Assembly: GCA_902615975.1 (NCBI GenBank)
Contig: CACMRC010000005.1
Coordinates: 37,738 to 101,737 of the forward strand
Direction: 5' to 3'
Source of the DNA: an uncultured Pelagibacteraceae bacterium
GTDB taxonomy: Bacteria > Pseudomonadota > Alphaproteobacteria > Pelagibacterales > Pelagibacteraceae
DNA length: 64,000 nt
The position numbers were made by a program, and so were the translations under genes. Every line of letters starts with the position of its first letter. The stretch's first letter is position 1. Below the pieces are notes generated by a model that had not been told where the DNA came from, searched no databases, and worked only from the letters and a program-made list of their open reading frames with translations. This document shows, one piece after another, positions 1 through 64,000 of this stretch.

Positions 1-92
1 CAAATATTTACTAAATCTAAATATAGTAACTTAAGACAAATCTTAAATATATAATGTAGATATCAGGAGTTGTTTGAAAATTTAGCTAACGT
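1..92. other. AT-rich intergenic end of window
   Basis: No coding signal is visible downstream of rpsT up to the window edge. A short inverted repeat (TTAAGA, CAAA loop, TCTTAA at 31-46) is present but is all A/T-rich and has no clear T-run, so it is not called a terminator. In many alphaproteobacteria dnaA follows rpsT; this stretch could be its leader, but nothing here proves that. Confidence 0.3.
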
Positions 93-353
93 TTAGATTG
101 CAGCTATTTTTTTGGTAATTCTAGAAACGTTTCTAGAAGCATTTTGTTTTTTTATTATTCCTGTTTTAGCAATTTTCATCAACTCAGAGTTTAACTTTGG
201 TAAAAATTTTATAGCTTCATCTTTCTTTTTACTATCAATTAGAAGGTTCATTTTCTTAAGTGCGTTTCTAAACCTACTCTTTCTAGCTTTATTTACCGCT
301 GTTTGTTTAGAAATTCTTCTAATTCTTTTAACTGCTGATTTTGTGTTTGCCAT
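93..353 (-). CDS. rpsT: 30S ribosomal protein S20
   Basis: Small basic protein of 86 residues that binds 16S rRNA in the body of the 30S subunit. The start is placed at MANTKSAVKRIR, the near-universal S20 N-terminus. The longer open frame reaching base 425 would add 24 residues foreign to the family and overlap mutM. The protein is rich in Lys/Arg (KARKSRFRNALKK), as expected. It follows mutM on the same strand with a 50-bp gap. The sequence just before the start (ctgcgcag on the coding strand) is not a typical Shine-Dalgarno. Identification is secure. Confidence 0.96.
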   Translation of the reverse strand: MANTKSAVKRIRRISKQTAVNKARKSRFRNALKKMNLLIDSKKKDEAIKFLPKLNSELMKIAKTGIIKKQNASRNVSRITKKIAAI

Positions 354-403
354 CTGCGCAGGGGTATAGCTTGAGAATTTATAGTGGTCAACTAAATATT
401 TAA

Positions 404-1267
404 CTATTTTTGACAAGAAACGCAAAAAAAAGTCGACCTATTTGATGTTATCTTTTTTTTTATAATGCCTTTGCACTTCGTGCGCTTACAATAAGCTCCG
501 TCTTGCTGATAGACTTTAAACTCCTTTTGGAAGGTACCTTTGTTACCTGAAATATCTTTAAAATCTCTTATACTTGAACCTCCCTTATTAATTGCCTGTT
601 GAAGTATTTTTTTAGAATTTAAAATAATATTTAAACATTCATTTTTATTAAGTCTTTTTGCCTTTTTAAATGGATTTATTTTACAAGCAAAAAGAATTTC
701 ACTTGCATAAATATTACCTATTCCAGAAACAAATCTCTGATCAAGTAAGAAACTTTTTATATCCTTATTTTTTTTCTTAAAATAATTAAATACATAATTT
801 AAGTTAAATTTATCACTAAATGGTTCAGGTCCCATTGATTTAAATCTTCTCTGTAGATCTTGATAATTTTTAATTATTTCAAAAAATCCAAAACGTCTTG
901 GATCATTATAAATTACTTTCAAGCTATCAAAGACAAACTCTGCATGATTGTGTTTTTTAGGTAAAAAAGGTGAATGATAAAAACTAGTATTCGTAAATTT
1001 TAGAAGCTTTTTATTATCAAGAATATGAATTGTTCCTGACATTCCTAAATGAATTAAACAATAATCTTCATTTTGAAAATGGATAATCAAATATTTAGAA
1101 AATCTACTAACTTCAATTATTTTTTTATTTTTAAGAAAACTTTCAAAATCACTTGGTATTTTAAACCTTAAATTCCTATTTCTAATTATTACTTTTTTTA
1201 TGCTTTTTTTTTTGATCTTTTTATGAAGGGATTGTCTAACAATTTCTACTTCTGGTAATTCTGGCAT
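404..1267 (-). CDS. mutM: Formamidopyrimidine-DNA glycosylase
   Basis: Base-excision repair enzyme that removes 8-oxoguanine and ring-opened purines and cleaves the abasic site. The N-terminus is the catalytic MPELPEVEIV, in which Pro after the removed Met is the nucleophile and Glu follows. The middle has the helix-two-turn-helix region (SGIGNIYASEILF). The C-terminus is a zinc finger with CKRTKC and CVSC; the C-x4-C first half differs from the C-x2-C of E. coli but is common in alphaproteobacteria. The 287-residue length is normal. It is divergent from ubiE with a 29-bp gap and is upstream of rpsT. Confidence 0.95.
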   Translation of the reverse strand: MPELPEVEIVRQSLHKKIKKKSIKKVIIRNRNLRFKIPSDFESFLKNKKIIEVSRFSKYLIIHFQNEDYCLIHLGMSGTIHILDNKKLLKFTNTSFYHSPFLPKKHNHAEFVFDSLKVIYNDPRRFGFFEIIKNYQDLQRRFKSMGPEPFSDKFNLNYVFNYFKKKNKDIKSFLLDQRFVSGIGNIYASEILFACKINPFKKAKRLNKNECLNIILNSKKILQQAINKGGSSIRDFKDISGNKGTFQKEFKVYQQDGAYCKRTKCKGIIKKKITSNRSTFFCVSCQK

Positions 1268-1296
1268 TTGATACTATATTCAATATATATTTTTTT

Positions 1297-2001
1297 ATGC
1301 AACAAAATCTTCAAAATAAAAAAGGACTTGTAGAAAATGTATTTAATCAGGTCTACAACAAATATGACTTGATGAATGACTTTATGTCTATGGGTGTCCA
1401 TAGATATTGGAAAAAAAGTTTAATCAATATGATGAATCCGAGAGCTAATAGAAAATTAATAGATGTTGCATGTGGGACGGGGGATGTTGGAAAATTATTT
1501 TTAAATAGCACAAATAAAGACGCTGAAATTACTTGTGTAGACCCTAATAAAGGCATGGTTAGTCAGGGAAAGCGAAAATTATCAAATTATAAAAATGTAA
1601 AATGGGTTATTTCATCAGCAGAAAAATTACCAATAGAAGAAAATTCATTTGATTACTACACTATTAGCTTTGGACTAAGAAATACAAAAAATTTGAATAA
1701 AGCGCTTTCAGAAGCCTATAGAGTTTTAAAGCCCGGTGGACGCTATCTATGTCTAGAATTTTCTAAGATTCAAAATTCAAATCTTGATTTTATATATAAA
1801 AATTATTCAAAACTTATTCCTAGCATTGGTCAATTTGTAGTTGGAGAAAAAGAACCTTATGAATATTTAATCAAAAGTATTGAACAATTTATTAATCAAG
1901 ACGAATTAATAGAATTAATGGAAAAAAATAATTTTCACAAATGTTCTTATAGAAATCTTTCTGGTGGTATTGTTTCAATTCATAGTGGTTGGAAAATTTA
2001 A
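1297..2001 (+). CDS. ubiE: Demethylubiquinone/menaquinone C-methyltransferase
   Basis: SAM-dependent methyltransferase that adds the C-methyl group in ubiquinone synthesis. It has 234 residues, with the UbiE N-terminal signature (VFNQVYNKYDLMNDFMSMG, about residues 15-33), the SAM-binding DVACGTGD at 56-63 and the late motif RVLKPGGRYLCLEFSK. Its stop overlaps the ubiB start in TAATG, which implies translational coupling. Both genes act in ubiquinone synthesis, so they form an operon. The divergent mutM start is 29 bp upstream, so any promoter must lie in or near that gap. Confidence 0.95.
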   Translation: MQQNLQNKKGLVENVFNQVYNKYDLMNDFMSMGVHRYWKKSLINMMNPRANRKLIDVACGTGDVGKLFLNSTNKDAEITCVDPNKGMVSQGKRKLSNYKNVKWVISSAEKLPIEENSFDYYTISFGLRNTKNLNKALSEAYRVLKPGGRYLCLEFSKIQNSNLDFIYKNYSKLIPSIGQFVVGEKEPYEYLIKSIEQFINQDELIELMEKNNFHKCSYRNLSGGIVSIHSGWKI

Positions 2002-3569
2002 TGATTAAAAAACTTATTACTTTATTTAAATTAGGAAGAAAAATTGCAAGATCAGATATTTTAAAAATTGCATCGAAATTTAAAAAACCTCCCTTAGCCG
2101 TAACAATATTATTCCAAATTTTATCTATTTCATTTGAAAAAAAAGAACAAAATAATTTAATTGAGGATGATGGTGAAAGACTATCTAGATCTTTAGAGTC
2201 TATGGGTACAACTTTCATCAAACTTGGTCAATTTCTTGCTACTAGACCTGATATAATTGGAGAAGAATTATCTTTAAAGCTAGAAAAACTTCAAGATCGA
2301 TTACCCCCTTTCTCAATTCATGAAGCAAAAGAAATTATTAAAGAAGATCTTGGAGTTGTTGCATTTAATTCAATAATTGATTTAAGTGAACCAGTTGCCG
2401 CTGCATCAATTGCGCAAGTTCATAAAGCAAAAATAAATGACAATGGAACAATTAAAGATGTAGCAATAAAAATTTTAAGACCAAATATAAAAAAAATATT
2501 CAATGAAGAAATAGATGCAATGATGTTGTTTGCATTTATTATTGAGTCATTTATAAAAAAAACAAAAAGATTAAAACTTGTTGAAGTTGTTTTTTTACTT
2601 AAAGAAATAACTAATCTTGAAATGGATTTAAGATTCGAAGCTGCCGCAGCTAATGAATATGCTGAAAATACTAAAAATGATGCAGGATTTAAAGTTCCTG
2701 AAATTTATTGGAATTTTACAAGCGAAAATGTAATGACTTTGGATTGGATAGATGGAATTTCAATAAGAGAAGCTGAGGAGCTAAAGAAAAGAAATTTAGA
2801 TACTAATAAAATAGCTGAAGATATTATCCAACATTTTTTAAGACATGCTGTAAGGGATGGTTTTTTTCATGCAGATATGCATCAAGGAAATATTTTTGTT
2901 GATAATAGCGGCCAAATTGTACCTATAGATTTTGGAATTATGGGGAGGTTAGACAAACTTAGTAAAAGGTTTTTAGCAGAAATTTTATTTGGATTTATTC
3001 AAAGAGATTATCGTAAAGTAGCTGAAGTTCACTTAGTGGCCGGATTAGTTCCAAAAGAAGTACCAATCGACGATCTAGCTCAAGCTTTGAGATCAATTGG
3101 TGAGCCTATATTTGGCCAAGAAGTAAAAGATATTTCAGGCGGTAAATTACTCAAACAATTGTTTGATGTAACAGAAAAGTTTAATATGCAAACTCAACCT
3201 CAATTATTAATGTTGCAAAAAACTATGGTTGTTGTTGAAGGTGTAGCAAGGAAGTTAAATCCAAACACAAATATTTGGACAACTTCAAAGCCTGTACTGG
3301 AAAATTGGCTTAAAGAAACAAAAGATCCAATTAATAATTTGAATGAAACTTTAAAAAATACATCTGAAGTGATTAAACGTTTACCAGAATTTCCTGAGGT
3401 TATGGATAAAGCAAATCAAGCATTAACGTTTTTAGCTAGTGGTCAAATTCCACAAAATTCAAATTCTTACACCGCTCTGAATGATAAGAAATCAGAAATG
3501 ATAGCATTTAGAAATCAATCTATTATTGGTTTATTACTTCTTGTAATTTTTGGCCTTATAGTATTTTAA
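2001..3569 (+). CDS. ubiB: ABC1-type kinase-like ubiquinone biosynthesis protein
   Basis: Membrane-associated atypical kinase/ATPase needed for ubiquinone synthesis. The start is set at 2001 (MIKKLITLFKLG), where ATG shares one base with the ubiE stop; the open frame begins four codons earlier inside ubiE. Family marks are the KxGQ motif in TTFIKLGQFLA, the Ala-rich loop PVAAASIAQVHKA in place of the usual P-loop, and the HADMHQGNIFVD and PIDFGIMGR catalytic and metal segments. A hydrophobic C-terminal anchor (IIGLLLLVIFGLIVF) ends the 522-residue protein. Typical length and synteny. Confidence 0.95.
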   Translation: MIKKLITLFKLGRKIARSDILKIASKFKKPPLAVTILFQILSISFEKKEQNNLIEDDGERLSRSLESMGTTFIKLGQFLATRPDIIGEELSLKLEKLQDRLPPFSIHEAKEIIKEDLGVVAFNSIIDLSEPVAAASIAQVHKAKINDNGTIKDVAIKILRPNIKKIFNEEIDAMMLFAFIIESFIKKTKRLKLVEVVFLLKEITNLEMDLRFEAAAANEYAENTKNDAGFKVPEIYWNFTSENVMTLDWIDGISIREAEELKKRNLDTNKIAEDIIQHFLRHAVRDGFFHADMHQGNIFVDNSGQIVPIDFGIMGRLDKLSKRFLAEILFGFIQRDYRKVAEVHLVAGLVPKEVPIDDLAQALRSIGEPIFGQEVKDISGGKLLKQLFDVTEKFNMQTQPQLLMLQKTMVVVEGVARKLNPNTNIWTTSKPVLENWLKETKDPINNLNETLKNTSEVIKRLPEFPEVMDKANQALTFLASGQIPQNSNSYTALNDKKSEMIAFRNQSIIGLLLLVIFGLIVF

Positions 3570-3577
3570 TTCTCCAG

Positions 3578-4783
3578 ATGAAAAATTTGATAAATAAAAA
3601 AATACTATTTATTATCTGTGGAGGAATATCTGCTTATAAAAGTCTTGAAACAATTAGGCTTTTTAAAAAGAATGGTGCAGATATAAAGACAATTCTTACT
3701 ACAAGTGCAAAAGAGTTTGTAACTCCACTTTCAATAACATCGCTTTCCCAAGGTAAAGTTTACAGTGATTTATTTAGTGTAGAAAATGAGGCTGAAATGG
3801 ATCATATTTCACTTTCAAGATGGGCAGATATAATTGTAATTGCACCTGCAACAGCAAATACAATTTCAAAGCTAGCTCAAGGAACAACTGATGATTTAGC
3901 ATCCACTGTTGTTTTGGCTTCAGATAAAGACATTATTTTAGCACCAGCAATGAATGTAAGAATGTGGGAGCATCCAACTACTAAAACAAATATAAAAAAA
4001 TTAAAAGGGTTTGGATATAAACTAATAGGTCCAGAGGTTGGTGATATGGCATGTGGTGAATATGGAGAAGGTAAAATGTCAGAACCATCAATAATTGCTG
4101 AGGAAGTTGATAAATATTTCTTAACTCAAAAAAATAACAAAAAATTTAAAGCATTAGTTACAGCAGGTCCAACTAATGAGTACATAGATCCAGTTCGTTT
4201 TATTACAAATAAATCAAGTGGCAAACAAGGATATGAATTAGCAAAATCATTAACCAAAAAAGGTTTTGATACAACATTAATATCAGGTCCAACTAATCTT
4301 GAAATAACTAAAGATATTAATCTTATAAAAGTCGAAACAGCAGATGAAATGTTAGTTGCCACTCAAGAAAATTTACCTGTTGATGTAGCAATTTTTTCAG
4401 CTGCGGTAGCTGATTTTAAAGTTAATAAAAAGTATGAAAATAAAATTAAAAAACAAGAGAACTTAAACTTAAATTTAGAAAAGAATGTAGACATACTTCA
4501 TTATGTGTCTAACCATAACTCCATGAGACCTGAGCTTGTAATAGGATTTGCAGCAGAAACTAATCAGATCGATAAAAATGCAGAGGAAAAATTAAACAAG
4601 AAAAATTGTGACTGGATAATTTCTAATGATGTATCAAATAAAGATATAGGATTTAATTCTGATTATAATGAGGTAACAATTCATTATAAAAACAAAGAAG
4701 TTAAAAAAGAAAAGCTTTTATACAAAAAAAAATCTGGAATTTCTGATGAAATAGTTGATAGAATAATTGATCAATTAAATTAA
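3578..4783 (+). CDS. coaBC: Bifunctional phosphopantothenoylcysteine decarboxylase/synthetase
   Basis: Converts 4'-phosphopantothenate plus cysteine to phosphopantetheine in CoA synthesis. The N-terminal CoaC flavoprotein half shows GGISAYKS, the active-site APAMNVRMWEHP and the Cys-containing GDMACGEYGEGKM substrate flap. The C-terminal CoaB half carries TAGPTNEYIDPVRFITNKSS and FSAAVADFK. At 401 residues it is full length. It follows ubiB by 8 bp and its stop abuts the dut start in TAATGG. The coaBC-dut pair is common in proteobacteria. Confidence 0.96.
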   Translation: MKNLINKKILFIICGGISAYKSLETIRLFKKNGADIKTILTTSAKEFVTPLSITSLSQGKVYSDLFSVENEAEMDHISLSRWADIIVIAPATANTISKLAQGTTDDLASTVVLASDKDIILAPAMNVRMWEHPTTKTNIKKLKGFGYKLIGPEVGDMACGEYGEGKMSEPSIIAEEVDKYFLTQKNNKKFKALVTAGPTNEYIDPVRFITNKSSGKQGYELAKSLTKKGFDTTLISGPTNLEITKDINLIKVETADEMLVATQENLPVDVAIFSAAVADFKVNKKYENKIKKQENLNLNLEKNVDILHYVSNHNSMRPELVIGFAAETNQIDKNAEEKLNKKNCDWIISNDVSNKDIGFNSDYNEVTIHYKNKEVKKEKLLYKKKSGISDEIVDRIIDQLN

Positions 4784-5220
4784 TGGCAAAAATTCTTATC
4801 AAAAAGTTAGACCCTGCGGTTGAATTACCTGCTTACAAAACAGAAGGTGCATCAGGTATGGATTTGATGGCGCTAGTAAAAAAACCCATTAATCTCAAAC
4901 CAAATTCATCATGCTTAGTTCCAACAGGGCTTGCCGTTGCATTTTCAAGTGATTTCGAAATCCAAATAAGACCAAGATCCGGTTTAGCTGCAAAAAATAG
5001 TATAAGTGTTTTAAATACACCTGGAACTATTGATAGTGATTACAGGGGAGAAATAAAAGTAATTCTTTTTAACCACGGTAAAAATGATTTCTTGATAAAT
5101 AATAAGGATAGAATTGCACAAATGATTTTAACTCCTGTGATTAAAATGAATCTCGAGGAAACTGATGATCTACCAGAAACTGTTAGAGGAGAGGGTGGTT
5201 TTGGCTCGACTGGAAAATGA
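4783..5220 (+). CDS. dut: dUTP diphosphatase
   Basis: Trimeric dUTPase that hydrolyses dUTP to dUMP and PPi, keeping uracil out of DNA. All dUTPase motifs are readable in 145 residues: GMDLMA (motif 1), RPRSGLAAK (2), GTIDSDYRGEI with the catalytic Asp (3), RIAQMIL (4) and the C-terminal lid RGEGGFGSTG (5). It is coupled to coaBC through a one-base overlap and to the next gene through an ATGA overlap at 5217-5220. Confidence 0.97.
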   Translation: MAKILIKKLDPAVELPAYKTEGASGMDLMALVKKPINLKPNSSCLVPTGLAVAFSSDFEIQIRPRSGLAAKNSISVLNTPGTIDSDYRGEIKVILFNHGKNDFLINNKDRIAQMILTPVIKMNLEETDDLPETVRGEGGFGSTGK

Positions 5221-5984
5221 GCAAAAATTTAAGCAAAAAAGAAATAGATAAATTTTCTAGACAAATAATTTTAAAAAACATAGGTCCATTAGGACAAAAA
5301 AAAATTCTAGACTCAAGAGTTTTAATAATTGGAATGGGTGGTTTGGGATGTCCAGCGGCTGATTTTTTAACCCGATCTGGAATTGGGAAACTAGGAATTG
5401 TTGATCATGACATCGTTAGCCTATCAAATATTCATAGACAAAGTTTATATGATGAAAAAGATTTAAATCACTCAAAAGTTATAATTGCTAAAAAAAAACT
5501 AAATAGAATAAACCCAAAAACAAAAATAAATCTTTATAACTTTAAAATGGATAGAGTAAAATTTGAAAAAATAATAAAAAAATATGACTTCATTATTGAT
5601 GGTACTGATAATTTTGAAAGTAAATTTTTAATAAATGATTTAAGTTTTAAGTATAAAAAATATCTTGTGACTGGAGCAATTAGTAAATTTGATGGTCATA
5701 TTTTTACTTTTGATTTTATAGATAAAAATACTCCTTCTTTACGAGACTTCTATCAAGAGGAAGTTATTACTGATGAAATATTAAACTGTGAATATGAAGG
5801 AATATTGGGACCTGTAGCAGGAACAATTGGAACAATGCTAGCTAATGAAGTTTTAAAAAAAATATTAAAAGTTGGCCAAAATTTAAATGGATTTATTCTT
5901 ATTATAGATTTATTAAATTTAAGCTTTAGAAAAGTTAAATTAAATAAAACAAAAAAAAGTGAAAATAAAAAATTTAATAAATAA
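5217..5984 (+). CDS. ThiF/MoeB-type E1-like adenylyltransferase
   Basis: Member of the E1-like family that adenylates the C-terminus of a ubiquitin-fold sulfur carrier (MoaD or ThiS). The nucleotide loop GMGGLGCPAADFL lies near residue 39, followed by the acidic DHDIVSLSNIHRQ and the DGTDNFESK loop. A single Cys is kept in LNCEYEGILGP, at the position of the E1 cysteine. Both CxxC zinc-knuckle halves found in E. coli MoeB are missing (SLRD replaces the first, and the C-terminus has no Cys). It could serve thiamine or molybdopterin synthesis; neither partner carrier is in this window. It ends inside the next gene. Confidence 0.8.
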   Translation: MSKNLSKKEIDKFSRQIILKNIGPLGQKKILDSRVLIIGMGGLGCPAADFLTRSGIGKLGIVDHDIVSLSNIHRQSLYDEKDLNHSKVIIAKKKLNRINPKTKINLYNFKMDRVKFEKIIKKYDFIIDGTDNFESKFLINDLSFKYKKYLVTGAISKFDGHIFTFDFIDKNTPSLRDFYQEEVITDEILNCEYEGILGPVAGTIGTMLANEVLKKILKVGQNLNGFILIIDLLNLSFRKVKLNKTKKSENKKFNK

Positions 5985-6414
5985 TATTTTTATATTCTCT
6001 CTTTTAATATTCTTTATTAACTCAAGTAATGCTGGGGAAATATTCGTTTCTCTTAAAAAAAATAAGGTGAACGTACGCTATGGACCAAGTTTTGAATCTG
6101 ACATTAAATATGTTTATAAAAAAATAAATTTACCTTTAAAACAAATTGATAAAAAAGAAAATTTTAGACGAATTATTGATTTTAAAAATAACAGCGGATG
6201 GATTCATATTTCACAATTAAAAAAAAGTAATTCAGTAATAGCCACGAAAGATAAAGTTTTATTTAAGAAACCTACATCTTTTGCTAAACCAATTGCTCAA
6301 ATAAAAAAAGGGAGATTATTAATTTTAAAAAAATGTGAACAAAATTGGTGCAGAATTACATCAGAAGAATTTGAAGGTTGGATTAAAACAGATAATATTT
6401 GGGGACTAAATTAA
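5959..6414 (+). CDS. Exported bacterial SH3-domain protein
   Basis: Probable periplasmic protein of 151 residues, starting at a GTG inside the 3' end of the preceding gene. A signal peptide covers about residues 1-25 (hydrophobic IFIFSLLIFFINSSNA, cleavage before GEIF). Two SH3-like repeats follow: the first has VNVRYGPSFESD and GWIHISQL, the second has WCRITSEEFEGWIKTDNIWG. Bacterial SH3 domains commonly bind peptidoglycan or peptides, but the partner is unknown here. It converges with the DUF3501 gene, overlapping 4 bp at the stops with no terminator between. Confidence 0.75.
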   Translation: MKIKNLINNIFIFSLLIFFINSSNAGEIFVSLKKNKVNVRYGPSFESDIKYVYKKINLPLKQIDKKENFRRIIDFKNNSGWIHISQLKKSNSVIATKDKVLFKKPTSFAKPIAQIKKGRLLILKKCEQNWCRITSEEFEGWIKTDNIWGLN

Positions 6415-7010
6415 CTAAAATCAGCAGATAAAGAGACTATATTTTCTTTAGATAATTTTGTGCTATGAGAATATTCTTCGTGATCTATGCCAAGCTCTAT
6501 TTCTGAAATATTAGATTTAAATTTTTCTATTTGATCATCAGTAAAATTAAAATGAATAAACTGTACTGAAGAAGCTTTTCCTTCAGTAGAAGTTCTATCT
6601 ACATCTTCCTCTGGAACCGCTTTAATTTTCTCACCATTTATTTTCATAAATACTGTTTCTTCTATTCCACCAACCTTTTCAAGAAACGCCGCTCTTGAAA
6701 TAGGATTATCTATTTCAAACATCAGAGTTGCTGTAAGCTCTTTTCCGTTAGGTATTAGAGGATTATATGCAGAAAGCTCATCCTTAATTTGCTCATCGCC
6801 GCCTTTTTCAATGTATAGCATTTCTTGTACTTGAGCTAACATTGTTTCATAACTTTCAAAATAAAAAGTGGCATAAGGACCTAAAGCAACTCTTCTATTT
6901 TTTTTATAATCAACAATATTTTTTCTTAATTCACGTCTCTTCTCTGTATAAACATCTAAAGGTATGATGTCTTCTTTTCGAATTTCTCTTTTTTCTCTTG
7001 GCATGATCAT
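6411..7010 (-). CDS. DUF3501 family protein
   Basis: Uncharacterised 199-residue soluble protein matching DUF3501 by content and neighbourhood. Readable family segments are IIPLDVYTEKRRELR, GPYATFYFESYETM and ELGIDHEEYSHS. It is the third gene of a minus-strand operon after rubrerythrin and an Fe-S oxidoreductase, with a 4-bp overlap with the latter. That trio recurs in many proteobacteria, which suggests a shared role in peroxide or iron handling, though the biochemical function is not known. The start could be the first Met or the Met two codons later. Confidence 0.8.
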   Translation of the reverse strand: MIMPREKREIRKEDIIPLDVYTEKRRELRKNIVDYKKNRRVALGPYATFYFESYETMLAQVQEMLYIEKGGDEQIKDELSAYNPLIPNGKELTATLMFEIDNPISRAAFLEKVGGIEETVFMKINGEKIKAVPEEDVDRTSTEGKASSVQFIHFNFTDDQIEKFKSNISEIELGIDHEEYSHSTKLSKENIVSLSADFS

Positions 7011-8338
7011 ATGTTATAACTTTTCGCCATCAATTCGATAGGGTGTAGTGCCTCATCATTAGATATGTTTGTATCAACTTCTAACTGTTTTAAATGTTTG
7101 CCAGCCAAAGGACAATCCGAAGCCATATATTTATTATTTTTAGTTTTAATTTGTCTAGCTGTAGGTCTTCCAACTTTATTTGCTAAATCATGAGTTTCTT
7201 TCATTACTCCAAAAGTTCCTCCATGACCTGCACATCTTTCAACTACATCAATTTTAACGTTTGGTATTAATTTTAACATATCTCTTGCTTTGATACCCAT
7301 GTTCTGAGCTCTAGCATGACAAGCGTGATGCACAGTTACACCTCCATCAATCTCATTTAATCCTTCCGCTAATCCCTCATTGTTTGCGATATCCACGACA
7401 TACTCATCAATATCCATAACATTTGCACATAATTTTTTTATTTTTTCATCTTTTGGTAATAACAAAGGCCATTCAAATTTTAACATTAATCCACAACTAG
7501 CTGTTAAGGTTACTACTTTATATCCTTTATCAATCCATTCGATTAAATCTTTAGAAACTTTCTTTGCTTGTTCAACAACTTTTGGAAGATCTGCTTGCTC
7601 TAAAAATGGCATTCCACAACAACCAGGATAAGCCTCCTGGACCTCTACACCATTTTTTTTCAAAACTTTTAAAGCAGCAACACCTGTATTTTTTTTATTA
7701 AAATTTACAAAACAAGTTGAATAGATTACAACCTTTCTATCTTTAGAAGGTGTTTGATAATTTATTTTATCTCTATTTTTTTTGAAAAAATTTGAAAAAG
7801 TTTCTGAGTTATATTTTGGCAGCTGAACTCTTTTATCTATTCCAGCAATAAGTTCTAAAATTTTTCTAATTAATTTATTTTTAATATTTGATGCCCAATT
7901 GATTATTTTTGAGAACAACACGCCAATTTTAGCGTTTCGGTCTATTTGAGCTAGTTGTCTTGGTACACTTGGTAATTTACCTAATTTTTTTTGAGCTGTT
8001 CTATATCGCAGCATTAAATGTGGAAAATCTAAATCAAAATCATGAGGTGGAACATATGGGCATTTGGTCATAAAACACATATCACACAAAGTACATGCAT
8101 CAACAACTGGAGCAAATTGATCGCTAGATAAGCTCTCAACATCTTCATTTTTAGATTCATCAATCATGTCAAATAGCTTAGGAAATGAATCGCAAAGATT
8201 AAAACATCTTCTACACCCATGACAAATATCAAACACTCTTCTCATTTCAGTGTCTAACTTTTCAGGGTTTAAAAAATCAGGATGTTCAAAATCTATAGAA
8301 TGTCTTATAGGTGCACCTAAACTTCCTTCTTTGCTCAT
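7007..8338 (-). CDS. Heterodisulfide reductase/GlpC-like Fe-S oxidoreductase
   Basis: Predicted electron-transfer protein of 443 residues. The N-terminus carries two ferredoxin-like cysteine clusters, CHGCRRCFNLCDSFP and CTLCDMCFMTKCPY, for two [4Fe-4S] centres. The C-terminal half has two CCG domains: one has STCFVNFN with PGCCGMPF, the other has HHACHARAQ with ERCAGHGGTFG. It resembles GlpC and GlcF subunits but stands between rubrerythrin and DUF3501 and not beside a flavoprotein dehydrogenase. It may therefore feed electrons to rubrerythrin; that role is inferred from the operon alone. Confidence 0.82.
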   Translation of the reverse strand: MSKEGSLGAPIRHSIDFEHPDFLNPEKLDTEMRRVFDICHGCRRCFNLCDSFPKLFDMIDESKNEDVESLSSDQFAPVVDACTLCDMCFMTKCPYVPPHDFDLDFPHLMLRYRTAQKKLGKLPSVPRQLAQIDRNAKIGVLFSKIINWASNIKNKLIRKILELIAGIDKRVQLPKYNSETFSNFFKKNRDKINYQTPSKDRKVVIYSTCFVNFNKKNTGVAALKVLKKNGVEVQEAYPGCCGMPFLEQADLPKVVEQAKKVSKDLIEWIDKGYKVVTLTASCGLMLKFEWPLLLPKDEKIKKLCANVMDIDEYVVDIANNEGLAEGLNEIDGGVTVHHACHARAQNMGIKARDMLKLIPNVKIDVVERCAGHGGTFGVMKETHDLANKVGRPTARQIKTKNNKYMASDCPLAGKHLKQLEVDTNISNDEALHPIELMAKSYNI

Positions 8339-8367
8339 ATGACTAAGTTATTTGAAATTTGAATTGT

Positions 8368-8396
8368 TTTTAGTGGGCATTAAACGCCCACTAAGA
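8368..8396. other. Intercistronic hairpin after rubrerythrin
   Basis: A perfect 9-bp inverted repeat, TTAGTGGGC (8370-8378) and GCCCACTAA (8386-8394) with a 7-nt loop, lies 10 nt after the rubrerythrin stop, in the 65-bp gap before the Fe-S gene. In the direction of transcription (minus) it is followed by AAAACAATTC and not a T-run. It therefore fits an mRNA-stabilising or processing hairpin, or a partial Rho-type barrier, better than an intrinsic terminator. Confidence 0.55.
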
Positions 8397-8403
8397 AATT
8401 TGA

Positions 8404-8820
8404 TTAGCTAATAGATTCTAAAGTTTTTTGAAATTTACCAGCGTGTGATTTTTCAGCTTTAGCTAAAGTTTCAAACCAGTCAGCAATTTCTTCAAAGCCT
8501 TCTTCTCTAGCAGTCTTAGCCATACCAGGGTACATATCAGTATACTCATGAGTTTCGCCTTGTACTGCCGAAGCTAAATTTGCTTTTGTTTCACCAATTG
8601 GCATTCCAGTTCCTGGATCACCAACTTCTTCTAGATACTCCAAATGACCATGTGCGTGACCAGTTTCACCTTCGGCTGTTGATCTAAAAACTGCAGCTAC
8701 ATCATTGTAACCTTCAATGTCAGCTTTTTGTGCGAAATAAAGATATCTTCTGTTTGCTTGACTTTCACCAGCAAACGCTTCTTTTAAATTTTCTTCTGTT
8801 TTGCTTCCTTTTAAAGACAT
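8404..8820 (-). CDS. Rubrerythrin (ferritin-like diiron protein)
   Basis: Diiron peroxidase-type protein of 138 residues with the two ferritin-like half-sites: [18 protein letters not shown] and [12 protein letters not shown], then [15 protein letters not shown] and [10 protein letters not shown]. It lacks the C-terminal rubredoxin domain of classic rubrerythrin, so electrons must come from another protein, perhaps the downstream Fe-S oxidoreductase. A good ribosome site (AAAAAGGAG) precedes the ATG. Base composition is less AT-rich than its neighbours, as in highly expressed genes. Its promoter region carries two palindromic elements (see separate entries). Confidence 0.9.
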
Positions 8821-8847
8821 TTTTTCTCCTTTTTAATGATTAACAAA

Positions 8848-8877
8848 CCATATAATGAATATTGACAGTATGTCAAT
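8848..8877 (-). promoter_or_regulatory. Rubrerythrin promoter with embedded palindrome
   Basis: On the minus strand a perfect -35 TTGACA overlaps a 17-bp palindrome, ATTGACATACTGTCAAT (8861-8877; 7-bp arms, 3-bp spacer). A TATATG-like -10 lies about 16-17 bp further on. The palindrome covers the -35 and spacer, a classic operator position for a repressor. The protein that binds it is not evident from the sequence. Confidence 0.55.
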
Positions 8878-8879
8878 AG

Positions 8880-8896
8880 TTTAGAATTATTATAAT
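8880..8896. promoter_or_regulatory. Candidate Irr box upstream of rubrerythrin
   Basis: TTTAGAATTATTATAAT is a near-palindrome close to the alphaproteobacterial iron control element as I recall it (TTTAGAA-N3-TTCTAAA), with two mismatches. It sits just upstream of the -35 of the rubrerythrin promoter. It matches 14 of 17 positions with a second site beside the irr start (9360-9376). Regulation by the adjacent Irr is inferred. Confidence 0.5.
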
Positions 8897-8925
8897 GTAG
8901 ATTTTAAGTATATGATTTAATTAAA

Positions 8926-9354
8926 TTATTTTTGAGTTTGATTATCACTCGCAACTCTAACCAACACTTCAACGGAATTTATTTTTTTTCCTGTAATATT
9001 TTTTCTAATATTTATTTTGTCTATATCGCTCTCATCACAATCAATTAGCTCATGCGTATCCTCATCAAAAAAATGATGATGTGCTGATGTGTTTGTATCA
9101 AAATAACTTTTGTGACTATCGATTGAAATTTCTTTTAAATATCCTTTTTTTTCAAATGCATGAACTGTGTTATAAACTGTGGCTAAAGATATCTTTTCAT
9201 TCATTTTTTCAGATATCATTTTAACAAGATCGTTAATTGTGAAATGGAAAGTTTTTTCTCTATTATACAAAACTTCACACATTTTTATTCTTTGCTTAGT
9301 TGGTCTAAGCCCAACTTCTCTTAATTTTTCAATAAAATTGCAGTTTTTTGGCAT
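8926..9354 (-). CDS. irr: Fur-family iron response regulator (Irr-like)
   Basis: Fur-superfamily repressor of 142 residues. The N-terminal winged helix shows GLRPTKQRIKMCEVL and ISLATVYNTVHAFEKKGYL. The metal/dimer domain has the Irr-like SYFDTNTSAHHHFFDE, including the HHH cluster. The typical Fur C-terminal CxxC pairs are absent. In rhizobia irr commonly lies beside fabA-fabB-fabI, the same divergent order as here, which supports Irr over Fur, Zur or PerR. Irr senses iron through haem status. A second, Fur-type paralogue is at 24217-24630. It is likely autoregulated through the site at 9360. Confidence 0.8.
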   Translation of the reverse strand: MPKNCNFIEKLREVGLRPTKQRIKMCEVLYNREKTFHFTINDLVKMISEKMNEKISLATVYNTVHAFEKKGYLKEISIDSHKSYFDTNTSAHHHFFDEDTHELIDCDESDIDKINIRKNITGKKINSVEVLVRVASDNQTQK

Positions 9355-9359
9355 TGTTT

Positions 9360-9376
9360 TTTATAATTATTCTAAA
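9360..9376. promoter_or_regulatory. Candidate Irr box in the irr-fabA intergenic region
   Basis: TTTATAATTATTCTAAA differs by one base from the perfect palindrome TTTAGAATTATTCTAAA, which matches the alphaproteobacterial Irr-box consensus as I recall it. It begins 6 bp upstream of the irr start codon and lies 69 bp upstream of fabA. It may mediate irr autoregulation and possibly iron control of fatty-acid genes. No binding evidence is available. Confidence 0.5.
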
Positions 9377-9445
9377 GTATGAATAAAAATATAGTGTTTT
9401 ATTATATTATATTAGGATTAAATCAAGTATTAAGGGTGCTCGAAT

Positions 9446-9946
9446 ATGAAAAAAAACTCATACTCCTATGATGATCTAATAACTTGTGGGAATGGTGATC
9501 TTTTTGGTCCTGGTAATGCAAAATTACCTCTCCCACCAATGCTTATGTTTGACAGAATAACAGAAATCAATGAAAATAATGGGGCGTTTAATAAAGGCTC
9601 TTTAAAAGCTGAATTAGATATTAAAGATGATCTTTGGTTTTTTGATTGTCATTTTAAAAAAGATCCAGTTATGCCAGGGTGCCTAGGTTTAGATGCTATG
9701 TGGCAACTCGTAGGTTTTTTTCTAGGTTGGCTAGGAAATCCTGGAAAAGGAAGAGCATTAGGTGTGGGTAATGTAAAGTTTACAGGTGAAGTTTTACAGA
9801 ATGTGAAAAATGTAAGATATGAAATTGATATGAAGAAAATTATGTCTCCTGGAGGGACAACTGTTGGGCTTGCAAATGGAATTGTTCTTGCAGATAATAA
9901 AAAAATATATTCAGCAGAAAGTTTAAAAGTAGGGTTGTTTAAATAA
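9446..9946 (+). CDS. fabA: 3-hydroxydecanoyl-ACP dehydratase/isomerase
   Basis: Dehydrates 3-hydroxyacyl-ACP and isomerises trans-2-decenoyl-ACP to the cis-3 form, the branch point of anaerobic-type unsaturated fatty acid synthesis. The hot-dog fold signature is clear: PPMLMFDRI, the catalytic His in [22 protein letters not shown] and [15 protein letters not shown]. The 166-residue length is typical. It heads fabA-fabB-fabI; its stop overlaps the fabB start by one base (TAATG). A weak ribosome site (AAGGGTG) precedes the start. Divergent from irr. Confidence 0.97.
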
Positions 9947-11157
9947 TGAGAAGAGTGGTTATTACAGGTTTAGGAATAGTTTCTTGCTTAGGAAATAATC
10001 AAGAAGAAGTTCATCAATCTTTATTAAATTCCAAATCTGGAATTTCTTTCGCAGAAGAATACAAAGAGCATAATTTAAAAAGCCATGTTCACGGTAAACC
10101 AAATATTAAACTTGAAGATTACATAGATAGAAAAACAATAAGATTTATGGGTTCAGGCTCGGCTTATAATTATATTGCAATGAAAGAAGCTATTGTAGAC
10201 TCTGGGTTAGAGGAAAATGAAGTAAGTAATTTTAAAACTGGAATTGTGATGGGTTCAGGAGGGCCTTCTATAGAAAACGTAATTTTAGCAGCAGACAAAA
10301 CAAGAGCGAAAACACCAAAATTAATGGGACCTTTTATTGTTCCAAGAACTATGGCCAGCACTGCTTCAGCAACACTCGCCGTTCCATTTAAAATAAAAGG
10401 AACTAATTATACAATGAGCTCTGCTTGTGCAACGAGTGGACACTGTATTGGAAACTCAATGGAATTAATCCAAATGGGTAAACAAGATATTGTATTTGCA
10501 GGAGGTAGTGAAGAAATTCACTGGGCAATGACTGCAATGTTTGATGCCATGACTGCATTGTCCTCAAAATATAATGATACACCTAAATCAGCCTCAAGAG
10601 CTTACGACAAAACAAGAGATGGGTTTGTAATCGCAGGTGGCGCTGGCGTGTTAGTGCTTGAGGAATACGAACATGCCAAAGCTAGAGGGGCCAAAATATA
10701 CGCGGAATTAACTGGTTATGGAGCAACTTCAGATGGTTATGACATGGTAGCACCATCTGGTGAGGGTGCTGTTAGATGTATGAAAATGGCTATGGCAACT
10801 ACTAAAAATAAAATTGATTATATCAATACGCATGGAACATCTACTCCAGTAGGAGATATAACTGAGCTTAATTCAATTAAAGAAACTTTTGGAGACAATG
10901 TTCCTAAAATAAGTTCAACAAAATCTTTATCAGGTCACCCTTTAGGAGCGGCTTCTGTTCATGAAGCAATTTATTGTCTAATAATGATGAAAAATAATTT
11001 CATTACAGGCTCTGCAAATATCAATGAGATGGATGATGATGCTAAAAAATTTCCAATTGTTGCAAAAACTGAAACTGGAGCGACGTTAAATACTGTCATG
11101 TCAAATAGTTTTGGTTTTGGGGGGACTAACGCAGCTTTAATTTTTGAAAAGGTTTAA
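9946..11157 (+). CDS. fabB: 3-oxoacyl-ACP synthase I
   Basis: Ketoacyl-ACP synthase that condenses malonyl-ACP with acyl-ACP, including the cis-unsaturated intermediates made by FabA. It has 403 residues. The nucleophile Cys lies in [13 protein letters not shown] near residue 162, and the two catalytic histidines in [11 protein letters not shown] and [12 protein letters not shown], giving the Cys-His-His triad. The C-terminal [16 protein letters not shown] is characteristic. Its pairing with fabA separates FabB from FabF. Translationally coupled to fabA and 3 bp from fabI. Confidence 0.96.
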
Positions 11158-11160
11158 TTT

Positions 11161-11946
11161 ATGAGTTTGATGAAAGGTAAAAAGGGATTAATCATGGGCG
11201 TAGCCAATGAAAGATCTATTGCTTGGGGTATTTCTCAAAAACTTTCTGAGGCTGGAGCAGAGCTAGCATTTACTTATTTGGGTGATGCTCTTAAAAAAAG
11301 AGTTGTTCCTTTGGCAGAAAAATTAAACTCAAATGTTACATTTAGTTGTGATGTTGAAAAAAAAGAAGAAGTAGTAAAATTATTTGAGGATATCAAAACT
11401 CAATGGGGTGAAATTGATTTTGTCGTTCACGCGGTTGCGTTTTCTGATAAGTCGGAATTATCAGGTGAATATTTAAATACTACTAGAGAAAACTTTTTAA
11501 GAAGTATGTTAATTTCATGTTTTTCATTTACTGAAGTAGCTAAAGAAGCTTCTAAAATAATGAAAGAGGGCGGTAGTATGTTAACTTTAACTTACGAGTC
11601 TACAAAAGCTATTCCAAATTATAATGTAATGGGTGTTTGTAAGTCAGCATTAGAAGCAAGTGTAAAATACCTAGCTAGAGACTTAGGAGTAAAAGGTATT
11701 AGAGTAAACGCAATCAGTGCAGGGCCTATTAAAACACTGGCAGCTTCTGCAATTGGAGATGCGAAATTCCTTTATAAGTGGAATGAAGACCATTCTTTTC
11801 TTAAGAGAAATGTAGATATTCATGATGTTGGAAATTCAGCATTATATTTATTAAGTACCCTCGCAAATGGAGTTACTGGCGAAATTCACTATGTAGATGC
11901 TGGATATAACAAAGTTGGGATGCCAGATCCAAAAAATATAAGCTAA
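11161..11946 (+). CDS. fabI: Enoyl-ACP reductase (NADH)
   Basis: Short-chain dehydrogenase fold enzyme that completes each elongation cycle by reducing enoyl-ACP. The FabI form of the nucleotide motif, GVANERSIAWGIS, lies near residue 13. The catalytic Tyr-x6-Lys pattern is in TYESTKAIPNYNVMGVCKSALEASVKYLA, given here as TYESTKA then YNVMGVCK. ISAGPIKTLAAS near residue 185 is the substrate loop. The 261-residue length is normal. Last gene of the fab operon, followed by a microprotein ORF and a hairpin. Confidence 0.96.
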   Translation: MSLMKGKKGLIMGVANERSIAWGISQKLSEAGAELAFTYLGDALKKRVVPLAEKLNSNVTFSCDVEKKEEVVKLFEDIKTQWGEIDFVVHAVAFSDKSELSGEYLNTTRENFLRSMLISCFSFTEVAKEASKIMKEGGSMLTLTYESTKAIPNYNVMGVCKSALEASVKYLARDLGVKGIRVNAISAGPIKTLAASAIGDAKFLYKWNEDHSFLKRNVDIHDVGNSALYLLSTLANGVTGEIHYVDAGYNKVGMPDPKNIS

Positions 11947-11960
11947 ATTAAATCAAAAGT

Positions 11961-12080
11961 ATGGAAATCCTAATATTTATATTGTGTCTCATATTTGTAA
12001 TTTATTATTTGTTTAGACCCACCTCTAAAAAAGAAAAAGACCAATTTGATGATAAAAACAATTGGCGAGGTGGGTTTTAA
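11961..12080 (+). CDS. Predicted 39-aa single-pass membrane microprotein
   Basis: A 39-codon ATG frame fills the fabI-pnp gap, 14 bp after fabI and ending 2 bp before the pnp stop. It reads as a hydrophobic segment (ILIFILCLIFVIYYLF, about residues 3-18), then a charged tail with KKEKD and the ending NWRGGF. The aliphatic-then-charged layout looks like a small membrane protein and not random AT-rich DNA, but no strong ribosome site precedes it and no family is recognised. Its DNA also forms the hairpin described next. Coupling to the fab operon is inferred from position. Confidence 0.5.
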   Translation: MEILIFILCLIFVIYYLFRPTSKKEKDQFDDKNNWRGGF

Positions 12081-12088
12081 TTTTATTC
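12017..12088 (+). terminator. Bipartite hairpin with T-rich tail after fabI
   Basis: ACCCACCTC (12017-12025) pairs perfectly with GAGGTGGGT (12067-12075). Inside the loop, CCAATT (12041-12046) pairs with AATTGG (12060-12065). The outer stem runs straight into TTTTAATTTTATT on the plus strand, so it can act as a terminator for the fab operon in front of convergent pnp. It lies within the microprotein frame. The 15-nt one-sided bulge is unusual for a simple terminator. Confidence 0.5.
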
Positions 12089-14155
12089 GGTAGCTTGTTT
12101 TATAGAAAGTTTAACTTTACCTCTATCAAAACCAATCACTTTAACTTTTACTTCGTCGCCTTCTTTGACAACGTCAGTAACTTTAGCAACTCTTTTATCT
12201 GCTAGTTCTGAAATATGAACAAGTCCATCTTGTTTTCCTAAGAAATTAACAAATGCACCAAACTCCATAATCTTCATTACTTTACCTGAATAAATTTTAT
12301 TTAATTCAGCTTTTGCGGTTATGTCTTTGATCATTTGCATTGCGATATTTCTCGACTCTTCATCTGGAGCAGCAACTGTTACCACACCTTCATCATTTAC
12401 ATCTACTTTTGCACCTGATTTTTCAACAATCTCTCTGATCGTTGCACCACCTTTTCCAATCACAGCAGCAATGTCTTTTTTATCAACATTAACTTGTTCC
12501 ATTTTTGGAGTATGTTTTCCAACATCAGATCTTGAAGCTGATAATGCTTTATTCATTTCTCCTAAGATATGAACTCTTCCGTCTTTAGCTTGACTTAATG
12601 CCTGCTCCATAATTTCAAATGTAATACCTGTAATTTTGATATCCATTTGAAGAGAAGTTATTCCATCTTTAGTTCCAGCTACTTTAAAGTCCATGTCACC
12701 AAGATGATCCTCATCACCTAAAATATCTGATAGAACGCTAAAATCATCACCTTCTTTAATTAATCCCATTGCAATACCAGCAACTGGTTCTTTTATTGGT
12801 ACTCCAGCATCCATTAATGCTAAAGAAGTTCCACAAACAGTAGCCATTGAAGAAGAACCATTAGACTCTGTAATCTCTGAAACTACTCTAAAAGTATATG
12901 GAAATGCTTCTTTTGTAGGTAATGAAGAGTTAATTGCTCTCCAAGCTAACTTACCATGACCAATTTCTCTTCTACCTGTTCCAATTCTTCCAGTTTCTCC
13001 AACTGAAAAAGGAGGAAAATTATAGTGAAGCATAAATCGCTCTCTTTGTAATCCATCTAAACTTTCAATTCTTTGTTCGTCATCAGATGTTCCTAAAGTT
13101 GCTACAACAATTGCTTGGGTTTCTCCTCTAGTAAATAATGCAGAACCATGCGCTCTTGGTAAAACACCCACTTCACATTCAATGGGTCTTACATCTGATA
13201 AACCTCTACCATCAATTCTATTTTTATTTTTTAGAATGTCTGTTCTAACAATTGATTTTTCAAGATTTTTTAATTGACTGTTAACATCAAGATCTGTGTA
13301 GTTTTCATCTTCCTCATAAAGCTTTTTAGCTTTATCAGTAATTTCTGAAATCTGATTTGATCTATCTTGTTTATCTCTTGTTGCAAAAGCTTTCTTAAGA
13401 TCTTCAGTAAAAGTTTCCTCAAGTTTTTTCTTAACTTCAGATAAATCTTTTTTCTCAACTATCCAGTCAGGTTTTCTACATTCTTTTGCAAGTTCCTCTA
13501 TCATCTCAATTACTGGAACAAAACCCTCATGACCAAATTTAACTGCGTTTAACATTTCTTCTTCTGTTAAACCACTTGCTTCAGACTCAACCATAAGCAC
13601 AGCATCTTTTGTACCTGCTACTACTAAATCTAATTTTGATTTTTCTAATTCTGCTTTAGATGGGTTTAAAACATATTTTCCATCCACAAAGCCAACTCTT
13701 GAAGCACCTACAGGACCCATAAATGGCATTCCTGATATAGCTAATGCTGCTGATGAAGCAGTGATTGATAAAATATCTGGCTCATTTTCTTTGTCATAGG
13801 AAATTACAGTTGGTAACAACTGAACTTCGTTTTTAAATTCATCAGGAAACAAAGGTCTGATTGGTCTATCAATTAATCTAGAGATTAATGTTTCACTCTC
13901 AGTTGGCCTTGCTTCTCTTTTAAAATATCCACCTGGAATTTTTCCAGCTGCATAATATTTTTCTTGGTAATTTACAGATAATGGAAAGTAATCCATATCA
14001 GGATTTACTTTTTTTGCTCCTACTACTGTTGCTAGTACGACTGTCTCTCCACATGTTGCAATTATTGCACCGTCTGCCTGTCTTGCTACTTTACCTGTTT
14101 CTAAACTTATCTTCTTTCCCGCTACTTCAATTTCCTTCTTGTATACTTTAAACAT
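12083..14155 (-). CDS. pnp: Polyribonucleotide nucleotidyltransferase
   Basis: PNPase, a phosphorolytic 3'-5' exoribonuclease of the RNA degradosome. It has 690 residues: two RNase PH domains (first near 10-145 with [15 protein letters not shown], second near 310-460 with [15 protein letters not shown] and [19 protein letters not shown]). These are followed by a KH domain ([15 protein letters not shown] near 560) and an S1 domain ([15 protein letters not shown] to LSIKQ). Domain order and length are canonical. It lies 57 bp downstream of rpsO in the usual rpsO-pnp pair. Confidence 0.98.
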
Positions 14156-14212
14156 TTCATTTCCATTTCGTTTCGTTCGTTTCGTTCCATTCCATTCTAT
14201 CTATCTTGAGTT
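14156..14212 (-). other. Purine-rich repetitive pnp leader
   Basis: The rpsO-pnp spacer is a low-complexity tract. On the coding strand it is almost entirely A and G with interspersed C/T, built from tandem units such as GATAGATA, AATGGAATGG and AACGAAACGAACGAAACG. It has no evident stem-loop. The E. coli spacer carries an RNase III hairpin for autoregulation; nothing equivalent is visible, so any control here would work on unstructured RNA. Confidence 0.4.
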
Positions 14213-14461
14213 CTATTTTCTTAAATTCAATTTCGACAGTACATTTTTGTAAGAATCCATTTTATTTTTCTTTAGGTATTCTAACAATTTCTTTCTTCTA
14301 TTTACCGCTCTCAACAATCCTACAGATGAATGTTTATCCTTCTTGAATTGCTTAATATGTTTAGAGAGAGTTTCAATTTTTTCTGTTAGCAAAGCAATTT
14401 GGATTTCTGAAGACCCAGTATCTTTATCGTGCATTGCTAATTCTTGTGCCTTTTTATTCAT
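14213..14461 (-). CDS. rpsO: 30S ribosomal protein S15
   Basis: Primary 16S-binding protein of the central domain. It has 82 residues, slightly shorter than the usual 89 because the N-terminal helix is trimmed (MNKKAQELAMHDKDTGSSE). The conserved core is intact: DTGSSEIQIALLTEKI, HIKQFKKDKHSSVGLLRAVNRRKKLLEYL. It sits between rbfA and pnp. truB, which commonly lies between rbfA and rpsO, is absent from this position. Confidence 0.96.
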   Translation of the reverse strand: MNKKAQELAMHDKDTGSSEIQIALLTEKIETLSKHIKQFKKDKHSSVGLLRAVNRRKKLLEYLKKNKMDSYKNVLSKLNLRK

Positions 14462-14473
14462 GCCTCTTTCTTC

Positions 14474-14842
14474 CTATTTATTAGTTTGTTTTATTAAGTT
14501 TTCTATTTTTTCCGCATACTCAAAAGATTCATCTTTTCTAAAAAGTAATTTTGGTAAAAATTTCATAACCACTTTTTGTGATAAAATTTTTCTTATTAAA
14601 AATGAGTATTCCTTCAAAACATTAATTGTTTCCTCAGCATCTTTTCCTCCTAATGGAAGAACATATGCTTTGGCAATTTTTAAATCTGGGCTCATTCTAA
14701 CCTCTGTAACTGTTATTGTGTTCGTTTCTAAATTTGGCACCTTAGCCTCATTTCTTATAAAAATCATGCTTAAAGACTGTTTAATCATTTCTCCAACTCT
14801 AAGCTGTCTTTGTGACACTGGTTTTCCTATTCTATCAGCCAT
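14474..14842 (-). CDS. rbfA: 30S ribosome-binding factor A
   Basis: Late 30S maturation factor with a KH-type fold that acts on the 5' end of 16S rRNA. It has 122 residues, with the family opening RQLRVGEMIKQSLSMIF, the central VTEVRMSPDLKIAKAYVLPLGG and a C-terminal PKLLFRKDESFEYAEKIE. Its start overlaps the infB stop by one base, the standard infB-rbfA coupling. Confidence 0.93.
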   Translation of the reverse strand: MADRIGKPVSQRQLRVGEMIKQSLSMIFIRNEAKVPNLETNTITVTEVRMSPDLKIAKAYVLPLGGKDAEETINVLKEYSFLIRKILSQKVVMKFLPKLLFRKDESFEYAEKIENLIKQTNK

Positions 14843-17061
14843 TAAATCGATCTCTCTGTAGATGTAACACTAAAAGCCTCTATTGTGTCATTTTTTTGGA
14901 AATCCACATAATCTTTAACTGTAATCCCACATTCTTGACCATCACTAACCTGTTTTACTTGGTTTTTTTCTCTGAAAATTGTTGAAACTTTTCCTGTGTA
15001 AATAATTGCACCATCTCTAATAATTCTCACATCAGAATTATTATTTATTTCGCCTTCTATAATTTTTGAGCCTGCAACTTTTCCAGCACCTGAAACTTTG
15101 AATATCTCAAGAATTTGTGCTGTTCCAGTAATTGTTTCTTGAACATCCGGAGATAATAGTCCAGACATTTTCTGCTTAACATAATCCAAAACTTCATAAA
15201 TTATATTATAAGAAGAAATTTTTATTTTTTCATTTTCAGCAAGTTTTTTAGCCTCTTTGCTCGGTTTAACATTAAATGCTATAAGAATAGCGTTAGAGGC
15301 TTTGGCCAATGTAACATCAGTTTCAGTTACCATTCCAATATCTGCTAAAATTATTTTTGGTTTCACTTCTTCATGTTTTATTTGAGCAATTGCATTTTTG
15401 ATAGCCTCTGAGGATCCTTGTACATCAGATTTTATAATTAAATTTAATTCTTCTGAAGACTTATCTGAAAAAGCAGAATCCTGGGTCGCAAAGGTTAATG
15501 GGTTCTTTCCATCTTTGCTTTCTTGAGCTCTATTTTCACTCAAAGTTTTAGCTTCCTTTTCAGTGTCTAAAACAATAAAATCATCGCCAGCTTTAGCAGC
15601 ACCATTTATACCTAAAACTTCTACAGGAGTCGAAGGTGGTGCTTCGCTAATATTTTGACCTTTATCATTAATAATTGCTCTAACCTTTCCCCATTTTAAA
15701 CCACTTACAAAAAAGTCACCCTTTTTAAGTGTACCTGTTGTTATAATAATATTTGCAACTGGTCCTCTCCCAACATCTATTTTTGATTCTAACACGATAC
15801 CTGTAGCTTTAGATTCATAATCAGTCTTAAGATCTAAAATTTCAGCTTGTAAAATTATAGATTCAACTAACTTATCTAAATTTTGTTTAGTTTTTGTAGA
15901 AACCTCAACCATTAAAGTGTCTCCAGATAGATCTTCTGCTATTAATTCGTGTTCAAGTAATTGGTTTTTAATTTTCTGTGGATCAGCTTCAGGAAGATCA
16001 CACTTATTTATCGCAACTACAATTGGAACATTTGCAGCTTTTGCATGTTTGATAGACTCGACTGTTTGTGGCTTTACACCGTCATCAGCTGCAACAACCA
16101 AAACAACTACATCAGTTAATTTTGATCCTCTAGCTCTCATTTCTGTAAAAGCTGCGTGACCTGGAGTATCTATAAAAGTTAATTTATTATTTTGACTTTC
16201 AATTTGGTATGCTCCTATATGTTGAGTAATTCCACCAAACTCTCCTGAAACAACATTTGCACTTCTCAAAACATCTAAAACAGAAGTTTTACCATGATCA
16301 ACATGACCCATAACCGTCACAATAGGTGGTCTATTTTTTAAATTTTCTACTCTGGTAGCTTTTATTTTTTGAATGATTTCTTCTGCTTTTTCCTCTCTAA
16401 TTGGATTATGACCAAATTCTCTAACTAAATATTCTGCAGTATCTGCAGCTAATGTTTGATTGATAGTTACAGTAACACCCATACCAAATAAATGCTTAAT
16501 TACATTACTAGATTGTTCAGCCATTCTATTTGCTAGTTCTCTTACAGTAATTGCTTCGGGAATATTTACGTCTCTTTTAATTGGCTTTAAATTTTCTTGA
16601 GAATTATCTTTAGTAGCATTTTTAATTTCTTTTTGTCTTGCTCTCTTAACTGATGCTAAACTTCTTTGTTTTGCATCAATCTCATCACTTAACGCTCTTG
16701 AAACTGTTAATTTTAATTCTCTTTTCTTTGTACCTACTTTTAAAGTTTTTTTATCTTTATTTTCGCTATCTCCTTTAAGTCTTTTGGTAGCTCTTTGTTC
16801 TGCTAGTTTTCTCTTTTCAAAATCGTTTGTTATAGGGGTTGATTTAGGATTAAACGAAGGTTTTAATGGTGTACCTCTGTTGAAAGTTGAGGTTGTTCTT
16901 GGCTTATTTGTACTAGATCTAAATGATCCACCTCTACTCGAAAATTTTCCAGTTTGTTTTTCAATAACTACAGAATTTTTTCCTTGATTTTTAGCAATCT
17001 CAATATTCTTGATTGATTTTTTGGCTGAGCCTGAAATTGTTAATTTTGTTTTTTTCTCCAT
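14842..17061 (-). CDS. infB: Translation initiation factor IF-2
   Basis: GTPase that delivers fMet-tRNA to the 30S subunit. It has 739 residues with a reduced N-terminal region, a Lys/Arg-rich linker over about residues 1-165. The IF2 N domain follows (ITVRELANRMAEQSSNVIKHL), then the G domain with VMGHVDHGKTSVLD (G1), DTPGHAAFTEMRARG (G3) and AINKCDLP (G4). The C-terminal domains include the anticodon-stem-binding region near QECGITVKDYVDF. It follows nusA by 10 bp. Confidence 0.97.
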   Translation of the reverse strand: MEKKTKLTISGSAKKSIKNIEIAKNQGKNSVVIEKQTGKFSSRGGSFRSSTNKPRTTSTFNRGTPLKPSFNPKSTPITNDFEKRKLAEQRATKRLKGDSENKDKKTLKVGTKKRELKLTVSRALSDEIDAKQRSLASVKRARQKEIKNATKDNSQENLKPIKRDVNIPEAITVRELANRMAEQSSNVIKHLFGMGVTVTINQTLAADTAEYLVREFGHNPIREEKAEEIIQKIKATRVENLKNRPPIVTVMGHVDHGKTSVLDVLRSANVVSGEFGGITQHIGAYQIESQNNKLTFIDTPGHAAFTEMRARGSKLTDVVVLVVAADDGVKPQTVESIKHAKAANVPIVVAINKCDLPEADPQKIKNQLLEHELIAEDLSGDTLMVEVSTKTKQNLDKLVESIILQAEILDLKTDYESKATGIVLESKIDVGRGPVANIIITTGTLKKGDFFVSGLKWGKVRAIINDKGQNISEAPPSTPVEVLGINGAAKAGDDFIVLDTEKEAKTLSENRAQESKDGKNPLTFATQDSAFSDKSSEELNLIIKSDVQGSSEAIKNAIAQIKHEEVKPKIILADIGMVTETDVTLAKASNAILIAFNVKPSKEAKKLAENEKIKISSYNIIYEVLDYVKQKMSGLLSPDVQETITGTAQILEIFKVSGAGKVAGSKIIEGEINNNSDVRIIRDGAIIYTGKVSTIFREKNQVKQVSDGQECGITVKDYVDFQKNDTIEAFSVTSTERSI

Positions 17062-17071
17062 ACCTCATCAC

Positions 17072-18625
17072 TCAATCTTTATAAATAATGTTTCGCGCAG
17101 ACATAATTAGTTCATCCGCTTCTTCTTTTGATAGAGCAAAATCTTCGAGATAACCTTGGATTTTCACTCTCTCGCCTTTAACCACATCATAACCACCAGT
17201 TAATTCATCAGATGCTAGATCTGCAAAATCTTCTAAACTTAGAATTTTTTGTTCACCAAGTGTGACTAACATTCCCGGAGTTAAACCCTTTAAATTAATC
17301 AAAGCATCTTCAAGACCTAATTCTTTAATTCTCTGAGAAATATCCTCTTGATCCTTTTCATGAAACTCTTTGGCTCTTTCTATTAATGCTTTTGCAGTAT
17401 CTTCCTCTATACCTTCTATCTTCATTAAATTTTCAGCTGAACTATCTTTGATATCGTCAATAGTTGAAAAACCTTCGGCAACAAGTAACTGACCCAACGT
17501 TTCGTCTAACTCTAAATTTTTTACAAAGTTCTCTGTTTTTTCTTTAAATTCTAATTGTCTTCGTTCAGAGTCCTCTGCATCAGTCATTATATTAATTTCA
17601 TAATTTAAAAGTTTCGTTGCAAGTCTAACATTTTGACCTCTTCTTCCAATCGCTTTACTTAAATTTTCTTCAGTTAGAATTACATCAAGCTTTTTTCTTT
17701 CATTATCAACATTAACTCTTTGTACCTCGGCTGGAGATAAAGCATTTGAGACCAAAACTGCAGGATCTTCTGACCAATTAACTATATCTATTTTTTCTCC
17801 TTGAAGTTCATTTACAACAGCTTGAACTCTTGAACCTCTCATACCCACACAAGCACCCACTGGATCCAAAGATGTATCAACTGCTTTAACACATATTTTA
17901 GCTCTACTTCCAGGGTCTCTTGAAGAAGATTTAATTTCAATTAACCCATCATAAATTTCTGGAACCTCTTGAACAAAAAGTTTTTCCATAAATTTAGGAT
18001 GAGCTCTAGATAAAAATATTTGTTGTCCTCGAGGTTCTCTTCTAACATCACAACAATAAGCTTTTATACGATCACCTGCTTTAATATTTTCACGAGGGAT
18101 CAATTCATTTTTTTGAATTATTGCTTCAGTTCTTCCTAGATCAACAATTACATTTCCAAATTCTAATCTCTTTACAATTCCACTTAAAATTGTGTCTTTC
18201 TTATCAATAAAATCGTTAAATTGTCTTTCTCTTTCAGCTTCTCTTACATTAAAACTAATTACCTGTTTTGCAGTTTGGGCGGCTATTCTTCCAAAATCAA
18301 ATGAAGGAAGTGGCTGTAATATTTCGTCACCAATAGACTTATCTTTATTTAATTCATTTAAATTAATTGCATCTTCTAATTTTATCTCAGTATTTGCATT
18401 TTCAGGATTTTCAGCAATTATCAATTTTCTAAAAAGCTCAATATCTCCATTGTCTCTATTAATAGAAACTTTAATTTCATTTTCCTGTCCAAATTTTGAT
18501 TTTGCAGCTTTGGCAATACCCGTTTCCATTGAACTTATAATTAGCTCTTTATCAATTGATTTTTCTAAAGCTACAGCTTCAGCAATTCTTAATAACTCAA
18601 GTTTATCTGCTCTTTTATTTAACAT
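17072..18625 (-). CDS. nusA: Transcription termination/antitermination factor NusA
   Basis: RNA polymerase-binding elongation factor acting in pausing, termination and antitermination. The start is set at MLNKRADKLELLRIAEAV. The open frame extends 13 codons upstream through a terminator hairpin and is unlikely to be coding. Order: N-terminal RNAP-binding domain (1-130), S1 (GIVKRLEFGNVIVDLGRTE), KH1/KH2 (VGACVGMRGSRVQAVVNEL, LSKAIGRRGQNVRLATKLL) and C-terminal acidic repeats as in many proteobacteria. rimP, usually just upstream, is absent. It leads nusA-infB-rbfA-rpsO-pnp. Confidence 0.96.
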   Translation of the reverse strand: MLNKRADKLELLRIAEAVALEKSIDKELIISSMETGIAKAAKSKFGQENEIKVSINRDNGDIELFRKLIIAENPENANTEIKLEDAINLNELNKDKSIGDEILQPLPSFDFGRIAAQTAKQVISFNVREAERERQFNDFIDKKDTILSGIVKRLEFGNVIVDLGRTEAIIQKNELIPRENIKAGDRIKAYCCDVRREPRGQQIFLSRAHPKFMEKLFVQEVPEIYDGLIEIKSSSRDPGSRAKICVKAVDTSLDPVGACVGMRGSRVQAVVNELQGEKIDIVNWSEDPAVLVSNALSPAEVQRVNVDNERKKLDVILTEENLSKAIGRRGQNVRLATKLLNYEINIMTDAEDSERRQLEFKEKTENFVKNLELDETLGQLLVAEGFSTIDDIKDSSAENLMKIEGIEEDTAKALIERAKEFHEKDQEDISQRIKELGLEDALINLKGLTPGMLVTLGEQKILSLEDFADLASDELTGGYDVVKGERVKIQGYLEDFALSKEEADELIMSARNIIYKD

Positions 18626-18640
18626 AATTTTGTTTGCACC

Positions 18641-18667
18641 AAAAAAAAATGGGCTTAAGCCCATTTT
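18641..18667 (-). terminator. Intrinsic terminator/attenuator in the nusA leader
   Basis: On the minus strand a perfect hairpin with core TGGGCTTAAGCCCA (18650-18663, extended by flanking A/T pairs to 18646-18667) is followed by nine Ts. It lies between metK and nusA, 15 bp before the nusA ATG and downstream of a plausible promoter at 18691-18718. It therefore terminates metK transcripts, and it can also attenuate transcripts starting at that promoter. Confidence 0.8.
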
Positions 18668-18690
18668 GTAAAGTTCAATAATGTAACTGC

Positions 18691-18718
18691 AATATAGTAA
18701 AGTTTTTTTTTAATTCAA
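18691..18718 (-). promoter_or_regulatory. Candidate nusA promoter
   Basis: Minus-strand -35 TTGAAT (18713-18718), 16-bp spacer, -10 TATATT (18691-18696). It lies 7 bp beyond the metK stop and would start transcripts upstream of the intrinsic terminator. Matches are good but AT-rich DNA makes such hexamers common. Confidence 0.45.
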
Positions 18719-18724
18719 CAGAAA

Positions 18725-19894
18725 CTATTTAGAAAAAACGTTAGTTTTATCTGTTTTTTCCCATGAAAATGAACCATTTTCTTCTGATGCTCTACCAAAA
18801 TGGCCATAAGCAGCAGTTTTTTCATATATTGGTTTATTCAAATTTAACATTTCTCTAATGCCTCTAGGGCTTAAATCAAAATTTTCTTTTATCTTTTCCA
18901 CAACAAATTTATTTTTATCTAAATCATTATCAAATAAATCAACATAAATAGATAATGGTTTTGATACACCAATAGCATAAGCTAACTGGATTAAACATTT
19001 TTCAGCAATTTTAGAACCAACAACATTTTTAGCAATATACCTTGCCGCGTAAGCAGCTGATCTATCAACTTTAGTTGGATCTTTTCCTGAAAATGCACCA
19101 CCGCCATGAGGCGCGGCTCCACCATAAGTATCAACAATAATTTTTCTACCTGTCAATCCACAATCTCCATCTGGACCACCAATTACAAAATTTCCTGTCG
19201 GATTTACATAAAACTCATCCTCATTAAAACCATTAAGAAAATTCTCAGGAATAGATTTTAACATATAAGGTCTAAGTAAATCTCTAACTTGCAATTGATT
19301 AACATCTGGTGAATGCTGTGAAGAAATAACTACAGATTTTACTTTTGAAGGTTTTCCATCAACATACTCGAATGTTACCTGACTTTTCGAATCTGGTTCA
19401 ATATTTTTTAATATTCCAGATTTTCTATCTTCAGCCATTAATCGTAAAATTTTATGAGAATAATGTATAGGTGCTGGCATTAAAACATCTGTTTCATTAC
19501 ATGCGTATCCAAACATAATACCTTGATCTCCAGCTCCTTCATCTTTGTTTCCAGAAGAGTCTACGCCCATAGCAATATCAGCTGATTGAGAATGTAAATG
19601 ACTTTCAATTTTTGTAGCTTCTTTCCAGGTAAATCCTTCTTGGTCATAACCAATATCTTTTATACAATTTCTTACTTTTTCAATTAATTCATCTTTTTTA
19701 ATTTCTGGTCCTCTTACTTCACCAGCTAAAACAACTTTATTTGTTGTAGTTAATGTTTCGCAGGCAACTCTAGAATATGGATCTCCAGAAATAAAACTGT
19801 CAACAACCATATCTGAAATCCTATCAGAAACTTTATCTGGATGGCCTTCAGAGACAGACTCACTAGTAAAAAGATAATTTTTTAAATTACTCAT
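18725..19894 (-). CDS. metK: S-adenosylmethionine synthetase
   Basis: Makes SAM from methionine and ATP. It has 389 residues with the signatures [16 protein letters not shown] (N-terminal), the [12 protein letters not shown] hexapeptide region near residue 120 and [19 protein letters not shown] near residue 265. It starts inside the last codons of lnt (8-bp overlap), so it has no leader of its own and no riboswitch here. It ends before the strong nusA-leader terminator. trmB and rimP, which often follow metK in relatives, are not present. Confidence 0.97.
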
Positions 19895-21431
19895 TTTTAA
19901 GTTTCTTAAATGAAAATATTAAAAAAATATACAACAAAATTATTAATCCAAAAATTTTATTTCCAAATTTTGCAAATAGAGTCATCTCTATTTTCCTTGA
20001 TTTACTTAAATCTATATAACCAGAATTATTTGCATCAACTTTTTGTTCAATTACTCCCATTGGGTTAATAATTGCTGTTACTCCATTGTTTGCAGATCTT
20101 AAAATATATTTTCCACTCTCTATAGCTCTAAAAATGCTATGAGTAAAATGTTGCTCTGGGCCAATTGATTTACCAAACCAACCATCTTCAGAAATATTTA
20201 CAATATAATCAAAATTACTATTTTTGAAAATTTTACCTGAATAAATTATTTCATAACAAATAAGAGGTAATATTTTCACTGACAAATTTCTATATTTTAA
20301 ATCAATTATGTTTCTTTCTTCACCTTTCGAGTATGATTGGTAGTCATTAGTAATTGTTTTTAAGCCAATACTTTTTAATATTTTTTCAAAAGGTAAAAAT
20401 TCACCAAAAGGAACAAGATTAATTTTTTTATATGAATTTATTATATTTAGATTGTGATCAAAAATCGATAATGAATTAAAATATTTAATAGTTTTATTTT
20501 CATCTTCTTTGCTATTAATTCCAATTGCTAGCAAATGATTTTCATTAAATTTATTTTCAAACAACCATTTGTATTCTTTTAGTTGTGCTTGTGAAATACC
20601 TGGAATAATACCTTCTGGCCAAATAAAAATTATTTTTTGATTTTTTTTAGGAGAGCTGATTTCAATTAACTCTTCTATGGCTTTTATGGGATCAATATTA
20701 TTATAAAATCTATCTATGCCTATATTTGAACTTAAAATTCTTATTTTATAATCAAGTTTTTTTACCTGTTGATTATTAAATTTTTCTAAATTTTGTGAAC
20801 CAAGTATATAAAATGACATTGTTGAAATAAGAAATGCAACACAAATACTAATATCTTTTTTATTCTCTCTTAAAATGAATATTGATGGGCTTGTAAATAA
20901 TGAAATACAGAAAAGATTAAAGCTGTATGTGCCTATGACTGATGTAATGTTTAAAATTTCGATTTGATTAGAAAAACTATAAGCAATTAAATTCCAAGGG
21001 AAACCAGTGAGTATTGATCCTCTCACAAATTCTACTATTCCAAATATTAAAGAAAAAAGAAAAAATGAGCTTAAATTATTATTTGGTTTTAAAACCACAA
21101 ATAGATAAGCAACTAAAGCATAAAACAAAGCTAAGAAACCAGGTATTAATATTATTGTAAAAGGTATTAAAAACTTAAAATTTTGATCAAACGTTAATGA
21201 TATTGAGATCCAATATAAATTACTTACAAAATAACCAAACCCAAATAACCAACCATAAAGAAAAAATATTCTTTTATTTCTATAAAACTTAATTTTTTTT
21301 ATTAAAAATATATAGAATAAACTAAAAGTTAAAAAATTTATTACAACATAATCAAATGGAGGTAAACTTAAGGAAGTAAGAACTCCTAATAAAATTAAAT
21401 AAATTAATTCAATATAAAATTTATTTTTCAA
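19887..21431 (-). CDS. lnt: Apolipoprotein N-acyltransferase
   Basis: Inner-membrane enzyme that adds the third acyl chain to lipoproteins. It has 514 residues, with about six to seven N-terminal membrane helices (to about 205), then a periplasmic nitrilase-like domain with the Glu-Lys-Cys triad. The Glu lies in [10 protein letters not shown] near residue 275, the Lys in [15 protein letters not shown] and the Cys in [27 protein letters not shown] and a C-terminal helix close it. Several predicted lipoproteins in this window are plausible substrates. It sits in the ybeZ-ybeY-lnt order typical of proteobacteria. Confidence 0.94.
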
Positions 21432-21432
21432 T

Positions 21433-21894
21433 TTAAGTTATTTTTGATTGTACAGATTTAAATAATAGATTTTCCTCTTTTGACATTTTAGAAGAATCTT
21501 TATTTTTTTTATGATCAAAACCTAAAAGATGAAGAAAACCATGTATGAATAATTTAGTAACTTTTTCTTTAAAAGATTTTAAATTTTGTGATCTTGGTTT
21601 GTCTAGATAATTATAGCTAATGATAATGTCTCCAAGATAAGTATTTTTTGAAATTTTTATTTTTTTATTTAATGGAAAAGACAATATATCGGTAGATTTA
21701 TTTTTTTTTCTAAAAACTTTATTTAATTTTTTAATATTTTGATTATTTGAAAGTAATAATGTTAAGGTTACTTTTTTATTCAAAAATTTATATTTTTTTG
21801 GAAAAGCTCTACATATTTTTTTAAAAAAAATATCTTTATTTTTAAGTTTTTTTGACCAAGCCTTCTCCTCAGAGAAGACATTAATACTAATCAT
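21433..21894 (-). CDS. ybeY: Endoribonuclease YbeY
   Basis: Zinc metallo-RNase in 16S 3'-end maturation and ribosome quality control. It has 153 residues; the metal-binding H-x3-H-x5-H motif is intact as HGFLHLLGFDH near residue 116, preceded by NKKVTLTLLLSNNQNIKKLN and STDILSFPL. Its start overlaps the phoH/ybeZ stop by 8 bp, and lnt follows after 1 bp. Very lysine-rich like its neighbours. Confidence 0.93.
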   Translation of the reverse strand: MISINVFSEEKAWSKKLKNKDIFFKKICRAFPKKYKFLNKKVTLTLLLSNNQNIKKLNKVFRKKNKSTDILSFPLNKKIKISKNTYLGDIIISYNYLDKPRSQNLKSFKEKVTKLFIHGFLHLLGFDHKKNKDSSKMSKEENLLFKSVQSKIT

Positions 21895-22882
21895 TATTTG
21901 AGTATGCTTTGACTATTTTAGAAACAAGTGGATGTCTGACTACATCTGAATGATCAAAATCAACTATGGATATTTCCTTTAAATGCCCTAGTAACTCTTT
22001 TGATCGAACTAATCCTGACATGCTTTTATTTGGTAAATCAATTTGAGATGGGTCACCATTTACTACAATTTTGGAATTTTCTCCAATACGTGTTAAAAAC
22101 ATTTTTATCTGAGTATCCGTAGCATTTTGTGCTTCATCTAGAATTGCAAAGGAATTTTTTAGAGTTCTACCTCTCATAAAAGCTAAAGGTGCAATCTCTA
22201 TATCTCCAATCTCAATCATTCTTTGTATTTTTTCAAAGTCGAAGAGATCATATAAAGAATCATACAAAGGTCTAAGATAAGGATCTACTTTTTCCTTCAT
22301 ATCACCAGGTAAAAATCCTAAACGTTCGCCTGCTTCTACAGCTGGTCTTGAAAGAATAATTCTCTCAATTTTTTTTTCTAAAAGCATAGTTAGACCCACA
22401 GCTACTGCCAAGAATGTTTTCCCTGTTCCTGCTGGCCCAGCTGAAATTACAATATCACTTTCCCTCAGAGCTCTCACATAGCTTTTTTGTTTTTCAGATC
22501 TAGGAATTATTGATTTTTTGGGAGTTTTGATAATGTCTGTAACGTTATTATTTTTTACTTTTTCATTTATCATAAAGTTGTCAATTGATGAAAGTATATC
22601 TTTATTCTCTATACTTCCATTATTAATAAACTGATTAGCCAAAAATTGAATAGCGTTTTTAATTTTTTCATTCTTTTCAGGTGTTGATTTAATTAAAATT
22701 GAATTTCCCCTTGAATATAAGCTACAATTTGTAATTTTCTCCAATTCTTGTAAATTTTTATTAAATTCTCCAACAACACCCATTAACAAGTTGTTGTCAT
22801 GAAATATAACACTTAAAGAATTGTTATCTGAATAAACAAATTTTAAAGACTGGTCGATATTTTTTTTTTTTATTTCACTCAA
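21887..22882 (-). CDS. ybeZ: PhoH-family ATPase YbeZ
   Basis: PhoH-like P-loop ATPase of 331 residues that partners YbeY in RNA metabolism. Walker A is SAGPAGTGKTFLAVAVG near residue 151. LSRPAVEAGERLGFLPGDM and FAILDEAQNAT (Walker B, DEAQ) follow, then VNGDPSQIDLP. An N-terminal KH-like region precedes the ATPase. It lies between miaB and ybeY, the classic miaB-ybeZ-ybeY-lnt cluster. Confidence 0.94.
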   Translation of the reverse strand: MSEIKKKNIDQSLKFVYSDNNSLSVIFHDNNLLMGVVGEFNKNLQELEKITNCSLYSRGNSILIKSTPEKNEKIKNAIQFLANQFINNGSIENKDILSSIDNFMINEKVKNNNVTDIIKTPKKSIIPRSEKQKSYVRALRESDIVISAGPAGTGKTFLAVAVGLTMLLEKKIERIILSRPAVEAGERLGFLPGDMKEKVDPYLRPLYDSLYDLFDFEKIQRMIEIGDIEIAPLAFMRGRTLKNSFAILDEAQNATDTQIKMFLTRIGENSKIVVNGDPSQIDLPNKSMSGLVRSKELLGHLKEISIVDFDHSDVVRHPLVSKIVKAYSNND

Positions 22883-22885
22883 GTT

Positions 22886-24214
22886 CTAAGCAACCTTCTG
22901 ATCCGAATTAGTTATAATTTCGCCGAATAATGTATTTCTATTACTATCTTTAATTCTTACTTGCACTATTTTTCCAACATCACTCTTTTTACCATTAAAA
23001 ATTACAGATGTCATATACTCAGATCTGCCAAAAGCTTTGCTTTTATCGTCGGTTAAATTTTCAACCAAAACATCTATAACTTTTCCCTTCAATGAGTTGT
23101 TCATTTGGATTTGATTTTCAAATAAAACATTTTGAATTTTTTCTAATCTTTCAAAAGAAATTTTTTTTTCAATTAAGTCAAGATTTTCAGCTACTGTTCC
23201 AGGTCTTGGGCTAAAGATGAAAGAGTAGGAGTTGATAAATTTAACCCTTTCAATTAAATTAAAGGTATCTTTAAAATCCTGATCTTCCTCATCGGGATAA
23301 CCTATAATAAAATCACTTGAAAATTCTATCTTTGGATTAATTTCTTTTAATTTATCAAAAGTATTTAGATATTCCTCAATAGTATGTTTTCTATTCATTG
23401 AGTTTAAAATTTTATTAGATCCACTTTGGACAGGTAAATGCACAAGTGGCATTAACTTTTTAGAAGTTTTATAAACTTCAATTAAATCCTCAGTCATATC
23501 TTTTGGGTGAGATGTTGTGTATCTAACTCTTTTAATTTCAGATATTTTTTCAATATTTAAAATCAAATCTGATAGTCTGAATCCCTCATTATCATAAGCA
23601 TTTACATTTTGACCAAGTAAAATTATTTCTTTTGCACCATTATCAGCTAAATATTTTGCTTCATCCAAAATTTGTTTAAATGGTCGAGAATATTCTGGTC
23701 CTCTTGTATATGGAACCACACAAAAATGACAAAACTTATCACATCCTTCTTGAATGGTTAAAAAAGATGAAACTTTTCCGGCTTCATTTTTTATTTTACT
23801 TAAATATTTAAATTTAGAAACTGCATCAAATTCAGTCTCTTCTTTCTTTTTCTTTTTTTTAATATAATTTAAAATTGTATCATTAATTTTATGATAAGCT
23901 TGAGGACCAATTACTAAATCTATATAAGGTTCTCTTTTAAGCATTTCTTGGTTTTCTGCTTGAGCAACACAACCTGCAATAATCACCAATGGTTTTTTTT
24001 TAGATCTAAAAATTTTTTTTACTCTACCTATTTCATGATAAACTTTTTCTTTTGCTTTATCCCTAATGTGACATGTGTTTAAAAGATAACAGTTTGCTTC
24101 TTCATATTTTTCTGTTTTTTTATAACCAATTTTTTTAACTGAATCATATATCCTATTAGAGTCATACTCATTCATTTGACATCCAAAAGTTTTAATAAAT
24201 ATTTTTTGATTCAT
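22886..24214 (-). CDS. miaB: tRNA-2-methylthio-N6-dimethylallyladenosine synthase
   Basis: Radical-SAM methylthiotransferase acting on i6A37 of tRNAs. It has 442 residues. The UPF0004 domain Cys residues are in TFGCQMNEYDS, LNTCHIRDKA and IAGCVAQ. The radical-SAM cluster is QEGCDKFCHFCVVPYTRG (C-x3-C-x2-C) near residue 157, and a C-terminal TRAM domain follows. A lysine run (KKKKKEET) near residue 120 is a linker oddity. It is 2 bp from fur and 3 bp from ybeZ. Confidence 0.96.
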   Translation of the reverse strand: MNQKIFIKTFGCQMNEYDSNRIYDSVKKIGYKKTEKYEEANCYLLNTCHIRDKAKEKVYHEIGRVKKIFRSKKKPLVIIAGCVAQAENQEMLKREPYIDLVIGPQAYHKINDTILNYIKKKKKKEETEFDAVSKFKYLSKIKNEAGKVSSFLTIQEGCDKFCHFCVVPYTRGPEYSRPFKQILDEAKYLADNGAKEIILLGQNVNAYDNEGFRLSDLILNIEKISEIKRVRYTTSHPKDMTEDLIEVYKTSKKLMPLVHLPVQSGSNKILNSMNRKHTIEEYLNTFDKLKEINPKIEFSSDFIIGYPDEEDQDFKDTFNLIERVKFINSYSFIFSPRPGTVAENLDLIEKKISFERLEKIQNVLFENQIQMNNSLKGKVIDVLVENLTDDKSKAFGRSEYMTSVIFNGKKSDVGKIVQVRIKDSNRNTLFGEIITNSDQKVA

Positions 24215-24216
24215 AA

Positions 24217-24630
24217 TTATTGGGATTTTTTCTTAACCCCATATAATTCTAATTTATGGTCTACTAATTTATATCCATATTTTTCTGCAACTTTTTTTTG
24301 CAACTTTTCAATTTCTTCGTCTACAAATTCTATGATTTCACCAGTTTTCACATCTATTAAATGATCGTGATGGCCTTCATTTAATTCTTCATATCTAGCT
24401 TTTCCACCTTTAAACTCATGCTTTGTTAATATTCCAGACTCTTCAAATAGTTTTACCGTTCTATAAACAGTTGCAATACTTATTTTTGGATCAATTTTAG
24501 ACACTCTATTATAAAGTTCATCTACATCTGGATGGTCAGAAGACTCGGACATTACTTGTGCAATCACTCTTCTTTGATCAGTTAATTTAACCCCTTTAGC
24601 TATACATTTTTGCTCTATTGTTTCTGACAT
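24217..24630 (-). CDS. fur: Ferric uptake regulator family protein
   Basis: Fur-family transcription factor of 137 residues. The winged helix shows GVKLTDQRRVIAQVM and ISIATVYRTVKLFEESGIL. The metal region shows ARYEELNEGHHDHLIDVKTGEIIEF, the Fur/Mur-type HHDH motif. The C-terminal CxxC pairs are absent. In alphaproteobacteria this paralogue is often Mur (manganese) in function while Irr handles iron, so metal specificity is uncertain. It lies between tsaB and miaB. Confidence 0.87.
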   Translation of the reverse strand: MSETIEQKCIAKGVKLTDQRRVIAQVMSESSDHPDVDELYNRVSKIDPKISIATVYRTVKLFEESGILTKHEFKGGKARYEELNEGHHDHLIDVKTGEIIEFVDEEIEKLQKKVAEKYGYKLVDHKLELYGVKKKSQ

Positions 24631-24639
24631 AAAATAATT

Positions 24640-25026
24640 TTAACTTAAATAAATAGGGTTAATCAAATTTTTTTTAATATTAAATTTATCGCACAAATGA
24701 GGGATATTTTCGTATTTTATGTCTTTTTCACCTTTAAAATCTTGAATGCTATAACAATAGTAATCAATATTATGAGTTAAATTAAACGCTTTAACTATAG
24801 AAAGCGAGTTTCGTATTCCTGCAAAGCTTCCAGGTCCTCTATTTAAATAAATTGTATTAATGTCTTTCAAGTTAAATTGATGGGAATTTAAAAAATCATT
24901 AATAATCAAAGTTAATTTTTCATAATTAATTTTAGTATTCTCTTTAGTAATATTATAAATATCATTAATAGTAATGATCATTAAAAAAATTTTTTCTCCT
25001 GTAACATCAATTATCAGTTTATTCAT
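24640..25026 (-). CDS. tsaB: Truncated TsaB-like tRNA threonylcarbamoyladenosine protein
   Basis: Non-catalytic ASKHA-fold partner of TsaD in t6A37 synthesis. Only about 128 residues are present, against roughly 220 in the usual family, so the C-terminal lobe is missing. The diagnostic RGPGSFAGIRNSLSIVKAF is intact. The start is set at MNKLIIDVTGEK; the open frame extends 17 codons further. Its 5' end overlaps the divergent deacetylase gene by 53 bp. rimI, commonly next to tsaB, is absent. Confidence 0.7.
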   Translation of the reverse strand: MNKLIIDVTGEKIFLMIITINDIYNITKENTKINYEKLTLIINDFLNSHQFNLKDINTIYLNRGPGSFAGIRNSLSIVKAFNLTHNIDYYCYSIQDFKGEKDIKYENIPHLCDKFNIKKNLINPIYLS

Positions 25027-26035
25027 AATTATATTTTTTTCTAATATCAGTTCTAAATCAGATGAAAATAATATCAAATACTATTCCAATGATGAAGGAA
25101 TTCTATCAATAATGTATCATCGGTTTAATGAGAATAAATACCCATCTACCAATATTAAAATGGATATATTTGAGAAACACATGAATATTATTAAGAACTC
25201 AGATTTTAATTTTCTTAATCCAAATAATTTTGATGAGCAGTTTAGAATATCAAAATCAAAAAAAAAAATTTTAATAACTATCGATGATGCATTTGAATCT
25301 TTCTATACTGAAGCATGGCCTTATCTTAAAGAAAATAAAATTCCATTTATTTTATTTGTTTCAACTGAACCAGTAGGAAAAAGAGGTTATATGACTTGGG
25401 AACAAATTAAGGAGGTTGAAAGTAATGATTTTGTTTATATAGGACATCATTCTCACACACATGAATATCTTATAGATGAAAGCAATGAGAAATTTGTTTT
25501 AGATATTGAAACAGCTAATAAAATTTTTCTTAAAGAACTTGGTTATATTCCCAGTCTATTCTCATATCCGTTTGGTGAGTACTCTAAATTTATGAGAGAT
25601 TATATATCTAAAAATTTCAAATACGCTTTTGGTCAGCATTCTGGAGTCATTGATTTAAATAAAAATAAATTTGAATTACCTAGATTTCCAATTAATGAGA
25701 AATATGGAGAATTAAAAAGATTTAAATCAATAATTAATTATTTTCCACTAGAATATAAAAAAATACTTCCTGAAGAAAAACAACTATTTGAAAATACAAA
25801 CCCTCCAAATTTCAAAGTTGAATTTTTCAAGGAGCAAAAAAATTTGTCTAATATTAGTTGCTATTCTAATGAGGGAGACATTTGGGAAAAATCAAAAACA
25901 AGCTTTGCCAACAAAACTCTAACGATTGAATTTAGGGAGCCATTCAAACCAAGAAGAGGAAGAATTAATTGCTCTCTGAATGATAACGGAAAATGGAGAT
26001 GGTTTGGAGTTCAATTTCCTATAAAAACAAATTAA
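24974..26035 (+). CDS. Exported polysaccharide deacetylase
   Basis: NodB-fold carbohydrate esterase of 353 residues. An N-terminal signal or anchor (SIISLFIIIFFSNISS, about 12-27) requires the start inside tsaB. Catalytic marks are ITIDDAFESFYTEAWPYL (motif 1, DD), HHSHTHEYL (motif 2, H-x3-H) near residue 158 and FSYPFGEYS (motif 3). The C-terminal 90 residues form an extra domain of unknown role. It could act on peptidoglycan or an exported glycan; the substrate is unknown. It ends convergent with the Bax-like gene, overlapping 4 bp. Confidence 0.82.
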   Translation: MIIKKIFSPVTSIISLFIIIFFSNISSKSDENNIKYYSNDEGILSIMYHRFNENKYPSTNIKMDIFEKHMNIIKNSDFNFLNPNNFDEQFRISKSKKKILITIDDAFESFYTEAWPYLKENKIPFILFVSTEPVGKRGYMTWEQIKEVESNDFVYIGHHSHTHEYLIDESNEKFVLDIETANKIFLKELGYIPSLFSYPFGEYSKFMRDYISKNFKYAFGQHSGVIDLNKNKFELPRFPINEKYGELKRFKSIINYFPLEYKKILPEEKQLFENTNPPNFKVEFFKEQKNLSNISCYSNEGDIWEKSKTSFANKTLTIEFREPFKPRRGRINCSLNDNGKWRWFGVQFPIKTN

Positions 26036-27096
26036 ATCAAACTTTCTAAATCTTTGCTTGATGGCAACAGTCTCGCCTCATCAAAATCTTTTAAGTTATT
26101 CTGTTCAATAATTTTTTGTAAAACTTCAATATATTGGCTTCCTGTTTCAGCATATTTATCTAAATATTTAGATAATATTAAACTATCCAACGGATTGTTT
26201 TGATTTCTAAGTTCTGTACGTGCTTTTCTCAAATTTTTATATGTCGAGTGGGTGTTTAAATTTCTTAAATATGCTCTAACAGATAATTGTAAGCTGTGAA
26301 ATTTCATAACTTTATGATCTTTGCCTTCATCAGCATTTTTTGGTTTTAATCCTTCTCCAGACCAAGTCCATTGTCCAAATAAAGCGTTTCCCTTTAATGC
26401 AAACCTCGAGGTTCCCCATCCTGTTTCTTTAGCTGCTTGAGCTATCGCTAACGAAACTGGTATTTCATCCATTCTTATTTTCAAAGTAGATAAGTCATTC
26501 TCTCTAACCCCATATTGCTTATATTTTTTTTCTAACCATTTTTTTTCTATATCAGTATTGCTATTTTTACTTAGGATAGTGAACAATCTTTTTCTATCAA
26601 TTCTAATTTTATTGTTCTCTTTAACTATCAAAGGTAGAACAATTTTTATAAACATATCCTTTCTTTTTTTTGTATTTCCAATATTTTTAATTTCATTTGG
26701 CAAAAGTCCAATATCTACAGGTTTGATCAATTTTGTAACTCTAACATCTTTTAAATTATAGTTTAATTCTTTAAACAAAGAATCAATCTCAGATGTTGTG
26801 TATCTAACTAAGTTTATTTCAGAATTATTTTCCTCTAGAATATCATATAATAAATCTCTTTCATCAGTTTCAGTAAGAGAGTCTTCCTCAAAAGTGCCCT
26901 CTTTATTTAATGTGTTGTTAAAAATATTTTTAGATTTATTAGTGTATTCCACATTATTAAAATTTTTATCAGTAAAATTAATAATTATTGGTGTCACATA
27001 AAAAAATGAGATTACAATAAATGCACTCAAAAAAAATCGTGAAACTATATTAAAACTTTTATTTTTTAAAAAACCTGATTTTTTAAATTTTCTCAT
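26032..27096 (-). CDS. Bax-like glucosaminidase-domain protein
   Basis: Predicted membrane-anchored peptidoglycan hydrolase of 354 residues. An N-terminal transmembrane segment (FFLSAFIVISFFYVTPIII, about 22-40) is followed by an Asp/Glu/Asn-rich linker and a C-terminal glucosaminidase domain. That domain carries IPVSLAIAQAAKETGWGTSRF, with the catalytic Glu, and KGNALFGQWTW. Resembles E. coli Bax. It lies 6 bp after nfuA; a functional link is not obvious. Confidence 0.8.
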   Translation of the reverse strand: MRKFKKSGFLKNKSFNIVSRFFLSAFIVISFFYVTPIIINFTDKNFNNVEYTNKSKNIFNNTLNKEGTFEEDSLTETDERDLLYDILEENNSEINLVRYTTSEIDSLFKELNYNLKDVRVTKLIKPVDIGLLPNEIKNIGNTKKRKDMFIKIVLPLIVKENNKIRIDRKRLFTILSKNSNTDIEKKWLEKKYKQYGVRENDLSTLKIRMDEIPVSLAIAQAAKETGWGTSRFALKGNALFGQWTWSGEGLKPKNADEGKDHKVMKFHSLQLSVRAYLRNLNTHSTYKNLRKARTELRNQNNPLDSLILSKYLDKYAETGSQYIEVLQKIIEQNNLKDFDEARLLPSSKDLESLI

Positions 27097-27102
27097 AAAT
27101 TA

Positions 27103-27645
27103 TCACTGTATTGCAACTACCTCTTTTACCTCTGGTAAATAGTGACATAAAAGATTTTGAACACCTTGTTTTAAAGTCATAGTTGAACTGGGACAACCTG
27201 AACAACTTCCTTGTAGTTGCACCTTCACAACTCCATCTTTAAATTCTTTAAATTTTATATCGCCCCCATCTCTAGCAACTGCTGGTCTTATTTTTTGCTC
27301 TAAAATTTTTACAATTTTTTTCTCAATTTCACTTAAATCAGTAGCTTCCTCTTTTATATTTTCGTCAATTACAAACTCTTTACCATCTGCGTAAAAATCA
27401 TTTATTAAGGAAATTACAATATGTTTTATTTCGTCCCAATCAATATTTTCATTCTTGTTTACTGAAATAAAATCTTGACCTAAAAAAATACCCTCAACAC
27501 CATTTATTGATAAAATATTTCTTACCAATTCATTTTGTATATCTTCTTTATTTGTAATTTCATAAGGACCGCTATTTGAAACTTTCTTCCCAGGAAGAAA
27601 TTTCAAAGAATTTGGATTCGGTGTTACTTCAGTTTGAACGAACAT
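27103..27645 (-). CDS. nfuA: Fe-S cluster carrier NfuA-type protein
   Basis: NifU-like scaffold/carrier of 180 residues. The N-terminal Nfu_N domain opens with FVQTEVTPNPNSLKFLPG and the C-terminal NifU domain has the CxxC cluster site in GSCSGCPSSTMTLKQGV near residue 145. Both are the architecture of alphaproteobacterial and mitochondrial NFU1. Likely delivers [4Fe-4S] clusters to enzymes such as MiaB and lipoate synthase. Follows trpS by 52 bp. Confidence 0.9.
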   Translation of the reverse strand: MFVQTEVTPNPNSLKFLPGKKVSNSGPYEITNKEDIQNELVRNILSINGVEGIFLGQDFISVNKNENIDWDEIKHIVISLINDFYADGKEFVIDENIKEEATDLSEIEKKIVKILEQKIRPAVARDGGDIKFKEFKDGVVKVQLQGSCSGCPSSTMTLKQGVQNLLCHYLPEVKEVVAIQ

Positions 27646-27671
27646 AAATTATATATAGTGAATATTTTGAA

Positions 27672-27701
27672 AATTAAAACTTGATAATAAATTTTTATCA
27701 A
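27672..27701 (-). terminator. Weak hairpin at trpS end
   Basis: TTGATAA (27681-27687) and TTATCAA (27695-27701) form a 7-bp stem overlapping the trpS stop. On the minus strand it is followed by GTTTTAATTTTC. Stem GC content is low, so any termination would be partial. Confidence 0.35.
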
Positions 27702-28699
27702 AAACCTATTATTTCTTTAATTCTTTCGATCTTTTTTGAAGCAATCAAATTAGCTTTTTCAACTCCATCTAGAAGAATTTCATCTAAAAAGCTTTTATCT
27801 CCTAAAAGTTTTTTTATCTCTTTAGAAATTGGTTCAATTTTTTTGACAAGTTCTTCAGCTAATTGTTCTTTAAATTCTGAAAAATTTTTGCCTGCAAAAT
27901 TTTTTACTGAATTTTCTAATGTAGAATTAGTCAAGCTTGAATAAATTCCTAAAAGGTTTCTTGCTTCTAATCTTTCATCAAGTTCCTTTATATCTTGCGG
28001 CATAGGCAAAGGATCTGTTTTTGCTTTTTTGATCTTGTTTATTATTTCATCTTTATTGTCTGTTAAATTTATTCGACTTAAATCTGATAATTCTGATTTA
28101 CTCATTTTTTTTGAACCATCTTTTAAACTCATTATTCTTGAAAATTCTTTTTGAATTAGAGGTTCTGGAACTTGAAGAAAATTTTCTACATCAAAATCAT
28201 TATTAAATTTTTGGGCTATATCTCTGCACAACTCTAAATGTTGTTTTTGATCATCACCTACAGGAACGTGAGTGGCATCGTATAAAAGAATATCAGCTGC
28301 CATTAGAACTGGATAAGAATATAAACCAATACTGGCTTTCTCTTTGTCTTTCCCGGCTTTTTCTTTAAATTGGGTCATTCTATTTAACCAACCCATTCTA
28401 GCAACACAGCTTAAAATCCATGCTCCTTCTGCATGAGCAGCTACACTAGATTGATTAAAAATTATACTTTTATTTGAATCTATTCCACTTGCTATAAAAG
28501 TTGCAACAGTTTCCCGGATATTATTTTTTAATTCTTTAGGATCTTGCTTTACTGTAATGGCATGTAAATCAACTACACAAAATATACAATTGTTATCTTT
28601 ATCGTTATTTAAGTCTACAAAGTTTTTTATGGCACCTAAATAATTTCCAAGATGAAGATTACCTGTAGGCTGGACACCAGAAAATATTTTTTTACCCAT
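27698..28699 (-). CDS. trpS: Tryptophanyl-tRNA synthetase
   Basis: Class I aminoacyl-tRNA synthetase of 333 residues. The N-terminus [21 protein letters not shown] contains the HIGH-like TGNLHLGN, written here in parts as [13 protein letters not shown]. The KMSKS loop is [13 protein letters not shown] near residue 196. [16 protein letters not shown] is typical of bacterial TrpS. It sits 4 bp after murJ. Confidence 0.96.
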
Positions 28700-28703
28700 A
28701 AAA

Positions 28704-30233
28704 TTAATACTTTAATTTAATATCATTCATTTGAAAAGCTTTGATGAAATAACACACAATTAAATAAAATAATAATCCTAATATAACAGATAAAACTAAA
28801 TAAAAAGATTTAATTGACTGATTGAATGCTAATTCGTTTTGAAAAAAATTTAACATAAAGTTAAAAAATAAACCCATCATAATTGATGCAAAAATTATTT
28901 TAAAAAATTTAATAAGAAATATTTGGTTAAAATAAAATAATTGTCGATTTTTTAAGAATAAAAATAACAATATTGAATTAAACCAAGATGAAATAGATGT
29001 GGCTATTGGAATTATTATAAAACCAATTTCACTAAAATAATACAAACTGATGAAAATATTAACCAATACTGAGATCAAAGAAATATAAAATGGAGTTTTG
29101 GTATCATGGTTTGCAAAGAAAAAACTTGAAAAAACTTTAATCAATGCAAAAGCGGGCAAACCTAATGCAAAATAATACAAAGCCAAACTTGAGTTGCTTA
29201 CTGAATTTTCATTGAAAGACCCATAGCCAAATAAAGCTGAGATAATTTGTTCTGATCCTATGATTAAAGCGATAGTTGCTGGGAGACTTAAGAATAAACT
29301 TAATTCAAGAGCTTTATTTTGTATAAGTAAAATCCTATTTTTTTTTCTAGATTGAATATGTTTTGAAAGCTGTGGAAGTATCACAACACCAATGGCTATA
29401 CCAGCTAAAGCTAGATTAATTTGATAAATTCTATCTGCATAATATAAATAAGAAACTGCACTTGCTTGAAATGATGCAATTATTGTACCAATTAAAATAT
29501 TAATTTGAGTGACACCTGAAGAAAAAATACTTGGTAAAAGTTTTTTAAAAAAGAATTTAACTTTGTTACTTACTTTTAATTCAAAACTAAATTTAAGTGA
29601 GTAATATTTTGATACATATTTATATAAAAACATTAATTGTAAAAAACCAGCTATAGAAACACCATAAGATAAATAATATACTAACTGATCACCTAAATTT
29701 TTTGAAAGAATTAATACTAAAATTAAAATAATATTCAATATTATTGGGGCTGCAGCGGCGGCGGCAAATTTATTGTGTGAATTTAGAATTGCAGAAAAAA
29801 ATGAGGCCAAACAAATAAAGAATAAAAAAGGAAACGTAATTCTTGTTAAATTAATTGCTATCTCCATTTTTTCTAAATCACCCACAAATCCTGGAGCAAT
29901 AATTGAAACAAATGCGGGCATGAAAATTTGAATTATTATTGTTAAAAATAACAACCCTAAAAAAAGGAGATTAAAAATAGCGTTAGCGAATTTGTTTGAT
30001 TGTTTTTTTCCTTTAGAAATTTCTGATGAATAACTTGGAACAAAGGCCGCATTAAAAGTGCCTTCGGCGAACAATCTTCTAAAAGTATTTGGAATTCTAA
30101 ATGCTACAAAAAAGGCATCCGCCAGCATCCCTGTTCCTAGAAAAATTGCTATTAAAATATCTCTTAAATAACCCAGCAATCTACTAATGATAGTATAAAA
30201 TCCAAATGTGCCTGTTGACTTAAGTAAGTTCAT
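28704..30233 (-). CDS. murJ: Lipid II flippase MurJ
   Basis: MOP-superfamily membrane protein of 509 residues with about 14 predicted helices that flips lipid II across the inner membrane. The N-terminus [20 protein letters not shown], followed by [21 protein letters not shown] with [15 protein letters not shown], is diagnostic. It starts divergently from maeB with a 52-bp gap. Confidence 0.95.
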
Positions 30234-30285
30234 AAATCATATTAGTCTTAATTTTACCCCAATTGTACACTTATTGTTATCAGAA

Positions 30286-32571
30286 ATGAAAAAAACAAAA
30301 ATCGATCATTACACGGATAAAGAAGCTTTAGATTTTCATAAAGACAAAAAACCTGGCAAGATTGAGATTATTTCATCAAAAAATATGACAACTAAGCGTG
30401 ATCTCGCTTTAGCCTACTCTCCAGGAGTTGCTGCTCCTGTTAAAAAGATAAGTGAAAATCCAGAAGCAGCTTATGATTACACAAGTAAAGGAAACCTTGT
30501 TGCTGTAATAAGTAATGGTTCTGCAATATTAGGGATGGGAAATTTAGGTGCTCTTGCATCAAAGCCTGTGATGGAAGGAAAGGCTGTATTATTTAAAAGA
30601 TTTGCAGATATTGATTCGATTGATTTAGAGATTGATTGTAAAGATACAGACGAAATCATAAATTCAATTAAAAATTTTGCACCTAGCTTTGGTGGAATAA
30701 ATTTAGAAGACATAGCAGCCCCAGATTGTTTTATAATAGAACAGAAATTAAAAGAAATTTTGGATATTCCAGTTTTTCATGATGACCAACATGGAACAGC
30801 AATTATAACTACCGCAGCATTAATTAATGCCTTAGATATTTGTGGTAAATCAATAAAAAAAATTAAAGTTGTAGTTAATGGTGCTGGAGCTTCAGCACAA
30901 GCTTGTACCGAGTTATTTAAAAATTCAGGAGTTAAATCTGAAAATATAATAATGCTAGACAGAAAAGGCGTTATTTACGAAGGAAGAACTGAGGGAATTG
31001 ATCAATGGAAATCCAGATATTCAGTTAAAACTAAACATAGAACTTTAAAGGATGCCGTTAAAGGCGCAGATGTTTTTTTAGGATTATCAGCAAAAGGTGT
31101 TCTAAAAAAAGAGATGGTTAAATCTATGGCAAAAAATCCAATTATATTTGCTTGTGCTAATCCTGATCCAGAAATTACCCCAGAGGAAATTAGTGAGGTT
31201 AGAAATGATGCTATTGTTGCAACAGGGAGATCAGACTACCCTAATCAAGTAAATAATTTAATTGGATTTCCTTATATCTTTAGAGGAGCTTTAGATGTGA
31301 GATCTAAAACAATAAATGAAGAAATGAAAGTTGCTGCTGCTAATGCGATAGCTAAACTTGCAAGGGAAGATGTTCCTGATGAAGTGGTTGCAGCTATGGG
31401 TGGTGAAAGACCTCATTATGGAAAAGACTATATTATTCCATCTACATTTGATCCAAGATTAATTAGTGTAATACCAGCAGCTGTAGCAAAAGCAGCCATA
31501 GTTAGTGGAGCAGCCAGAAAAAACATAGATGATTTTGAAGTTTATAAAGATCAACTAAAACAAAGACTAGACCCAACCGTTACCATCATGCAGGGTATTA
31601 ATTCATTTATTAAGAAAAATCAGAAAAGAATAGTTTTTGCAGATGGTGAAGATGAAAATACTTTAAAAGCCGCTATAGCATTCAAAAATTCAAAATTAGG
31701 TATTCCAATCTTGGTTGGTAAAGAAAGTAAAATTAAAGAACAGATTAAAAATATTGGTTACAGTGAAAATTTTGACATTGAGATTGTTAATTCAAAAGAT
31801 GAAGAAAAAAGAAAAAGATACGTAAAACATTTATTTGAAAAATTACAAAGAGAACAAGGATTATTAGAACGAGATTGTGACAGAATGATTAGAAATGATA
31901 GAGTTGTCTGGGCTACTAGTATGGTTGCCTGCGGTGATGCTGATGGTGCTGTAACAGGTAATACAAGACGATTTGGTGCTTCATTTGAAAAAATTAAGCA
32001 AGTTGTTGATGTAAGAAAAGGTGAGATTATGTTTGGTTTAAACATGATCGTTCATAAAGGGAGAACTATTTTTGTTGGTGATACAAGTGTCCATGAATAT
32101 CCAACTTCTGAACAAATGGCTGAAATGGCAATATCTACAGCAAGAGTAGTAAGACTTTTTGGATTTGATCCTAAAGTTGCTTTTGTATCCCACTCTACAT
32201 TTGGACAACCTCTTACTAGTAGAACAAAACATATTCGAAACGCGGTTGAGATATTAAAAGAAAGAAAAGTAGACTTTGAATTTGATGGAGATATGCAGCC
32301 TGATGTTGCTCTTAATCTAGAGTATGAGGAACTTTATCCTTTTGCAAAGATAGTTGGTAAAGCAAATATTTTAATAATGCCTGGACAACATAGTGCAGCA
32401 ATTTCTTACAAATTAATGAAAACTATAGGTGAAACAAAAGTGATTGGACCATTATTAATTGGACTTGGGCTTCCAATAGAAATTGCACCTTTAAGATCAT
32501 CAACTTCTGAGATACTTAATTTAGCATCAATTGCTGCTTATTCTTCTCAAGTGATTGATTACAAAAAATAA
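30286..32571 (+). CDS. maeB: NADP-dependent malic enzyme with phosphotransacetylase-like domain
   Basis: Oxidative decarboxylation of malate to pyruvate, linking the TCA cycle to acetyl-CoA and NADPH supply. The start is set at MKKTKIDHYTDKEALDFH; the open frame runs 26 codons upstream into murJ. The N-terminal malic enzyme part (to about 430) includes LAYSPGVAAPV, FHDDQHGTAI and VNGAGASAQAC. The C-terminal PTA-like domain (about 435-760) includes FADGEDENTLKAA and is typically regulatory. 761 residues, normal for MaeB. Its stop directly abuts the convergent stop of the BON-domain lipoprotein. Confidence 0.95.
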   Translation: MKKTKIDHYTDKEALDFHKDKKPGKIEIISSKNMTTKRDLALAYSPGVAAPVKKISENPEAAYDYTSKGNLVAVISNGSAILGMGNLGALASKPVMEGKAVLFKRFADIDSIDLEIDCKDTDEIINSIKNFAPSFGGINLEDIAAPDCFIIEQKLKEILDIPVFHDDQHGTAIITTAALINALDICGKSIKKIKVVVNGAGASAQACTELFKNSGVKSENIIMLDRKGVIYEGRTEGIDQWKSRYSVKTKHRTLKDAVKGADVFLGLSAKGVLKKEMVKSMAKNPIIFACANPDPEITPEEISEVRNDAIVATGRSDYPNQVNNLIGFPYIFRGALDVRSKTINEEMKVAAANAIAKLAREDVPDEVVAAMGGERPHYGKDYIIPSTFDPRLISVIPAAVAKAAIVSGAARKNIDDFEVYKDQLKQRLDPTVTIMQGINSFIKKNQKRIVFADGEDENTLKAAIAFKNSKLGIPILVGKESKIKEQIKNIGYSENFDIEIVNSKDEEKRKRYVKHLFEKLQREQGLLERDCDRMIRNDRVVWATSMVACGDADGAVTGNTRRFGASFEKIKQVVDVRKGEIMFGLNMIVHKGRTIFVGDTSVHEYPTSEQMAEMAISTARVVRLFGFDPKVAFVSHSTFGQPLTSRTKHIRNAVEILKERKVDFEFDGDMQPDVALNLEYEELYPFAKIVGKANILIMPGQHSAAISYKLMKTIGETKVIGPLLIGLGLPIEIAPLRSSTSEILNLASIAAYSSQVIDYKK

Positions 32572-33165
32572 TTATTCTCTTTGAATTCTTAAATCTTCAA
32601 CAAGAATAATACTGGCAATTACATCTTCGACATCAAGTATTTCTTTTGCTTCACTTATAACTAAATCCTTTTCTTCTGAAGTTAAGGCAATTCCATAAAT
32701 ATAGATTTTCTTTTTATAGGTATCTATTTGATAGTTAGTTGCTTTAATATTTTTATTAACAATTATAGCTGTTCTAAGTTGAGAAGTAATTAAAACGTCT
32801 TTTGCGGACTGTTTAAAATTAAATTCTTCTTTAATTTTGATATCATTTCTTACAGATCTAACGCCTTTCGTTTCCCAGGCTAGTTTTGTTATTAATAGTT
32901 TTTCTTCTGGGCTATCTACTTTTCCAGTTATAAAAATTCGACCATCTAAAACTTTTGTTTTAACTGAAATAAGATATTTTTTATCTTTAGCTAATATTTT
33001 AGCACTAATAGTTTTTTGCATTATAGAATCATCTATTTGAGTGCCCACTGTTCTAGGATCTAATGCAACAGAAACACCAGTTCCAAAAAGACCTTTAGAA
33101 CCAACCCCAACACATCCAGTTAAAATAAAACTTATTAAAACAAAAATTAATATTTTATTTTTCAT
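32572..33165 (-). CDS. BON-domain lipoprotein (DolP/YraP-like)
   Basis: Outer-membrane or periplasmic lipoprotein of 197 residues. The signal ends in a lipobox ILTGCVG with Cys near residue 18. Two BON domains follow (about 48-115 and 118-190), each with the G-x-V/I pattern (RIFITGKVDSPEEK, KIYIYGIALTSEEK). In E. coli dolP lies near rsmI and lpoA, the same neighbours as here, supporting a DolP-type role in envelope integrity. Starts inside the last codons of rsmI. Confidence 0.85.
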   Translation of the reverse strand: MKNKILIFVLISFILTGCVGVGSKGLFGTGVSVALDPRTVGTQIDDSIMQKTISAKILAKDKKYLISVKTKVLDGRIFITGKVDSPEEKLLITKLAWETKGVRSVRNDIKIKEEFNFKQSAKDVLITSQLRTAIIVNKNIKATNYQIDTYKKKIYIYGIALTSEEKDLVISEAKEILDVEDVIASIILVEDLRIQRE

Positions 33166-34018
33166 TTTTTAATTCTAAACAATAATTGTATATTTCTTTT
33201 TTAGATACGTTAGTACTTTTACTTAAAATATCTGTAATTTCTTTCGTAGACAATTTATTAATCATTTTTTTAATCATATTCATATCTGATTCACTTAATT
33301 TTTGAGATAGATTTTTGTGTATTTTTTTTTCAGAAACAACAACAGTTAACTCGCCTTTTGGTTCTTTTTCAAATAATTCTAATTCATCAACATTTTTTCT
33401 AATAAATTCCTCGTATATTTTTGTTATTTCTCTACAAAAAACTATCTTTCTTCCTGCAAAATTCTTTTTTATTTCAGGTATGATTTTATTAATTTTTTTT
33501 GGAGAAATAAAAAAAACTAAGGAATTTTCAAATTCTGATAATTTTTTTAATTCATTAGATAATTGCTGTTTTTTATCAGGGAAAAAACCACAAAACAAAA
33601 ATTTATCTGAAAAACCACTAATTGAAACAGCTGCAGCAACAGCCGAAGGTCCGGGAATGGGAAATATTTTAATCTCGTTATTAATACACTCATTAACTAA
33701 AATTGAACCAGGATCAGAAATACTAGGCGTACCAGCATCTGATATCAAAGAAATTATTTTTCCAGATTTTAGATATTCAATAATTTTTACTAGATTTTTT
33801 TTTTCATTAAATTTATGATTTGAAATTAATTTTGATTTTATTTGATATTTATCTAAAAGGTTTTTTGAAACACGAGTGTCTTCGCATAAAATATAATGAG
33901 ACTGCTGCAAAATTTCAATTGCTCTTAAAGTTATATCTTTTAGATTTCCTAAAGGAGTTGATACCAAATAAAGACCATTTTCGTATTCTTTTAATTTAAA
34001 TTGTGGTTTTATGATCAT
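33155..34018 (-). CDS. rsmI: 16S rRNA 2'-O-methyltransferase RsmI
   Basis: Tetrapyrrole-methylase-fold enzyme that methylates C1402 of 16S rRNA. It has 287 residues with GLYLVSTPLGNLKDITLRA, EDTRVSKNLL and LISDAGTPSISDPG, then IPGPSAVAAAVSISG, all RsmI signatures. Divergent from the LpoA-like gene with a 34-bp gap, overlapping the downstream lipoprotein start by 11 bp. The intended rsmI/lpoA divergence is the same as in enterobacteria. Confidence 0.95.
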   Translation of the reverse strand: MIIKPQFKLKEYENGLYLVSTPLGNLKDITLRAIEILQQSHYILCEDTRVSKNLLDKYQIKSKLISNHKFNEKKNLVKIIEYLKSGKIISLISDAGTPSISDPGSILVNECINNEIKIFPIPGPSAVAAAVSISGFSDKFLFCGFFPDKKQQLSNELKKLSEFENSLVFFISPKKINKIIPEIKKNFAGRKIVFCREITKIYEEFIRKNVDELELFEKEPKGELTVVVSEKKIHKNLSQKLSESDMNMIKKMINKLSTKEITDILSKSTNVSKKEIYNYCLELKNEK

Positions 34019-34052
34019 AATTTAGCTTAAAAAATATTATATTAGCATCAAA

Positions 34053-35207
34053 ATGATCAAATTTATTAAAATTATTTATTTTATTTTTTTTAGTTTCTAC
34101 TTTCAGTTTTTTTCAACTGTTAATGCTCAAGAAAAAATTAAGATAGGATTATTAGTACCTATGACGGGAGAAAATAAGGAGATTGGAGAGTCAATAATTA
34201 AAGCGGTTGGATTAGCTGCCAAAGATATTGATAATGATCTAATAGAAATCTATCCAAAAGATACTGCAACTAAAGCTAACCAAACTTTAAAATCGGCATT
34301 TGAATTTAGTGAAATGGGGATAAAAATTGTTATAGGCCCTGTGTTCTATGAAAGTCTAACTTATTTAGATGAAATGAAAGATTTAACTTTTTTATCATTA
34401 ACAAATAAAACTTTAGATCTTCCAAAAAATGTAATCTCTGCAGGAATTAATTCTACGTCACAATTTAATACAATAAAAAAATTTTTAGAAACTAATCAAA
34501 TACAAAGAACTGTTTTTTTAACACCAATTCGAGATTATGAATTTGAAATTAAAAGAGGAATGAAAAATTCAAAAATTAAAATTTATAAAGATTATGAATA
34601 TAATACAGAACCTACAAAACTAACAAAACAAATAGAAGAAATCACAAACTACAGAATTAGAAAGCAAAATTTGGAGGATGAAATAAATAGGATAAAAAAC
34701 TCAAATGATCCAAATAAAGAAAAAAAAATAAAAAGACTGGAAAAAAGATACACTTTAGGTGGTTTAAATTTTGATGCTGTGGTAATTGCAGATTTTGATG
34801 AAAGTCTAAAAAGTGTATCTACATCACTTTTATACACTGATGTACTTCCTAAAAATAAATATTTTATAACTTTAAATCAATGGTTCGATGAAAGTTTATT
34901 AAACGAAACTGATATTCAACCGCTATATTATCCGTCAATAAATAAAGAAAATTATGATAGCTACAAAATAAAATACTTTAACGCTTTTAATGAAGACCCT
35001 ACTCATTTATCTTTATTGAGCTATGATCTTGTTGGTTTAGTTTATTATTTATCACTAAACTCAAATAAGGAAAACTTAAGTAAAATTTTTAAGAGAAAAA
35101 ATTCATTCAAAGGAAAAATAGGAATTTTTGATATCAAAAATAATAAAATTAATCACAGATTAAATTTTTATAAAATTGAAGACCAAAAACTTATAGAAAT
35201 TTTCTAA
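34053..35207 (+). CDS. LpoA-like periplasmic binding-fold protein
   Basis: Exported protein of 384 residues with the type-1 periplasmic-binding fold used by LpoA/LppC activators of penicillin-binding proteins. The signal peptide ends in TVNAQEK; no lipobox Cys is present, unlike E. coli LpoA, so it should be soluble. IKIGLLVPMTGENKEIGESI opens the ligand-binding fold. Synteny with rsmI and a DolP-like gene supports the LpoA reading; an amino-acid-binding protein is the alternative. It overlaps convergent rdgB by 17 bp. Confidence 0.72.
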   Translation: MIKFIKIIYFIFFSFYFQFFSTVNAQEKIKIGLLVPMTGENKEIGESIIKAVGLAAKDIDNDLIEIYPKDTATKANQTLKSAFEFSEMGIKIVIGPVFYESLTYLDEMKDLTFLSLTNKTLDLPKNVISAGINSTSQFNTIKKFLETNQIQRTVFLTPIRDYEFEIKRGMKNSKIKIYKDYEYNTEPTKLTKQIEEITNYRIRKQNLEDEINRIKNSNDPNKEKKIKRLEKRYTLGGLNFDAVVIADFDESLKSVSTSLLYTDVLPKNKYFITLNQWFDESLLNETDIQPLYYPSINKENYDSYKIKYFNAFNEDPTHLSLLSYDLVGLVYYLSLNSNKENLSKIFKRKNSFKGKIGIFDIKNNKINHRLNFYKIEDQKLIEIF

Positions 35208-35793
35208 TTTTTTTAAATGCCTGAAATCTATGGTCCATTTTATATTTTTGGGACGGCCTCATCTCTCCAAAAGTTTTTTTCTTTTTAAGAGGTATAAAAA
35301 TTGGATCATATCCAAATCCATTTTTACCTCTTGGTTTATCTGAAATAAAACCTTCTACTTTTCCTAATACACATGCTATTTTTTGATTTAAATATGAAAT
35401 GGATAGAACGCAAATAAATCTTGCTTTAATTTTTTTATTTTTCCAACTTTTATCTTTTTTATTTAACTCTCTATAAACTTTTCTTATAGCTTTACTAAAA
35501 TCTCCATGCTTTCCTCCCCACCTTGCAGAATAAATTCCAGGACTTTTATCTAAAAAATCTATCTCTAAACCTGAGTCATCAGCCAAACAAATTAACCCTG
35601 TTTTTTTTGAAAAATATTTAGATTTAATTAATGAATTTTCTTTAAATGTCTTTCCATTTTCAACTGGGCTTTTTATATTAAATTCGGATGTAGAATGAAT
35701 TTTAATACTTTTTGGTAATAAACTCTTGATTTCACGTAATTTACCTCTGTTATTGGTACCAATGAGTAATTTATTAATTTTTTGTTTATACAT
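35191..35793 (-). CDS. rdgB: XTP/dITP diphosphatase (RdgB/HAM1)
   Basis: Hydrolyses non-canonical purine nucleotides (ITP, XTP) to monophosphates. It has 200 residues with LLIGTNNRGKLREIKSLL, the substrate loop LADDSGLEIDFLDKSPGIYSARW (given as ADDSGLEID and PGIYSARWGG), and GFGYDPIF. The C-terminus SQKYKMDHRFQAF retains the usual S-x-K-x3-HR pattern. It is divergent from grpE with a 36-bp gap. Confidence 0.95.
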   Translation of the reverse strand: MYKQKINKLLIGTNNRGKLREIKSLLPKSIKIHSTSEFNIKSPVENGKTFKENSLIKSKYFSKKTGLICLADDSGLEIDFLDKSPGIYSARWGGKHGDFSKAIRKVYRELNKKDKSWKNKKIKARFICVLSISYLNQKIACVLGKVEGFISDKPRGKNGFGYDPIFIPLKKKKTFGEMRPSQKYKMDHRFQAFKKIRKFL

Positions 35794-35829
35794 CTAGAAA
35801 TTAAAAAAATGCTTACCATATAAGAAGCT

Positions 35830-36483
35830 ATGGACAAAGAAGAAAACCAAAATAACACTTCTACAGATCAAAACCAAGATAATGTAATAGAAAATGAAAA
35901 ACCTGAAGAAAATTTAGCTAAAGAAAATAAGCAAGAAACAGACCAAGAGCCCAAAGAAGAAATTAAAGAGCCAACTCCAGAAGAAAAAATTGCCGAACTC
36001 GAAGACAAGGTGGCGCGAACTTTTGCCGAAATGGAAAATCAAAGAAGAAGATTTGAAAAAGAAAAAGAGGATGCTTTTGAATATGGTGGTTATAGTTTTG
36101 CTAAAGAAGCATTAAATTTGATTGATAACTTAGATCGATCAAAACATGTTCTTGAAAGTGACAATAAATTAAAAGAAACCGAAGCATTAAAGAAGACACT
36201 TGAACATTTAGACATTATTAAAAAAGATCTAATCTCAATATTTGAAAAAAATAATATTAAACCAATAGATAGCCTTAATAAAAAACTAGATCCAAACGTT
36301 CATCAAGCAATGATGGAAATTGAAGACGATACTAGAGAACCTGGAACAATAATTCAGGAAATTCAAAAAGGCTTTACTATAAAAGACAGATTACTTAGAC
36401 CCTCATTAGTAGGAGTGTCAAAAAAAGTTACAATTAAAAAGGAAAAAAATGAGGAAAATCAGGAAAATCCAGAAAATAAATAA
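35830..36483 (+). CDS. grpE: Nucleotide exchange factor GrpE
   Basis: Co-chaperone that releases ADP from DnaK. It has 217 residues with a long acidic, low-complexity N-terminus (Glu/Asn/Gln-rich to about residue 55), a coiled coil (IAELEDKVARTFAEMENQRRR region) and a C-terminal beta domain with NKKLDPNVHQAMM and GFTIKDRLLRPSLVGVSK. It heads grpE-dnaK-dnaJ. hrcA, which often precedes grpE, is not here. Confidence 0.95.
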   Translation: MDKEENQNNTSTDQNQDNVIENEKPEENLAKENKQETDQEPKEEIKEPTPEEKIAELEDKVARTFAEMENQRRRFEKEKEDAFEYGGYSFAKEALNLIDNLDRSKHVLESDNKLKETEALKKTLEHLDIIKKDLISIFEKNNIKPIDSLNKKLDPNVHQAMMEIEDDTREPGTIIQEIQKGFTIKDRLLRPSLVGVSKKVTIKKEKNEENQENPENK

Positions 36484-36495
36484 TTATGAGATCAA

Positions 36496-36523
36496 CTTGT
36501 AGTTTTACATTTAAACACTATAT
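36496..36523 (+). promoter_or_regulatory. Possible RpoH-type promoter before dnaK
   Basis: CTTG (36496-36499), 18 bp, then CTATAT (36518-36523), resembling the alphaproteobacterial heat-shock pattern of CTTG and C-T/Y-TAT. It lies in the 62-bp grpE-dnaK gap, 23 bp upstream of the dnaK ATG. The match is partial. Confidence 0.4.
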
Positions 36524-36545
36524 GACGAAAGAGAGATATTAAATT

Positions 36546-38471
36546 ATGAGTAAAATTATTGGAATAGACTTAGGAACAACAAATTCATGTGTCGCCATTA
36601 TGGAGGGAACACAAGCTAAGGTTTTAGAAAATGCTGAGGGAGCAAGAACTACTCCATCAGTTGTAGCATTTACAGATGAAAACGAAAAATTAATTGGACA
36701 ACCAGCGAAAAGGCAAGCTGTTACAAATCCTGAAAATACTATCTTTGCTGTTAAAAGATTAATTGGTAGAAATTTTGATGATCCAACTGTAAAAAAGGAT
36801 GTTGAAGCTGCACCTTTTAAAATAGTTAATTCTGAAAAAGGTGATGCTTGGATTGAAGCTAAAGGTGAAAAATATTCACCTTCTCAAATATCTGCTTTCA
36901 TTTTACAAAAAATGAAAGAAACTGCAGAAAAATATTTAGGTCAGGCTGTAACAAAAGCTGTGATTACAGTACCAGCATATTTTAATGATGCTCAAAGACA
37001 AGCAACCAAAGATGCGGGAAAAATTGCTGGATTAGAAGTTTTAAGAATTATCAATGAACCAACAGCAGCATCTCTAGCTTATGGTTTAGACAAAAAACAA
37101 AATAAAAAAATTGCTGTATATGATTTAGGTGGAGGAACATTTGATGTTTCTATCTTAGAATTGGGTGATGGTGTATTTGAAGTTAAATCAACTAATGGTG
37201 ATACTTTTTTAGGTGGTGAAGATTTTGATAATGCTATTGTTAATTACTTAATTTCTGAATTTAAGAAAGATAATGGAATTGATTTAAAGTCAGACAAACT
37301 TGCATTACAAAGATTAAAAGAAGCCGCGGAAAAAGCAAAAATTGAATTATCATCTGCAGAACAAACAGATATAAATCTACCTTTTATTACAGCTGACAAA
37401 ACAGGTCCTAAACATATTAATTTAAAAATGACTAGAGCTAAACTTGAGGCTTTAGTTGAGGACTTAATTGCTAGAACTATGCCTCCATGTAAGACTGCTC
37501 TAAAAGATGCTGGTGTCACAGCAAGCGAAATTGATGAAGTGGTTATGGTTGGTGGTATGACCAGAATGCCTAAAGTAATTGAGGAAGTAAAAAACTTTTT
37601 TGGGAAAGATCCTAACAAAAGCGTAAACCCAGATGAAGTAGTTGCAATGGGTGCTGCTATTCAAGCAGGTGTTTTACAAGGTGATGTAAAAGATGTACTT
37701 TTATTAGATGTAACTCCACTATCACTTGGTATTGAAACACTTGGTGGGGTTTCTACAAAACTGATTGATAAAAACACAACAATACCAACTAAAAAAAGTC
37801 AGGTGTTTTCAACTGCAGAAGATAATCAGCCAGCTGTATCTATTAGAGTTCTCCAAGGTGAAAGAGAAATGGCTGCTGACAATAAAGCTTTAGGAAATTT
37901 TGAGTTAGTGGGTATTGCGCCAGCACCAAGAGGAGTGCCTCAAATTGAAGTTACATTTGATATTGATGCTAACGGTATCGTAAATGTTTCAGCAAAAGAC
38001 AAGGGAACTGGCAAGGAACAAAAAATTCAAATTCAAGCTTCTGGTGGGCTAAGTGATGAAGAAATTGAAAAAATGGTTAAAGATGCAGAAGCAAATAAAG
38101 AAGCTGATAAAAAGAAAAGAGAGTCTGTTGATGTTAGAAACCAAGCTGATACTCTAATTCATTCTACTGAAAAGAATTTAAAAGAGCATGGATCAAAGAT
38201 TTCTGATGCAGAGAAAAAGACAATTGAAGATGCATCAACTGCTGTAAAAGAAGCTTTAAAAGGTGAAGATATTGAAGATATTAAGAAAAAAACTGAAGCT
38301 CTAGTTCAAGCTTCTATGAAACTTGGAGAGGCGATCTATAAATCACAACAAAGTTCAAAACCAGAATCTGGAAAAGATGATGGTGGAGATGATGCAGGTA
38401 AAAAAGACGAGAATGTTGTTGATGCTGATTTCGAAGAAGTAAAAGACGAGAATAAAGAAAAAAGCGCTTAA
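36546..38471 (+). CDS. dnaK: Chaperone protein DnaK (Hsp70)
   Basis: Hsp70 ATPase of 641 residues. The nucleotide-binding domain shows [38 protein letters not shown] and [15 protein letters not shown], with [12 protein letters not shown]. The substrate-binding domain follows [17 protein letters not shown] near residue 390. The C-terminal tail is acidic, ending near [11 protein letters not shown]. Canonical order grpE-dnaK-dnaJ. Confidence 0.98.
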
Positions 38472-38500
38472 ACTGACATTTAATTGTCTGGGGTAATTTG

Positions 38501-39628
38501 ATGGCTAAAAGAGACTATTACGATGTCCTAGGCGTAAATAAAAGCGCAAGTCCTGAAGAGTTAAAATCCGCATATAGAAAATTAGCAGTTAAATATCATC
38601 CTGATAAAAATCCAGGAGACTTAAAAGCAGAAGAAAAATTCAAAGAAGCTAGTGAAGCCTACGGAATTCTTTCAGACAAAGAGAAGAAACAAAACTACGA
38701 TAACTTTGGTCATGCGGCTTTTGAAAATGGTGGTGGCAGACCAGGTGGAGGATTTGGTGGATTTAGTGGAGCAGATTTTTCAGACATATTTGAAGATTTT
38801 TTTGGAGATTTTGGAGGAGGAGGAAGATCAAGAAGCAGAAAATCAAATAATAGAGGTTCTGACTTAAGGTATGATTTATCTATCTCCTTAGAAGAAGCTT
38901 ATCAAGGAAAAAAGCAAGACATCAAATTTTCTACATCTGAGCAGTGTGGTACTTGTAAAGGTAATGGATCAAAACCTGGTTATTCTCCCGACAGATGCTC
39001 ATATTGTGGTGGGAATGGAAGAATAAGATCTAATCAGGGTTTCTTTACTGTTCAACAAACTTGTCCTCAATGTAATGGAAATGGTGAAGAAATTACCAAT
39101 CCTTGTAATGATTGTAATGGGCATGGTAAAAAACAAGCATCTAAAAGAATATCTGTAACAATTCCAAAAGGTGTGGATGACGGGACAAGAATAAGACTTT
39201 CAGGAAAAGGTGAAGCAGGAACCAGGGGTGGAGCAACAGGTGATCTTTACTTGTTTATTAATGTTAACTCTCACAACTTATTTAAAAGATCAGATGAAAA
39301 TTTATTTTATGAATTTCCTCTTTCTTTTGCGGACGCTGCATTAGGAACGACTATTGAAATTCCAACTATAGATGGAGGGAAAGCTAAAATAAAAATTCCT
39401 GATGGAACTCAAAATGGTAAACAATTTAGATTAAAAGGTAAAGGAATGCCGTTTATGAGAAGAGGTGATTTTGGGGATTTGTATGTTCAAGTAAAGACAG
39501 AGGTACCAGTTTATTTAAATAAAAAACAAAAAGATTTATTAGAACAATTTAGAGAAATTGAAAATGATAAGTCAAATCCAAGTATTAAAAAGTTTTTTCA
39601 AAAAGCAAAAGATTTCTGGAAAAATTAA
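38501..39628 (+). CDS. dnaJ: Chaperone protein DnaJ (Hsp40)
   Basis: Type I J-protein of 375 residues that stimulates DnaK. The start is set at ATG 38501 ([11 protein letters not shown]); a TTG one codon earlier is also open. J domain residues 1-70 have HPD in [12 protein letters not shown] Gly/Phe-rich stretch follows at 80-110. Four CxxCxGxG zinc repeats occur in about 140-205 ([32 protein letters not shown]). The C-terminal substrate-binding barrels complete it. Confidence 0.98.
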
Positions 39629-39670
39629 TGTATTATGAAATAAAATCATAAACTAAATTTATTACACTTA

Positions 39671-40507
39671 ATGATTATATGGCTAGCATCATATCCTAAA
39701 AGTGGAAATACTTGGGTAAGAGCTTTTCTTGCATCTATTTTATATAGTGAGAAAGGCATAAACGATTTTTCTAAACTACATAAAATTCAACAATTTCCTC
39801 GTAAAGAGCAATTTGAAAGTTTAGTTGATGATGTTCAAAATCCAAAAAAAATTCTTGAAAATTGGAAAAATGCACAAGATAAAATTAACCTTAATAATGA
39901 GATTAAATTATTAAAAACTCATCATGTACTTTGTAAAATGAATAATTTTGAATTCACAGATAATTCAAATTCATTAGGTGCAATCTATATAGTAAGAGAT
40001 CCACGAACTGTCTTGTTATCAATTAAACATCACTTTGGAATGAAAGATTTTAATGAAGCAAGAAATTTTATTACAAATGAAAATATTTGGCTTGGGATAA
40101 ATAAATCGGACAAGTATAAAAATAGAGCAAATAAAGTTCCTACTTTGATAAGTTCATGGCGCGTTAATTATCTCTCATGGAAAAATAAAATTCAAAATTA
40201 CTTAATTATAAAATATGAAGATTTACTTGAAAATCCTGAAAAAGAATTTTTCAAAATTGCAAAATTTATGGAGAAATTGATGGATTGTAAATTTGAAGAA
40301 GAAAAAATAAATAATGCAATAAACTCAACTTCTTTCCAAACACTACAAAAACTTGAAGCAGAAGGTTTATTCACAGAGCAGGGACAAGGAGCAAGATTTT
40401 TTAATTCTGGCCCTAATGCAGATTGGAAATCTCAATTAGATAAAAATATTGTTGATGAAATAAATTTAAAATTTAAAAATGAAATGGTAGAGTTAGGATA
40501 TCTTTAA
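39671..40507 (+). CDS. PAPS-dependent sulfotransferase family protein (copy 1)
   Basis: P-loop-like sulfotransferase of 278 residues. WLASYPKSGNTWVRAFLAS is the 5'-phosphosulfate-binding loop and IYIVRDPRTVLLSIKHHFG the 3'-phosphate-binding segment. The end GPNADWKSQLDKNIVDEI and MVELGYL is typical of the family. The acceptor is unknown. A clear paralogue is at 56669-57499. It interrupts dnaJ and dapB, genes often adjacent in relatives, 43 bp from dnaJ and 1 bp from dapB. Confidence 0.85.
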   Translation: MIIWLASYPKSGNTWVRAFLASILYSEKGINDFSKLHKIQQFPRKEQFESLVDDVQNPKKILENWKNAQDKINLNNEIKLLKTHHVLCKMNNFEFTDNSNSLGAIYIVRDPRTVLLSIKHHFGMKDFNEARNFITNENIWLGINKSDKYKNRANKVPTLISSWRVNYLSWKNKIQNYLIIKYEDLLENPEKEFFKIAKFMEKLMDCKFEEEKINNAINSTSFQTLQKLEAEGLFTEQGQGARFFNSGPNADWKSQLDKNIVDEINLKFKNEMVELGYL

Positions 40508-40508
40508 A

Positions 40509-41285
40509 ATGAAAAAAATAAATCTAGGAATATCTGGTTGCATGGGAAGAATGGGCCAACAACTTATTAGATCATCAAAAAATAATAAAAATTTTAAATT
40601 AACAGTTTTAACTGAAAATAGATTAGTAAAAAAAAAAATTAATGGAATTAAACCAGAACTTAATTCCGAAAATGCTTTTAAAAAAGCAGATATAATAATA
40701 GATTTTACAGTTCCAAAATGTACACTTGAAATACTTAAGATTGCATCAAAACTTAAAAAAAAAGTTGTTATTGGCACAACTGGTTTTAATAGAAGCCAAG
40801 AAAATTTAATTAAAAAATATTCAAAAAAAATACCTATTTTGAAAGCTGGTAATATGAGCTTAGGCGTAAATTTATTAATGTATCTAACTGAAATCGCATC
40901 TAAATCACTAAATGATCAATACCTAAGCAAAATATTTGAAATACACCACAAACACAAAAAAGACTATCCATCAGGCACAGCCTTGATGCTTGGAAAAGGA
41001 ATAGCAGATGGAAAAAATAAAAATTTATACAATCTGATGGGTAAAAAATATTTAAATAAAAAATCTTTTCCCTATGGAAAAAAAATCAATTTCAACTCAA
41101 TCAGAAAAGGTGAAATTATTGGAGAACATGAGGTAAAATTCTCGAGTGGAAAAGAAATAATTACTTTAAACCACGAAGCTTTTGATAGAGCACTATACTC
41201 TGATGGAGCTTTGACAGCTTCTAAATGGTTAATGAAAAAAAGGCCAGGTTTATATTCTATGAGAGATTTGCTTAATTTTTCATAA
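40509..41285 (+). CDS. dapB: 4-hydroxy-tetrahydrodipicolinate reductase
   Basis: Lysine and diaminopimelate pathway reductase of 258 residues. The N-terminal nucleotide motif LGISGCMGRMGQQLI, IDFTVPKCTLEI and IGTTGFNRSQ are present. The substrate motif EIHHKHKKDYPSGTALMLGK contains the catalytic HHxxKxDxPSGT pattern. The dnaJ-dapB neighbourhood is common in alphaproteobacteria, here with a sulfotransferase inserted. One-base overlap with nth (TAATG). Confidence 0.96.
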   Translation: MKKINLGISGCMGRMGQQLIRSSKNNKNFKLTVLTENRLVKKKINGIKPELNSENAFKKADIIIDFTVPKCTLEILKIASKLKKKVVIGTTGFNRSQENLIKKYSKKIPILKAGNMSLGVNLLMYLTEIASKSLNDQYLSKIFEIHHKHKKDYPSGTALMLGKGIADGKNKNLYNLMGKKYLNKKSFPYGKKINFNSIRKGEIIGEHEVKFSSGKEIITLNHEAFDRALYSDGALTASKWLMKKRPGLYSMRDLLNFS

Positions 41286-41938
41286 TGAATGAAAAACAAA
41301 AAGCAAAAATCATAATTAAAACTTTAAATAGAATTTATCCTAAAGCACCAGTTCCTCTAAAAAGTAAAAATATTTTTACATTACTAATTTCTGTACTTCT
41401 TTCAGCCCAATGCACTGACGTGAATGTAAATAATGTAACAAAAAATATATATCCAAAATACTTTAAGCCAGAACATTTTGTAAAATTAGGAAGAAAAAAA
41501 ATTGAAAAATTAATTAAAAAAATTGGTATTTTTAGAATTAAAGCAAAAAGTATCTATTTAATGTCAAAGCAAGTTTTAGAAAAGCATAATGGAAAAGTGC
41601 CTAGAAACTTTGAGGATCTTGAAAACCTACCTGGTGTAGGCCATAAAACTGCTAGTGTAGTGATGTCCCAGGGTTTTGGATATCCAGCTTTTGCAGTTGA
41701 TACTCATATTCATAGACTTGCACAACGTTGGGGTTTAACAAGTGGAAAAAATGTAGTTCAAACCGAAAAAGATTTAAAAAGAATATTTCCTAAAAAAACC
41801 TGGTCTAAACTACATTTACAAATAATTTTTTATGGTAGAGAATATTGCAAAGCAAGAGATTGTTACGGTTTAACTTGTGAAATATGCACTACTTGCTACC
41901 CAAATAGAAAAAAACCTGTTATTACCAAAAAAGCTTAA
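41285..41938 (+). CDS. nth: Endonuclease III (DNA glycosylase/AP lyase)
   Basis: Removes oxidised pyrimidines. It has 217 residues. The helix-hairpin-helix ENLPGVGHKTASVVMS carries the catalytic Lys, and AVDTHIHRLAQRWGL the Asp. The C-terminal iron-sulfur region is atypical: five cysteines in CKARDCYGLTCEICTTC, not the canonical C-x6-C-x2-C-x5-C. A [4Fe-4S] cluster can still be formed but with different spacing. Coupled to dapB, and the kinase gene starts 1 bp after the stop. Confidence 0.92.
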   Translation: MNEKQKAKIIIKTLNRIYPKAPVPLKSKNIFTLLISVLLSAQCTDVNVNNVTKNIYPKYFKPEHFVKLGRKKIEKLIKKIGIFRIKAKSIYLMSKQVLEKHNGKVPRNFEDLENLPGVGHKTASVVMSQGFGYPAFAVDTHIHRLAQRWGLTSGKNVVQTEKDLKRIFPKKTWSKLHLQIIFYGREYCKARDCYGLTCEICTTCYPNRKKPVITKKA

Positions 41939-41939
41939 T

Positions 41940-42869
41940 ATGAAAATTCTAGGAATAGGAAACGCGATAGTAGATGTGATTTGCAAAGTTGATGATGATT
42001 TTGTTAATAAAAATACTCTCACAAAAAGCACTATGAAATTATTTTTTGATGAAAAAGAATTTAAAAATTTATTAACAAATCTTAAAATTGAAAAAACTGT
42101 CTCTGGAGGATCTGTTGCAAATTCAATCGTTGGTATATCTCAACTTGGTGATAAAGCTGGGTTTATAGGTAAAATTGCAGATGATACATTTGGTAGTAAT
42201 TACGAAGAAGGATTAAAAAAAGAAAATGTAGAATATTTTTATTCTAAAAAGAAGGAAGAATTACCAACTGGAACATGTTTGATATTAGTGACGCCAGACT
42301 CTGAAAGGACGATGTGTACTTTCTTGGGCACTGCAGGAAAAATTAATGAAAATGATATTAGTTCTGATGCAGTTAAAAAAAGTGAGATAATATTTTTAGA
42401 GGGTTACTTATGGGATGAAGGAGAACCCAAAAAAGCCTTTGATAAAGCAATAAATAATGCAAACAAAGTTGCTATGTCACTATCTGATCTATTTTGTGTA
42501 GATAGACACAAACCTCATTTTTTAAACTTAGTTAAAAACAAGCTCGATATAACTTTTGCTAATGAACAAGAAATTAGCTCATTGATTGAAGCAAAAAATT
42601 TTGATGACGTTATAAACTTTTCAAAACAACTCAACAAATTAGTTGTTGTAACTAGAGGAGCAAAAGGTGCTGTTGCAATAAATGGTGATGAAGTTGTTGA
42701 AGATGGTATAAAAAAAAATCTTAAGATTGTTGATCTTACAGGAGCGGGCGATCTATTTGCTGCTGGATTTTTACATGGTTATATCAACAAATTATCTTTA
42801 AAAAAGTGTCTCGAAAAAGGTACAGAAATGTCTTCAAAAGTAATCCAGCAAATTGGAGCAAGGCTTTAA
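41940..42869 (+). CDS. PfkB-family carbohydrate/nucleoside kinase
   Basis: Ribokinase-fold kinase of 309 residues. The start is ATG 41940 (MKILGIGNAIVDVICKVDDD), directly after nth; the open frame extends 21 codons upstream into nth. VSGGSVANSIVGISQLG near residue 53 and the anion-hole signature DLTGAGDLFAAGFLHG near residue 265 place it in the PfkB family, closest in pattern to adenosine kinase-like proteins of alphaproteobacteria. The substrate cannot be fixed from sequence. Confidence 0.85.
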   Translation: MKILGIGNAIVDVICKVDDDFVNKNTLTKSTMKLFFDEKEFKNLLTNLKIEKTVSGGSVANSIVGISQLGDKAGFIGKIADDTFGSNYEEGLKKENVEYFYSKKKEELPTGTCLILVTPDSERTMCTFLGTAGKINENDISSDAVKKSEIIFLEGYLWDEGEPKKAFDKAINNANKVAMSLSDLFCVDRHKPHFLNLVKNKLDITFANEQEISSLIEAKNFDDVINFSKQLNKLVVVTRGAKGAVAINGDEVVEDGIKKNLKIVDLTGAGDLFAAGFLHGYINKLSLKKCLEKGTEMSSKVIQQIGARL

Positions 42870-42871
42870 AT

Positions 42872-42991
42872 TTAACTTTTCTTTCTTTTAAAACTTCCCT
42901 TACCTTTTTTAGGCTTAACTATTTTCGATTTATATTTTTTAGTAAATAAATCTCTAATTATTGGATTTTTTTTATTTGATTTGATATCCAT
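42872..42991 (-). CDS. arfA: ArfA-like alternative ribosome-rescue factor
   Basis: A 39-codon frame in the gap between the PfkB kinase (convergent, 2 bp away) and the winged-helix gene, overlapping the latter's 3' end by 20 bp in another frame. It encodes NPIIRDLFTKKYKSKIV followed by KPKKGKGSFKRKKS. The KKGKGS-aromatic-x-RK core and preceding RDLFxxKY match ArfA, which recruits RF2 to ribosomes stalled on stop-less mRNA. The Lys-rich C-terminus would sit in the empty mRNA channel. Too short for most gene callers. Whether this lineage also has tmRNA cannot be judged from the window. Confidence 0.75.
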   Translation of the reverse strand: MDIKSNKKNPIIRDLFTKKYKSKIVKPKKGKGSFKRKKS

Positions 42992-43574
42992 TTTTTTTGC
43001 TAATAATAAATTCACCGTCGTTAAAAGTTTCTAAAATTTTCTTTCTTAATCGATAAATATGTGTTTCAACTGTATGTGTCTCTATATCTGATTGATAGCT
43101 CCAGACAACTTCTTGAAGTTCTTCAATACTAACCGCTTTTTTTGATTTAGATAAATAGGAAATTGTATTAATTTCTTTTTCGGTCAATCTAAGTTTAGTA
43201 TTATTTTTTTGCATTTCTCTTGAATTTAAATCTATATTATAATTCTTTACTTTCACATCAGATTGGCTGTTAAATTTTATTTTTAAAAATTCAATATTTA
43301 TTTTTTCAACTAATTTAAAAATATTAATTGGTGTATTATCTAAAATAAATTGATTCTCAATATTTGAATACAGTTTGTTTGATATAACCAAATAATTGCT
43401 TAATTTTTTTAATTTGTCTTTTAAAGAATTTTCATTATCTGCAAGGGTTACGTTTAGATTTAAATCTGAACTAAGTTCATCTAGAATATGATATAAAGAA
43501 ATAAACTTATATATAATTAAATTGTGTGTGATCACATAAATGACAATATGACAATTTTTGTAAAAAATAAACAT
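42972..43574 (-). CDS. Orphan OmpR/PhoB-type winged-helix regulator
   Basis: Transcriptional regulator of about 200 residues. The C-terminal OmpR-type winged helix covers the last 95 residues, with LRLTEKEINTISYLSKS, EELQEVVWSYQ, THTVETHIYRLRKKI and the wing GEFIISKKNGYQIK. The N-terminal half looks like a decayed receiver without recognisable phospho-Asp or acidic pocket, so control by phosphorylation is doubtful. The start is uncertain: ATG 43574 keeps the first beta strand but overlaps the divergent YkuD gene by 27 bp; GTG 43535 avoids the overlap. No partner kinase nearby. Confidence 0.75.
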   Translation of the reverse strand: MFIFYKNCHIVIYVITHNLIIYKFISLYHILDELSSDLNLNVTLADNENSLKDKLKKLSNYLVISNKLYSNIENQFILDNTPINIFKLVEKINIEFLKIKFNSQSDVKVKNYNIDLNSREMQKNNTKLRLTEKEINTISYLSKSKKAVSIEELQEVVWSYQSDIETHTVETHIYRLRKKILETFNDGEFIISKKNGYQIK

Positions 43575-44042
43575 ACTCTTCAAGTAGATGAATTTAAATT
43601 TAGGTGTTGTATTGGTAAAAAAGGTTCAACTATGAACAAAAAAGAAGGGGATAGAAAAACACCAAAAGGACTATTTAATATTGAGAATCTTTATTTCAGA
43701 AAAGATCGTAAAAAAAAACCATCAACCTTATTAAAATGTGTTGAAATTAAAAAAAATATGGGTTGGTGCGATGATATTCGATATCCAAAAAAATATAATA
43801 AACTTATTAAAATTGGAAAAAATATCAAACATGAAAAATTAAGAAGAAAAGACTACAAATATGATATGTTTATTCCAATTAAGTATAACTTTAAAAAACC
43901 AGCTACAGGTGGAGGTAGTTGTATTTTTATTCACCTAACTAAAGATTACACACCTACAGCTGGATGTGTTGCTTTAAAAGAAAAAGATTTTTTAATTATG
44001 CTTAAATTAATAAAAAAAAATTCTAAAATAAAAATTTTCTAA
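43548..44042 (+). CDS. YkuD (L,D-transpeptidase) domain protein
   Basis: Protein of 164 residues with the YkuD catalytic region: KKEGDRKTPKGLF near residue 33, then SCIFIHLTKDYTPTAGCVAL with the conserved His and nucleophile Cys in AGCVAL. No signal peptide is visible, which is unusual for a periplasmic cross-linking enzyme; a short cytoplasmic-looking form is common in alphaproteobacteria. The start is set at the second of two ATGACAAT direct repeats (43540-43555). It ends convergent with yggS, overlapping 4 bp. Confidence 0.8.
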   Translation: MTIFVKNKHTLQVDEFKFRCCIGKKGSTMNKKEGDRKTPKGLFNIENLYFRKDRKKKPSTLLKCVEIKKNMGWCDDIRYPKKYNKLIKIGKNIKHEKLRRKDYKYDMFIPIKYNFKKPATGGGSCIFIHLTKDYTPTAGCVALKEKDFLIMLKLIKKNSKIKIF

Positions 44043-44698
44043 GACCTACGACCAAAAATATTAGATCCTATTCTAATATATGTTGCTGAATGTTTAGCAG
44101 CTGCAAGATAATCTGAAGACATTCCCATACTTAACTCCTTTAAACTTAATTTAGTATTTAAAATTCTCATCTCTTGAAAATAACCATCTGGATCGATATT
44201 TATAGGAGGAATGCACATTAAGCCTATTAAATCCAAACCAATATCTTTACAATACGAAACTAAATGTTGTACATTATTTCTATTTACGCCTGATTTTTGA
44301 TTTTCTTCACCTATATTAACCTGTAAGAATATTTTTATTTTTTTATCTATTTTTTTTTGTTCATCTGCAATTTTTTTAGCTAGTTTTTCACTGTCGACTG
44401 AATGAATATAATCAAATATTTGGACTGCAAACTTCACCTTATTGGTTTGTAGCTTTCCAATCATATGTAGCTTAATTGCTGAATTTATTTTTTTTATTTC
44501 TGCCCATTTTCCAACTGCTTCCTGAACTTTATTTTCTCCAAAATCAATATGGCCATGTTTTATTAGGGGTAAAATATTGTCAATTTTAAATGTTTTCGAA
44601 ACTGCTATAATTTTTGGATAGTTATTAAAATTAAGTTTATCCAAATTGAGCTTAATATTATTTTCAATGTCTAATAAATTTTTTACAGTAGTATGCAT
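44039..44698 (-). CDS. YggS/PROSC-type PLP homeostasis protein
   Basis: Fold-type III PLP-binding protein of 219 residues without known catalysis that buffers pyridoxal phosphate and affects amino-acid metabolism. The PLP lysine lies in IIAVSKTFKIDNI near residue 35. DFGENKVQEAVGKW, HMIGKLQTNK and SMGMSSDYLAAAKHSATYIRIG follow, the last binding the PLP phosphate, given as GMSSDYLAA and IRIGSNIFG. Its start codon abuts that of the ThiE-like gene as ATGCAT. Confidence 0.93.
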   Translation of the reverse strand: MHTTVKNLLDIENNIKLNLDKLNFNNYPKIIAVSKTFKIDNILPLIKHGHIDFGENKVQEAVGKWAEIKKINSAIKLHMIGKLQTNKVKFAVQIFDYIHSVDSEKLAKKIADEQKKIDKKIKIFLQVNIGEENQKSGVNRNNVQHLVSYCKDIGLDLIGLMCIPPINIDPDGYFQEMRILNTKLSLKELSMGMSSDYLAAAKHSATYIRIGSNIFGRRS

Positions 44699-45223
44699 AT
44701 AAATATGAATATGAAATATTACTTTATAAACAAATTTGAGACAAATAATATTGACAGATTAGATAAGCAAACTGTTGTTATTTTTAGAGATTATAATTCA
44801 AAAGTCTTAGATAAGGAACTTATTTTAAAATTAAAAAAATATTGTAATAAAAAAAGAATCAAATTTTATTTATCTAATAATGTCAAACTTGCTATTAAAT
44901 TAGATTTAGATGGGGCTTATATCCCATCATTTAACAAATCCACACAACACTTAGCATTTACACTCAAACGAAAATTTAATCTAATTGGATCAGCTCACAA
45001 TATAAAGGAAATAAAAATTAAAGAAATACAACTAGTAAGTAAAATTTTTTTATCATCTGTTTTCAAAAAAAATAAAAATTTCCTGGGAATAAATAAATTC
45101 AAATTAGTTTCCAATTTTACTAAAAAAAAAATCGTTGCTTTAGGTGGTATTTCTAAAAAAAATATAAAAAAACTTAGACTTTTGAAAAGCTCTGAATTTG
45201 CTGGAATTTCTTATTTTGAATAA
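44693..45223 (+). CDS. ThiE/TenI-like thiamine phosphate synthase family protein
   Basis: TIM-barrel protein of about 170-176 residues resembling ThiE/TenI. FRDYNSKVL corresponds to the RxK segment, LDLDGAYIPSF to the GADGVH strand and KKKIVALGGISKKNIKKL to the C-terminal phosphate-binding IALGGI. Several ThiE active-site residues differ, so true thiamine phosphate synthase activity is uncertain; it may be a divergent TenI-like protein. The start could be any of Met 1, 5 or 7 (44693, 44705, 44711). Followed by a strong terminator. Confidence 0.7.
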   Translation: MHINMNMKYYFINKFETNNIDRLDKQTVVIFRDYNSKVLDKELILKLKKYCNKKRIKFYLSNNVKLAIKLDLDGAYIPSFNKSTQHLAFTLKRKFNLIGSAHNIKEIKIKEIQLVSKIFLSSVFKKNKNFLGINKFKLVSNFTKKKIVALGGISKKNIKKLRLLKSSEFAGISYFE

Positions 45224-45253
45224 AAAAAAGGCCCCTCGAAAGGGGCCCTTTTT
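45222..45253. terminator. Strong bidirectional terminator
   Basis: GGCCCCT (45230-45236), CGAA tetraloop, AGGGGCC (45241-45247), flanked by eight As on the left and CTTTTT on the right. The A-stem-T layout works for both the plus-strand ThiE-like gene and the convergent porin. It is the most GC-rich hairpin noticed in the window. Confidence 0.93.
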
Positions 45254-45275
45254 ATAAAATTGACTCTAACTTTAA

Positions 45276-46241
45276 TTAGAATGCAAAAGATGCACTTAAA
45301 CCCCAGTACTCAAAATCAGCTGAGCTGTTTGTAGTGTGGTCTACGTTTTCACCTTCTTTCATGTTAGCAGTAATTGTCATACCACCCGCTGTGTAAGATG
45401 CTTTAATTACACTGTACTCAGCGTCAGTTGGATCACCACCTTTTTCAATTGTTTCTTCACCGTAAGTTACTGAAAGCTCATCAGTTACTGTGTAAGAAAG
45501 TGCAAAAGATGAAAGCTCTTGATCACTTGAAGCTGTACCTACATCAAAATCACTGTTTGAAGCAGTTGCAGTTACTGGACCATATGCGTAAGATAACTTC
45601 CATACTGTTTGGTCACCAGATAAAGCAGTTGTTGTTCCTACTTCGTCAGTTACAGCATAACTTGCAGTTAAACCTTCAACACCTGTGTATGTGAAACCAT
45701 AACCAGTACCAGATTCTCTGTTAGAACCTTGTGGCTGGTATGATAAGTTTACAGCTAAACCATCCATTATTGCTGGAGTTGTGTAGAATAATGAGTTGTT
45801 TCCTGGACCAGCGTCAGAAACAGCTACAGCTGTTACTCCACCTCTAGCACCATCGAAAGTGTCCCATACATCACCTGCTGCAGAACCATCAATAGAAGTT
45901 GCTGCTGAAGATCCACCTTCACCTGCTAAAGTTAAAGAACCCATAGCATCTGAAGAAACTGTCACAGAGTGACTGTCAAATGGACCGCTTGAAACAGCAG
46001 TGTCATCACCTTGGTCAAGTACAAAAGATAATGAAACGTTTAATCCATTATCTAATTCACCAGAACCAGTGAATGTTAATTGGTTACCCATTGAGAAAGT
46101 TGTTCCAGCATTTAATTTTTCACCAGAATAACCTTCAGAAGCGATCGATGCACCACCAGCCACTGACATCTCACCAGCATGAGCTGATACAGAAACAAGT
46201 GAAGCTGCTAATGCAGTTAGACCTATTTTTTTAATGTTCAT
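45276..46241 (-). CDS. Gram-negative porin
   Basis: Outer-membrane beta-barrel of 321 residues. The signal peptide ends in SVSAHAGEMS (cleavage after residue 22). Alternating amphipathic strands with many Gly, Ser, Thr and few Lys follow, and the last residue is Phe (LSASFAF), the usual recognition signal for barrel assembly. Base composition is clearly higher in GC and codon use more restricted than in its neighbours, consistent with very high expression. A strong ribosome site AAAAGGAG precedes ATG. Ends at a strong terminator. Likely a general nutrient porin; substrate unknown. Confidence 0.88.
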   Translation of the reverse strand: MNIKKIGLTALAASLVSVSAHAGEMSVAGGASIASEGYSGEKLNAGTTFSMGNQLTFTGSGELDNGLNVSLSFVLDQGDDTAVSSGPFDSHSVTVSSDAMGSLTLAGEGGSSAATSIDGSAAGDVWDTFDGARGGVTAVAVSDAGPGNNSLFYTTPAIMDGLAVNLSYQPQGSNRESGTGYGFTYTGVEGLTASYAVTDEVGTTTALSGDQTVWKLSYAYGPVTATASNSDFDVGTASSDQELSSFALSYTVTDELSVTYGEETIEKGGDPTDAEYSVIKASYTAGGMTITANMKEGENVDHTTNSSADFEYWGLSASFAF

Positions 46242-46449
46242 ATTAATTACTCCTTTTAATTAGTTTTATTATTAATAATAAACAGAGCCTTAATATCAGG
46301 TTATAAGTTTCAATTTTTGAGAAATTAGTTAAATTATTAACAATTTTTGAGTGTGTTGCATTTTTGCATCACTTTTTATCATTATTTTTCATATAAATTA
46401 GATATTTTAATAATATGTTGTAAATATTATTATTTTTTTAAAAATCTGT
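46242..46449. promoter_or_regulatory. Porin / DUF3576 divergent upstream region
   Basis: A 208-bp AT-rich gap between divergent starts. It holds the porin ribosome site and an imperfect inverted repeat TGTTGCA-TTTT-TGCATCA (46354-46371; six of seven arm positions pair), a possible operator. No confident -10/-35 could be fixed because of AT richness. No RNA gene or ORF was recognised. Confidence 0.45.
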
Positions 46450-47016
46450 ATGAATATGTCAAAAATACTTAAAACTTTAATATTTATAATACTTTTACCC
46501 TTACTAACAATATCCTGCAAAGGTCCAGATGGTAAGTTTAAATTGCCTGGAGGGGATGCAAGAAAATTTCCTGCTGATCCAGAAAAAAGAGTTGAACAAA
46601 ATTTAAAAGAGGGTCGAGGTTTCAGATTAAGTGAAATGACTAAACGTGGTGGTACATTTGATTTTGCAAGTTCAAATGAACTTTGGAGAGCGTCTTTAGA
46701 CGTAATTGATTTTATGCCACTATCCTCCGTAAATTATAGTGGTGGTATAATAATTACAGATTGGTATTCAGATAAAAGCACACCAGACGAAAGTATTAAA
46801 ATATCTATAAGATTTTTAACAAATGAAATTCGATCAGATGCTTTAGATATAAAAATATTTAACAGAAAATGTTCAGATACTTTATTGAATTGTAATTTCA
46901 CAGAGCTAAGTGGAAACTTAGTTACTGAATTAAAAAAGGAAATTCTTAAAAAAGCTTCAAAATATAAGACCAATAGTGATGTTGACTATAAATATCCTAA
47001 AGGTTTGTCAAAATAA
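46450..47016 (+). CDS. DUF3576 lipoprotein
   Basis: Predicted lipoprotein of 188 residues, uncharacterised. The signal is hydrophobic ([16 protein letters not shown]) with a lipobox Cys near residue 23. Conserved-looking segments are [28 protein letters not shown] and [19 protein letters not shown] (given in part as [14 protein letters not shown]). It commonly precedes leuS-lptE-holA in alphaproteobacteria, so a link to outer-membrane assembly is possible but unproven. The start may be Met 1 or Met 3. Confidence 0.82.
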
Positions 47017-47024
47017 CTTCAATT

Positions 47025-49562
47025 GTGGAAAGATACAATTTTAAATCAATAGAGCAGAAGTGGCAAGATATTTGGGAGGAAAACAAAACCTTCTCAAGCA
47101 AGATTGATAGAAATAAAAAAAAATTTTATTGCCTAGAAATGTTTCCATATCCATCTGGAAAAATTCATATGGGACATGTAAGAAATTATACAATTGGTGA
47201 TGTTCTAGCTAGATATAAAATTCTCAAAGGTTTTAACGTACTTCATCCAATGGGATGGGACTCGTTTGGTATGCCTGCTGAGAACGCAGCTAGGCAAAAC
47301 AACCTTGATCCTAAAAATTGGACAGAAACAAATATTTCAAAAATGAAATCTCAATTGAAGAAACTTGGACTCTCAATAGATTGGGAGAGAGAAATTTCAA
47401 CCTGTTCAGATGATTATTATAAGCATCAACAAGCCTTTTTTTTAGAGTTATTTGAAAAAAAATTAGTTTACAGAAAAGAAAATTACGTAAATTGGGATCC
47501 TGTAGATGAAACTGTGCTTGCAAACGAACAAGTGATTGATGGAAAAGGATGGCGCTCAGGCGCAACAGTGGAAAGGAAAAAATTAAACCAATGGTTTTTT
47601 AATATTTCAAAATTTTCAGAAAATTTACTTGATGGGCTGGAAAAACTTGATTCTTGGCCAAACAAAGTGAAAACAATGCAAAAAAACTGGATAGGTAAGT
47701 CCTTTGGATGTGAAATAGATTTTAAAGTTGTGGGCGATTTACCAATCGATAATATTAAATGTTTCACGACGAGACCCGATACATTGTTTGGATTGTCTTT
47801 TTTGGCATTATCGGTCGATCACGAATTATCAAAATATTATAATGAAAACAAAGAATTTATAAAATTTAAAGAAGAATGTTCTAAGACAGGCACAACCGAA
47901 GAGGCTATTGCTGTTGGAGAAAAAATAGGATTCAAATCAAATCTTTTAGCAGTAAATCCATTGAACCCAAATGATAAAGTTCCTGTGTATTTTGCTAACT
48001 TTGTATTAATGGATTATGGTTTTGGAGCTGTCTTTGGATGCCCCGCTCATGATCAAAGAGATTTTGATTTTGCTAAAAAATATAATTTAGAAATCAAGAC
48101 TGTTGTAAAACCTCAAGATAAAGACAACTCTTACGAAGTAACTAATGAAGCTTATACGGGTCCTGGAATAATAATAAATTCTGATTTTCTAAATGATTTA
48201 GAGGCACCACATAATTCGGTAATGAAGACCATAAATATTTTGGAAAGTAAAAAACTTGGTAAGAAAAGAATTAATTATAGATTAAAAGATTGGGGGGTAT
48301 CAAGACAAAGGTATTGGGGATGTCCAATACCAATTGCATATGATGAAAATGGAAAAGTTTATCCAATACCTAAATCGATGTTACCTGTTAAATTACCAAA
48401 TGATGTTGACCTTAAAGGAAAGGGCAATCCTTTAAACAACCAAGAGGAATGGAAAAAAATAACTATTGATGGAAAAAAATTAATCAGAGAGACAGATACA
48501 TTAGACACTTTTGTTTGTTCATCATGGTATTTTTTAAGGTTTTGTTCTCCAAAAGAAAACAATTATGGTTTCAATAAAGATGAGATTGATTATTGGATGC
48601 CTGTTGATCAATATATAGGCGGGGTAGAACATGCAATATTACATTTACTTTATTCAAGATTTTTTATGCAAGCGCTTGCATATAAAAATAAGGATTTTAA
48701 CATTTTAGAGCCATTCGATGGATTATTTACACAGGGAATGGTTTGTCATGAAACTTATAAAGATCCAGAAAATAATTGGGTAAGTCCTGATGAAATTGAA
48801 ACTATAGGGGACAAAAAATACCTTAAAAAAGATAAATCAAAAGTAATTAGGGTTGGACCATCAGAGTCTATGTCTAAATCTAAAAAAAATACAATTGATC
48901 CTGAAAATATTATTTCTAATTATGGTGCAGATGCGGCTAGATTATTTATTTTATCTGATAGCCCGCCTGAAAAAGATATACAGTGGTCAGAGGAAGGAAT
49001 TAATTCTTCTTTTAAGTTTACGCAAAAACTATGGAACTTAAATGTAAAAATTTTAGATGAAATAGAAAAAAATCATAAAAGTGATGATGATTTAGAGATA
49101 ACGAAATTCACAAATATCTTTATTAAAAAAGTGACGGATAATCTTAATAACTTTAGTTATAATAAAATAATTGCTAATTTACATGAAATGTATTCTTTTC
49201 TATCCAATCACATAAAGAAAAATTATAAAAAAAATACGCTTATTGAAAATTATCAAAAAATTTTAATAATAATGCAACCAATAATTCCACATTTTGCAAA
49301 CGAATGCCTAGAAAGGTTGGACTCCAAAAATGAGGTGATTTGGCCAAATTATGATGAAAGTTTACTTGACGAAAAAGAAATAAATATAGTTGTACAATTT
49401 AATGGAAAAAAAAGAGGGATTTTAAACACTTTAAAAAACTCAAGCGAGGAACATATTATAGAATTAATAAAGAAAGATGAAAAATTAAATAAATATTTAC
49501 TTAATAAAGAAATGAAAAGAAAAATATATGTTAAAGATAAGCTTATAAATATAATTTTATGA
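47025..49562 (+). CDS. leuS: Leucyl-tRNA synthetase
   Basis: Class I synthetase of 845 residues with a GTG start ([14 protein letters not shown]), 8 bp after the DUF3576 gene. HIGH is in [18 protein letters not shown] near residue 40. The CP1 editing domain includes TTRPDTLFG near residue 245 and [12 protein letters not shown], and KMSKS is in [14 protein letters not shown]. The stop overlaps the lptE start in ATGA. Confidence 0.97.
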
Positions 49563-50017
49563 TCATTATAAAAAAATTAATTCCAATACTATTTTTTATC
49601 TTACTTTATCAATGTGGATACTCGGCAGTGTACAAGGATAAAGATACTAATTTTAAAATTGTTGTTTTAGAAATAAATGGAAACAAAGATATAAATAATA
49701 AAATAAACTTTAATTTAAAAAAACATTTAAGGAATGAATCTAATAAAGAGTTTATGATTAGCATAAACTCAACATTAAATAAAAGTGTGATTTCGAAAGA
49801 CCTTACAGGTAAAGCTACTAATTATGAACTTACAGCTGTTTCTACTTTTAATATTAATTATATGGGCAAAACAAAAGTTTTGTCGTTTAATGAAAATTTA
49901 AAAATAAAATCTATTGATAATTTTTTTGAGCAAAAAAAACATGAAAATGAAATTATAAGTAATTTTGCAACGTCAATATATAATAAGCTAATAGTACAAT
50001 TAGAGCTTATTGAATGA
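49559..50017 (+). CDS. lptE: LPS-assembly lipoprotein LptE
   Basis: Outer-membrane lipoprotein that plugs the LptD barrel for LPS export. It has 152 residues; the signal ends [11 protein letters not shown] with the lipobox Cys near residue 19, followed by the family's CGYxPxY-like sequence. The rest is weakly conserved; identification rests on length, lipobox and the leuS-lptE-holA order, which is strongly conserved. It overlaps holA by 4 bp. Confidence 0.85.
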
Positions 50018-51012
50018 TTAAAAAAGTATTTCAAATAAATAAAGAAACTTTAAATAAAGAAAATTATTTGTTGTTTTATGGAATAAATGAGGGATCCAAA
50101 GATGTTAAAACCTCAGAAATTCTTCTAAAAAAAAAAAAAGAAGAAATATCTAATTTTGACGAAAAAGACATTTTAAATGATGAGGAAATTTTTTTTAATG
50201 AGATACTAAATAAATCTTTATTTTCAGAAGAAAAAATAATTATCATAAAGAAAGGTACCGATAAAATATTAAACCTTTTAAAAAAAATCATAGATAAAAA
50301 GTTAAATGACTTAAAAATTATTGTTATATCAGGTGTTCTTGAAAAGAAATCAAAACTAAGAAATTTTTTTGAAAAAGAAAATAATTTAATTTGTGTTCCA
50401 TTTTATCAAGATACATACGAAACATTATTAGATTATGCTAAAAATTTCCTTTTAAAAAACAAAATTACAATGTCAACTTCAAACATAAATTTAATTATCA
50501 ATAAATGTAATGGTGATAAAAAAAATTTAATAAATGAATTGGATAAAATTCAAATGTTCTCTCTAAAGGAGAAAAAAATTAGTACGGCAGATCTAATAAA
50601 ATTAATTAATTTGACAGAAAATTATAGTATTAATGAATTGGTTGATAACTGCCTTGCAAAAAATAAAAACAAAACAATACAAATTTTAAACGAAAATAAA
50701 TTTGATACCCAAGAAAATATATTAATTATTAGAACATTTTTAATGAAGTCAAAAAAATTACTAAAATTATGCATAGATTATGAAAATAATCAAAATTTGG
50801 ATCTTACAATAAACAACTCAAAACCACCTATATTCTGGAAGGATAAAGATATAACTAAACAACAAATATCTAAATGGAAATCTCAAAATATTAAAAAGCT
50901 TATTTATAATTTGGGAGATATTGAGTTAGAAATTAAAAAAAAACTTGATAGTTCAATTATAATAATTACAGATTTTATAAATGATCTGGTGATAAATAAA
51001 GCTAATAATTAA
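50014..51012 (+). CDS. holA: DNA polymerase III subunit delta
   Basis: Clamp-loader subunit that opens the sliding clamp. It has 332 residues. It has the loose HolA pattern: YLLFYGINEGSKDVKTSEIL (nucleotide-loop-like start), KIIIIKKGTDKILN, VPFYQDTYETLLDYAKNFL and IINKCNGDKKNLINELDKI. Extremely Lys/Asn/Ile-rich. The assignment is helped by leuS-lptE-holA synteny. It converges with parB, overlapping 11 bp. Confidence 0.9.
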   Translation: MIKKVFQINKETLNKENYLLFYGINEGSKDVKTSEILLKKKKEEISNFDEKDILNDEEIFFNEILNKSLFSEEKIIIIKKGTDKILNLLKKIIDKKLNDLKIIVISGVLEKKSKLRNFFEKENNLICVPFYQDTYETLLDYAKNFLLKNKITMSTSNINLIINKCNGDKKNLINELDKIQMFSLKEKKISTADLIKLINLTENYSINELVDNCLAKNKNKTIQILNENKFDTQENILIIRTFLMKSKKLLKLCIDYENNQNLDLTINNSKPPIFWKDKDITKQQISKWKSQNIKKLIYNLGDIELEIKKKLDSSIIIITDFINDLVINKANN

Positions 51013-51844
51013 GTTTTATAATATCAATTATTTTTTTTAATTGCTCTAAATCTTTATATTCAAAACTTATTTTACCTTTGTTTCTTTTGTTGTTTTGTAT
51101 ATCAACATTTAAACCAATTTTGTTGGAAATTGATAATTCTAATGCAATTATATTGGTGTCCTTAGATCCTTTTAATTTTGTTTTTTTATTTTTAAAGATT
51201 TTAACAAAATTCTCAGCTTGTCTAACTGAAAGTTTTTTTTCAACAATTTTGGAGGCAACAAAAGATGCGTTGGCAAGACCAACTAAAATTTTAGCATGTC
51301 CAGGTGTGATTTTTTGGTTTTCAATTAGTTTTACTACATCATCCGGTAAAGTTAAAAGTCTTAAAGAATTGCTTATATGACTTCTGCTTTTACCAATAAA
51401 TTTTGATACTTTTTCTTGATCATAAGAAAATTCATCGATTAATCTTTTATACCCCTGTGCTTCTTCAAGCGGATTTAAATCATGTCTTTGAACATTTTCT
51501 ACAATTGCAAATTCAAGTGACTTTAAATCGTCTGCCTCTGTAACTACTACAGGTACATTATGAAGACCCGCTCTTTGAGCTGCTAGCCATCTTCTCTCAC
51601 CAGCGATAATTTCGTATTTTGATTTTTCATTATTTGAATTTCTCACAATAATAGGCTGTATCATTCCTCTTTCTTTTATAGAATTTGTTAAGTCCTCTAA
51701 ACTAGCTTTATCAAATATCTTTCTTGGTTGATATTTATTTGGCACTAAGTCACTAATTGGTAATTGATTTTTTTCAAGCTCTACTTTAGTTTCACCTATT
51801 AATGAGGATAAACCTCGACCTAATCCCTTTTTAATCTTATCCAT
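51002..51844 (-). CDS. parB: Chromosome partitioning protein ParB
   Basis: CTP-dependent DNA clamp that loads at parS and spreads. It has 280 residues with GLGRGLSSLIGE at the N-terminus, PNKYQPRKIFDKASLEDL, and the CTP-binding IAGERRWLAAQRAGL with ENVQRHDLNPLEEA. The helix-turn-helix YDQEKVSKFIGKSRSHISNSLRLL follows, and the C-terminal part is the dimerisation domain. Coupled to parA by a one-base overlap. A perfect cognate-type parS lies 1.4 kb away in rsmG. Confidence 0.97.
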   Translation of the reverse strand: MDKIKKGLGRGLSSLIGETKVELEKNQLPISDLVPNKYQPRKIFDKASLEDLTNSIKERGMIQPIIVRNSNNEKSKYEIIAGERRWLAAQRAGLHNVPVVVTEADDLKSLEFAIVENVQRHDLNPLEEAQGYKRLIDEFSYDQEKVSKFIGKSRSHISNSLRLLTLPDDVVKLIENQKITPGHAKILVGLANASFVASKIVEKKLSVRQAENFVKIFKNKKTKLKGSKDTNIIALELSISNKIGLNVDIQNNKRNKGKISFEYKDLEQLKKIIDIIKLNY

Positions 51845-52638
51845 TAGGCGGCGCTCCCCATTGTTGTTTCTTGATTTATAAATTCATCTGTGAAATTAAA
51901 ATATGATTTGCTTCCTGGGCAGGATTTGTCATAAATCAATACAGGCATCCCATGTGAAGGAGCTTCTGATAATCTCACATTTCTTGGTATAACTGTTGTA
52001 TAAACTTTTTCATTAAAATAATCTCTTGCTTCTTTTTCAACTTGAGATGAAAGCTTATTTCTTTTGTCATACATCGTTAAAAGTATACCTCTAATTTTTA
52101 AATTAGGATTTAGACTTACCTTTATTCTTTCTATTGTTTTCATTAATTGAGTTAAGCCCTCGAGAGCAAAAAATTCTGTCTGTAAAGGGACTAAAAGAGA
52201 ATTGGAGCTTACTAGTGCCATTACTGTCAGCAAGTTCAAAGAAGGTGGACAGTCAATTAAGACATAATCATAAAATCCTCTAGAATTGTTTAAATAAGCG
52301 GTTAATTTGGTCTTCAATAGGAACGCCCTGTTACTGTCATCAGCTGTTTCTACCTCTAGGCCAGATAAATCTACATTAGATGTAATGATGTCTAGATTTT
52401 CAAAATCTGTTTTTTTAATCACCTCAAAAATTTCTTTAGCTCCATTCAATACTTCATAAATTGTATCGATTGAGCTATCCATATTAGATAATCCAAGACC
52501 TGTGGTTGCATTGCCTTGAGGGTCTAGATCAATAACTAAAATTTTTTTACCTATTTGAGATAAGCCTGCTGCAAGATTTATTACCGTAGTAGTTTTTCCT
52601 ACCCCACCCTTTTGATTTATGACAGAAATAATTTGCAT
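51844..52638 (-). CDS. parA: Chromosome partitioning ATPase ParA
   Basis: Deviant Walker A ATPase of 264 residues that drives origin segregation with ParB. The P-loop is NQKGGVGKTTTVINLAAG near residue 8. DLDPQGNATTGLG and YVLIDCPPSLNLLT complete the nucleotide site. The rsmG-parA-parB order is the typical origin-proximal operon. Confidence 0.98.
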   Translation of the reverse strand: MQIISVINQKGGVGKTTTVINLAAGLSQIGKKILVIDLDPQGNATTGLGLSNMDSSIDTIYEVLNGAKEIFEVIKKTDFENLDIITSNVDLSGLEVETADDSNRAFLLKTKLTAYLNNSRGFYDYVLIDCPPSLNLLTVMALVSSNSLLVPLQTEFFALEGLTQLMKTIERIKVSLNPNLKIRGILLTMYDKRNKLSSQVEKEARDYFNEKVYTTVIPRNVRLSEAPSHGMPVLIYDKSCPGSKSYFNFTDEFINQETTMGSAA

Positions 52639-52659
52639 TCGATATTTTTTATATGAACC

Positions 52660-53304
52660 TTATTTTTTTCTTTTAATTTTTTTAATATTTATCAAAAATG
52701 AATCCTCATTTGTTAAACTTTTTTTTTCTGTGTACTCTAACTCCCAATTTTTTTTAGAATTTTCAAAAATTTTTTTTCCAGTCTTACCCATAAAAAAAAT
52801 TAAATTTTTGTATTTTGAAAAATTTTCATAAACTAAATCTAAAACTACAGGCATTGGTTTAAATGCTCTCGACATTATTGTTCCCGTTTCTAAATTTTTT
52901 ATTTCAAAAATATTTTTTTGAAAAACCTTTGTGTTTAAATTTAATTTTTCTGAGACTTCTCTCAAAAAGTTGCTTTTATGGTAGCTTTTTTCATAAAGAT
53001 GCACATTCATATTATTATTAATATTTTTAAGTAGAATTGCTACAATTATACCAGGCATACCCCCTCCTGAACCTATATCTGTGGTTGTATCGCTATTTAA
53101 GTCAACAAAATCAATAATTTGTGCTGAATCTATAATATGACGCTCAATTATAGCTTTTTTTGATGCCGTATTTTGACTAATTATGTTGATTTTTTTGTTT
53201 TTTTCTAGAATCATGGATATATAGTTTTCAAAATCCAAAAATGTTTCACGTGAAACATTTAAGTGATTGATTCTAGAATAAAAATTTAAAATTTCCTGAT
53301 CCAT
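52660..53304 (-). CDS. rsmG: 16S rRNA G527 N7-methyltransferase
   Basis: Methylates G527 of 16S rRNA. It has 214 residues with the SAM-binding DIGSGGGMPGIIVAILL near residue 75 and a MSRAFKPMPVVLD segment. Its codons for NVSRETF near residue 15 are the perfect parS site, a coding/site overlap seen in many bacteria. It overlaps the mnmG stop by one base. Confidence 0.96.
   Translation of the reverse strand: MDQEILNFYSRINHLNVSRETFLDFENYISMILEKNKKINIISQNTASKKAIIERHIIDSAQIIDFVDLNSDTTTDIGSGGGMPGIIVAILLKNINNNMNVHLYEKSYHKSNFLREVSEKLNLNTKVFQKNIFEIKNLETGTIMSRAFKPMPVVLDLVYENFSKYKNLIFFMGKTGKKIFENSKKNWELEYTEKKSLTNEDSFLINIKKIKRKK
53242..53257. promoter_or_regulatory. parS: parS centromere site
   Basis: TGTTTCACGTGAAACA, an exact match to the widespread ParB-binding 16-bp palindrome. 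It lies within the 5' part of rsmG, near parA-parB and about 8 kb from the putative origin. It is the only full match I noticed in the window. Confidence 0.95.
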
Positions 53305-55175
53305 TAAGCTATATGCTTAATAGACTTTCTTTTGACATGTGACAACAAAATATATACTGCAGCAGGAGTTATTCCATCAATTCTTAGAGCTTGGCCCATA
53401 GTTTTTGGCTTGATTTCCTTAAATTTGGCTTTCACCTCATTAGACAAACCTGAAAGTACATCATAATTGATTTTATCAGGGATAATTAGATTTTCATCCC
53501 TTTTGAACGCTAAAATATCTGCTTTTTGCTTCTTTAAATATCCTCTATAATGGGCATTTATTTCTACTTGTTCGTCAATTTCCTTACTAAAAAAAGGTAT
53601 ATCAGACCATATTTCCCTAATTTTACTCATATTAACCCCTTTTTGAGTTAAAACTTCGCTAGATGATCTCAATATTCCGTCTTTTGCTATTTTTATTCCA
53701 AATTTCTCTGCTTTAGATGGTGAAATCTTAGATTTTTTCATTTTTCCATTTATTTTACTGATTTGTTCAAATTTACTTAGATATGAGTCTTTTCTCTCTT
53801 CACCTATTAAACCAATATCAATACCCTTTGCAGTTAATCTTTGATCAGCATTATCAGATCTCAAACTTAATCGATATTCTGCTCTTGATGTAAACATTCG
53901 ATATGGCTCAGCTACTCCTTTTGTCACCAAATCATCTATCATTACTCCAATATAGGCGTCAGATCTATCAAGTATAAATGGTTCTAATTTTTTAACAGAT
54001 AAGGCAGCATTTACTCCTGCTATAAGGCCTTGAGCAGCAGCTTCCTCATATCCTGTTGTACCGTTAATTTGTCCAGCGAGATAAAGATTGCTTATCTTCT
54101 TGGTTTCAAGGGTTAAGAATAGTTCACGTGGATCTATATAATCATATTCTATTGCATATCCTGGTCTTAATATAGTAACATGCTCTAAACCATTGATATT
54201 ATTACATATTTCGTGTTGAACATCAGCTGGAAGTGATGTTGAGATACCATTTGGGTAAATTGTGTGATCATTTAGACCTTCTGGTTCTAAAAATATCTGG
54301 TGACGAACTTTGTCTGCAAATTTTACTATCTTATCTTCTATAGATGGACAATATCTTGGACCCACTCCTTTTATACTACCTGAGTACATAGCGCTCTTAG
54401 ATAAATTCTTTTCTATAATTCTATGAACCCTCTCATTTGTGTATGTCATTCGGCATGACACTTGTTTATTCAAATTTTTTTTTGTTAAGAATGAAAAAAA
54501 ATAAGGATCATCATCTGCAAATTGTTCCTCTAAGTTTTCAAAATTAATTGTTCTTGCATCTAATCTTGGTGGAGTTCCAGTTTTTAATCTTCCAATTTTA
54601 AAATCATATTTTGCTAATTGTTCACTTAAACCTGTAGAAGGTTTTTCATCATACCTACCAGCAGGAGTTCTTTCATCACCTATATGTATCAAACCATTTA
54701 AAAAAGTGCCTGTTGTGAGTATTATCTTATTAGATAAAACTTTCTTACCTTCTTTAGTTTGAAATCCACTTATTGAATTTTTATTGAAAATAAACTTTAT
54801 AACAGGATCTGAAAAAATGCTTAAATTACAATAGTTTAGCAATTTTTCTTGCATATATTTTCGATATAATGACCGGTCTGATTGGGTTCTTGGTCCTCTG
54901 ACAGCAGGCCCTCTACTTCTATTTAATAATCTAAATTGTATACCTGATTTGTCTGCTACATCACCCATAACACCATCAAGTGCATCTATTTCTCTAACTA
55001 AATGACCTTTACCCAAGCCTCCTATTGCCGGGTTACAAGACATCTCACCGATAGTTTCTATTTTATGAGTAAATAGGGCAGTGTTGACACCAAGACGAGC
55101 AGAAGCTGCTGCAGCTTCACATCCAGCGTGACCCCCTCCAATTACAACAACATCAAATGACAAATCATTTTTCAT
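53304..55175 (-). CDS. mnmG: tRNA uridine-5-carboxymethylaminomethyl modification enzyme MnmG
   Basis: FAD-dependent partner of MnmE that modifies wobble U34 of several tRNAs. It has 623 residues. The FAD loop is [20 protein letters not shown] near the N-terminus, and [22 protein letters not shown] and [12 protein letters not shown] follow (given in part as [11 protein letters not shown]), with [12 protein letters not shown]. Length and order (mnmE-mnmG-rsmG-parA-parB) are canonical. A 117-bp gap separates it from mnmE. Confidence 0.97.
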
Positions 55176-55212
55176 AACCCAAATCTATATGTGATTATAT
55201 AATTTACAAGAT

Positions 55213-55238
55213 AGGCTTAATTTTTTGTAAATAAGCCT
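55213..55238. other. Hairpin between mnmE and mnmG
   Basis: AGGCTTA (55213-55219) and TAAGCCT (55232-55238) form a 7-bp stem with a 12-nt loop in the 117-bp gap. On the minus strand no T-run follows, so it is not a clear intrinsic terminator. It may shape the mnmG leader. Confidence 0.35.
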
Positions 55239-55292
55239 TATTTATCAACGTTTTTAGGTAAAAAAATGCAAAAAAAACAGCAAAATTAAGTA

Positions 55293-56624
55293 TTATTTAC
55301 CGATGCAAAAATCGTTGAAAATACTACCTAATATTTCCTCTACATCGACTTTTCCAACAATCATACCCAAATGTCGAGTGGCTAATCTTAAATCTTCTGC
55401 AGCTTTATCGTAATCTTCGATTTCTTTTTTTTGATTAAAGTGATTTAGATGATGCAAACACTGTTGCAGATGTTGCCTGTGTCTCTCTCTTGTAATTAAA
55501 ATATCATCACTGGTAAGAAATTTATTTTTTAAATTATTTTTTATTTTTAATATTAATTCTTCAATGTTTTTATTTTCTTTAATCGAAACTAAAACATGAT
55601 TTGTTTTTTTAATTTCAGGATCAATATCTTTTTCTAAAAGATCAGACTTATTTACAACTAAAATTGCATTTTCATGTAACAAATCCTTCAAAACATCAGT
55701 AAAATCGGGGCTTTTTGCATCGACCACAACAAGCTTTAAATCTGCTTCTTCAGCTCTATTTAGAGATAACTTAATTCCCTTTTTTTCTATCTCATCTTTA
55801 GAATCTCTTATTCCGGCTGTATCAGAGATTATAACTGGATAGCCATCTATATTTAGATGAGTTTCAATAACGTCTCTAGTTGTGCCTGCAATTTCAGAGA
55901 CGATTGCAACCTCACGATTAGATAAATGATTCATTAAGCTAGATTTGCCGGCATTAGTTGGTCCTAAAATAGCAATTTTAAAACCTTCTCTAATTCTTTC
56001 TCCAACTTTTTGATCGTTTAATATATTTTTAATTTTTATTATTACTTCATCTGAACTGTTTTTGATTTCATCTAAAATATTATTAGGCAGATCTTCCTCT
56101 GGAAAATCAATTTTTGCCTCAACATGTGATAAAATTTTTAAAAGTTTTTCTCTAAGAAAATTAAATTGATCCGCTGACTTTCCATTCATGATTTTAATTG
56201 CTTGTTGTCTTTGAATTTCTGTTTCTGAAGAAATCAAATCGGCAATACTTTCTGCTTTAAGTAAATTTATTTTTCCATTTTGAAATGCTAGTTTTGTAAA
56301 TTCACCTGGGTCAGCTAATCTACAATTTTCTATATCTGAAAGAGAGGAGTGTAGGGCATCAACGACAGCCTTACTTCCATGAACCTGGATTTCAGCCATA
56401 TCTTCGCCTGTGTAGCTCTCAGGACTGGGAAACCATAGAATTAATCCTTCATCTATAAGCTCAGAAGTGTTGATTTTATTGATTTTTCTTAATGTTGCCA
56501 CTCTCGGTTTTGGCGGATCGCTACCAGTTAAAAGCTTAATTACTTTTGAGGTTTGTTGTCCTGAAAGTCTTATAACAGCCACACCCGATATACCAGGACC
56601 ACTCGATAAAGCGTAAATAGTCAT
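55293..56624 (-). CDS. mnmE: tRNA modification GTPase MnmE
   Basis: GTPase forming the MnmE-MnmG complex for U34 modification. It has 443 residues. The N-terminal folate-binding domain includes TIYALSSGPGISGVAVIRLSG, split here as TIYALSSGPG and GVAVIRLSG. The G domain has ILGPTNAGKSSLMNHL near residue 220, DTAGIRDS and VNKSDL. The C-terminal end is FNDFCIGK, with the essential Cys of the CxGK motif. The divergent sulfotransferase starts 44 bp away. Confidence 0.97.
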   Translation of the reverse strand: MTIYALSSGPGISGVAVIRLSGQQTSKVIKLLTGSDPPKPRVATLRKINKINTSELIDEGLILWFPSPESYTGEDMAEIQVHGSKAVVDALHSSLSDIENCRLADPGEFTKLAFQNGKINLLKAESIADLISSETEIQRQQAIKIMNGKSADQFNFLREKLLKILSHVEAKIDFPEEDLPNNILDEIKNSSDEVIIKIKNILNDQKVGERIREGFKIAILGPTNAGKSSLMNHLSNREVAIVSEIAGTTRDVIETHLNIDGYPVIISDTAGIRDSKDEIEKKGIKLSLNRAEEADLKLVVVDAKSPDFTDVLKDLLHENAILVVNKSDLLEKDIDPEIKKTNHVLVSIKENKNIEELILKIKNNLKNKFLTSDDILITRERHRQHLQQCLHHLNHFNQKKEIEDYDKAAEDLRLATRHLGMIVGKVDVEEILGSIFNDFCIGK

Positions 56625-56668
56625 AATGATATTATAGCTTCTAAATAAATTTTGTGTAAAATTTAATT

Positions 56669-57499
56669 ATGATTGTATGGCTGTCTTCTTACCCAAAAAG
56701 TGGAAATACATGGGTAAGATTATTCTTAGATAATCTATTATCACCTAATAAAGAATTTAATATAAATGATAATGTAATTGGTCAATTCCCTCTTAGAAGT
56801 CATTTTTTAAACTTATCTGATAATATAGATAATCAAGATGAATTTGCTAAAAATTGTATTAAAGCACAACAAAAAATAAATCTAGAAAATACATTAAAAA
56901 TTTTTAAAACACATAACGCTTTTTGGAATTGGCGTGGAGGAGAGTACACTTTTACTGATGAAAAAAATACACTTGGAGTAATATATATTGTTAGAGATCC
57001 ACGCAATATAATTACTTCGGTATTAAATTATTTTCATAAAAAAAATTATTATGATGCGCTTGAATTCATGAAAGAAAATAAAATATTAGGTGGTAATGAT
57101 GCTGAAATAGGATTACCAACAATAATTGGTTCATGGTCAAACCATTATAAATCTTGGAAAAAATTTAAGAAAAATTTTTTAATTATAAAATACGAAAATC
57201 TTATAAAAAATCCATTTGAAGAATTTTCTAAAATTATAAGTTACCTAGAATCTATTACTGATCTTAAATTTGAGAATAAAAACGTATTAAAAGCTATTGA
57301 AGAATGCAAATTCGATAATGTGTCAAGACAAGAAGATAAATTTGGTTTTAATGATAACTCGAAGAGAAATAAAGAACTTAATAAAAAATTTTTTAATTTA
57401 GGGCCAAAAAATAAATGGCAGAACATTTTAGATAAAGAGATAGTAAAAGAAATTGAAGAAATTTTTAAAACAGAAATGAAGGAGTTGGGATATTTGTAA
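56669..57499 (+). CDS. PAPS-dependent sulfotransferase family protein (copy 2)
   Basis: 276-residue paralogue of the protein at 39671-40507. They share the opening WL-x-SYPKSGNTWVR, IYIVRDPR, the IIKYE-L segment and the ending EM-x-ELGYL. The acceptor is unknown. It lies alone on the plus strand between minus-strand mnmE and rho, genes that usually neighbour each other, so it looks like an insertion into a conserved block. Base composition is similar to its surroundings. It ends 14 bp from the convergent rho stop. Confidence 0.85.
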   Translation: MIVWLSSYPKSGNTWVRLFLDNLLSPNKEFNINDNVIGQFPLRSHFLNLSDNIDNQDEFAKNCIKAQQKINLENTLKIFKTHNAFWNWRGGEYTFTDEKNTLGVIYIVRDPRNIITSVLNYFHKKNYYDALEFMKENKILGGNDAEIGLPTIIGSWSNHYKSWKKFKKNFLIIKYENLIKNPFEEFSKIISYLESITDLKFENKNVLKAIEECKFDNVSRQEDKFGFNDNSKRNKELNKKFFNLGPKNKWQNILDKEIVKEIEEIFKTEMKELGYL

Positions 57500-57513
57500 T
57501 TAAATTATTATAT

Positions 57514-58782
57514 TTAAGCCGGCTTGTTCATTGAGTTAAAAAACTCAGAGTTATTTTTAGTATCTTTTAATTTTGAGTTTATAAACTCAATAGCATCCAT
57601 CGTTCCCATTGGGGCAATTATTCTTCTAAGCACATTCATTTTTTGTAAATCATTTTTATCAAATAATAGCTCTTCTCGTCTTGTTCCGGATTTTGTGATA
57701 TCAATAGCTGGATAAATTCTCTTATCTGCGATTTTTCTATCTAGAACTGTTTCACTATTTCCTGTTCCTTTAAATTCCTCAAAAATTACTTCATCCATTC
57801 TACTTCCTGTATCAATTAAAGCTGTAGAAATAATCGTTAGCGATCCACCTTCTTCGATGTTTCTAGCAGCACCAAAAAATCTCTTTGGTCTTTGAAGTGC
57901 ATTAGCATCAACACCCCCGGTTAGAACTTTACCTGAGCTTGGTATAACCGCATTATATGCCCTTCCTAATCTTGTTATTGAATCTAATAAGATAACAACG
58001 TCTTTTTTATGTTCGGTCAGTCTTTTTGCTTTTTCGATAACCATTTCAGCAACAGCTACGTGTCTTTGTGCGGGTTCATCAAACGTGGAACTAATTACTT
58101 CTCCTTTAACTGTTCTTTGCATGTCTGTAACTTCCTCTGGACGTTCATCAATTAACAAAACAATCAAATAACATTCTGGATAATTTTTTGCTATTGAATT
58201 TGCAATACTTTGTAAAATCATAGTTTTTCCAGCTTTTGGTGGAGAAATAATTATTGATCTTTGACCCTTTCCAATTGGACTGACAAGATCAATTAACCTT
58301 GGTGTTAAGTCCACTTTTTTCTCAACTTTTGTAGTTTCAACCTCCATAACTAATTGTTTGTCGGGATACAGGGGTGTTAAGTTGTCAAATGCAATTTTGT
58401 GTCTAGCTTTTTCTGGTTCTTCGAAATTTATTTTGCTTACTTGAAGTAAAGCAAAATATCTTTCTCCCTCTTTGGGAGCTCTCACAGGTCCCTCGACGGT
58501 ATCTCCTGTTCTTAAACCAAATTTTCTTATTTGACTCGGGCTTACATAAATATCATCTGGCCCTGGTAAATAATTTGACTCCATTGCTCGTAAAAAACCA
58601 AAGCCGTCTTGCAGTAACTGCAAAACCCCCACACCAGTAATTTCTTCTTTTTCAGCAACTTTTTTAAGGATGGCAAAAAGTATTTCCTGCTTTCTTAATG
58701 TGCTTGCGTTTTCTATACCAAGCTCCTCTGCTTGTGTAATTAGCTGTTCAGATGATTTTAATTTTAATTCTTGAATATTCAT
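57514..58782 (-). CDS. rho: Transcription termination factor Rho
   Basis: Hexameric RNA-dependent helicase of 422 residues. The N-terminal RNA-binding domain has [21 protein letters not shown], split as [13 protein letters not shown] and [19 protein letters not shown]. Walker A is [16 protein letters not shown] near residue 178, and [13 protein letters not shown] and [21 protein letters not shown] (Q/R loops) follow, the latter cited here as [15 protein letters not shown]. It is the last gene of the hemE-hemH-hemJ-rho run and also has its own candidate promoter. Confidence 0.98.
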
Positions 58783-58794
58783 GATTAATTTTTA

Positions 58795-58846
58795 GATAAG
58801 GACTTATCAGACAGAGATAATATATATACTACTATTGTTATTTCAA
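58795..58846 (-). promoter_or_regulatory. Candidate rho promoter and leader hairpin
   Basis: Minus strand: -35 TTGAAA (58841-58846), 16-bp spacer, -10 TATATT (58819-58824). The expected transcript leader then holds the inverted repeat GATAAG-TC-CTTATC (58795-58808) ahead of the rho start. Rho genes are commonly autoregulated in the leader. The promoter overlaps the 3' end region of hemJ. Confidence 0.45.
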
Positions 58847-58848
58847 CC

Positions 58849-59283
58849 CTAGATTGGCTTAAAAATAGCCAAAAACACAACAATAATTAAGATAACCGTT
58901 GGTATTTCATTAATAATTCTAAAGAATTTTGCAGATCTTGTATTTCTAGAATTTTTTAAAGCAACAAGACACTTGCCTAAAAAATCATTATACGCGGATA
59001 ATAAAATTACTAAAACGATCTTAATTTGGAACCATAGTTGAGAAAATATGTCTATTCCATTTAGATAGATTAATACTAATCCAAAAATCCAAGTAAAAAT
59101 CATTGCAGGTCGCATGATGTAAAAAAACAATCTTTTTTCCATCACCTCAAATACATCTGTTGCTTCTTTTTTTTCTTTATTTTCAACATGGTAAACAAAA
59201 ATTCTAGGAAGATATAAAAGACCTGCCATCCAAGAAACAACAGCAATTAAATGTAAGGATTTGAATAATAAATACGAATTCAT
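58849..59283 (-). CDS. hemJ: Protoporphyrinogen oxidase HemJ
   Basis: Membrane haem-synthesis enzyme that oxidises protoporphyrinogen IX. It has 144 residues with four predicted helices. The conserved His is in SLHLIAVVSWMAGLLYLPRIFVYH (given as LHLIAVVSWMAGLLYLPR), a second region is MRPAMIFTWIFGL and the end is NEIPTVILIIVV. Placement beside hemH and hemE fits its role between coproporphyrinogen oxidation and ferrochelatase. It lies 3 bp after hemH. Confidence 0.93.
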   Translation of the reverse strand: MNSYLLFKSLHLIAVVSWMAGLLYLPRIFVYHVENKEKKEATDVFEVMEKRLFFYIMRPAMIFTWIFGLVLIYLNGIDIFSQLWFQIKIVLVILLSAYNDFLGKCLVALKNSRNTRSAKFFRIINEIPTVILIIVVFLAIFKPI

Positions 59284-59286
59284 GTA

Positions 59287-60282
59287 TCAAATATTTCTTT
59301 CAATCAAGGATTTTAGTAAAATTATATGATCACTGTTATCATTTAAACAGGGCACCATATCAAAATTTTTCCCTCCAGAATTTAAAAAACTTTCTTTAGC
59401 TTGAATTTGTATTTCCTCCAAAGTCTCTACACAATCAGATGCAAACCCTGGGCAAATTGTAAGAACATTTTTAATACCCTCTTTGGGCAAATTTTCTAAA
59501 GTTTTGTCAGTATATGGTTGGAGCCATTCTTGTGGACCAAATCTTGATTGAAATGTAGTTTTTATTTCAATTGAACTAAATTTTTCCGAAATAAGTCTTG
59601 TCGTTTTATGACAATAACAATGATAAGGATCACCTTTATCAAAATATTTTTTTGGTATCCCGTGATAAGAAGCTATAATTAGATCTGGTTTCCAAGTAAT
59701 TTCATTTATTTTTTTATTAATCGAATTAACAAGCGCATCAATATAAAGTGCATCAGATTCATAATGAGGAATTATTTTTAAGGATGGTTGCCACCTCATT
59801 TTCATTAAAGTTCTGTAAACTTCATCACAAACTGTTGCCGTTGTGGCTGCTGCGTATTGGGGATAAAGAGGAAGTATTACTAAGTTTTCACAACCCATTT
59901 TATGCAATTTATGAATCTTGCTTTTAATACTAGGGTTTCCATATCTCATAGCAAAATCTATAATTATATTTTCTTTTGATAGTAAATTTGAAATTTTCTC
60001 ACTTTGCTTTTTTGTATAATAAAGAAGTGGTGATATATTTTCATCCTTCATCCAGATTTGTTTATATGCTTTAGCAGTTTTAGAGGGTCTAAAATTTAAA
60101 ATAAACAAATTTAAGATGACTTGCCAAACTAACGGATTTACTTCGATAACTCTTCTATCAGAAAGAAATTCTTTTAGGTATTTTCTTATATCAAACCAAT
60201 TAGTAGAATCGGGTGTGCCCAGATTAATTATAAGCACAGCTGTATTACCATATTTTATTGGTGGGTGTTTTTTTTCAATCAT
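59287..60282 (-). CDS. hemH: Ferrochelatase
   Basis: Inserts Fe2+ into protoporphyrin IX. It has 331 residues. VLIINLGTPDSTNWFDIRKYLKEFLSDRRVIE opens the protein (given in part as INLGTPDS and KEFLSDRRVIE). The active-site His is in ASYHGIPKKYFDKGDPYHCYC near residue 200, and TFQSRFGPQEWLQPYT and CPGFASDCVETLEE are also present. Overlaps the hemE stop by 4 bp. Confidence 0.97.
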   Translation of the reverse strand: MIEKKHPPIKYGNTAVLIINLGTPDSTNWFDIRKYLKEFLSDRRVIEVNPLVWQVILNLFILNFRPSKTAKAYKQIWMKDENISPLLYYTKKQSEKISNLLSKENIIIDFAMRYGNPSIKSKIHKLHKMGCENLVILPLYPQYAAATTATVCDEVYRTLMKMRWQPSLKIIPHYESDALYIDALVNSINKKINEITWKPDLIIASYHGIPKKYFDKGDPYHCYCHKTTRLISEKFSSIEIKTTFQSRFGPQEWLQPYTDKTLENLPKEGIKNVLTICPGFASDCVETLEEIQIQAKESFLNSGGKNFDMVPCLNDNSDHIILLKSLIERNI

Positions 60283-61283
60283 TTAAAATCTTTTACAAAT
60301 TTAATTAAGTTTTCAACCATTTCTGGATTCGTTTCAGGTAAAATTCCATGACCAAGATTAAATATATATGGATGATCTCGAAAAATTTCCAAATATTTAG
60401 AAGCCTCTTTTTTTAATGTTTCTTTATCTGTTAACAAAATTTTTGGGTCTAAACCACCTTGTATAGGTATTTTTATGTCTCTAAGTATATTTTTTGGATC
60501 AACATTATAATCAATGCTTATAGCGTCAGGTTTAACAATTTCACAAAATTCTTTATAATTTTTAATTTCTCGAGGAAAACATATCACAGGTATATTTAAA
60601 GATTTTACATAATTAACTAAATTAAGAGTTGGCGAATAAACATAATTTGCTAAATCTTTTTCATCTAATAAACCCGCCCAACTATCAAAGATTTGAATAA
60701 CATTTGCACCATTATCAATTTGATTTTTGATATGAACCTTTAAAAATTTTTCAATAATTAATAAAATTCTGTTTATTAAAAACTCGTCTTTAAAGAAATC
60801 TTTTTTTAGATTTTTTTTAGGAGACTGTTGATTAATCATGTAAACTAATAATGTCCATGGGGCGCCGACAAATCCGATGGTATTTTTATTTTTTAAACTG
60901 ATGTCTGAGCTTACTTTTTTTATTGCTTTATACACACGATGTATCTTCTTTACAAAGTCAACTTCATCGGTCTTGGTAATTTCATTTAAATTTAGTTCCC
61001 CTAATTTTGGTCCGAAATTTTTTTCAAATTCTACTTTTTGTCCTAATCCGTAGGGAAGCATTAAGATGTCTGAAAATATTATTGCAGCATCTAAATCAAA
61101 TCTTTTTAATGGTTGCAGGGTTATTTCTGAAGACAAAATATCATTTAAACATAAATTAATAAAATTAGGATTTTCTTTTCTTATTTCTCTAAATTCTGAT
61201 AAATATCGACCGGCCTGCCTCATAATCCATATAGGATTAAACGAAGTATCTTTTTTAATTATTACTTTGTTTAAAGGTTTCAT
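60279..61283 (-). CDS. hemE: Uroporphyrinogen decarboxylase
   Basis: Decarboxylates uroporphyrinogen III to coproporphyrinogen III. It has 334 residues with the N-terminal signature PIWIMRQAGRYLSEFRE, AIIFSDILMLPYGLG, QIFDSWAGLL and IQGGLDPKILL, plus HGILPETNPEMV. It is the gene that flanks oriC in Caulobacter and Rickettsia, and here borders the putative origin on its left side, transcribed away from it. Confidence 0.97.
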   Translation of the reverse strand: MKPLNKVIIKKDTSFNPIWIMRQAGRYLSEFREIRKENPNFINLCLNDILSSEITLQPLKRFDLDAAIIFSDILMLPYGLGQKVEFEKNFGPKLGELNLNEITKTDEVDFVKKIHRVYKAIKKVSSDISLKNKNTIGFVGAPWTLLVYMINQQSPKKNLKKDFFKDEFLINRILLIIEKFLKVHIKNQIDNGANVIQIFDSWAGLLDEKDLANYVYSPTLNLVNYVKSLNIPVICFPREIKNYKEFCEIVKPDAISIDYNVDPKNILRDIKIPIQGGLDPKILLTDKETLKKEASKYLEIFRDHPYIFNLGHGILPETNPEMVENLIKFVKDFK

Positions 61284-61550
61284 AAATATGTATTATTAAT
61301 TATTGTAGTTGTAATATATCTTGTGAATAAAGGTGATTAATTTTTATAAACATTATATTCACAATTTACCAACATGTTATTTGAATAAAATTGTTTAAAA
61401 TGAAGCTTTTTTTACCATATTAATTTTTGTGGATTGTTTTGCCCTATTTATTATTAATGTTAATAAATAGCAGTTTTTACAAGGTTAATTTAAAAAATGT
61501 AAAATTGTGTAATTTAATTAAAATATTACAAATTTATTAACAAGTTATTC
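61284..61550. other. oriC: Putative chromosomal replication origin (oriC)
   Basis: A 267-bp gene-free, very AT-rich gap between divergent hemE and ppsR, the oriC position in Caulobacter and Rickettsia. It holds TGTGAATAA (61322-61330), a perfect TTATNCACA DnaA box on the minus strand; ATATTCACA (61355-61363), 8 of 9; TGTGGATTG (61428-61436), 7 of 9; and TTATTCATG (61545-61553), 7 of 9. The right half (about 61470-61545) is almost pure A/T, a candidate unwinding element. Genes on both sides point outward, and parS-parAB lies 8-10 kb away. Not experimentally shown. Confidence 0.8.
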
Positions 61551-62378
61551 ATGAGTAATACATATCAAATATATTTAATTTCCGACTCAACAGGCGAGAC
61601 CTTGGATAGAATATTTTTAGCTCTTAAGGCTCAATTTTTAAATATAGAATATAAGGTTCATTCTTACTCTTTTACAAGAACGGAAAACCAAATTTTAAAA
61701 ATTTTAGAAGATGCAGAAAAAAACTCAAATGCAATAATTTTATATACTATAGTAGATAACAATTTGGCTAAATATTTAGCAAATGTAAGCGAAGATAAAA
61801 AAATTCCATGCTTTGGCGTTCTTGGCAACTTAATATTAAATTTTTCAAAAATACTTAATCAAAAAGCAACTCATGAACCAAGTGGACAACATATATTGAA
61901 TGAAGAGTACTATAATAGAATCGAAGCAATTCAATTTACAATGAACCACGATGATGGAAATTTGATAAACGAAGTACAAAAATCAGACATTATCCTCGTG
62001 GGAGTAAGTAGAACAAGTAAAACGCCAACATCTATTTACTTAGCCAACAAAGGGTTTAAAACCTCTAATATTCCTTTGGTAAATGAAAATTCATTACCAG
62101 AAGTACTTAAAAAAAACCCAAAAATGACCTGTGTTGTTGGACTAAGCACTGAGCCAGAAAGGTTGGTTGATTTAAGAAAAAATAGAATGACTTCTTTAAA
62201 AGAAACAGAAAACATTCAATACACAGATTTAGAAAATATAAAAAAAGAGGTTTTAGAGGCAAAAAAAACATTTCAAAAATATAAATGGCCGCTTATAGAT
62301 GTAACTAGAAAATCTGTTGAAGAAACAGCTGCTTCTATAATTAAAATTCACGAAATATATTTAAACAATGCTAAATAA
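61551..62378 (+). CDS. ppsR: Pyruvate,phosphate dikinase/PEP synthase regulatory protein
   Basis: Bifunctional DUF299 kinase/pyrophosphorylase of 275 residues that switches PPDK or PEP synthase on and off. IYLISDSTGETLDRIFLALKAQF opens it (given as LISDSTGETLDRIF), and the nucleotide loop is LVGVSRTSKTPTSIYLANKG near residue 150. It is the first gene right of the origin, as in Caulobacter. It overlaps maf by 11 bp. Confidence 0.94.
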   Translation: MSNTYQIYLISDSTGETLDRIFLALKAQFLNIEYKVHSYSFTRTENQILKILEDAEKNSNAIILYTIVDNNLAKYLANVSEDKKIPCFGVLGNLILNFSKILNQKATHEPSGQHILNEEYYNRIEAIQFTMNHDDGNLINEVQKSDIILVGVSRTSKTPTSIYLANKGFKTSNIPLVNENSLPEVLKKNPKMTCVVGLSTEPERLVDLRKNRMTSLKETENIQYTDLENIKKEVLEAKKTFQKYKWPLIDVTRKSVEETAASIIKIHEIYLNNAK

Positions 62379-62952
62379 AATTATTCTTGCTTCAAAAAGC
62401 AAAGTTAGAAAAGAAATTCTAGATAAAAATAATATCGAAAGTGATGTTATGCCATCAAATGTGGATGAGGATATAGTGAAAGAAAGTTTAATTAAAGAAA
62501 AAGCTACACCAGAAATTATCTCAAAAAATTTAGCAGAGTTAAAAGCAAACAAGGTCAGTATGAAAAAAACTGATGAAATTGTCTTAGGTGCAGATAGCGT
62601 AATAGACTTGAATGGTGAATTAATATCGAAGCCAGAGACTAGAGAAGAGGCGATGAAAATATTAAAAAAACTCAATGGTAAATCACATTTTTTAATTAGT
62701 TCTGTCTGCGTATCAAAAAATGGATTAATGATTTGGAACCACACCGATAAAGCCAAACTTTCAATGAAAAATTTATCTGATAATGATTTAAAAATTTACT
62801 TATCAAAAATATCTGACGAAACGCTTTATGCATATAATGTTTACCAAATAGAGGGTATAGGCAGAAATTTGTTTACAAGCATAGAGGGAGACGAAGATAC
62901 AATTATGGGTCTACCTGTTAAAAAAATTAAGGAATATTTAAGCTCATTGTGA
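62368..62952 (+). CDS. maf: Maf-family nucleotide pyrophosphatase
   Basis: Hydrolyses non-canonical or modified nucleoside triphosphates. It has 194 residues with the Maf opening KIILASKSKVRKEIL, GADSVIDLNGELISKPETREEA (given as GADSVID and ISKPETREEA) and GIGRNLFTSIEGDEDTIMGLP. The usual S-x-S-x-x-R of the first motif is present as SKSKVR. Follows ppsR as in other alphaproteobacteria. Confidence 0.95.
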   Translation: MLNKIILASKSKVRKEILDKNNIESDVMPSNVDEDIVKESLIKEKATPEIISKNLAELKANKVSMKKTDEIVLGADSVIDLNGELISKPETREEAMKILKKLNGKSHFLISSVCVSKNGLMIWNHTDKAKLSMKNLSDNDLKIYLSKISDETLYAYNVYQIEGIGRNLFTSIEGDEDTIMGLPVKKIKEYLSSL

Positions 62953-63046
62953 TGAATAAATTACTTTCATTTTTTTATGTGGAATTTTACTTGCAATTGT
63001 TGTCATGATATTTTTTTATTGGATAGGAGGTTTTATACAAAGTTAA
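62952..63046 (+). pseudogene. Frameshifted membrane micro-ORF after maf
   Basis: An ATG overlapping the maf stop opens MNKLLSFF and then leaves frame at a run of seven Ts (62970-62976). The frame that continues reads LCGILLAIVVMIFFYWIGGFI and stops at 63046. One more T would join the two into a 31-residue single-pass membrane protein. It could be a decayed gene, a sequence error in the homopolymer, or slippage-dependent expression. Confidence 0.4.
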
Positions 63047-63126
63047 AAAATAACAGATATAGAATAGCTGTACCCACTATAATAATTGGAATTACGATAA
63101 ATTTACTAATAATATTGAACGGTTAA
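62977..63126 (+). CDS. Doubtful membrane micro-ORF before aroE
   Basis: A 49-codon ATG frame overlapping the previous micro-ORF, ending 1 bp before aroE. Only its second half looks protein-like: a basic KLKNNRYR followed by a hydrophobic segment AVPTIIIGITINLLIIL. A good AGGAGG (63025-63030) lies where the start of that half should be, but no ATG, GTG or TTG follows it. It may be a small membrane gene that lost its start, or chance. Confidence 0.25.
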   Translation: MWNFTCNCCHDIFLLDRRFYTKLKNNRYRIAVPTIIIGITINLLIILNG

Positions 63127-63127
63127 A

Positions 63128-63922
63128 ATGAAAAAATATTTTGTAATTGGCAACCCCATTGATCATTCTTTATCACCTAAACTCCACAACTATTGGCTTA
63201 AAGAAAACAACATTGATGCTGTTTATGATAAGAAAAAAATTAATGAGAAAGATTTGTTAACTACAATTTTAGAGGTTAAAGAAAAAAAAACAGAAGGTAT
63301 CAACGTTACCGTCCCGTTTAAAAAATTAGTAATTCCTTATTTAGACAAATTAAGCCAGGAGGCAGAACAAACTCAATCAGTAAACACAATTACTTTTGAT
63401 AATGGCGATCTAGTTGGACATAATACAGATATTGGTGGTTTTGATACTGCGATTAAAAAGTTAAACTTTAAAATGAAGGGTAAGAAAGTTTTAATTTTAG
63501 GGGCCGGCGGTGTAGTTCCATCAATAATTTTTGCCTTAAAAAATATGGGTGTTCAAGAGATAATAATTAGCAACAGAACTAGAGAGAAGGCAGAAAATTT
63601 GAAAGTTTTATTTGATAATCTTAAAATTATAGAATGGGGAGATTTGACAGATTTTCATATGGTAATAAATGCAACAAGTCTTGGTTTAAATAATGAGAGA
63701 ATAAATTTAGATTTTTCAAGTTTAGGACACGATAAATTATTTTATGATGTAATTTATAATCCGCAAGAAACTGGTTTTTTGAAGATGGGGAAAAAATTAG
63801 GACACAAAACAGAGAATGGAAAAACTATGTTTGTGTATCAGGCGTTAGAAGCATTTAAATTATGGCACAATATAGAACCAAATGTTAATGCAGACACATT
63901 TAAGCTTTTAGATAATGATTAG
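63128..63922 (+). CDS. aroE: Shikimate dehydrogenase
   Basis: NADP-dependent reduction of 3-dehydroshikimate in aromatic amino acid synthesis. It has 264 residues. The N-terminal FVIGNPIDHSLSPKLHNYW contains the SxS substrate motif. The catalytic Lys is in INVTVPFKKLVIPYL near residue 65 and the Asp in GHNTDIGGFDTAI. The Rossmann motif is LILGAGGVVPSIIFAL near residue 121. Overlaps coaE by 8 bp. Confidence 0.97.
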   Translation: MKKYFVIGNPIDHSLSPKLHNYWLKENNIDAVYDKKKINEKDLLTTILEVKEKKTEGINVTVPFKKLVIPYLDKLSQEAEQTQSVNTITFDNGDLVGHNTDIGGFDTAIKKLNFKMKGKKVLILGAGGVVPSIIFALKNMGVQEIIISNRTREKAENLKVLFDNLKIIEWGDLTDFHMVINATSLGLNNERINLDFSSLGHDKLFYDVIYNPQETGFLKMGKKLGHKTENGKTMFVYQALEAFKLWHNIEPNVNADTFKLLDND

Positions 63923-64000
63923 AATTGGAATTTTAGGAGATATAGGTTCAGGAAAAAGTTATGTCGCTAAAAACTTTGGATACCCAGTATTTAATGCAGA
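63915..64000 (+). CDS. coaE: Dephospho-CoA kinase (5' fragment)
   Basis: The frame opens at ATG inside the last codons of aroE and runs off the window after 28 codons. It contains the P-loop GILGDIGSGKSYVAKNFG, matching the family's G-x4-GKS/T start, and the aroE-coaE order is conserved next to alphaproteobacterial origins. Last step of CoA synthesis. Confidence 0.88.
   Translation, partial: MIRIGILGDIGSGKSYVAKNFGYPVFNA

Follow-up and report, generated by a model that had tools for sequence, protein, structure and literature searches.

The 267-nt gap between hemE and ppsR at positions 61284-61550 is very probably the replication origin, oriC, of this SAR11 bacterium; DnaA is predicted to bind there at 61322-61330 and at 61344-61374 and then to melt the hemE edge. 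SAR11 bacteria belong to the most numerous life forms of the ocean. Estimates of their growth from read depth need the position of the origin, and one published rule places it at dnaA, about 60 kb off. The window, by which we mean the whole 64-kb stretch of DNA analyzed, is the end of a contig (C5) in a draft genome of 1.19 Mb and 19 contigs, and PpsR proteins up to 100% identical to the one encoded here are found in records of uncultured Pelagibacteraceae single cells and MAGs. In the parts of the literature available to us, we did not find the parts of a SAR11 origin described; a predicted SAR11 origin may well be listed in a database such as DoriC. The oriC of strain HTCC1062 is called "manually identified" in a legend, with no place given in the portion of the text available (PMC4033161). 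In the accessible parts of two other papers, a skew script was applied to a Pelagibacter draft (PMC9516812) and origins were assigned at dnaA by rule (PMC2031905). The gap and its flanks contain the following features.

60279-61283, minus strand: hemE, left flank (TIGR01464, 310.9 bits, above the cut-off)
61284-61302, no strand: A/T edge on the hemE side, predicted first-melting site; among the two weakest parts of the gap and beyond the TAG repeats in relatives
61305-61317, plus strand: GTAGTTGTAATAT, a degenerate form of what are DnaA-trio-like repeats in many relatives; fewer than three consecutive NAN triplets at the inverted box
61322-61330, minus strand: inverted DnaA box TTATTCACA, the best site of the gap; one mismatch to TTATCCACA, perfect match to TTWTNCACA
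61332-61339, plus strand: GGTGATTA, resembling by eye the GGGGATT found after this box in many hemE-ppsR gaps of other Alphaproteobacteria
61344-61352, plus strand: predicted DnaA-like box TTATAAACA, first of the phased array
61355-61363, plus strand: predicted DnaA-like box ATATTCACA, second of the array (+11 nt)
61366-61374, plus strand: predicted DnaA-like box TTACCAACA, third of the array (+11 nt)
61428-61436, minus strand: weak box CAATCCACA, two mismatches to TTATCCACA
61458-61466, minus strand: mid-gap box TTATTAACA (also written TGTTAATAA), beside plus-strand TATTATTAA; together the module 61449-61466
61534-61542, plus strand: box TTATTAACA at the ppsR edge
61551-62378, plus strand: ppsR (DUF299/COG1806), right flank (NF003742, 301.7 bits, above the cut-off)

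The two flanking genes are divergent and both start directly at the gap edges, with maf and then aroE downstream of ppsR. The outward flip of gene orientation described in an earlier, sequence-only reading of this DNA is therefore real, and its placement of hemE on one side and ppsR-maf-aroE on the other is confirmed by the profile matches and by gene order in the window; coaE, which it also named, would lie past the end of the window. The gap lies between hemE and COG1806, as an alphaproteobacterial hemE-COG1806 origin requires. That reading had also recognized the neighborhood as the origin position of Caulobacter and Rickettsia, which agrees both with these matches and with the sections available of a published comparison (PMC1914354); there, Caulobacter crescentus Cori and Rickettsia prowazekii oriC are similar to the SAR11 gap in having the same flanking genes, several DnaA boxes, and an A/T-rich sequence. 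Across the class, hemE is antisense and upstream of ppsR in 28 of the best 30 ppsR loci (from 80 matching genomes); the gaps of those 28 loci measure about 329-1067 nt, whereas the window's gap has only 267 nt. Its GC content is 17.2%, and that of the window, taken in 2-kb bins, is 22-35%, which makes the gap more A/T-rich than its surroundings. The "almost pure A/T right half" reported earlier shrinks to the last 60-70 nt, where GC content per 45-nt step falls to 9-13%; most of the gap has 16-27%.

The gap contains no exact copy of the published DnaA-box consensus TTATCCACA. The one perfect and three near boxes claimed for it thus have to be restated: TTATTCACA is perfect only for the relaxed pattern TTWTNCACA, and there are eight sites with at most two mismatches to the consensus. 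No 267-nt stretch in the 64 kb has more than eight (0.11% of stretches have that many), whereas the single site with at most one mismatch is ordinary (8.9% of stretches have one). Clustering of boxes beyond chance is seen both against the other stretches of the window and in 51 gaps of the family (see below). What the sequence-only reading overlooked is the order of the boxes: the inverted box at 61322-61330 is followed on its right by three plus-strand boxes spaced exactly 11 nt apart. Six 11-nt-spaced triples with at most 4 mismatches of 21 exist in the window; the one at 61344-61374 is the best with 2 mismatches, and the other five have 4. With no more than 4 of 28 positions mismatched, the composite of inverted box and phased triple has a single match in the 64-kb window, in the gap (score 2).

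Conservation of these boxes was assessed in relatives. A hemE search matched 55 of 61 genomes, our own included, and the best 30 loci, all from the window's genus and including the window's own, were examined: the hemE(-)/ppsR(+) arrangement is present in 30 of 30, with gaps of 261-284 nt. Adding 80 named loci and 20 from other genera gave 130, of which 128 could be delimited; all 128 gaps are 255-288 nt long, which is also the range in other genera. Left edges were extrapolated where the hemE match begins after residue 1 (e.g., L153, L029, L030, and several of L206-L225); L211 and L212, where hemE is not upstream, were treated separately for that reason, and two of the 22 family genomes outside the genus that have ppsR (G135 and G139) were left out. 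Removal of 77 near-duplicates from the 128 left 51 non-redundant gaps; together with two gaps of genus g8 and all 10 gaps (7 non-redundant) of a second family of the order, f2, these make up a set of 63 sequences.

In the 51 gaps, TTWTNCACA occurs 40 times (3.6 in dinucleotide shuffles), TTWTNAACA 130 times (16.4), and TTWTNHACA, which covers both, 194 times (36.6). Since TTWTNAACA dominates, the typical SAR11 box has A at the second C of the consensus TTATCCACA. The DNA-binding domain of DnaA retains the RPRQ stretch and the recognition motif RDHTT; thus, the simpler reading, we infer, is that the boxes of SAR11 are weaker rather than that the DnaA protein has changed. The arrangement is conserved as well: in the 63 sequences, plus-strand boxes are 11 nt apart 66 times (5.8 expected) and 22 nt apart 33 times (5.5 expected), and the fullest 10-nt bin for minus-strand boxes is 40-49, with 55 sites. 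In 1.98 Mb sampled from the genomes G003, G073, G130, and G067, the composite with at most 4 mismatches was found twice, once in the G003 gap and once in that of G073; the samples of G130 and G067 do not extend over their gaps. The cut-off matters, because at 5 mismatches there are 15 scattered sites in the same 1.98 Mb. With up to 5 mismatches allowed, the composite is present in 33 of 36 gaps of the window's genus, in 6 of 17 in the rest of the family, and in none of the 10 from f2; judged from these 63 sequences, the phased array in the window's form is mainly a feature of its own genus. A profile HMM built from 28 other same-genus gaps matches 61293-61412 with an E value of 5.4e-13. This set included L008, which is the gap of G003 itself, so only the match to the window is independent and not the one to G003. 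With a model from other genera of the family, the window is the top match, albeit a weak one (61320-61416, E = 0.23); with other family genera plus f2 it is again at the top (61301-61387, E = 0.0062), and the G003 gap is seventh (E = 7.1). The model from f2 alone recovered neither the window nor the G003 gap. The check proposed earlier, conservation of the DnaA-like boxes in relatives, thus came out in favor of an origin, with boxes enriched in the 51 family gaps and the 11-nt phase kept in the window's genus.

On the one hand, the gap could be nothing but a shared control region, in which two divergent promoters serve hemE and ppsR and DnaA boxes act in transcription control; both genes start directly at its edges, and promoters are similarly A/T-rich. 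On the other hand, the box-rich gap remains where one of the two genes is missing. In f2 (L226-L235), ppsR had no profile match anywhere in the genome in 10 of 10 cases (the positive control, G066, was matched); yet in all 10, hemE(-) faces a rightward gene cluster across a gap of 271-281 nt, and the first gene of this cluster is Maf-like in the three scanned. Their gaps contain 12 boxes with at most one mismatch (1.4 expected; 10 gaps, 7 non-redundant), 44 with at most two (14.3 expected), and CCTGTG 8 times (0.2 expected). In both genomes of genus g8 (L211 and L212), the left neighbor is rho (705 bits, cut-off 509), ppsR is on the right, and the 353-nt gap holds 12 boxes with at most two mismatches (3.0 expected) and none within one mismatch of TTATCCACA; the hemE of other genomes is not at this place in g8. 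A gap that keeps its boxes without ppsR, and with rho in place of hemE, is more than a shared promoter, and as far as gene order and box content tell, the element is conserved for its own sake, independently of the flanking genes. Box number, the 11-nt phase, and the constant length of 255-288 nt also exceed the needs of a promoter pair, and parS is nearby in all 11 complete genomes (below); a role in promoter control alone is therefore very improbable. The order thus provides natural cases lacking either neighbor of the origin gap. The situation in f2 resembles that of the Wolbachia and Ehrlichia origins (hemE-COG1253), where hemE was kept and the other neighbor changed; according to the sections of PMC1914354 available, another gene replaced COG1806 there by rearrangement, whereas in f2 ppsR was not found genome-wide and maf has moved up.

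The chromosomal surroundings point in the same direction. About 8 kb from the gap, the window contains a partitioning locus:

51002-51844, minus strand: parB (TIGR00180, 200.7 bits, above the cut-off)
51844-52638, minus strand: parA (matches to ParA-type ATPases; every match listed scores under its cut-off)
53242-53257, plus strand: perfect parS TGTTTCACGTGAAACA (0 mismatches), inside the start of rsmG; the sole exact site in the draft genome

In all 11 complete genomes of the family, parS is 7.1-19.5 kb from the start of ppsR and closer to the gap than to dnaA, which is some 60-72 kb away. It is on the hemE side in the seven genomes of the window's genus and on the ppsR side in the four of other genera, which suggests rearrangement around the origin.

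The sequence-only reading had also named GC skew as a check, and this was carried out in sampled relatives. In four of four complete genomes, mean sampled GC skew is positive to the right of the gap and negative to its left, with permutation values for the right-minus-left difference of 0.013 (G073), 0.0056 (G130), 0.0036 (G067, 10 samples), and 0.00005 (G003). In G003, of which 72.6% was sampled, the skew maximum is at 615.5 kb and a broad minimum extends over 1.18-1.31 Mb, with the gap at 1.262 Mb; the cumulative minimum itself is at 1,230,500, about 31 kb from the gap. The best-fit intervals are off the gap by 6-30 kb in G003, 16-44 kb in G130, 31-35 kb in G067, and 162-222 kb in G073. The sign thus changes around the gap in all four relatives, but the position of the change is resolved only to tens of kilobases, and in G073 the best fit is well off the region. 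Skew follows gene strand strongly in these genomes, which limits its use as an origin marker. An E. coli-like dif pattern had no match in the two genomes searched.

The broad minimum of G003 also spans dnaA, at 1.199 Mb, and another place in the region might hold the origin, dnaA being the simplest candidate; in the portion available, a rule-based study of 185 chromosomes, P. ubique among them, would assign it there (PMC2031905). However, the two halves of the G003 chromosome differ in skew by 23,867 when divided at the gap and by 19,883 when divided at dnaA (maximum, 25,127), the composite array is absent from both dnaA loci scanned (G000 and G003), and parS is closer to the gap, as noted above. 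We consider an origin at dnaA or another nearby place to have only a slight chance of being correct. Both this and the promoter-only reading were set aside, because the gap is kept without its flanking genes and because skew contrast, composite array, and parS favor the gap. The proposal of a SAR11-type oriC between hemE and ppsR is supported by box conservation, the sign of the skew, the parS/parAB locus, and the persistence of the gap without a flanking gene.

Where the proposed origin would open can be addressed with the repeats beside the inverted box. To its left, many relatives have TAG-type repeats on the plus strand, for example TATTAGTAGTATTAG in L206 and GTAGTAGTAGTAG / GTAGTAGTAGTAGTTG in L232, and the window reads TAG TTG TAA TAT. 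GAT repeats are the DnaA-trio motif in the sections available of two papers (PMC6669920 and PMC8287927). Followed from the box outwards in the 3' to 5' direction, the TAG repeats of relatives would be such GAT repeats; we infer strand and direction from the published rule. At least four consecutive TAN triplets beside a box are found in 18 of 63 sequences (shuffle mean 0.8, maximum 4 in 200 shuffles) and in none of 63 on the opposite strand; for at least three triplets, the counts are 34 of 63 (5.0 in shuffles, maximum 11) and 8 of 63. A run of the kind that the rule for DnaA-trios demands, (.A.){3,} within 0-16 nt of a DnaA box, accompanies the left box of 27 sequences out of 61, our own counted among the 61; the left box of the window has no such run. 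The class "DnaA-trio origin" was therefore rejected for the window's own copy. Many SAR11 relatives resemble the basal unwinding system of Bacillus subtilis in having 3'-GAT-5' type repeats beside an inverted box (PMC8287927 and PMC6669920, in the parts available), whereas the window's copy differs from it in failing the three-trio rule at the left box and in having no GC-rich spacer.

The A/T-rich right half stressed by the sequence-only reading would suggest melting on that side. Within an origin at this gap, the ppsR edge or the mid-gap module (61449-61466) might indeed be the first to melt. Nearest-neighbor stability does not discriminate between the two edges, which are both weak, in relatives as well as in the window: the least stable 40-nt stretch starts at position 200 or beyond in 21 of 61 sequences and at 0-19 in 19 of 61. 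The window's own gap also has TATTATTAA, with a TAN run of three, directly beside the box at 61458-61466, and its left repeats are degenerate. The distribution of modules in relatives speaks for the other side. Among 46 modules with a run of at least three, 28 are at the left box (positions 20-59), 17 are mid-gap (120-199; one of these is the left module of L211, offset by the longer gap), and one is near the ppsR edge (260). Runs of at least four are at the left box in 6 of 10 sequences among those listed. In f2, 5 of 10 gaps have at least three consecutive TAN within 60 nt of hemE (three of them as pure TAG repeats) and the other five do not. Melting at the ppsR edge or mid-gap is thus unlikely, and on the evidence of these repeats the hemE edge, where the trio-like repeats of relatives sit, is the likelier melting side. 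The mid-gap TATTATTAA adjoining its box, like similar mid-gap modules in other relatives, could be a second, less likely unwinding module.

Resemblance extends beyond the order only by eye: on the hemE side, many loci across the class combine TAG repeats with a CCTGTGGATAAC-like box and with GGGGATT. A weight matrix of this core from 28 other alphaproteobacterial gaps had neither the window site nor the G003 gap among the matches listed. Because the matrix failed on SAR11, we claim no more than a visual resemblance of the core across the class, not a proven homology.

If the hemE edge is where the origin melts, initiation could proceed as follows. DnaA would bind the inverted box and the three 11-nt-phased boxes, which would lie on one face of the helix and nucleate a filament of DnaA-ATP. 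The filament would run leftwards from the inverted box onto single-stranded DNA of the hemE edge, as that of Bacillus DnaA does on DnaA-trios; the helicase would then be loaded, two forks would depart outwards, and ParB at parS would separate the new origins. This would be initiation by DnaA of the ordinary kind, under a control that appears to differ from that of Caulobacter.

Unlike the Caulobacter/Rickettsia type, the window's gap has no strict CtrA or IHF site, the boxes of the SAR11 family are mostly TTWTNAACA, and GANTC is nearly absent. The CtrA pattern TTAA-N7-TTAA occurs 0 times in the window's gap and 34 times in 26 of the 63 gaps (15.1 expected), in several cases inside the 11-nt box array. 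Phased TTATTAACA boxes contain TTAACA repeats and, at 11-nt spacing, generate TTAA-N7-TTAA automatically, which can mislead origin-finding methods in which CtrA sites count toward the score. The best matches to the CtrA protein model reached 122.6-142.5 bits against a cut-off of 350 in four of four genomes; because the model is of the Rhodobacter type and its cut-off is reached in only 1 of 14 control genomes, this is supporting evidence only. The part available of an earlier study likewise did not find ctrA in Pelagibacter (PMC2877005). The strict IHF site is absent from the window's gap and present in 8 of 63 gaps (4.7 expected). Thus, the class of CtrA-controlled Cori was rejected on all three counts: CtrA sites, CtrA protein, and the IHF site.

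GANTC, the methylation site of CcrM, was found once in 53 family gaps (8.5 expected), twice in the 128 gaps, and not at all in the 10 gaps of f2 (3.0 expected, although 0 was also reached in shuffles). For comparison, 107 intergenic-like stretches from other places contain it 39 times (34.2 expected; 1.92 per kb), and the 28 other alphaproteobacterial gaps 77 times (62.6 expected). Over 30 loci, its density is 0.12 per kb in the gap versus 2.0 and 5.3 in the first 250 nt of hemE and ppsR, respectively. This depletion was first noticed as one of three motif counts, and part of it comes from the box-rich make-up of the gaps, as GT.AC (8 vs 30.4) and TG.CA (6 vs 22.4) are depleted too. Of 328 strand-counted GANT sites in the gaps, 2 continue with C, compared to 7.1% of the other NANT sites there; some underuse of GANTC extends over the window as a whole (8.5% vs 13.2%). 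A PF01555 methyltransferase is encoded in six of six genomes searched, and the window's genome has an enzyme that matches the CcrM model over its full length with 579.5 bits, below the Caulobacter-type cut-off of 830; a CcrM homolog is reported for SAR11 in the part available of PMC3973325. With no CtrA match above the cut-off and almost no GANTC, the timing of initiation would depend on the level and nucleotide state of DnaA and be set neither by CtrA silencing nor by local methylation through CcrM. That these gaps nearly lack GANTC although the lineage has a CcrM-type enzyme makes it testable whether methylation is kept off the origin. More broadly, we tentatively suggest, as a possibility that we would not favor over its negation, that SAR11 has a pared-down alphaproteobacterial origin that shed CtrA silencing and the GANTC zone, so that phased weak TTATTAACA-like boxes alone set initiation, and that the DnaA-trio ancestor of its module is still readable in the second family and elsewhere in the class.

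Between the partitioning locus and the gap, the window also contains a plus-strand ORF of 276 aa (56669-57499), located between mnmE and rho and opposite to the local gene direction. It had zero matches in an NCBIfam search; its start resembles sulfotransferases.
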